A DNA stretch of 25,614 nt, from IMG/VR virus record IMGVR_UViG_3300014493_000025, positions 1 to 25,614 of that record; one strand, given 5' to 3'. Position 1 is the stretch's first letter. Every line of letters begins with the position of its first letter. The notes beneath the pieces are model-generated. The model saw nothing but the letters and a program-made list of their open reading frames with translations, searched no databases and was not told where the DNA came from. This document shows, piece by piece, positions 1 to 25,614 of this stretch. Source of the stretch: a virus. The position numbers and the translations under genes were made by a program.

Positions 1-1
1 C

Positions 2-559
2 ACGACACAAGAAGGAAAGACTCGTAATGAAACTCAATGGGGTGAGAATATTTCTCATGAGGCTACGGGAGACATTAAACAAGATTTGTGCTCCGATGCA
101 TGGATACATGCTTACACTCATCCTCTACTCGCCGTGCTTATGAACCCGGCTCATGCAGATATAGAGAATCCCATCCTTTGGGAAGGAAAGGGAGAAGGAG
201 AAGCAAAATTTGAATCCCTTAAATGTGGGTTTAGGAAGTTTACTACGCTAAAGAAAATCCCTCTTCCCGAAATAACCTATGTTCAAAAGGTAGCCTTTGG
301 TATTCTCTGTGCTAAAGAAGTTTACAAAGACTCAAGTTGGAATCAGTGGGCAGATAAGTGGTTAAGCGGGGAGGATCGTACCGAAGCTTCTGCTAAGTAT
401 GCTGCTGCTTACTCTGCTGCTAATGCTTATTATGCTGCTAGGGCTGCTGCTAATGCTGAGTATGTTGCTTATGCTGCTAAAGCTGCTTCTACTGCTAAAG
501 CTATGGGTAAAGAATTAGATTTTGTTTCGATTGCTCTTAAAGCCATGGAGGTGAAGTAA
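2..559 (+). CDS. Ala-rich phage protein, 5' end outside the window
   Basis: The frame is open from base 2 with no stop before 559, so the gene almost certainly begins upstream. A TTG at 86 is the first in-window start-like codon, but the coherent protein sequence before it (residues reading TTQEGKTRNETQWGE) argues against starting there. The middle has a conserved-looking segment (DAWIHAYTHPLLAVLMNP, then ADIENPILWEG) followed by VAFGILCAKEV and WLSGEDR. The C-terminal third is low complexity, with Ala-Ala-Tyr/Asn/Lys units encoded mostly by GCT. I recognise the general type as a phage accessory protein with an Ala-rich tail but cannot assign a function. No signal peptide or membrane segment is visible. 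Confidence 0.75.
   Translation, partial: TTQEGKTRNETQWGENISHEATGDIKQDLCSDAWIHAYTHPLLAVLMNPAHADIENPILWEGKGEGEAKFESLKCGFRKFTTLKKIPLPEITYVQKVAFGILCAKEVYKDSSWNQWADKWLSGEDRTEASAKYAAAYSAANAYYAARAAANAEYVAYAAKAASTAKAMGKELDFVSIALKAMEVK
388..510 (+). repeat. GCT-rich low-complexity Ala tract
   Basis: Here the coding sequence of the first gene is dominated by GCT codons in pairs and triplets, separated by TAT, AAT, AAA or AGG. It encodes an irregular AAxAA repeat, probably a long helix or collagen-like filler. Such tracts can change length by slippage, which is inference. Confidence 0.6.
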
Positions 560-665
560 TGCTAATAACGGACTTACGCCACAGCTAACAACGGCATCTT
601 TGACTTTAATCGCAACGAAACGGGCAGATACGCGAAGAAAATAAAGCATCGAATAAGGATTAAAA

Positions 666-1097
666 ATGATTCAATTAAACCTCAGTTTAAAATCAAAATA
701 TGATCCTCCGGTTCCTGTTAAGCCGGATGCGACATTACCGGATGAAGAGTACCTAGCCCTATGTGTGAAGTTAGGAATGGTGTTGGATATGCCTACCTAT
801 CCTTTACATGATGTTATCAGATACCTTAACGCAAAATTTGGAGTACATAGTAGGAAATCACTCACGGACTCAGTGAGCCGACCAAATTGGGTGTGGGTGC
901 CTCTTCGACACAAAGATATTATTACTACGCGTAATTTTAATGATACGGATCAACGTATTTATACTAAACCTATCCCGTACCCCGTTCTTAAGACCATTGA
1001 ATCTATTCAAGAACGTTGGCCGGAAGCGAAATTTTTCATTTCGGATGAAAGATACGCATCCGATGAGAAAGACCCATTTTTTAATGTTTACTGTTAA
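666..1097 (+). CDS. phage hypothetical protein, probably truncated by a frameshift
   Basis: A 143-residue frame starts at ATG 666 with an AAGGA ribosome site at about 654-658. The order of motifs (VPLRHKDI, YTKPIPYPVLKTI, ERWPEAKFFISDERY, DPFF) looks like a small family of cytoplasmic phage proteins whose members, in my recollection, continue DPFLxVT... and end ...WDEPGF. In this frame the protein stops soon after DPFF with NVYC. The missing tail is present in the +1 frame directly downstream (see the entry at 1081-1152). The break lies in a run of six T at 1077-1082. Function unknown. The gene sits in a run of small same-strand accessory genes. Confidence 0.75.
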   Translation: MIQLNLSLKSKYDPPVPVKPDATLPDEEYLALCVKLGMVLDMPTYPLHDVIRYLNAKFGVHSRKSLTDSVSRPNWVWVPLRHKDIITTRNFNDTDQRIYTKPIPYPVLKTIESIQERWPEAKFFISDERYASDEKDPFFNVYC

Positions 1098-1152
1098 TGA
1101 AGCTCGTACGATTCATGTAGTTGAACGCTGGGACGAGCCAAAATTTCGATGA
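1081..1152 (+). pseudogene. out-of-frame C-terminal extension of the 666 gene
   Basis: Skipping one T at 1080 joins GAC-CCA-TTT to TTA-ATG-TTT and continues as LMFTVNEARTIHVVERW then DEPKFR, ending in TGA at 1150-1152. That gives a smooth DPFLMFTV...WDEPKF C-terminus, which fits the upstream protein better than its NVYC end. The TGA overlaps the ATG of the next gene (1149) as ATGA, the usual spacing of coupled phage genes, so the joined product of about 161 residues is probably ancestral or still made. Possible causes are a sequencing or assembly indel in T6, a natural mutation, or +1 recoding. Confidence 0.55.
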
Positions 1153-1319
1153 ACGAGTATTATAAAGTATGGTGTACACAAGGACAAGGTCCTGGAGAAA
1201 CTCCTGACAAAGAGTTTCCAACTTTAAAAAAAGCCCTGACTTTTGTCGAAGAAAATAAAGATGACGCTTCGTGGGCTATTGAATACCCTGATGGCACATG
1301 GCATAAATGGGACAATTAG
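1149..1319 (+). CDS. small acidic/aromatic hypothetical protein, 56 aa
   Basis: A 56-residue frame begins MNEYYKVWCTQGQGPGE and ends AIEYPDGTWHKWDN. Its start overlaps the TGA at 1150-1152 of the out-of-frame extension as ATGA, and its TAG (1317-1319) is four bases before the next ATG at 1323. The composition (paired Trp and Tyr, VEENKDDASWAIEYPDG) reads as a small folded protein of alternating strands and a helix, common in phage early regions. No recognised domain and no Cys pair. Real coding is supported by the tight packing on both sides, although no strong ribosome site is visible, consistent with translational coupling. Confidence 0.65.
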   Translation: MNEYYKVWCTQGQGPGETPDKEFPTLKKALTFVEENKDDASWAIEYPDGTWHKWDN

Positions 1320-1322
1320 TAA

Positions 1323-1616
1323 ATGGCTAAGAAACTTAAGACTAATGCTGTCATAGCAGTTATCCCTCAAGAAACACAAGAACAGAAGGAAGCTAAAGAA
1401 GATAAAGTGTTTGAAGTAGCGAACCGCAAATACACAACCTCAATGAACAAAGCATGGCAAAAATATTGCACAGCTTTGGATGAAGATTTGAAAGATAATC
1501 CCAAAAAATCCACAAAGAAAGAGTCCTACACTTTACAATATATCGAGGATAGAGAGCGAGCATTAAAAGAATGGATAGATTTTTTTGGCGGTGATTTTAT
1601 TGTTTCGGAGGATTAA
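1323..1616 (+). CDS. Lys-rich hypothetical protein, 97 aa
   Basis: The 97-residue product is highly charged, with a Lys/Glu-rich N-terminal third (QETQEQKEAKEDKVFEVANRK) and a helical middle (MNKAWQKYCTALDEDL). It ends in an aromatic-acidic segment (ALKEWIDFFGGDF). It is predicted cytoplasmic and helical, with no known motif. It starts three bases after the stop of the 56-residue gene and ends six bases before the next start. The GGAGG ribosome site of the next gene (about 1606-1610) lies inside its last codons. Function unknown. Confidence 0.7.
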   Translation: MAKKLKTNAVIAVIPQETQEQKEAKEDKVFEVANRKYTTSMNKAWQKYCTALDEDLKDNPKKSTKKESYTLQYIEDRERALKEWIDFFGGDFIVSED

Positions 1617-1622
1617 ACAAAT

Positions 1623-2417
1623 ATGCACACTTCTTTGGGATTTTGGTTGGAAATACGCAAAAGTTTAATGGTACGAGGGGATAACTGGAAACTAGTTATT
1701 GATTCTCTTCCGTCAAGAATAAACAGTTTAGATGCGCTTTCTCTCTTCCAAGAATCGGATCAATTAACTTACCTTACTGGTCAAGGCTATATTGCTGGAG
1801 AGTTAGTTGAAGCTAGTCCATTCAAAGGAATCATTCTACCCTATATTTCAGACGATATAGAGATAACACTCGAAAATATTGCACTTCAATGGGTGTACAG
1901 ATTTTTAATTCTTGAGGGTCTGATAGAGCATAATCGCAAAGAACCTATAAAAAAATGGGCACCGATGTTTTTACATCTCACGGATCAAGGTCTGCATTTC
2001 TTGGTGTATATGTCGGCGGTACTAGTACTCATGGAAGAAGGGCAAATAGTTGGTAAGAAGATATCAAAAGCTAAACTTCTCAGCGGAGAATTGGATGACT
2101 TAGTGCGCTGGCGGGTTAAAAAAGTATGTGAATTGCTTCACGAAAAAGCGCAGGATTATGGAGAAAGTTTTCGTCGTCATGGCTTGCCTGGACTAGTTCC
2201 TAGATTATGGGATAAAATCGCTCGCTATGCACAGCTCAAGGCTGATAATCGTACCGCTAAATTTGAAAGAATGGAAGATTCAGTTGTAGATTTATTGGGA
2301 TATTGTTGTGTCGCCTGGTCACTTATGTTAGAATTACCAGAAGATTTTAGAAAAGAATATCAACCCTCTTGTACTTATGAAACAGAACAAATCGGAAAAG
2401 AGTGGAAAAAACTGTGA
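1623..2417 (+). CDS. DUF1599-like (nucleotide modification associated domain 1) protein
   Basis: The 264-residue protein has an N-terminal helical region of about 150 residues that I do not recognise. Its C-terminal domain (about 165-238) reads VCELLHEKAQDYGESF, then GLPGLVPRLWDKIARYAQL, then MEDSVVDLLGYCCVAW. This is the pattern of the DUF1599 family, all-alpha proteins related to MazG-type NTP pyrophosphatases and often carried by phages. The acidic and Asp/Lys positions (E172, D178, E181, W196-D197-K198, E218-D219, D223) are the expected metal and nucleotide-site type. The likely role is nucleotide-pool handling or base-modification support, inferred from the family. GGAGG lies about 11 bases before ATG 1623, a long spacing. 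Confidence 0.75.
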   Translation: MHTSLGFWLEIRKSLMVRGDNWKLVIDSLPSRINSLDALSLFQESDQLTYLTGQGYIAGELVEASPFKGIILPYISDDIEITLENIALQWVYRFLILEGLIEHNRKEPIKKWAPMFLHLTDQGLHFLVYMSAVLVLMEEGQIVGKKISKAKLLSGELDDLVRWRVKKVCELLHEKAQDYGESFRRHGLPGLVPRLWDKIARYAQLKADNRTAKFERMEDSVVDLLGYCCVAWSLMLELPEDFRKEYQPSCTYETEQIGKEWKKL

Positions 2418-2420
2418 GAG

Positions 2421-3037
2421 CGGCTGAGCGCAGGGACGGATGAGTGAGACAGTGAAAAATAACCATACGTGCGACAAGCCTAACTATACGGATGGCCCGT
2501 GTCAGGTTTGCGCGGCTGAGAAAACGCTACTGCCGTGCCCATTTTGCGGCGGCGCTCCGATCTTGGACGACTTAGGCGAAGAGGATGATTTCTTCGTACA
2601 CTGCGGGTCATGCGAAGTGCAGCAAATCGCCAACAAGACAATCGACACGGCTGTAAGCGAATGGAATCAGCGGGTGAGCGCAGGGGATACCCCAGATTTG
2701 CGGAGGAGTGAGACAGTGAGCCAGTGTTTAAGAACTCGGATTCTGGAAATGATGAAGCATCGAGAGTGGTCAACCCATTGGATACATCGAAGCGCGTACC
2801 TGCATCTGGAGTCTGCGGAACTTGCGGAAGCGGTTCGGGGAAAACGGGGAGACACACTCGATGAGTCGGCGGATGTGCTCATAACGATGCTGGCTCTGAG
2901 TCCGCATAATCTGCCAGAAATCGTTCAAGCCGCTACAGCCAAAGTGGAATCGTTAATGACGAAACCACGATACGCGGGAGAAACCGGAACATTTGGTGAT
3001 GTGCGGGTGAACGCAGGGACGGAGGAGACAGTCCATG
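2421..3037 (+). repeat. three dispersed copies of a gene-leader sequence
   Basis: Copies lie at 2421-2454, 2671-2718 (with about 14 extra bases in the middle) and 3004-3037. The shared parts are TGA(G/A)CGCAGGG(A/G), then CGGA(K)GAG, then GAGACAGT directly before a start codon (GTG 2452, GTG 2716, ATG 3035). Copies 1 and 3 lie at gene starts. Copy 2 is now inside the fused 2440 frame. The pattern suggests repeated capture or duplication of genes with a common translation leader. Confidence 0.6.
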
Positions 3038-3048
3038 CCAACGATTAA
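2440..3048 (+). CDS. Lar-type zinc ribbon fused to a MazG-like domain
   Basis: The 202-residue frame contains two unrelated parts. Residues about 28-78 (LLPCPFCGGAPILDD, VHCGSCEVQQ, AVSEWNQR) match the Lar restriction-alleviation/phage zinc-ribbon family, with CPFCGG and CGSC as metal knuckles. A first Cys pair (C20, C23) precedes them. Residues about 120-178 (HLESAELAEAVRGKRGD, then LDESADVLITMLAL) have the ExxE...ExxD pattern of MazG-like all-alpha NTP pyrophosphatases. The junction (RVSAGDTPDLRRSETVSQ) resembles the gene's own leader and tail, so it looks like former intergenic DNA now read through. GTG 2716, with GGAGGAG at 2702-2708, could start a separate 110-residue MazG-like protein. 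GTG 2452 is an alternative start for the whole frame. The DNA is GC-richer than the flanks. Confidence 0.75.
   Translation: MSETVKNNHTCDKPNYTDGPCQVCAAEKTLLPCPFCGGAPILDDLGEEDDFFVHCGSCEVQQIANKTIDTAVSEWNQRVSAGDTPDLRRSETVSQCLRTRILEMMKHREWSTHWIHRSAYLHLESAELAEAVRGKRGDTLDESADVLITMLALSPHNLPEIVQAATAKVESLMTKPRYAGETGTFGDVRVNAGTEETVHAND
2702..2718 (+). promoter_or_regulatory. internal ribosome site and GTG start before the MazG-like domain
   Basis: GGAGGAG (2702-2708) is followed seven bases later by GTG 2716, in frame with the 2440 gene and just before the MazG-like domain. It is the best Shine-Dalgarno match in this stretch and would give a free-standing MazG-like protein of 110 residues. Confidence 0.5.
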
Positions 3049-3078
3049 AGAGGAGACAGTCCATGCCAACGATTAAAG
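3023..3078 (+). repeat. perfect 28-bp tandem duplication of a translation start
   Basis: Bases 3023-3050 and 3051-3078 are identical, abutting 28-bp units. Each contains AGGAG, a seven-base spacer and ATGCCAACGATTAAAG. The first ATG (3035) opens only a 13-codon frame ending at the TAA that lies in copy 2. The second ATG (3063) opens the zincin gene. The stop of the 2440 gene is in copy 1. Confidence 0.95.
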
Positions 3079-3509
3079 AGTGGACAGAACTGCATGCCGA
3101 TCTGATGCAGAGGTTGCATCTCCCGTGCGAACTGAATTTCTCTACTGATGTCAAAGTAGCACAGCACAGATTCGACGACGATGACACCTGTGTGATCACT
3201 ATCAATCCAGAAGTGGATTTTAAAGTACCAGTACACCTCATTCTCCACGAAGCTGCCCATCATCGCGCTTATGTCAGGGCGTTTAGACATCTCACGGACA
3301 ATACTTTCGTGGACTTATGCTGTTCTGGCTGGACGGGCGGACACTGCGAGCACTGGGCGAAAATTCTCATCGGCATGTACGCCGAAATGGGAATCGCATT
3401 GCCGTACAGCACAAGCTTTATAGCATTTGCAAAGCTGGCGGGCATCGTGCGAAAGAACTATGCAAGGGAGGGTCAATGGAATGGACAGCGGAACAATGGC
3501 GCAGGCTAG
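3063..3509 (+). CDS. HExxH zincin-like metallopeptidase, phage type
   Basis: The 148-residue protein contains LILHEAAHHRAYVRA (H62, E63, H66), the HExxH zinc-binding and catalytic helix of zincins. A second His-rich segment, GWTGGHCEHWAKIL (H94, H97), could supply the third ligand, as the H...W segment does in SprT/WLM-like minimal proteases. There is no signal peptide, so it should act in the cytoplasm. Such small zincins are common in phage accessory regions, but substrates are generally unknown. The start at ATG 3063 has AGGAG seven bases upstream, in the second copy of the 28-bp duplication. The last 34 bases overlap the next gene. Confidence 0.8.
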   Translation: MPTIKEWTELHADLMQRLHLPCELNFSTDVKVAQHRFDDDDTCVITINPEVDFKVPVHLILHEAAHHRAYVRAFRHLTDNTFVDLCCSGWTGGHCEHWAKILIGMYAEMGIALPYSTSFIAFAKLAGIVRKNYAREGQWNGQRNNGAG

Positions 3510-3727
3510 CAGCCTGTTTAGGTTACGGACCTTTGCGGGGACGATTCAAAAAAAATCTGATCCCCATAATGAAGAAACGCGATCAAATCTGCATCAAATG
3601 TCTCGCTGACGAAGTAGCCGAAGGTCTGGGCGGGGAATACGGTTTGTGGGCGGAGGAAATTTTGATCGCCGCATCCAAAGAAACGTCCATCGAAGTGTAC
3701 TGTGGTAAGGGGAAACACAATGCCTGA
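3476..3727 (+). CDS. hypothetical protein, 83 aa
   Basis: I place the start at ATG 3476, preceded by AGGGAGGGT at about 3465-3473; a longer open frame reaches upstream but would lie inside the zincin gene. The product begins MEWTAEQWRRLAACLGYG and contains one CIKC pair and an acidic helix (LADEVAEGLGGEYGLWAEE). It ends with YCGKGKHNA. No domain is recognised. It overlaps the zincin gene by 34 bases and the next gene by 8, so the three are probably translated as a coupled set. Confidence 0.65.
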   Translation: MEWTAEQWRRLAACLGYGPLRGRFKKNLIPIMKKRDQICIKCLADEVAEGLGGEYGLWAEEILIAASKETSIEVYCGKGKHNA

Positions 3728-3884
3728 AGTCCCGAACGCTTACCAGTGCGACTTTTGCCATAAGATCATGACGCCTATCGAGACGAAGGACACCCGCTGG
3801 AATTCGAAGTTCTGCTCACTTTGTGGCTTCCGATTCTACGATGTTTTCATCGGGGAAACCCGCATAAACACAGATACTTACTGA
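3720..3884 (+). CDS. small zinc-ribbon protein, 54 aa
   Basis: The start ATG 3720 is preceded by AAGGGG at 3707-3712 and lies within the last codons of the upstream gene. The product has two Cys pairs, YQCDFCHK (residues 8-13) and FCSLCGFRFYD (about 33-43), spaced as in rubredoxin-like or zinc-ribbon knuckles, with a polar C-terminus. It probably binds one zinc ion. Partner and function are unknown. It is the last gene of the GC-richer cassette, and the downstream DNA returns to AT-rich composition. Confidence 0.65.
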   Translation: MPEVPNAYQCDFCHKIMTPIETKDTRWNSKFCSLCGFRFYDVFIGETRINTDTY

Positions 3885-3966
3885 CTTCTGGATGATCCAG
3901 GGCAAGAAAGTTGATGGTGTCGCTGTCAAAACCTTTCAACTATCCATTTCTAGATTAGAGGTTGAT

Positions 3967-4176
3967 ATGAGTAAAAAAAATAAGTCTAAAAAACGCACTA
4001 AAAAAGTAACTTCAGCTCCGAAGGTTGTAAAACCAGAAATATCAATGCCAGAAATACCAGTGCCAGATTCAGTAAAAACTGACTATCCTCTTTCAGTGTA
4101 TGACGAGAGTATTTATCCAACCCCTGAGTCTAAACCAAGTAAAAAACTAGGATTCTGGAAATGGTTAGTTGGGTAA
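3967..4176 (+). CDS. Lys- then Pro-rich small protein, 69 aa
   Basis: The start is ATG 3967, behind AGAGGT at 3957-3962; the frame is open further upstream (ATG 3892) but without a ribosome site. The product has a very basic head (MSKKNKSKKRTKKV) and a Pro-rich middle with a near repeat (PEISMPEIPVPD). The C-terminus is aromatic-basic (KKLGFWKWLVG) and could be amphipathic. It is probably unstructured, perhaps nucleic-acid or membrane associated, which is inference from composition only. It is followed after 19 bases by a 21-residue membrane peptide with a strong ribosome site. Confidence 0.6.
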   Translation: MSKKNKSKKRTKKVTSAPKVVKPEISMPEIPVPDSVKTDYPLSVYDESIYPTPESKPSKKLGFWKWLVG

Positions 4177-4195
4177 AGTTGAAATAGGAGAAATT

Positions 4196-4261
4196 ATGTT
4201 AGGTTTATTCGGAACGATTTTAGTTATACTTTTAATTGTTTGGCTTGCACGAAGAGTTTGA
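4196..4261 (+). CDS. 21-residue single-pass membrane peptide
   Basis: ATG 4196 has a consensus AGGAG at 4186-4190 with five bases of spacing. The product reads MLGLFGTILVILLIVWL followed by ARRV: one hydrophobic helix of about 16 residues and a basic cytoplasmic tail, giving a likely N-out/C-in orientation. It resembles very short phage and bacterial hydrophobic peptides, but no family can be assigned. Placed just before the structural gene block, it could be a membrane or lysis accessory peptide, which is speculation. The strong ribosome site is the main evidence that it is real. Confidence 0.55.
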   Translation: MLGLFGTILVILLIVWLARRV

Positions 4262-4310
4262 GCGATGAAAAATAAGTCCTTTATGGGAATCCTTGATAGA
4301 GAGGATTTTC

Positions 4311-5264
4311 ATGATCGTTCTTACGCAGGGGCAAATAACCGGTTCCGCTGATTTGGCTATTTTGATTCGAGACGCCAGCGGTAACCTAATTGACCCCGTT
4401 TCTATTAGTTACACCATATACAAACTCCGCGATATATTACCAACATCCCCCACGGTAGCATATGAATATGATATGCACCAACCAGAAAACATGCAAGGTG
4501 GGCCACCTCTCCCACCTGAAAGCTCTACCTTAGTCAGCCAGCCCCAGCAGACCCCTAAACGTCTCTCTTTGGGCACCTATGCGGCTGTAGTGACCATTCC
4601 TACCGCTTGGAAGGGAATTTATAAGATCGTATGGCAGTTTCAACAATATGCAGCAAGCTGCCCCCAGAACTATGTTCACATGGATTTTATTGTGCAAACT
4701 GTGGATCCAACAGATCCTGCTTTCGAAGCACCTTCTATGATTATTGGTAAGCAGTTGGGTATCGCCAGTGCTCAGACTTCCCCAGCTATGTATGCGCAGG
4801 CAATTCGAGTGGTTCGAGAATTAATTTCCGATGTTAATCCTGATAGAAATTATCATTTTCGTCCTCCAACCCCCGGAAAAGTTGTGGCGAATTATACAAC
4901 TAGAGTGGGATTTATATGGCTGGATACAACTATTTTGGTAAATTTGAGTATGTCTATTTCACAGCTAAATCTTTATAATCCCATGAATTATTTTAATTGG
5001 ACCATGGATACAATTCCTCGGGACTGGGGAAATATAGCGGCAATGGGAGCAGCCGCTTTTTGTCTTTCTGGTGAGTCAGCTCGATGGGCCGCGGACGAAT
5101 TTTCTTACAGTCTTAACGGGGTTTCGCTAGATATAAATAAATCAGCTTTGTACCAATCTTTAGCAGGAACCTACTTGACTCAATTTAACACCATGGCTCC
5201 ATTAGTTACAGCTAATAGACCCTATTCAGCCGGATTGAGACAATCTCGTTGGCTCCTCGGTTAG
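4311..5264 (+). CDS. virion structural protein, beta domain plus helical C-terminus
   Basis: I choose ATG 4311 (MIVLTQGQITGSADL), with GAGAGGA at about 4298-4304; a TTG at 4293 is an alternative. The 317-residue product has an N-terminal Ig-like beta domain (about 1-135: ILIRDASGNLIDPVSISY, GTYAAVVTIP, GIYKIVWQF). A predominantly helical region follows (MYAQAIRVVRELISDV and the segment around AAMGAAAFCLSGESARWAADEF). This architecture is typical of neck or baseplate-linked virion proteins in large myoviruses. The exact position in the particle cannot be assigned. It is the first gene of the structural block that leads to sheath and tube. Confidence 0.65.
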   Translation: MIVLTQGQITGSADLAILIRDASGNLIDPVSISYTIYKLRDILPTSPTVAYEYDMHQPENMQGGPPLPPESSTLVSQPQQTPKRLSLGTYAAVVTIPTAWKGIYKIVWQFQQYAASCPQNYVHMDFIVQTVDPTDPAFEAPSMIIGKQLGIASAQTSPAMYAQAIRVVRELISDVNPDRNYHFRPPTPGKVVANYTTRVGFIWLDTTILVNLSMSISQLNLYNPMNYFNWTMDTIPRDWGNIAAMGAAAFCLSGESARWAADEFSYSLNGVSLDINKSALYQSLAGTYLTQFNTMAPLVTANRPYSAGLRQSRWLLG

Positions 5265-5302
5265 CCGTGTAGAAATTTGACTTCTCAGTATTAGATAGAA
5301 TC

Positions 5303-5407
5303 AGCGTACAGAACGGCAGCTACGCTAAGGCGATACACACTCGCTGGCATGTCAACCGTGGGCGAACAAATCCATTCTGCGCGTTTTGTCACCACTCCGC
5401 CGACTAG
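5303..5407 (+). pseudogene. start-less fragment resembling a small phage zinc/HNH-like protein
   Basis: In the 217-base gap between two virion genes, the frame from about 5273 to the TAG at 5405-5407 has no usable start codon. It nevertheless reads SVQNGSYAKAIHTRWHVNRG then RTNPFCAFCHH. The RWHVNRG...NPxCxxC pattern resembles small phage proteins I have seen in many genomes. It looks like the remains of a gene. The following virion gene (5482) lacks a visible ribosome site, so this gap may be a damaged insertion scar. Confidence 0.35.
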
Positions 5408-5481
5408 CTATTTCATTATTCAGAAGAAATGAAACCAAATAAGACCGGAAAACAAAAAACGCTATTCTTTCCCTTTAATAG

Positions 5482-6768
5482 ATGATTACCAACTTACTAG
5501 TTTTGAACAGCAGTTATGTAGGATCCCATGATTTGTGGTGGGCTCATGATCCTGAAGCTGTTAAGGGTTACAACATTTATCGTGCTTACGAACACCCGTC
5601 TAACTGGGAATGTATTCAACAGAGTTGGGCAGGTAATTTCTATCGAGATATGACATCTCTTCAACAAGTCACATACACTCTCAAACCTGATGATTTTATT
5701 GAACAAGGAGAATTGGGACGTTGGGCTTTTAGGATACCAGATATTCCATATGCTACAGTACAAGCTGGTAGAGCTGTCATAAGCAATAGTCCGGATGATG
5801 TGAGCGTTACTGTAAGTGTAAGCGGCAATGTAGGTGTGGATGGACAAACATTTCGCCCCATAAAAGTTGAGGGGTTTGATCGTTCAATTTACATGGAAAT
5901 GGACAACACCTTAGCGGAAGGGGGAGCTGTGAGTGATACAGCTTTGGTTGATACAGATGATGTCAACCATGCTAATTACGCTGGCATAACTCTTTGGCAA
6001 GTAACTTACAATAAACTCATTAATTATGTAGATATTTATACCGCTTTAAATCGTGTTTATTATACAGTAGTACCGGTGAGTGCAAAAGGAGAGTTACATG
6101 CACCTGGGGATCACGGGTCAATGATAAAAAATACTCAAGAGGTAGATCAGATTGATTGGGTGTTTGAGGAAATGGTACGGCGTAATCAATATTTATTTGA
6201 AACAACTGGGGAACCAGCTTATCTTATGTTTCGCAAATGGCGAGGCACTGCTTGCGGCTGTGTGTACGGCAGTCAACAACCAAAAACAGGATGTAGGGTT
6301 TGTTTTGAAACAGGGTTTGTAGGCGGATACATAGGTCCGTATGATTTTCTTTTTGTACCTCCGGATTCCGCTTTGATGCGTGAGATTACTGAAGGTGGTA
6401 TCAAAACCACCAGAGACTCTCGTAGTTATTTGACTCGTACCCCAATCGTGCAGAACGGTGATTTAATCATACGGCGCAATGGGGATCGCATGACAATCAG
6501 CAATGTGGTTTACAAAATGCCGCGAGGTATTATTCTTCAGCAAGATTTCACCGTATCTTTGCTGTCGCCTGGGGATACTCGTTATTTAATTCCCGTGGTG
6601 AATACGGGGCTACCTACGATATTTAATCCTGTGGTTCGCCCCGATCCGCTGGATGGAAAAGGCGGGGGTGAGCCAGTATTTGATCCACGCACAGTTCCAA
6701 ATAAAGATTTTGAGAACGTGAATATTCCTATCGGTCGCACAGTGGAATTTGGCAAGATAACTTCCTGA
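5482..6768 (+). CDS. virion protein with zinc knuckle, connector/neck-like
   Basis: The 428-residue product begins with an FN3/Ig-like segment (LLVLNSSYVGSHDLWWAHD, GYNIYRA). A beta-rich region follows, then a helical patch (VFEEMVRRNQYLFETTGE), then a zinc knuckle at about 258-274 (CGC...CRVC, followed by FETGFVGGY). The CxC-x10-CxxC-xTGfvGGY pattern occurs in large-phage head-tail connector or neck proteins, which is the basis for the call. A beta-rich C-terminal domain carries a Pro/Gly-rich tail. ATG 5482 directly follows an in-frame TAG and has no clear ribosome site, so initiation may be weak. It is convergent with the minus-strand gene ending at 6830. Confidence 0.7.
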   Translation: MITNLLVLNSSYVGSHDLWWAHDPEAVKGYNIYRAYEHPSNWECIQQSWAGNFYRDMTSLQQVTYTLKPDDFIEQGELGRWAFRIPDIPYATVQAGRAVISNSPDDVSVTVSVSGNVGVDGQTFRPIKVEGFDRSIYMEMDNTLAEGGAVSDTALVDTDDVNHANYAGITLWQVTYNKLINYVDIYTALNRVYYTVVPVSAKGELHAPGDHGSMIKNTQEVDQIDWVFEEMVRRNQYLFETTGEPAYLMFRKWRGTACGCVYGSQQPKTGCRVCFETGFVGGYIGPYDFLFVPPDSALMREITEGGIKTTRDSRSYLTRTPIVQNGDLIIRRNGDRMTISNVVYKMPRGIILQQDFTVSLLSPGDTRYLIPVVNTGLPTIFNPVVRPDPLDGKGGGEPVFDPRTVPNKDFENVNIPIGRTVEFGKITS

Positions 6769-6829
6769 CTCCTAAACTTTTCGACTTTCTCAGAAATGGC
6801 GACTCCGCTTTTATGAGAACGCACAGACA

Positions 6830-7180
6830 TTAAATCAAGTAGTCTTTCATGGGCACTGACACGCTCCAGCGCGGTTCCACGCCGAGCCGGACGCACCGCT
6901 CAAAGTACTCCGCCTTGGCTTTGTCGTAGTCCAAGCCGTCCTTGGCGTACAGTTTGCGGTAGTTGTTCTCGGTGTCAAACCCCTCTACGGTGTTGAAGTT
7001 CGCTGGGCAAAAGGTGTAGTCATCCAAGGTCAACGGTCGGGCGATCCTTTTCTCAAGGCACGCTCGACAGCAGAACTCTCTGGGAAACAGTTTAGCGGCC
7101 GCCCAGACTGAGTCGAACACTATGAAGGTGTCGTGTTCTTGACGGCAGTCTTTGCAGGTGTAATCTCGTTTAGGTCTCAT
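6830..7180 (-). CDS. zinc-ribbon protein, 116 aa
   Basis: The 116-residue product has two Cys pairs, YTCKDCRQ (near residue 10) and FCCRACLEKR (near 40). They are followed by IARPLTLDDYTFCPAN, matching small phage proteins of the type 'CxxCxxxRxGRPLTxxDF'. The remainder is helical (LDYDKAKAEYFERCVRLG). It probably binds zinc; function unknown. The ATG at 7180-7178 has GGGAG immediately adjacent, an unusually short spacing, and no alternative start exists in frame. It is read opposite to the structural genes and lies 26 bases downstream of the 66-residue gene at 7207-7407, probably on the same transcript. GC is higher than the flanks. Confidence 0.75.
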   Translation of the reverse strand: MRPKRDYTCKDCRQEHDTFIVFDSVWAAAKLFPREFCCRACLEKRIARPLTLDDYTFCPANFNTVEGFDTENNYRKLYAKDGLDYDKAKAEYFERCVRLGVEPRWSVSVPMKDYLI

Positions 7181-7206
7181 CTCCCTGATTTTACACCAAA
7201 AAGTAA

Positions 7207-7407
7207 CTACGGTAAATCGGCAAGATCCTCTTCGAAGTAAATATCTAGAAGATACATTAGCGCCTCACCATTATCTCCATCTCCGCCTGATTTAAAGCAA
7301 AAATAATCATTATTTTGTGTAAAGTCAATAGCAGCAATATTGCGATAAATTTCCTCACTTCGTGGATCGTGTGGAATTCCTTTTTCCCAGCGTTCCTTTA
7401 CAGTCAT
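7207..7407 (-). CDS. conserved small phage protein, 66 aa
   Basis: The product starts MTVKERWEKGIPHDPRSEEI and contains AIDFTQNNDYFCFKSGG then DGDNGEALMYLLDIYFEE. The KERWEKGI/PHxP head and the xGGDGDNGExLMYxxDxxFE tail are a pattern I recognise from many unrelated phage and bacterial genomes, with no function known to me. It is small, acidic and presumably cytoplasmic. It is the first gene of a two-gene minus-strand unit. A sigma70-type promoter sits so close that the transcript may have almost no leader. Confidence 0.75.
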   Translation of the reverse strand: MTVKERWEKGIPHDPRSEEIYRNIAAIDFTQNNDYFCFKSGGDGDNGEALMYLLDIYFEEDLADLP

Positions 7408-7413
7408 TTTCCC

Positions 7414-7442
7414 ATAATACCATTAAAAATAACTATTGTAAA
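7414..7442 (-). promoter_or_regulatory. sigma70-like promoter for the minus-strand pair
   Basis: On the minus strand TTTACA (7442-7437) and TATTAT (7419-7414) are separated by 17 bases. Transcription would start about seven bases beyond the -10 box, near the ATG at 7407, predicting a leaderless or very short-leader mRNA. Confidence 0.4.
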
Positions 7443-7462
7443 CATTGTAGAGGTACATTCTC

Positions 7463-7981
7463 ATGACATTTGACGCAGCAGAGTTAGCAAAAACAGCTCG
7501 TATATTGGACGAATCGGATAGGCCGAATTCTGACCCAGAACTTCAGAAAATTGTAGGGGACCCGGATGATGCGAGAATTTCAACTTTCGCTCAGTTCGCC
7601 CCCAATCCCCGAGGTACTCTTCTTCCTAACCCTCTTTCACCTGTTGAAGGAGATGAGATATTTTTCGCCTATCTTATTCCTGGAGCTAAGTTTCAATCAC
7701 ATGATGGAAGTCAGTGGATGATTGAAGATTATCCTTGGCAAGGAATGGTGCAGATTACTAATGTATGGTACCCGCGGATTAACGCCCAAGTATCTGTATA
7801 TGATGTTCGAAGATCTATAGAGCAATATGTTGAACCCATACAACAGTTTATTCCACCTCCCCCTCCTGGAGTTGATTATTCTGCTTTACGTGTAAAGATT
7901 GTAGACGGTCCAGAAACCTACGGAGCTGGAGACGAATTGTCTACGGGTAGTAGCAAATCATATGTACCTAGCGGGTGGTAA
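7463..7981 (+). CDS. probable virion protein, 172 aa
   Basis: ATG 7463 has AGAGGT at 7449-7454 with eight bases of spacing. The N-terminal half is acidic and probably extended (MTFDAAELAKTARILDES). A beta-type core follows (EGDEIFFAYLIPGAKF, SQWMIEDYPWQGMVQI). The C-terminus carries a Pro run (QQFIPPPPPGVDYSALRVKI) and a Gly/Ser-rich end. It lies between the zinc-knuckle virion protein and the 639-residue structural protein, which suggests a role in head completion or the neck. No named family can be assigned. Confidence 0.65.
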   Translation: MTFDAAELAKTARILDESDRPNSDPELQKIVGDPDDARISTFAQFAPNPRGTLLPNPLSPVEGDEIFFAYLIPGAKFQSHDGSQWMIEDYPWQGMVQITNVWYPRINAQVSVYDVRRSIEQYVEPIQQFIPPPPPGVDYSALRVKIVDGPETYGAGDELSTGSSKSYVPSGW

Positions 7982-7996
7982 AGGTCATAAATCACG

Positions 7997-8185
7997 ATGA
8001 TAGTTTATTGTCAGACAAACACCTGTAGTGAAGCACACTGTGCCCATATTAGTCAGGCGAAAAAAGGTCATGGCCTCGGCCGAAAACATTCACCTGAATC
8101 AGAGCGTATGCGTATAGCTAGAAGCCTGTACTGGGCTCGTAAAAAGGGGGTCAAAGGATTAAGTCCTTTGTTTTCATATAGTTGA
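7997..8185 (+). CDS. small Cys-containing protein with NUMOD3-like motif, 62 aa
   Basis: The 62-residue frame starts MIVYCQTNTCSEAHCAHI and continues KKGHGLGRKHSPESERMRI then ARSLYWARKKGVKG. The central G-x-KHSPES-x(n)-A-x-SLYW-ARKKG segment resembles NUMOD3-type DNA-binding motifs found in homing endonucleases, but no nuclease domain is present. It may be a leftover or a very small DNA-binding protein. No good ribosome site is visible. Its last codons contain a short hairpin followed by TTTT and overlap the open frame of the next gene. Confidence 0.45.
   Translation: MIVYCQTNTCSEAHCAHISQAKKGHGLGRKHSPESERMRIARSLYWARKKGVKGLSPLFSYS
8152..8174 (+). terminator. weak hairpin plus T4 within the 3' end of the 7997 gene
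   Basis: CAAAGGA (8152-8158) pairs with TCCTTTG (8164-8170) around the loop TTAAG and is followed by TTTT (8171-8174). The stem is seven base pairs and AT-rich and the U-tract is short, so at best this is a weak or partial terminator between two structural genes. Confidence 0.35.
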
Positions 8186-8213
8186 TTTATCGGGGGCCAA
8201 TCTTGTAAATTAT

Positions 8214-10133
8214 TTGCGGCGGATCATAGAGGAAGCTGTCTCTAAAAATCCCAGATTCAAACAGACTTTGGGAAATGTGACATTCGTTGCAAATACACGT
8301 ATTGCGTGGAATGATGTTCAAGTTACATTCACCAACATAACTACTTCAGGCACGAGACTTTCGCCTGATTATTTTATGTGTACCCAAATTGGTCGAGCCA
8401 TTCTCGCTAAGGTGGGAGACAAAGATGGGCAATTCATCGAATGGACTAGAGAAACAGATAAAACTCGTCTAACTCCCGATGCTGGTGTTTACTATATCAA
8501 TGTAGATTTTTTTGATGACCAGACCAGGGATTTGGGGCTCACGGTACAAAAATATCGATGGATTGAAGGAAAGCTAAAACAGGCTCAAGGGTCTATTGTA
8601 TATTTTGCTCCCGGCATTGATGTAACCACAATATCAATGTCAGATGCTGCTACATCTCTTCCGGTACAGTTTACCGGCTTCAACCAAAGTTTAGGAGCAT
8701 TTGCTTATTTACTCAATCCTACTCAAACTCTGGTTTGTACTTACATAAGCGGTCCAAACACCGGTCAGCGTCTAGCTCCTCTTACAGAGTATTGGTACGA
8801 GCATCCTCAAAGTGTATCTGTAGTCTCTTCTACAACCGATGGAAATGAACTTATTAATATTCCCAATCCTTACATTTCTGTAACCTTTACGGATCAAAAT
8901 GGATACGAGTTACGGCAGGGAATTGATTACAATTTTCAAGGGGATCAATGGATTACTCTCTCGTCTCTATATCCGCTCGGGACTACAATCACAGCCAACA
9001 TGATAGTGAAACAGAATCCTTACTATACCACCGGTACAATGCCAGAAAATATTCTGCAAGTAAATATGACAGGCACTGAAACTTTAGCTCCGGATCAAGT
9101 GTTTATTCATACCCCAGCTGGCACATTCACAAATCCAATTGTTAACTCCGATGGCACACTTACTATTCCTCAACTGCTAACACCCGGGGACTGGCTACGC
9201 TGGGAAGTCAGAGTTAATTCCGGTCAGCAGAAAGCGGTGGCTAAAAAATTGGAATTGAATAGTTTGACTTTAGTGAATCCTTTAAGTATTACATACACCA
9301 AGACCGGGGCTAATGGTACAACATACCCTATAACAGCTGCCCAAGTAGCCACTGCGGACGATACAGAGCTTGTGGGCGTGAAACAAACATCCGCAGGGGT
9401 TCCACAGCCCTTCAATTCCACTATCGCCCCTATAACAGCTACTTTGATTTATGACAATGTATTAACCGTAACAGCGAATAATACATTTCAAGCTGGTGAT
9501 ATGGTGTTATTGGGTGCAACAAAAGAGCGATTTTTGAACGGAAGCGTGGTTACGGTACTGGCTTCTGGACTATCTGATACTCAATTTACAGCCAATTTTA
9601 CATGGAACAACTATGTAAATACCACAGATACAGGCACAGCATGGGGACAACGAAAGCTAATATTGCCTGGTTTAAGACTGGCTATAGGTGACAATGTAGT
9701 GGTAGGAGACCAATGTGCAATTATAGTAAGTCCAACTTTAACAGAGACTTATGAAGTATTTGGTTCCAAGGAAAACCTCTCCTTCACGTTGGAAGTTAAA
9801 GCAAATGACATGCAAACAGCTTCTGATCTCTCGGAGATGTTAAAACGGGAACTTTTGATTTATAGTCGCACTAACACTGAAGCGGATGGATTGACTATTT
9901 TTGAAATTACCAGAAGTTTTATTGGTCAGGCTCGTGATCCCAGCGCCACAGCTCCTAGTTACGTATTTTCAGTTTCAGTAACCGCTTCAGCAGATTGGAA
10001 AGTCTATGTACCTTTAGTTACACGACTGGCTAGTCTGGAAATTGTTGGCATTCCATACGCAAGCACTAAACTCCATCTTAATCCTCGTTTAGCCGCTTTT
10101 GGGAATATGGTTTTTATCCCTGCATACAGTTAA
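8214..10133 (+). CDS. large beta-rich virion protein with tail-completion-like C-terminus
   Basis: The 639-residue product has an N-terminal helix, then several beta domains. One (about 215-275: NPYISVTFTDQNGYELRQGI, ITLSSLYPLGTTITA) resembles the insert domains of the sheath downstream. The C-terminal 120 residues (ENLSFTLEVKANDMQTASDL, then LKRELLIYS, then SVSVTASADWKVYVPL) look like neck or tail-terminator subunits of large myoviruses. The start is uncertain. TTG 8214 is the only plausible start codon, but it has no ribosome site, and the frame is open back to 8163 with helix-like sequence (LVNYLRRIIEEA) before it. GGGGG at 8192-8196 would suit a start near 8202, where the codon is CTT. 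Confidence 0.7.
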   Translation: MRRIIEEAVSKNPRFKQTLGNVTFVANTRIAWNDVQVTFTNITTSGTRLSPDYFMCTQIGRAILAKVGDKDGQFIEWTRETDKTRLTPDAGVYYINVDFFDDQTRDLGLTVQKYRWIEGKLKQAQGSIVYFAPGIDVTTISMSDAATSLPVQFTGFNQSLGAFAYLLNPTQTLVCTYISGPNTGQRLAPLTEYWYEHPQSVSVVSSTTDGNELINIPNPYISVTFTDQNGYELRQGIDYNFQGDQWITLSSLYPLGTTITANMIVKQNPYYTTGTMPENILQVNMTGTETLAPDQVFIHTPAGTFTNPIVNSDGTLTIPQLLTPGDWLRWEVRVNSGQQKAVAKKLELNSLTLVNPLSITYTKTGANGTTYPITAAQVATADDTELVGVKQTSAGVPQPFNSTIAPITATLIYDNVLTVTANNTFQAGDMVLLGATKERFLNGSVVTVLASGLSDTQFTANFTWNNYVNTTDTGTAWGQRKLILPGLRLAIGDNVVVGDQCAIIVSPTLTETYEVFGSKENLSFTLEVKANDMQTASDLSEMLKRELLIYSRTNTEADGLTIFEITRSFIGQARDPSATAPSYVFSVSVTASADWKVYVPLVTRLASLEIVGIPYASTKLHLNPRLAAFGNMVFIPAYS

Positions 10134-10167
10134 ATCGTCTTCAAAACTCTATACAGAGGGTAATTAT

Positions 10168-10524
10168 ATCGCTATTTATGAGTTTTTGTGCCTAACCGAA
10201 TCCTGCGGAGTGGTTACTGAACATATTTGTTCTATGGGGGATCGCCCAGATACTATTCCCTGTTCTAAATGTGGTGGTTTGACAGAACAAAAAGTATCAC
10301 AAATCGCTGTGCTTACAGGAAATATGTCCAACCCATCCTTAGATGTAGCAATTGGTAAAGATGCCGCCGAACGCTGGGGAATCATTCATGATCGAGCGGC
10401 AGTTAAAGACAAAATCCGAAAAGAAAGTGGTAAACAAATCTTAGCCAAAGTGGACGGAAAGTATGAACCAAGCACTAAAACTAGGTTGGATTTTGTTAGT
10501 ACACCAGAACCTTTGGATGATTAA
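10168..10524 (+). CDS. FmdB-like zinc-ribbon protein, apparent ATC start
   Basis: The protein reads xAIYEFLCLTESCGVVTEH, then CSMGDRPDTIPCSKCGG, then AERWGIIHDRAAVKDKIRKE. FmdB-type zinc ribbons normally begin MPIYEYxC and end the ribbon with CxxCGG, and phage members carry the 'AxRWxxIHxRxAxKDxxRKE' tail seen here. The codon aligned with the family Met is ATC (10168-10170), with AGAGGG at 10155-10160 and a seven-base spacer, the normal geometry. No ATG, GTG or TTG lies nearby; a TTG at 10099 would add 23 unlikely residues inside the previous gene. The product is 118 residues. Family members are called regulators or assembly accessories without firm evidence. Confidence 0.7.
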   Translation: MAIYEFLCLTESCGVVTEHICSMGDRPDTIPCSKCGGLTEQKVSQIAVLTGNMSNPSLDVAIGKDAAERWGIIHDRAAVKDKIRKESGKQILAKVDGKYEPSTKTRLDFVSTPEPLDD

Positions 10525-10525
10525 T

Positions 10526-11317
10526 ATGGGTGGAAAAAATAGAATAGATATAACAGGACAAAGATTTGATCGTATTTTGGTTCTTAGTTATAACTCAACT
10601 AAAAATAAAATAACTTATTGGAATTGTATTTGTGACTGCGGTAAAGAGAAACTTATTAGTGGAGCATCTCTTCGCAACAGATGCACACGTAGTTGCGGAT
10701 GTCTTGCTCATGAAATCAGGATAATGAAAGGTAAGAAGACTAAAAAGAAATGGGTAGATATAACAGGACAAAGATTTGGTAAATTAGTAGTTCTTGGATA
10801 TACCGATGATCGTAAGAGAGGCTATGCTATTTGGCGTGTTCAATGCGATTGTGGAAGTCCAGAGAAAACTTATTGTACGGCATCTTTGACGAGTCGAAAA
10901 CATCCAACTAGAAGTTGTGGTTGTTTATGGCGTAAACCGTTAGGAGAGGCTTGTAGATTGCGCGTGCTTAGAGGATATAAAAGAAACGCAAAAACACGAT
11001 CGCATATTTGGGGGCTAACGGATGAACAGTTTTTTATACTTATTCAACAAAACTGTCATTATTGTGGTATGTCTCCATCCAATACGAGTTATGAAAAAGA
11101 AAGTAATGGACCTTATATCTACAATGGAATTGATCGTAAAAATGGCACTCTTGGATATTTTTTAGAGAACTGTGTTCCTTGTTGTAGACCCTGTAATTGG
11201 GCTAAAAGACATATGTCATATGATGAGTTTATGGCTTATTTACAACAACTTGTTCAATATCATAATGAAAAACAGACTTTTACTACCTTAAATAGAATGG
11301 CAGCAATCAGTTATTAG
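10526..11317 (+). CDS. HNH homing endonuclease with two DNA-binding repeats
   Basis: The 263-residue product (ATG 10526, one base after the previous TAA) carries two copies of a phage DNA-binding module. Copy one is residues 7-59 (DITGQRF...CICDCG...SCGC) and copy two 77-133 (DITGQRFGKLVVLGY...CDCG...SCGC). Residues about 164-225 form a Cys-rich HNH-type nuclease: NCHYCGM, then NGIDRKNGTLGYFLENC, then VPCCRPCNWAKR. It is free-standing, AT-rich, and sits directly before the sheath gene. Free-standing homing genes typically cut alleles lacking them and copy themselves with the flanking DNA. An earlier frame opening at 10463 lies inside the FmdB-like gene and is not needed. Confidence 0.85.
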   Translation: MGGKNRIDITGQRFDRILVLSYNSTKNKITYWNCICDCGKEKLISGASLRNRCTRSCGCLAHEIRIMKGKKTKKKWVDITGQRFGKLVVLGYTDDRKRGYAIWRVQCDCGSPEKTYCTASLTSRKHPTRSCGCLWRKPLGEACRLRVLRGYKRNAKTRSHIWGLTDEQFFILIQQNCHYCGMSPSNTSYEKESNGPYIYNGIDRKNGTLGYFLENCVPCCRPCNWAKRHMSYDEFMAYLQQLVQYHNEKQTFTTLNRMAAISY

Positions 11318-11328
11318 GAGATATTATT

Positions 11329-14300
11329 ATGGCCTTGTTTAGTTCATATGCCGCACCCGGAGTTTTTACATTTGAGCAGTTCATTGCTCAAGCAGCAACA
11401 GCTAATGTAGCAGTTAGAATTCCTGTATTTATTGGTGAAGGTCAACAATTTTTCACCTTCAATAACGTGGAATTGTTCCGTGGGTCTTCATCAGTTGCAG
11501 ATGACCAATCAGTGAATGAAAATATTTCCGATCAATGCGCTTCGGGGTTGACTCAAAGTTTCCAAACCACATTTTACCCAGTGGTAGATGGCTCTGGAAA
11601 AGGTATTACCACAAATAACCCAGCCTTAATTCAATGTCAAGCCGTTTATTCCAACGGTAATGTGGTTCCTGTCACTGTAATTTCACTCGTTGGAGCAACC
11701 GGACAATTTGTAACTCAAGATATCATCCCTGCTGGTACTGATTTAACAATCTCATACTATTTCAAACGCGGTGATACTTATATCCAACAAGAAAATGATA
11801 CTTTTCAAGTACCACAATACGCCGTACAAACTGTAGCTGGTGGACCAAGTGGGTCACCCGCTGGTACAGGTTCCATAACTCTTAGTTTAACAAAACCAGG
11901 TGCTACAGGTAATTTAGTTACACTTCAATTTATTAACAGCGGCAAGAATATACCCGACGCTCAAGCAGTAATAGGTGCGGGGACCGATGCAATCACAATT
12001 GATATTAGTGGCCCCACAGGTCAATATTTTGGTGGAATCCGTACCTTACAATCTCTCTACAATTTAGTAAACCTTGGAAATATTCCTACTTTGGATGGTG
12101 GGTATTTAACTTCTGGTTCCATTACTGGTGACCCATCAGCTCAATTAACAGTATCAACAGGTGCAACGCCATTCGCGGGCGGTGTGGGTCAAGGCAGTAA
12201 CACAGTCTTCCAAGTACAAAATATTCCAATTACAGATGGGACAAATGGTGGAATTGTTACCACAACCCCAACAAATGTAATCGCCATGGTAAACGGAAAT
12301 CCAGTTACAGTATCCGCAGTTAACGGTGCTCAAGGTCTTGTAACTCTTGCTAGTAGTGTAGCTTACGGTCAGACTCTTACATTCACTTATTACACCAATA
12401 CTTGGCAAAATACTTATGATCTTCTCCCTAGCGCAAATGTAGCCAGCATTACTCAAATTGGTTTAGGTCCAAACACTAGTACATACAACCTTGATGTTGA
12501 TTTTAGTTTGGGTGTAGCTTATGACAGATTGGGCAATCCTGTAGCTAATACGGTAAACTGGGGTAATAATGTCAGCACTGTGTTGGGTACGGATAATACA
12601 GGTGATACGCCGTTCAGTCCAGCGGAAGTTCTTACAACCTCGGTCGATGAAGTTGTGTGGCTCCGACTTTTGTCTGGCGCTGTAAATGGTAAAAATGCTG
12701 TATTCACTTTACCGGATACACCAACTACTGGAAGTGGAAATGCAACACCAACTAATAATCCAAATTTGGTAACTGTATACGTTGGCGTAAATCCATTGGT
12801 AGCTTTCCAGAGTGGGGCTGTTACAGTAGCCGCAGTGAATGGCTTGGCTCAACAAGTAACTTTATATAATCCTCCCCCAGCTGGCACCAATGTGTACGCA
12901 TCTTACTATCGCAATACTTTAGAAGATCAAGAGTACACTCTTACTGTAGTGCAACCAGGATTTTCCGGGTTCGGCACATATGTAATTCAAGATAACTTGA
13001 ATCGTTATATGCCCCTGGTAACTTTTAATGCTGGATCATCTTCTGTAACTCAAGAAGGGGCATTCGCGGCTACTGGGATCGTGTACCCATTCAATTTCTC
13101 TGACGCAGTAGATGATAATGGGTCTCCAACTGAAACAGTAACTCTTACTTTCAACAATGATGGCAATGCTACTGTGATTGGAGCATCACAGGCCACCCTT
13201 ACAATTCCATTCGCATCAGGCTCTTTGACATTTGTTGCTAGCACAACAGGGGTGGGGGGAAATGATGTTCAAATTGCAATTGATACAACTACAATTAATC
13301 CTCAACCAGTCGTAGTTCAGGGGAATTTAGTTACAATCTATGCCTTTTGGAACGGAACTCTAAATACTTCTGCTCAAATTGCTAGTTATTTTCCATCCGC
13401 TGAAACTACAAATGGTGGACAAATCACAGCTTTATCCCCCAGTGGATCGCCCAGAGTTACCGCGGCAACTAGTTTGACGGGTGGACAAAATGCTACCACA
13501 ACTCCTGTGACTCATAGTTATACAGTTACATCTAATTTAGCCACGGGCACAGGTACGGGCGGAAGTAACATCGGGTACTTAGACCAAACCTATATTGATT
13601 TGGTTACAGGTTTCCGTGTAACAATCGTCAATCCAGCAGACCATGTAGCTTACGGAATTACATCACTGCCTCAGAGTTACAACTTTGTACCGGGAGACAG
13701 GCTGGTATTCAATGTAAACACCCCAGCTACGGGGAGTTCTCCAACATCCGCTACCTCTCTGCAACAACGTTATACTGGTACCCCTAGTGTACCGCCTTGT
13801 CAATCAAATAATGAAGTGGCAATTTTTGGTTGTACAACAAAAGTAACCAGTACATTTGGTTCAACAGCAGGAGATTCAGTAATTGTTACCACAGTAAGAG
13901 GAAGCGGCAACGAGCCCGCCATCGGAACTTACTATTATGTAAGTTACACAACAAATAAGGTAGCATCTGATTATGCTTGCAAAATTTACACCAATCCTTC
14001 AGATGCTTACGCCGCTTACGGACAACCAAGCACGATCAATCGTCTGTCTTTAGGTATTCAACTAGCAGCGCTGAATGGTATGCAGACCTTCGGAGCCATT
14101 CAAGTACCTGTTCAACAGGGAACCAATCTCGCTTCTAGTGCTGATTACATCGCTGCTTTGCAACAACTCAAAAGTAATTTACCAGGGTTCAATACCAAGG
14201 CGAATGTTGTAGTGCCTTTGTCCAACGACCCAGTGGTACACCAAGCCCTCAGCAATCAATTGTCCTCACAGGCAACTGCACGTTATAAAGGTGAAGCTAT

Positions 14301-14976
14301 TGGATTCGTGGGATACAGTCAATTCACAACAGCCAATCAAGCTCGCGCAAATGCCCGTTCACTGCTCAATCAGCGTGTAGTTGCAATCGGTAATGCTGCG
14401 GCCGGTGTATTGGTAACAAACTCTACAACCTTCCAAGCGGATGAATATTTAGTTGATGGACCATTCATGGCGGCGGCTTTAGCTGGTGCAAACTGCAATC
14501 CAGCAAATGATGTGGCAACCAACTTAGTTCTACAAAACCTCGTAGGATTTAGTCGATTGCTGATTACATACGACGATGCAACAATGGATTTGATGGCAAG
14601 TGATGGTTTGACATTACTCTTGAACAACAACGGAGCTTTACAGATCAGAGATTATCTTACCACTAATCCAGCAAACGACTTGACCAGGATACCAACATCA
14701 ACAACAATTGCTGACTATACAGCGCAGGCGTTTAGAGCTGATTTACAGCAATTCGTTGGGCGCAAGATTAAGGATAGTTTACTCACAGATATCACCAATG
14801 TATGTATTGCTCGTCTGACATCTGAAGTAAGCAACTATATCATCACAGCGTATGATACACCTGAGGTTAGAGAGAATCCAAATGACCCGACAGAGGTTGA
14901 TGTTACTGTGACTTTTAAACCTATGTTTTGTTTGCTTTATTTGGTAGTGACTTTTAATGTCGTAACTGTGTTATAA
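11329..14976 (+). CDS. contractile tail sheath protein, oversized (1215 aa)
   Basis: ATG 11329 follows AGGAG at 11316-11320. The N-terminus (MALFSSYAAPGVFTFEQF) has the 'xxPGVxxxE' opening of tail-sheath proteins. Residues about 880-1215 form the sheath core and C-terminal domain: DAYAAYGQPSTINRLSLGIQ, VVVPLSNDPVVHQAL, EYLVDGPFMAAALAG, RKIKDSLLTDITNVCI, then DPTEVDVTVTFKPMF. Ordinary sheaths are about 400-700 residues; the extra length is beta-sandwich inserts at about 80-860. Three inserts (80-146, 292-358, 456-531) share a NNPxx...V.VNG...VTL..P.GT....YY skeleton, and two others (about 180-250, 623-692) resemble each other. The sheath polymerises around the tube and contracts on infection. 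Confidence 0.88.
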   Translation: MALFSSYAAPGVFTFEQFIAQAATANVAVRIPVFIGEGQQFFTFNNVELFRGSSSVADDQSVNENISDQCASGLTQSFQTTFYPVVDGSGKGITTNNPALIQCQAVYSNGNVVPVTVISLVGATGQFVTQDIIPAGTDLTISYYFKRGDTYIQQENDTFQVPQYAVQTVAGGPSGSPAGTGSITLSLTKPGATGNLVTLQFINSGKNIPDAQAVIGAGTDAITIDISGPTGQYFGGIRTLQSLYNLVNLGNIPTLDGGYLTSGSITGDPSAQLTVSTGATPFAGGVGQGSNTVFQVQNIPITDGTNGGIVTTTPTNVIAMVNGNPVTVSAVNGAQGLVTLASSVAYGQTLTFTYYTNTWQNTYDLLPSANVASITQIGLGPNTSTYNLDVDFSLGVAYDRLGNPVANTVNWGNNVSTVLGTDNTGDTPFSPAEVLTTSVDEVVWLRLLSGAVNGKNAVFTLPDTPTTGSGNATPTNNPNLVTVYVGVNPLVAFQSGAVTVAAVNGLAQQVTLYNPPPAGTNVYASYYRNTLEDQEYTLTVVQPGFSGFGTYVIQDNLNRYMPLVTFNAGSSSVTQEGAFAATGIVYPFNFSDAVDDNGSPTETVTLTFNNDGNATVIGASQATLTIPFASGSLTFVASTTGVGGNDVQIAIDTTTINPQPVVVQGNLVTIYAFWNGTLNTSAQIASYFPSAETTNGGQITALSPSGSPRVTAATSLTGGQNATTTPVTHSYTVTSNLATGTGTGGSNIGYLDQTYIDLVTGFRVTIVNPADHVAYGITSLPQSYNFVPGDRLVFNVNTPATGSSPTSATSLQQRYTGTPSVPPCQSNNEVAIFGCTTKVTSTFGSTAGDSVIVTTVRGSGNEPAIGTYYYVSYTTNKVASDYACKIYTNPSDAYAAYGQPSTINRLSLGIQLAALNGMQTFGAIQVPVQQGTNLASSADYIAALQQLKSNLPGFNTKANVVVPLSNDPVVHQALSNQLSSQATARYKGEAIGFVGYSQFTTANQARANARSLLNQRVVAIGNAAAGVLVTNSTTFQADEYLVDGPFMAAALAGANCNPANDVATNLVLQNLVGFSRLLITYDDATMDLMASDGLTLLLNNNGALQIRDYLTTNPANDLTRIPTSTTIADYTAQAFRADLQQFVGRKIKDSLLTDITNVCIARLTSEVSNYIITAYDTPEVRENPNDPTEVDVTVTFKPMFCLLYLVVTFNVVTVL
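11566..12921 (+). repeat. three related beta-domain repeats within the sheath gene
   Basis: Copies encode residues 80-146 (11566-11766), 292-358 (12202-12402) and 456-531 (12694-12921). Each runs from a Thr/Asn/Pro-rich strand through 'V.V..VxGxxxxVTL' to 'P.GTxxxxxYYxNT'. They are diverged at DNA level, so this is old domain duplication. The inserts probably decorate the outside of the sheath. Confidence 0.6.
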
Positions 14977-15039
14977 GTTGGGGATTAATAGATAAATCCA
15001 ATAACTAGAGCGCAAGCCGCTCAAGCTGGAGTTTAAGCT

Positions 15040-15081
15040 ATGTGTAAATGTCTTAGGAAAAAAGGGCAAGGAAAAGTATGA
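15040..15081 (+). CDS. possible 13-residue leader peptide before the 15078 gene
   Basis: ATG 15040 has GGAG at 15028-15031 with eight bases of spacing and encodes MCKCLRKKGQGKV. Its TGA (15079-15081) overlaps the next ATG (15078) as ATGA. The basic CKC peptide may serve only to couple translation. Two small hairpins precede it (GGATT/AATCC at 14982-14999 and GAGCG/CGCTC at 15008-15022). There is no homology evidence. Confidence 0.3.
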   Translation: MCKCLRKKGQGKV

Positions 15082-15524
15082 AGGTTCACGCGATCTTGAC
15101 TCAAGCTAACGGAATCATAAGTATCCAACTCCAATGTTTATTTGTTGGCGACCCCACAGATACTAGTGACAAGCAAAAAATTGCTGCTTTTGGAGATCCC
15201 CAAATTAACATCGCTGGAAATTTTAATGATCCCAATAATCCATCGTTTACTTTTGCTTTTCCTTTAACAGAACAATGGGTGGGAATTACAACTCAATTAT
15301 CGAGTTTTATAGTACGATTCATGGAAGCCTTGCCAGGACCTCAAAATCCAAATATCCCGGCTCCAATACAAGGACCTTTGGACTGTGTAACAAATAATCC
15401 AAGTGAGGCTTGTCAAGCATGGGCAAATATTATGATGACAGCAGGCACAGGTAGAATTGCACAGGCAATGGCAATATTACGATCACAAGTGGTAGTTCCT
15501 ACAATTTCAGATACAACTGTATAG
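15078..15524 (+). CDS. probable virion or tail-associated protein, 148 aa
   Basis: AAGGAAAAGT lies directly before ATG 15078. The product starts MKVHAILTQANGIISIQLQC, with a beta N-terminal half (DPQINIAGNFNDPNNPSFTF). A helical C-terminal half follows (ACQAWANIMMTAGTGRIAQAM). No motif is recognised. The position between sheath and tube genes suggests a tail assembly or tail-terminator-like role, but that is inference from context. The next gene starts 10 bases after the stop. Confidence 0.65.
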   Translation: MKVHAILTQANGIISIQLQCLFVGDPTDTSDKQKIAAFGDPQINIAGNFNDPNNPSFTFAFPLTEQWVGITTQLSSFIVRFMEALPGPQNPNIPAPIQGPLDCVTNNPSEACQAWANIMMTAGTGRIAQAMAILRSQVVVPTISDTTV

Positions 15525-15534
15525 GGGAAAATGA

Positions 15535-17424
15535 GTGAAATCTAAACTTATTAGCCGAAGAATAAAAGCGACAGTAGCAGTTAGCAAGCAAACAATGGAA
15601 GATGCTATTCAACAAGCTAGTATTCTAAAGCAAGAATGGATGAGTAAGAATCAAAATGACCCCCGAGTGGATGAACTTCAGCGAATAGTCGAGCATTTGA
15701 CAAGTGTCCTGAAGAAGGACCCACAAAGCATGAAATCAGAAGGGGCATCCACTATTGAAAACTATATGGATGATGCAGTAATGCCACAAGAGGCAAACAC
15801 AATCAAGAGAGAGGTTGATATGATTTTAAATTGGCGAAAACAAGGTTCTACTAAGAAAGCAAACGCTGGTGCATTTGTTACAGACCGCGATGAAAAGGGC
15901 GAACCAAAAACACCCGAAAAAATGGAAGTACCCCGTTTAGCGGCGAAGAAGAAGAAAGAAGCTATCCCAGAACCTCCAATTGCTGACCCTATGGCCAATC
16001 CCGCTACTGATGTTTCTGACCCAGCCGCTGAACCCGTGGCAATGGACCCAGTATCTGCTCCACCCACTACCCCGCAAGATGCAGGCGGCGAAGTGAATCC
16101 AATTGATTATATTCCAACGGATGCTTTGATTAAAATTATTGGCGATATGCCAAAGGAAGAAGATTTTGCTCAAAGTAAACCTAAGCAAGATGCTTTAATC
16201 AAGTTGACGGAAATTCTTAAATCGCGTCCTATTTTACCTCCGGAACAACCCGAAGGACAGGGACAAGCACCAGTAGCTCCAGCCCCAGCCTTAGCAAATA
16301 CACCAATTGCAGCCTCAAATAAGAGAGCTGATCTCGGTGACCATGCAATGGGTGGTAATGGAAATATAGGTGATGTTGGTCATGGAAGCGGATCACACTC
16401 CACGAATAAAATGGATTCTGACTCTAGTACCAATAATGGTAATCCAATCCCAGGTCAAGCGCCGATTGAGTTAGGCGGTTTGAATTTAGCAGCATCTGAA
16501 AAAGTTGCCGATGAAAGATATCAATTACACAATTTAAAAGTTGATGAATCTGGCGTAGAACCCAGCCATGCACCTGGTAGTTTACCAGACATGGATGAAC
16601 AAGAACAACATATGCACCCAGAAAACCCTGAGGATGATCGTTTTTTTGATCACGGACTTCAAGAAGAAGGCATAGCCCCCACAGGTATGTTGCCTGGGGA
16701 TCTCGGAGAAAACGATCCGGTGATGGAAGCTGGAGCATTTACAGATAAAGAAAGTGTATCTCCTGAAGGTTGGGGCGGTACGGTTGAACATATGAAGGAT
16801 CATAAAGATATTGATAATCCTTTTGCCTTGGCTTATTACATGAAAAATAAAGGGGACTCTCCTCATTACAAAGAATCTGATGATGAAACAGATACCGTTC
16901 CACGGCGTATGGCAGCATTGGCGCATTGGAAAAAGCGTCAAGCTAGTATGTATCGAGAACTAGCAGCAAAATATGCTTCCGGTGCTGCTGGCGGTGCATG
17001 GTCTTTTGATATCGGGGAAAAAGGTAAAGTCGTTGAAGATGGTGGGCGTACACCAGAAGTTGGGGAAGCTCACAGTATGCTAGATGAAGCTCCAGCTAAA
17101 CTAGAGCGTCCAGCTACAACAGCTCCTATCAAATTAGCTGCTGATATGACTGTAAGTAAGGCTGTAAAGCAGTCAGAAACTATAGGTAATGAACTTAAAA
17201 AGAAATACTTAGAAGCAAAATCTCTTACCTTGGTAAATGATTCTCGTCCAGTGCGAGAGGCAGTAGAATCAATTTTCCGCGCGGCGGCTATGTTTGAAAA
17301 TGCTACTAAAACACTCAGCAAACAACAGCAAGCTGAAGAGAGTGAAGCAGAAGCAGCGATGATCAAAGAGAAAAATAAAAAATCATCTATGTTGGGCGGT
17401 TTGGAGTTAGCCGCCGCTGTGTAA
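15535..17424 (+). CDS. 629-residue modular, mostly disordered phage protein with LAA motifs
   Basis: The start is GTG 15535, with AGGGG at about 15523-15527; an ATG at 15531 opens only four codons. The N-terminal 100 residues are helical (TMEDAIQQASILKQEWM; VDELQRIVEHLTSVLKK). A long Pro/Ala/Glu/Gly linker region follows, then a recognisable block at about 408-445 (EGWGGTVEHMKDHKDIDNPF then ALAYYMKNKGDSPHYK). The C-terminus is coiled-coil-like (about 545-615). Short motifs recur at module edges: RLAAKKK (134), NLAASEK (317), ELAAKYA (475), KLAADMT (533) and ELAAAV at the C-terminus. A virion, scaffold-like or polyprotein role is possible. It lies between sheath and tube and shares boundary motifs with the giant protein at 22336. 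Confidence 0.65.
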   Translation: MKSKLISRRIKATVAVSKQTMEDAIQQASILKQEWMSKNQNDPRVDELQRIVEHLTSVLKKDPQSMKSEGASTIENYMDDAVMPQEANTIKREVDMILNWRKQGSTKKANAGAFVTDRDEKGEPKTPEKMEVPRLAAKKKKEAIPEPPIADPMANPATDVSDPAAEPVAMDPVSAPPTTPQDAGGEVNPIDYIPTDALIKIIGDMPKEEDFAQSKPKQDALIKLTEILKSRPILPPEQPEGQGQAPVAPAPALANTPIAASNKRADLGDHAMGGNGNIGDVGHGSGSHSTNKMDSDSSTNNGNPIPGQAPIELGGLNLAASEKVADERYQLHNLKVDESGVEPSHAPGSLPDMDEQEQHMHPENPEDDRFFDHGLQEEGIAPTGMLPGDLGENDPVMEAGAFTDKESVSPEGWGGTVEHMKDHKDIDNPFALAYYMKNKGDSPHYKESDDETDTVPRRMAALAHWKKRQASMYRELAAKYASGAAGGAWSFDIGEKGKVVEDGGRTPEVGEAHSMLDEAPAKLERPATTAPIKLAADMTVSKAVKQSETIGNELKKKYLEAKSLTLVNDSRPVREAVESIFRAAAMFENATKTLSKQQQAEESEAEAAMIKEKNKKSSMLGGLELAAAV

Positions 17425-17442
17425 CCACAGTAGTATAAGAGT

Positions 17443-17533
17443 TCGGGGAACAAATACTGGGCATCGTGCAGCGCAGCCTTAGGGCCGTTATGTAGTTACG
17501 AAACGATGATGGAACGAAGGTAGTGTTCCCCGA
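17443..17533 (+). other. long hairpin in the untranslated leader before the tail-tube gene
   Basis: The 284 bases between 17424 and 17709 hold no convincing gene. TCGGGGAACA (17443-17452) is perfectly complementary to TGTTCCCCGA (17524-17533). Inside, CATCGT (17462-17467) pairs with ACGATG (17503-17508). The result is a nested, roughly 91-base stem-loop, GC-richer than its surroundings, without a terminal T-run. It could be a structured RNA, a regulatory leader, or the scar of a lost element. No tRNA or intron core was found in it. Confidence 0.45.
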
Positions 17534-17672
17534 TTTATATAGTAAGAACATATTGATCATGTAAGACAATCATTATTAGGTAAACATCTTTCAAGGTCTC
17601 ATATAGAAGCTGGGTAACTAGGAAAGCTAAAGGTTTGGGTGTAAAGGAGCTGCTATTCAAAATGGTAGACTT

Positions 17673-17698
17673 TTTACGGAACCAGAACCGTAAAGGAG
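17673..17698 (+). promoter_or_regulatory. hairpin adjoining the tail-tube ribosome site
   Basis: TTTACGG (17673-17679) pairs with CCGTAAA (17688-17694) around AACCAGAA, and GGAG (17695-17698) follows immediately, ten bases before ATG 17709. The stem ends at the ribosome site, so it could tune translation or stabilise the mRNA. Confidence 0.4.
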
Positions 17699-17708
17699 AA
17701 ATAAAATT

Positions 17709-18377
17709 ATGGCTGAAGGTGGCTATGTATATCGTCAAGGAACTACACCTAATACTGAATCAGTAATTAGTAGTCGCTTCAAAATATTTACTGACATGGT
17801 AAATGTTGGAGCATTTATTAAATTAGGTGTTACCAGTACGTTTAGTTGGTCAGAATCTAAAACAATTGATGCTGTTCGTGGTTTGGGGTATGGAGACCAA
17901 GTAGCAGAGTTAGTGCCTGGTGTTACTCAACCCCTGCAAATCACTATGACCCGTACTTGTTTGTATTTGTTGAACTTACAGCAAGCATTAGGGTATAAAT
18001 CAGGAGTAAGTGGTGCTGTACGATCCCTTAAACATCATCGCTGGCCATTTGATATCAAAACAGAAATTATTTTCTCGCAACTAGCTTCTGAAGATCCCAA
18101 CCGTGGTCAGGCAATTCCAGACACATTGAATGGAAATGAAGGTGGTTTGAATAACCTTGGTAACCCTGGTTTATATGCAGTAGCAACATTATATGAAGGG
18201 TGTTGGATGGAAAGCTACAATACATCATTTACGATTGATACGGCAGCTGTAGCAGAAGATTGCACAATTATGGCTACAGATATACTGGATTGCCGTGGAT
18301 CGGTTTACGGAGATTTCCTTGATGGTGGTTTGAACACTGGAGACTCTACAGGTCGCAGTTTGTTATATACAAACTAA
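17709..18377 (+). CDS. tail tube protein
   Basis: The 222-residue product (ATG 17709, AAAGGAGA upstream) begins MAEGGYVYRQGTTPNTESVI. It then has the tail-tube pattern of large myoviruses: FTDMVNVGAFIKLGVTSTFS, WSESKTIDAVRGLGYGDQVA, ELVPGVTQPLQITMTRTCLY, and GVSGAVRSLKHHRWPFDI. A C-terminal beta segment (LYEGCWMESYNTSFTI, then AEDCTIMATDI) completes the fold. Hexameric rings of this protein would form the inner tube inside the sheath encoded at 11329-14976. It is followed by a strong intrinsic terminator at 18414-18445, so it ends the structural transcript. Confidence 0.85.
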   Translation: MAEGGYVYRQGTTPNTESVISSRFKIFTDMVNVGAFIKLGVTSTFSWSESKTIDAVRGLGYGDQVAELVPGVTQPLQITMTRTCLYLLNLQQALGYKSGVSGAVRSLKHHRWPFDIKTEIIFSQLASEDPNRGQAIPDTLNGNEGGLNNLGNPGLYAVATLYEGCWMESYNTSFTIDTAAVAEDCTIMATDILDCRGSVYGDFLDGGLNTGDSTGRSLLYTN

Positions 18378-18413
18378 TCCCATCTGGATGAAGTTTTACC
18401 ATAAGTCAGTATT

Positions 18414-18445
18414 AAAGAGTAGGCACAAACAGCCTGCTCTTTTTT
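18414..18445 (+). terminator. intrinsic terminator after the tail-tube gene
   Basis: AAAGAGTAGGC (18414-18424) pairs with GCCTGCTCTTT (18432-18442), with one G-U pair, around the loop ACAAACA. The T-run extends to 18445. The stem is eleven base pairs. The next gene's ATG (18446) follows the last T directly. Confidence 0.85.
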
Positions 18446-19894
18446 ATGCCTAAAAATTTAACTCAAGAAGAATACATTCAAAAAGCAATAACCACTCACA
18501 ATCACACTTATGATTATTCCGCTTTAAAATACAAAAATGCTGTAACTGAAGTAGAAATTATTTGTCCTACCCATGGTTCTTTTTGGCAACTTCCGTATAA
18601 TCATTTGAAAGGAAGTGCTTGCTCTAAGTGTGGGAATTTAAAAAAAGCCGCCCCCCATCAGACCACAGTAGAATTTATTGCCGCCTGCAATAAAATCCAC
18701 AATAATTATTACACTTATCTCCCCCATTTTCAGCACATTGGTTATAATGTAAAAATAGAAATTACCTGCCCTGTACATGGAGTTTTCAAACAACGAGCCA
18801 ATAATCACTTAGCTGGAAGAGGCTGTCCAAAATGCGGTAGAAATAAAGCTCGAACTATTTTACTAAAAGACTACCCTATTATCCCAACACTTCAACTCAC
18901 ATCCGCTATCGCCAAAAAGAAAAATAATGTGTGTTCTCTAGTACCGCAAGAACACACATTCGGCTGTCTTATTCCAGGTAAAAATGAATTTTCTCCTGTT
19001 CTAAAAGTTGAAGAAGTTATCAAAACCTTGGGAGTAGTTTTTGAATCAAATAATCGTCAAGTTATCAAACCTTTGGAGTTAGACATATGGATTCCCGACT
19101 ACAAACTAGCTATAGAGTTCAACGGTAAATATTATCATTCACTAGATGGCACAGAACCTCCTCAATTCAAATTTAAGCATAGGGACAAATTTGAGCGTTG
19201 CCAAGAAGCTGGAATTTCGCTACTTCAAATTGATGAACATGAGTGGAACGACCCTGTTATTCAAGAAATCTGGAAATCCGTTATAGCATCGAAACTGGGT
19301 AAGCACCGGCGAGTCTTTGCCCGTTGTACCAAATTTTATCAAATATCTAGGGATGAAGCGGAACAATTTTTAGCGGAAAATCACCTTCAAGGAACGACCC
19401 CATCTGCTAATCAAGATTGGTGTTATGGACTAAAACTGAATAATGAGTTAGTAGGGGTAATTACTTTTGCTAAACATGAGAAGAAATTTATTAACCTAAC
19501 TCGTATGGCATTTCCTCGTGGGGTTACAGTAGTAGGAGGGGCTCAAAAACTTTTCAAAAACGCATTAAAATATTTACCTACCATACCCATTGTCACTTTT
19601 TCAAACAATCGCTACAGTGGTGGAGATGTGTATAAACATTTGGAGTTTGTATCTGATAAATTGCTACCCCCCAGCTACCAATGGTATTTTCAAGGAAGAG
19701 TATGGAATAAAAGACAGTTACGCAGGAAGTATTTACCTCAGATTTTGCAGAATGAACTTGGTTTCAATCCACTGGAAACAGAGCATCAAAACATGTATAG
19801 AAATGGAGCTAGGTGTATGTATGACGCGGGATATGAGCGTTGGATTTATCCTCGATCAATCACTTTAAAAAAGATACCACAATGTTGCGTTTAG
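18446..19894 (+). CDS. homing endonuclease: DUF723 repeats, Vsr/PD-(D/E)XK-like core
   Basis: The 482-residue product has two DUF723-type modules: residues 6-62 (YDYSALKYKN...CPTHGSFWQLPYNHL...CSKC) and 75-130 (CPVHGVFKQRANNHL...CPKC). A nuclease-like core at about 205-270 follows: LELDIWIPDYKLAIEFNGKY with D213 and E224-x-N226-x-K228, then KHRDKFERCQEAG and QIDEHEW. The arrangement resembles very-short-patch repair and phage homing nucleases. The C-terminal 180 residues (NELVGVITFAKHE, VVGGAQKLFKNALKYLP, VTFSNNRYSGG) match a domain often attached to such enzymes. No ribosome site precedes ATG 18446, because the terminator's T-run abuts it. The stop overlaps the convergent gene by four bases. 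Confidence 0.75.
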   Translation: MPKNLTQEEYIQKAITTHNHTYDYSALKYKNAVTEVEIICPTHGSFWQLPYNHLKGSACSKCGNLKKAAPHQTTVEFIAACNKIHNNYYTYLPHFQHIGYNVKIEITCPVHGVFKQRANNHLAGRGCPKCGRNKARTILLKDYPIIPTLQLTSAIAKKKNNVCSLVPQEHTFGCLIPGKNEFSPVLKVEEVIKTLGVVFESNNRQVIKPLELDIWIPDYKLAIEFNGKYYHSLDGTEPPQFKFKHRDKFERCQEAGISLLQIDEHEWNDPVIQEIWKSVIASKLGKHRRVFARCTKFYQISRDEAEQFLAENHLQGTTPSANQDWCYGLKLNNELVGVITFAKHEKKFINLTRMAFPRGVTVVGGAQKLFKNALKYLPTIPIVTFSNNRYSGGDVYKHLEFVSDKLLPPSYQWYFQGRVWNKRQLRRKYLPQILQNELGFNPLETEHQNMYRNGARCMYDAGYERWIYPRSITLKKIPQCCV

Positions 19895-20736
19895 CGCGTC
19901 GAGGCTTGCAACGTCACACTTCTGAGCGCTGACGTGATGAAGCTTTGTCTAAAATTGATACCACAAGTTAAGCCCGATTCGGCTGTTTCCCAGCGCCAAT
20001 TTTTTTGGCTCCATTTAACATTTTTTTCGTAAAATTTACTATGGAAGTTCCACAGTTTAACGATAAGCAAAGATTCACCATCGGAAGGAAAAATATTCTT
20101 AACGACACCGATACCTTTATTTTTGATATGCAAGCGATCCCCAACAGCTATTTGACGAGCTGCGGGGCGTGTCTCATACCAACTTTTGCGAATGTCGATA
20201 AGATGAGCGATCCCCTGTTGACTCCAGCCATAATCTTTCATCCATAAAGGGATTTTCTCGCCTTTGGGTGAGGCTTCTTCTTTCACTTGAAGGTAAATAT
20301 CCACGTTGAAGGCGATGAGTGTTTCGAGTCTTTGCGCCACATCCTGCATGGAATAGGGAACCATGCTAGGGGGGATAATGAAGAATTTTGGGTAGGCGTA
20401 TTGCGCACGCCAGCCTAAGGAGTGTCTGAGCAATTTCCCCCAAAGCGATACTTCCCCGTGGATTCCTGAACTGGCATAATTGATGCTGATCAAGTGCTCA
20501 AGATTAATTCCCGCATACATCCCACAGGTACAATCTTCATCTGGGCATTGATGGAGCGGAGCAAGGTTCACAGCTTCACAACAGGCTTCAAATGCAACTC
20601 CAGGTGTCCACGCGGCGTTATTAAGAGACTTTACACCATCGGCATCCCATTGCCAAGCCCGATATGCCGTAAAGGGCATAATGTAATCAGGCACCTGCTC
20701 AACTTTGGGATGCACCAGTTTGAGTCTGCGTTTCAT
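19891..20736 (-). CDS. Cys/His-containing accessory protein, 281 aa
   Basis: The product begins MKRRLKLVHPKVEQVPDYI and contains AYRAWQWDADGVKSLNNAAW, then CCEAVNLAPLHQCPDEDCTC then GMYA, then GEVSLWGKLLRHSLGWRAQY then AYPKFFI. The motif order (AYRAW / W-P / H-P-x-x-C-x-C-G-x-Y-A / GEVxLWGxxxxHxxGxRAxxAYP) is one I recognise from uncharacterised proteins of phages and actinobacteria. The Cys/His cluster probably binds a metal. Residues about 200-255 add a small SH3-like segment (VGDRLHIKNKGIGVVKNI). It is the second gene of a minus-strand unit: its ATG (20736) directly follows the TAA of the 45-residue gene. GC is higher than in the phage structural genes. Confidence 0.75.
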   Translation of the reverse strand: MKRRLKLVHPKVEQVPDYIMPFTAYRAWQWDADGVKSLNNAAWTPGVAFEACCEAVNLAPLHQCPDEDCTCGMYAGINLEHLISINYASSGIHGEVSLWGKLLRHSLGWRAQYAYPKFFIIPPSMVPYSMQDVAQRLETLIAFNVDIYLQVKEEASPKGEKIPLWMKDYGWSQQGIAHLIDIRKSWYETRPAARQIAVGDRLHIKNKGIGVVKNIFPSDGESLLIVKLWNFHSKFYEKNVKWSQKNWRWETAESGLTCGINFRQSFITSALRSVTLQASTR

Positions 20737-20874
20737 TTAGGCAGGAACCTCAATTGGTTCCGGTTCAGGCACATACAAAGGGTTTGGCTGTTCAATTTCA
20801 CGCCCGGGCATAGCACAGGGCAATTCCAACGGCTCGACAAACAAGGTTTCCTGCGGTACTCCGATATAGCACAT
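20737..20874 (-). CDS. Pro-rich small protein, 45 aa
   Basis: I start this at the ATG read from 20874, which has AGGGAGGAAC directly upstream with ideal spacing. The frame is open further to 20994, but that would read through a promoter-like site and a hairpin. The product begins MCYIGVPQETLFVEPLELPC and ends in a run of Pro-Glu pairs (VPEPEPIEVPA). It is acidic and probably disordered. Its TAA is immediately followed by the ATG of the 281-residue gene, so the two are likely co-translated. No family is recognised. Confidence 0.6.
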   Translation of the reverse strand: MCYIGVPQETLFVEPLELPCAMPGREIEQPNPLYVPEPEPIEVPA

Positions 20875-20892
20875 AAATTGTTCCTCCCTACT

Positions 20893-20921
20893 ATAATACA
20901 CTAAAAACACCAAAACACCAA
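20893..20921 (-). promoter_or_regulatory. promoter-like site for the 45/281-residue gene pair
   Basis: Reading the minus strand, TTGGTG (20921-20916) and TATTAT (20898-20893) are separated by exactly 17 bases, a sigma70-type arrangement. The start point would lie near 20886, only about a dozen bases before the ATG, just including the GGGAGG ribosome site. Confidence 0.4.
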
Positions 20922-20930
20922 TTTGGAATT

Positions 20931-20968
20931 TATGGGTGCTACCTCCTCCCGGTTCGGTAACACCCATA
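20931..20968. other. imperfect 12-bp hairpin with a Shine-Dalgarno-like loop
   Basis: TATGGGTG-c-TACC (20931-20943) pairs with GGTA-a-CACCCATA (20956-20968), with one internal mismatch. On the minus strand the 12-base loop contains GGGAGGA. There is no T-run on the minus strand, so it is not a standard terminator for the DUF932 gene. It could be an operator, an mRNA processing or stability element, or a start-site decoy. Confidence 0.5.
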
Positions 20969-21063
20969 TTTCCCCGTACTTTCAACTGGAGCACTCCCCA
21001 ATGAAAAACCTTTACAGTTTCCCATTGACTACTACATCATGAAGTGCTTCAGTCGAAAACCTT

Positions 21064-22188
21064 TTAGAACGCCATATCAATCAGGCGTCCCGCAGCCTCA
21101 TCCATCTTCAACCGAGTATCAGCAAACGGCTGATCCTGAGAGAGACGAGTCAAACCCTGTGCCATACCCCAAATGGAGTTCGGCTTGCCGTCAGTGCTTT
21201 CGTTAGCAATCGCCAGCGTCTGGGCGGCTTCTAACTGCTTGCGGGATACCGGCGCACCAGCCTTCTTCAAATTAGCAAAGATGGTGTCGATTACCTGCTC
21301 TTGATCCGCAGCAATGATGGTAGATTTGGCGGTGCGAATCTTGGCTTCGATATCGCTCACCGATTCATTGGCATAGCGGTTGAGTTCGATATGCAGCCGG
21401 TCAAGCATAACATTCATGCGGTCCTTCACCTTGCCAACATGTCGCAAGGCGATTTCGCTAACATCCTTTGCCCCCCACACGATATGATTCGAACATATGA
21501 ACCTGTATAGGAAAGTGGTGATGCGCAGTTTTGAGGCACCCACTTCAGAATTTTCAACGAAGAATCCGCGTCCCAAACCTTCGGGATTTCCCGGTTCGTT
21601 GATGCGATTGTTGTTGTTCACGAGAAATACGAACATATCGTGATCGGAGACATAGATGGTTTTTTCCCGCGTCCGACCTGTAGCAGCCGCACTCATGCCG
21701 CTATGCTCGAAAGCAACCGGGGTGTTCCATCCGTACTGCGGATAATCCAGCATCCGACGTAGAAGGTCATGGTTCCAAATGCGGGTGTATTTTTCCGAAG
21801 TCAACGCCCGTACCACCAAGCCCCCATTAGCGTGAACCAAAAGATTCACGCGCTCATCGGGGTCGATATAGCGGGTTTTCAGACCATGGTTAATATTTTG
21901 GACGGCGAGAGTAGCGGGTAGTTTACGAAGATAGGAAGCCGGAGCTTCGACACGGGCGGCGAGTTGACCGAAAGCCCAATTGGTCAAAGTAGCGGGTTCG
22001 TTGCCCTTACCTACGAGTTGAACTTCACTATTGTATGCTTCTACGCGCAGAGTGGCGGGATCGACATTAGCTTTTTCCCGGCTGGAATTGGCGTAGGCTA
22101 GAGATTGTTCGTAGGCAGTTTGAATATCGTTGAATTTTTCGTCGTCTGGGCGGGTGCTCCACTGCTGACTAGCTTTGAAAAGTTCCAT
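21064..22188 (-). CDS. DUF932 (phage/plasmid-like TIGR03299-type) protein
   Basis: The 374-residue protein has the DUF932 layout. An N-terminal segment (LRVEAYNSEVQLVGKGNEPA, then LTNWAFGQLAARVEAPASYL) is followed by the family core: LVHANGGLVVRALTSEKYTR, YVSDHDMFVFLVN, LGRGFFVENSEVGASKLRIT, FICSNHIVWGAKD. The C-terminal third is helical (VKDRMNVMLDRLHIELNRY). DUF932 proteins are widespread in phages, plasmids and mobile islands; their biochemical role is not established. GAGGACAAT precedes the ATG at 22188. It has its own promoter-like site at 22261-22290 and is GC-richer than its phage neighbours, suggesting acquisition as a cassette. Confidence 0.85.
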   Translation of the reverse strand: MELFKASQQWSTRPDDEKFNDIQTAYEQSLAYANSSREKANVDPATLRVEAYNSEVQLVGKGNEPATLTNWAFGQLAARVEAPASYLRKLPATLAVQNINHGLKTRYIDPDERVNLLVHANGGLVVRALTSEKYTRIWNHDLLRRMLDYPQYGWNTPVAFEHSGMSAAATGRTREKTIYVSDHDMFVFLVNNNNRINEPGNPEGLGRGFFVENSEVGASKLRITTFLYRFICSNHIVWGAKDVSEIALRHVGKVKDRMNVMLDRLHIELNRYANESVSDIEAKIRTAKSTIIAADQEQVIDTIFANLKKAGAPVSRKQLEAAQTLAIANESTDGKPNSIWGMAQGLTRLSQDQPFADTRLKMDEAAGRLIDMAF

Positions 22189-22260
22189 ATTGTCCTCATT
22201 TTTAACGTCCCCAACCGTGCTGGACTAAAGCGACTGTGGAGACGATTTGCTTACATACCC

Positions 22261-22290
22261 AGTATACACCGGAAACGCCGAAAATGTCTA
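22261..22290 (-). promoter_or_regulatory. promoter-like site for the DUF932 gene
   Basis: On the minus strand TAGACA (22290-22285) and TATACT (22266-22261) are separated by 18 bases, with TG directly before the -10 box. The predicted start near 22254 gives a leader of about 65 bases. It contains CGTCTCC...GGGGACG, which could fold. Confidence 0.5.
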
Positions 22291-22335
22291 TTTTTTTAAT
22301 CGTTGTGTTTTCATGCTTTTGGCTTCTTTATTAGG

Positions 22336-25300
22336 ATGAAATCCCCATTGTTCAAAAAACAAGCTCTGGATGCTCTGCTGGAAGTTATCAATGACCCAGA
22401 GTACGCCACGCATCAACATCATAGCGACCCGGATTTTACCACTCAGACGGGCAAAGATTACGCCGGACGCGGTTCCACAGAAGTAGAAAATGGAGTGAGT
22501 GTAACGATTCCACCAGAGGCAATCACCGCAGCAATTGAACCCGACCAAATCGATACCGATCCCGATGTAGAATTTCATCGCCAATATGATTTCATGCAAA
22601 TGTTGAAAAAAACCTTCCGAGGCTGGACGGGTGGAAATCCTTTTTATCATTTTCAAATGCCAATGAATTCTGTTCGTTTATATTCTGATGGTTGGAAAAT
22701 TCAGCGATTCGATAAAGATACTGGGGTTGAAGGCAAGACCTTAGAAGAATTGAAAGCATATTTGTCAAAAGCAGATTGGGTTCGAAATCTTAAACCCGCG
22801 GCTCCTCCTTATCTAGAAAGAACTATTGAGGGGCAAATACCCAATAAAAAATTGACAGCTGCTACCGTGAGTTTTATAGGACCCCACAGCGATATTGCTC
22901 CTACGAAGACACACAACAAAAATTACATCTGGGTATACCACCCTAGCTACGGGTTTTATTTCGCTGAGGGTATGACAGCTGATCACATAAAATTGTTTAA
23001 AGGGGTTCACGCGTCCACAAGTTTTCCAGGGGCTAAAATTCCCAATAATTTATACGATGATTGTAATCGAGGGTATGCTTGGGTAAAGAAATCCACGAAA
23101 TACATATCTTTAGACACTTCTACCGCTATTGAACCAGAATGGGATTTTATCCCGCAAGCTGTAGTGAAGGGATTTAAGAAATATTTTCCTGGTTATACTT
23201 TTGATGAGGATTTTTCAAAGCTAACTTCAAAGAAAGCGGCAACCACCGTTCGTTTTATCGGTCCGCATTCTGATGTACCTATCGCTGAAAGCAGGGCTAG
23301 ATATTACTGCTGGTTATACCACCCAGATTACGGATTTTACTATGGAGAGGGTACTGAAAGTGATCATTGGAGATTTATAAAGGGGGAATATGAGGGGGCG
23401 ATGATCCCCAGAATATCATATGATAAGTCAATTCGTGGGTACGCTGAAGTCAATAGAATTAAAAAAACCGTAAAGTTGGAGATTAGTATTGCTTCGTCTC
23501 AGTGGGAAAATACAGTCCCACCTATCGCCGTTAAAGTATTTAAAAAAAATCTTCCTGGGTTTGAAGTTAGCGTAAAAAAATCCTTACTAGGTAGCATGGA
23601 TTCTCCAATAAATGAAGAAGTGCAGGAACATACCTTTTTTAAGGAAAGCGATCCTTTAAAGCCCCAAGGGTATAATTTTTTTAAGGAAAGTGACCCTGAG
23701 TTTGAAATGACGGCCGCTGGAGTTCACCGAACAGAAGAAGACCTTAACCAGGTATTAGAAAAATTTGGGTACACTTATAGTGGTAAATATGAAAATGGTT
23801 TGCACCGCTGGAGCCGAGGAAAAAATGAATATATTATATTTAGCCCACCAAAAAATTCTATTACTCATTTTTTAAACTCTGAGGCTGACTTAGTGTGTAG
23901 CGCCAATGATTTGGAAGATAAGATAGCTCTTTATCATAATTTTGAACGACCTACTCCTCAATCAATTCCTATAACAGCGTCTAAATCCTGTGTTGCGTGT
24001 GAATGTGGTGGTTGTATTGAGCATGAAGATATACCGCAGTGTAATGGTTGTGATCGAGCCAAAAAAGATTGTATATGTGAGGACTGTACCTGCCCAGAAA
24101 ACCCACGAGCTGTTACAGCTGATGGAAGTATAGCTTCCAAATCCGCGGCCAAAAGTAAGCAAGAAAGATACATGTTAGATACTTTCTATCCGGGGCGTAG
24201 AGTTAAATACTGCGGAAGTGCGAAATGTTATGATGAGTTGATAAGGGGCTTGCCGCTTATAGGTATAGTGGTGGAAAATGGCTACTTTGATAGAAAGCTC
24301 AGGGAATGGCGTGTCCCAGTGACATGGAACGGATACGAAGAGTCCCAGCGTAAGCTTCGTCGCATCGCCCCATTTATGAGTAATTTAATACCTTTGAACG
24401 ACCAAGGAGAATTATTCTCGGATGATAAAACAGCCGCTATGGGTAAAGCTGAGAAACATTTTTTAAGTTTTAAACCTGGGGATAGGGTTGTATTTTATAA
24501 ACCCTATATGGGTAAGCATGAGGGAACAGTAGTAGATAACGGCGACCATTGGTATTATAATTCAAAATTTAAAAATGGAGTTGTTCCAGTTCTTTGGGAT
24601 TATCAAACTGATAAAGGGATTGTAGCTGTACCAACTTCTGATAAGTTAATTCATTTGAATGACCAAGGAGAATTATGTGCTTCAGAAAAAACATCAGCGA
24701 TAGGCAAGGATGAAAAATATATCAGAGATAACTTCAAAGTAGGGGGTAGAGTTCGATATCACAAATCAAAATCAGAGGGTACAATTGAATCCATAGGACC
24801 ATACAACCCAAGAAACAGATCAGCTGTAATTGGAATTAGATGGGATGGTGGTAATAGGATATCCTATGTCCGGGCCGCGGATTTGATTCCTCTGAATGCC
24901 CAAGGAGAATTATTTTCCCAAGAGAAAACGGCGTCCAGTCCACTAGAAGCCGAAGCCTTTATTGAATGGGGCGGGGTATACGATCATCGACATTTGGAGT
25001 TGGACGAGTATAAAGGTACTTGGGAATGGACAGATTATGACGCTTCTGATGCTTTAAATGTCGGTAGGCAGGTAGGTGAATGCAAATCTTTAGAAGAAGC
25101 CAAAGAAAAGCTGGAACGAGTGGTTTTCAATATTGGAGAACCTCGTACATACATCCATTATAGCGATGATGAGCATATCAAGAAACAGGATTATTTGGCA
25201 CCAGAAGAAAAAGGATTTCTCCGTGATACGGGAGTAGGTACTGATATTAAGCCCGATTTCTCTAAAGATTATTCTCCTTATACTCGGGATAAAGATTTCC

Positions 25301-25614
25301 TGAATTCAATGGGCATCAAAGCCAGAAAGAAAGCTCAAGAAATTTTATCCCCGCAGAGTATGAAAAACTCCCCCATTCATCAATATATGCGTTCTTTAGG
25401 TCAATGGTATCATGTTTCCGGTAGTTTATATAGAAATGTTAAACACCCAGAAATGGTGCTTTCTGTATTTGATGACGGTTGGACAATTAGACAGTGGGGA
25501 GAAAATATAGATAGCGGGGAAGACATCAATACATTGAAAACTTATTTGGCAAGCCACGACTTGGATACAGATACTTCAATGAAACCATCACCCAATCGCC
25601 ATGTTGATGTTTCA
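22336..25614 (+). CDS. giant modular phage protein, 3' end outside the window (>1093 aa)
   Basis: One frame stays open from ATG 22336 to the last base (1093 codons). The ribosome site is poor: AGG touches the ATG. Modules in order: residues 83-148 contain VRLYSDGWKIQRF, echoed at 1012-1076 by LSVFDDGWTIRQW. Tandem domains lie at 177-291 and 304-411, each starting TV(S/R)FIGPHSD and containing 'YHPxYGFYxxEG'. A duplicated FFKESDP follows (434-454), then a ten-Cys cluster at 552-586, then three SH3/KOW-like repeats (about 609-866), each closing with LNxQGEL(F/C). Motifs at module edges read KLTAAT, KKAATT, MTAAGV, ITASKS, VTADGS, KTAAMG, KTSAIG and KTASSP. It is probably a virion or injected polyprotein. 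This is inferred; no family was recognised for the whole. Confidence 0.8.
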   Translation, partial: MKSPLFKKQALDALLEVINDPEYATHQHHSDPDFTTQTGKDYAGRGSTEVENGVSVTIPPEAITAAIEPDQIDTDPDVEFHRQYDFMQMLKKTFRGWTGGNPFYHFQMPMNSVRLYSDGWKIQRFDKDTGVEGKTLEELKAYLSKADWVRNLKPAAPPYLERTIEGQIPNKKLTAATVSFIGPHSDIAPTKTHNKNYIWVYHPSYGFYFAEGMTADHIKLFKGVHASTSFPGAKIPNNLYDDCNRGYAWVKKSTKYISLDTSTAIEPEWDFIPQAVVKGFKKYFPGYTFDEDFSKLTSKKAATTVRFIGPHSDVPIAESRARYYCWLYHPDYGFYYGEGTESDHWRFIKGEYEGAMIPRISYDKSIRGYAEVNRIKKTVKLEISIASSQWENTVPPIAVKVFKKNLPGFEVSVKKSLLGSMDSPINEEVQEHTFFKESDPLKPQGYNFFKESDPEFEMTAAGVHRTEEDLNQVLEKFGYTYSGKYENGLHRWSRGKNEYIIFSPPKNSITHFLNSEADLVCSANDLEDKIALYHNFERPTPQSIPITASKSCVACECGGCIEHEDIPQCNGCDRAKKDCICEDCTCPENPRAVTADGSIASKSAAKSKQERYMLDTFYPGRRVKYCGSAKCYDELIRGLPLIGIVVENGYFDRKLREWRVPVTWNGYEESQRKLRRIAPFMSNLIPLNDQGELFSDDKTAAMGKAEKHFLSFKPGDRVVFYKPYMGKHEGTVVDNGDHWYYNSKFKNGVVPVLWDYQTDKGIVAVPTSDKLIHLNDQGELCASEKTSAIGKDEKYIRDNFKVGGRVRYHKSKSEGTIESIGPYNPRNRSAVIGIRWDGGNRISYVRAADLIPLNAQGELFSQEKTASSPLEAEAFIEWGGVYDHRHLELDEYKGTWEWTDYDASDALNVGRQVGECKSLEEAKEKLERVVFNIGEPRTYIHYSDDEHIKKQDYLAPEEKGFLRDTGVGTDIKPDFSKDYSPYTRDKDFLNSMGIKARKKAQEILSPQSMKNSPIHQYMRSLGQWYHVSGSLYRNVKHPEMVLSVFDDGWTIRQWGENIDSGEDINTLKTYLASHDLDTDTSMKPSPNRHVDVS
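22864..23568 (+). repeat. two tandem 'IGPHSD' domains
   Basis: Copy 1 spans 22864-23208 and copy 2 23245-23568. Both contain FIGPHSD, an aromatic YHPxYGFYxxEGxxxDH segment, a RGYAxV segment and a closing VFKKxxPGxxxx helix. They are clearly homologous at protein level and diverged at DNA level. Confidence 0.8.
23635..23697 (+). repeat. short internal duplication encoding FFKESDP
   Basis: Two near-identical 21-base segments (23635-23655 and 23677-23697) encode FFKESDP, separated by a seven-residue spacer (LKPQGYN). They differ at two synonymous positions, so the duplication is fairly recent or conserved. Confidence 0.8.
23989..24093 (+). other. ten-cysteine cluster within the giant protein
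   Basis: Residues 552-586 hold ten Cys: CVACECGGC, then QCNGC, then DCICEDCTC. The CxxC/CxC spacing suits binding of several zinc ions or a compact disulfide/metal knot. It stands between ITAS and VTAD boundary motifs, as a separate module. Confidence 0.7.
24160..24933 (+). repeat. three SH3/KOW-like repeats with a shared LNxQGEL linker
   Basis: Each unit has F-x-x-G-x-R-V-x-(Y/F), a (E/I)GTIxxxG-like strand, a W(N/D) strand and the ending L(I/H)xLN(D/A)QGEL(F/C). The endings lie near 24390-24435, 24645-24690 and 24885-24930. The linker is also conserved in DNA (CAAGGAGAATTAT in all three), suggesting unit duplication. Confidence 0.75.

Follow-up and report, generated by a model that had tools for sequence, protein, structure and literature searches.

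A Giant Modular Phage Protein with Recurrent K-x-A Joints Encoded next to a Head Maturation Protease: A Candidate Cargo Polyprotein of the Prohead

Introduction

The stretch of DNA analyzed here, a 25,614-base IMG/VR fragment of a large soil phage (the window), breaks off at its right end within a giant gene, the product of which is built from small modules separated by short motifs of a recurrent type. A preliminary description had proposed that this motif is either a linker for building cassettes or a cleavage site that releases the domains during virion maturation, and the question is which of the two the joints represent. The evidence presented below makes it likely that the giant protein is a virion-packaged, polyvalent-type cargo polyprotein, which the head protease would process in trans at sites of the form ...K-x-A|A/S.

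Genomic Context of the Giant Gene

The giant frame (22336..25614, plus strand; the 5' part of the gene) is open from its ATG at 22336 to the window end, with 1,093 of the 2,556 codons inside the window. The complete gene was recovered from two sister contigs, L002 and L003, whose products match the window protein at approximately full identity. The L003 version (P0002) comprises 2,556 amino acids from the ATG at 22336, with the remainder of the gene at L003:13280-17671, and the L002 version is a few residues longer. No direct sequence relative of the window protein was found in 50,697 phage records, and a search of IMG/VR with this protein returned the sister contigs only; homologues were therefore reached via the neighboring protease. 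Neither P0002 nor P0005, a separate protein of the same phage, has a match as a whole in Pfam, PHROGs, or the PDB.

The genes lie on one strand in the order giant gene, head maturation protease (P0003), scaffold-like protein (P0004), and major capsid protein (MCP). P0003, which adjoins the giant gene downstream, belongs to the head maturation proteases of PHROG 18299, as indicated by a profile match over residues 92–245 (E = 1.2e-12) and by its place before the scaffold and MCP genes. Members of its family are annotated as head maturation protease in phage Tunturi_5 and as capsid maturation protease in phage Stormageddon. P0004 is an acidic, Lys/Ala-rich, scaffold-like protein of 754 amino acids, and the MCP matches a major head protein PHROG and is homologous to gp27 of phage G (PDB code 6WKK; E = 5e-52). 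Upstream, the window encodes a tail sheath (PHROG 2839), a 629-residue counterpart, by gene position, of the Tunturi_5 'DNA ejection protein' (15535..17424, plus strand), and a tube-like protein. The motif [KR].A[AS] occurs six times in the 629-residue protein, with 2.0 expected. Other proteins of the window are slightly above expectation for this motif (9 versus 4.2).

The giant gene is positioned between the tail sheath and tube-type genes on one side and the protease, scaffold, and MCP genes on the other. The sheath and tube genes just upstream would suit a giant protein that is tail-associated or absent from the virion, with a motif that reflects another phage protease. We regard this as distinctly improbable, given that, in most of 40 non-redundant loci, a variable-length gene of the giant kind adjoins the head protease gene on its 5' side or lies near it there, and that the motif is shared by scaffold, MCP, and protease and not by tail proteins.

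Modular Architecture

All features described in this section are encoded on the plus strand. The protein starts with a conserved segment common to many positional homologues (SPLFKKxALDALL...HQHHSDPDFTTQ..KDYAGR, residues 1–55; 22336..22500), followed by the joint motif ITAAIE (residues 63–68; 22522..22539) and a small module, D1a (residues 70–150; 22543..22785), for which no relatives were found. The joint KLTAAT (22849..22866) precedes the first copy of the IGPHSD module (22864..23205), and KKAATT (23230..23247) separates it from the second (23242..23610). The linear motif FFKESD then occurs twice (at residues 434 and 448; 23635..23694), followed by the joint MTAAGV (23707..23724), which reads MSASG and INASG in the aligned homologues L048 and L014, respectively, and by module D1b (23719..23940), which has relatives in several phages. 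The next joint, ITASKS (23971..23988), aligns with KTSALKS in L014 and KSALKS in L048. It leads into a Cys-rich module (23980..24105), the first part of which is common to these two homologues. This stretch had been described as a Cys-knot, an assignment that found no support; it looks like a metal-binding cluster, and the module is probably metal-binding. The joints VTADGS and KSAAKS (24112..24156) lie 5' of the first of three SH3-like (tudor/KOW-like) modules (24151..24921), with KTAAMG (24427..24444) and KTSAIG (24688..24705) between the modules and KTASSP (24925..24942) after the third. The duplication of modules that had been noted is thus borne out by two IGPHSD and three SH3-like copies. 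Related SH3-like modules also form P0005, a protein of 1,291 amino acids that apparently consists mostly of them and carries KTAAMGK at the same place relative to these modules as the giant protein. Further downstream, DKDFLNSMGIKARKKA (25285..25344) represents a recurrent linear cassette, D-K-x-F-L-x-x-M-G-I-..-S-K-x-A.

Comparison of positional homologues reveals a conserved frame, consisting of the N-terminal segment, the FFKES and HETPxxLPPRDD motifs, and a C-terminal zinc-ribbon-like domain, in which the small modules vary. FFKE is the top-enriched 4-mer in the homologues (23 loci), and FFKES, LPPRDD, and DKxFLxxMGI recur as linear motifs in giant-type proteins. The changing modules are SH3-like, Cys-rich, IGPHSD, ADP-ribosyltransferase (ART)-like, and nucleotidyltransferase (NTase)-like in the giant protein, and include GNAT, TPR, and others in its relatives, with clear GNAT domains in L056 and L021. 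The ART-like and NTase-like assignments in the giant protein are weak: for the former (approximately residues 1109–1259), all or nearly all top Foldseek hits of a low-confidence model (pLDDT 53) are ARTs, with an E-value of 0.055, and for the latter (approximately residues 2240–2400) the hit is an AbiEii-type toxin structure (8an4; E = 0.0035). The shuffling of modules, a check proposed in the preliminary description, is indeed seen among phages. Two IGPHSD copies follow the N-terminal segment here, whereas a single copy precedes it in L030 and L042; beyond the source phage and its sister contigs, IGPHSD relatives were found in only three loci.

The motif is concentrated at the edges of alignment blocks. 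Among all positional homologues, 62 alignment-block edges have a strict motif within 8 amino acids against 23 expected, that is, the motif is two to three times commoner there than expected. Five ART-like modules in different contexts each start a few residues after NAAA, KSAA, KTGAA, or KKAA. The interior of alignments between related proteins shows no deficit of strict sites; this comparison yields no signal, since close relatives can be aligned over their full length. The hydrophobicity of the KTA flanks is no lower than average and failed to mark the sites, so that their placement in linkers leans on the block edges and on one model of moderate confidence. For AlphaFold, an alignment of all 1,093 residues was dropped because it placed the shuffled modules badly, and two segments were modeled instead. 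In the model of residues 590–880 (mean pLDDT 62), the barrels match tudor/KOW/SH3-like folds (Foldseek, E = 3.5e-5), and the sites are located outside the beta-barrels, at the starts of linker helices or in disorder: KTAAMG is outside the barrels, KTSAIG is found where a linker helix begins, in a segment of low confidence, and KTASSP is disordered. A further match, MTAD at residue 213, falls inside IGPHSD copy 1; since it is missing from copy 2, it probably arose by chance.

Joint Motif in the Window Protein and Its Homologues

The eight motifs listed in the preliminary description are all present, at residues 172, 299, 458, 546, 593, 698, 785, and 864, and are located at module joints. The pattern [KLIVM][TK]A[ASD] occurs nine times in the 1,093 residues, compared with 0.45 expected from whole-protein shuffles and 0.7 from shuffles within 15-residue blocks; p-values for these counts are optimistic because the pattern was defined on the same protein. 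The three sites of the SH3-like modules are not independent, as they were duplicated together with the module. The C-terminal 1,463 residues hold only two matches, so the motif is sparser in the part of the gene recovered from the sister contigs.

The protease search yielded 80 loci, which were reduced to 40 non-redundant ones; the source phage was left out of the KTA and pattern counts. Proteins were grouped by position into homologues of the giant protein (G, n = 41), the protein before the tube gene (E), the scaffold-like protein (S), and all others (C). In group G, KTA is the top-enriched 3-mer (67 versus 11.5 expected, 30 loci). The order of the residues matters, with 67 occurrences of KTA versus 9 of KAT, 3 of TKA, 22 of TAK, 28 of AKT, and 3 of ATK; after de-duplication, KTA retains 45 unique contexts against at most 17. 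The regularity first noticed in one protein is reproduced in other phages, as the pattern [KLIVM][TK]A[ASD] is observed 63 times versus 22 expected in G, 108 versus 37 in S, and 47 versus 23 in E, compared with 85 versus 76 in the other proteins of the same loci. Against local shuffles (15-residue blocks), K.A[AS] is likewise enriched in G (98 versus 38, z = 11), E (78 versus 43, z = 6), and S (197 versus 89, z = 11), with 79 versus 61 (z = 2) in control proteins; a KTA-type signal is absent from the tail and other control proteins of these loci. Across the family, the motif takes the consensus form K-T/S-A or [K/R]-x-A-[A/S]. The window joints LTAA, MTAA, ITAS, and VTAD lack its basic P3 residue.

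The enrichment could be a by-product of Lys/Ala/Thr-rich disorder combined with module duplication, in line with the three window sites that came with the SH3-like modules and with a pattern chosen post hoc. This account is scarcely tenable and largely refuted: the signal is specific for residue order (KTA 67, its permutations at most 28), it survives both 15-residue shuffling and de-duplication of contexts while remaining flat in controls, and it recurs in three distant isolates and is missing from T4 and phiKZ.

The motif is also found where there are no module joints. The variable C-terminal tail of the protease retains [K/M]-x-A-S in 36 of 37 homologues versus 2.1 after shuffling, in forms such as FAKAAS, MAKIAS, FAMTAS, and KKVAS, which is what a self-processing site predicts. 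The N-terminus of the MCP retains LLKTAGG, with LLKSAAG (L081, L085, and Tunturi_5) and YIKTAAG (LR745208) in more distant homologues. Prohead proteases of the T4 and phiKZ type usually cut at these two positions, the C-terminus of the protease and the N-terminus of the MCP.

These observations bear on the alternative that the motif is a cassette linker, at the level of DNA or peptide, that serves the exchange of modules by recombination and involves no proteolysis. Shuffled modules and motifs above expectation at block edges agree with such a linker. On the other hand, the codons at KTA sites follow the background and vary within one gene, so that selection acts at the protein level; the DNA of the joints shows no similarity beyond that predicted from codon usage; and the protease tail, MCP, and scaffold carry the motif at positions that join no modules. 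A DNA-level cassette was rejected on the codon evidence, and the linker explanation as a whole is highly improbable. Of the two functions originally considered, cleavage in maturation is therefore favored, because the motif marks the termini of protease and MCP, is selected as protein, and tracks the protease family in distant phages.

Distant Phages and the Proposed Cleavage Specificity

Proteases homologous to P0003 are encoded by phage G, Stormageddon (Gordonia), and Phrappuccino (Mycobacterium). The SMGC-type protease of phage G, gp19, has KTAA, KVAS, and KIAS sites, and the head-gene block of this phage contains 14 K.A[AS] versus 3.3 expected, compared with 2 versus 1.9 in neighboring genes. 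For the two actinobacterial phages, the head sets comprised the protease–scaffold fusion (gp13 in Stormageddon), the large protein that precedes it, and the portal. [KR].A[AS] is found 18 times versus 6.3 expected in the head set of Stormageddon and 4 versus 3.0 in its other proteins; the values for Phrappuccino are 21 versus 6.6 and 4 versus 4.0. The joints of the giant protein are thus one case of a wider rule: in phages with a protease of the P0003 family, the products of the head-gene cluster contain [K/R]-x-A-[A/S] sites that depend on residue order. The motif is not enriched in the head proteins of T4 (4 versus 4.8) or phiKZ (9 versus 8.5), which have other proteases, and the reversed pattern is not enriched in any set, whether of the distant phages, T4, or phiKZ.

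The cleavage sites of T4 and phiKZ end in Glu. The Glu-type motif [LIAV].E, which provides a positive control, is enriched in T4 head proteins when counted by the same method (87 versus 64, z = 3.9). The same motif is flat in the head sets of phage G, Stormageddon, and Phrappuccino (z from -0.1 to 1.0), which do not fall into the Glu-type class. These results support a specificity unlike that of T4 and phiKZ and not ending in Glu, as initially suspected. The MCP of phage G is an exception to the pattern, as its MCP site reads ALETEEG and lacks KTA; cleavage of this protein, if any, must therefore use another sequence.

A further explanation is that the motif remains uncut and acts as a sorting or docking signal that binds scaffold, shell, or protease and draws head proteins into the prohead. 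Its enrichment in all candidates for the head interior, including the scaffold-like protein, would fit this role, and the same proteins hold other recurrent linear motifs (FFKES, LPPRDD, and DKxFLxxMGI). The presence of the motif at the two termini where T4- and phiKZ-type proteases cut speaks against docking, as do a copy number at module joints in excess of docking needs and the same kind of enrichment, by the same method, of the T4 cleavage motif. We consider docking rather unlikely.

Discussion

The signal at the joints of the giant protein matches that of the head proteins of distant phages with the same protease family, and the protein is therefore probably packed into the head and cut there. 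From sequence comparisons, we infer its virion location, cleavage, scissile bond, and delivery as follows. A conserved frame would carry swappable small modules joined by K-[T/S]-A or [K/R]-x-A-[A/S] segments. The product of the adjoining gene, the head maturation protease, most likely acts on these joints during prohead maturation, probably cutting after Ala, and would also cleave its own C-terminus, the scaffold, and perhaps the N-terminus of the MCP. The released modules would remain in the head, exit with the DNA, and act on the host as infection begins.

Phage polyproteins of this kind had been thought undescribed, but a 2017 study of phages and conjugative elements (Iyer et al., PMC5512222) presented multidomain polyvalent virion proteins, whose injection along with the DNA is predicted and for which release by embedded zincin metallopeptidases was proposed. 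The giant protein and its relatives resemble them in size, modular composition, shuffled architectures, and location among late virion genes, and may also do so in combining ART-, GNAT-, and NTase-type enzymatic modules with small domains of unknown function. The 2,556-residue protein contains no HExxH zincin motif, and embedded metallopeptidases are common but not universal in polyvalent proteins. It differs from them in that its joints share a motif with the head protease and the MCP, which suggests that the head protease, rather than an embedded metallopeptidase, processes it in trans. No trans-processing of a polyvalent-type protein with K/R-x-A|A/S specificity was found in the open literature searched, nor was a report of virion cleavage sites for the P0003 protease family.

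The internal and ejection proteins of SPN3US, phiKZ, and T4 (PMC10052503, PMC9026906) offer a second parallel, as they are located in the head interior and are cut by a self-cleaving head protease, some substrates of which contain the motif many times. Apart from self-cleavage, the cuts in SPN3US take off N-terminal propeptides (PMC10052503). By contrast, the giant protein has its candidate sites, of the form K/R-x-A|A/S, between modules.

If this interpretation is correct, cleavage by a widespread, uncharacterized family of head proteases follows a rule that can be read directly, and sequence could be used to predict the mature virion proteins in phage G-like, actinobacterial, and Acidobacteriota phages. 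A single gene would then deliver many small effectors, shuffled as modules into a packaged carrier and freed by the head protease. More broadly, the evidence is about evenly balanced on whether a large family of phage proteases, with members in phage G, actinobacterial myoviruses, and Acidobacteriota jumbo phages, has the specificity [K/R]-x-A|[A/S] in place of cleavage after Glu, and in one branch splits a head-packaged polyprotein of up to approximately 2,500 amino acids into separate early-infection effectors, as a phage counterpart of viral polyprotein processing inside the prohead.

Among isolates, Bacillus (Lysinibacillus) phage G shares with the source phage a homologous MCP (gp27, 6WKK), the SMGC-type protease gp19, and a head block enriched in K.A[AS], and differs in its MCP, which has no KTA site. 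The closest isolate is Tunturi_5 (PP885688, PMC11924767), a 309-kb myovirus of Tunturiibacter, an Acidobacteriota host, with homologous protease (gp331, 59% identity) and MCP (71%) and the same gene order; the main text of its description (PMC11924767) contains no virion proteomics. This isolate makes the specificity of the protease directly testable. Unlike in the source phage, its protein at the position of the giant, gp330, has about 170–178 amino acids and is a relative of the N-terminal segment. The cargo of Tunturi_5 seems to reside in gp321, and perhaps in gp273; gp321 is a polyvalent protein in the virion-gene cluster with ART-PolyVal (E = 6e-48), 2H-type, GNAT, and SprT-like domains.

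Conserved and recurrent sequences of the giant protein

The giant proteins share a constant frame made up of the motif HETPxxLPPRDDMRRHLDE, the sequence FFKES and a C-terminal zinc-ribbon-like domain. The first of these is strongly conserved in P0002, the complete giant protein encoded on sister contig L003 (residues 2046–2092), and in its homologues. Another linear cassette that recurs, D-K-x-F-L-x-x-M-G-I-x(2-3)-S-K-x-A, is found at window positions 25288–25335, in the L072 ORF 5833–9963 and in protein P0006. It occurs in several copies per protein in the positional homologues, with 14 matches there versus 0.07 in shuffles, and is absent from the control proteins.

Most SH3-like modules terminate in a sequence of the QxELF/QLDLF type, which is present three times in the giant protein (window 24403–24414, 24664–24675 and 24901–24912) and at least 11 times in P0005, the separate SH3-like-module protein of the same phage (L005:9729–13604, minus strand). 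The bacterial sliding clamp is bound by a QL[S/D]LF motif, and these module ends are similar to it. Many clamp-binding-like peptides in one virion protein would be notable. At the second SH3-like module (window ~24676), the window reads QGELC versus QGELF in both sister contigs, a difference of one residue.

A Pfam scan of gp321 (L089:3769–7857) from Tunturi_5, the closest isolate, revealed ART-PolyVal, 2H-type (weakly Acb1-like), GNAT and SprT-like domains; despite its annotation as a MutT/NUDIX hydrolase, no NUDIX match was obtained up to E=0.05. By its predicted domains, gp321 is a polyvalent protein in an isolate.

Irregularities in the neighboring genes

At the right end of L002, the second sister contig, the phage scaffold gene breaks off and runs into a bacterial-looking gene on the other strand (L002:19781–21070, minus strand), a putative LpxB gene, which suggests a chimeric assembly. 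An intein-like insert with Hint and LAGLIDADG_3 profiles splits the head maturation protease gene of locus L048 (9998–12157). Homing-endonuclease-like genes are inserted between virion genes in the window (10463–11317 and 18446–19894; zinc-ribbon/HNH-like by eye) and in locus L011 (16280–17485; NUMOD3).
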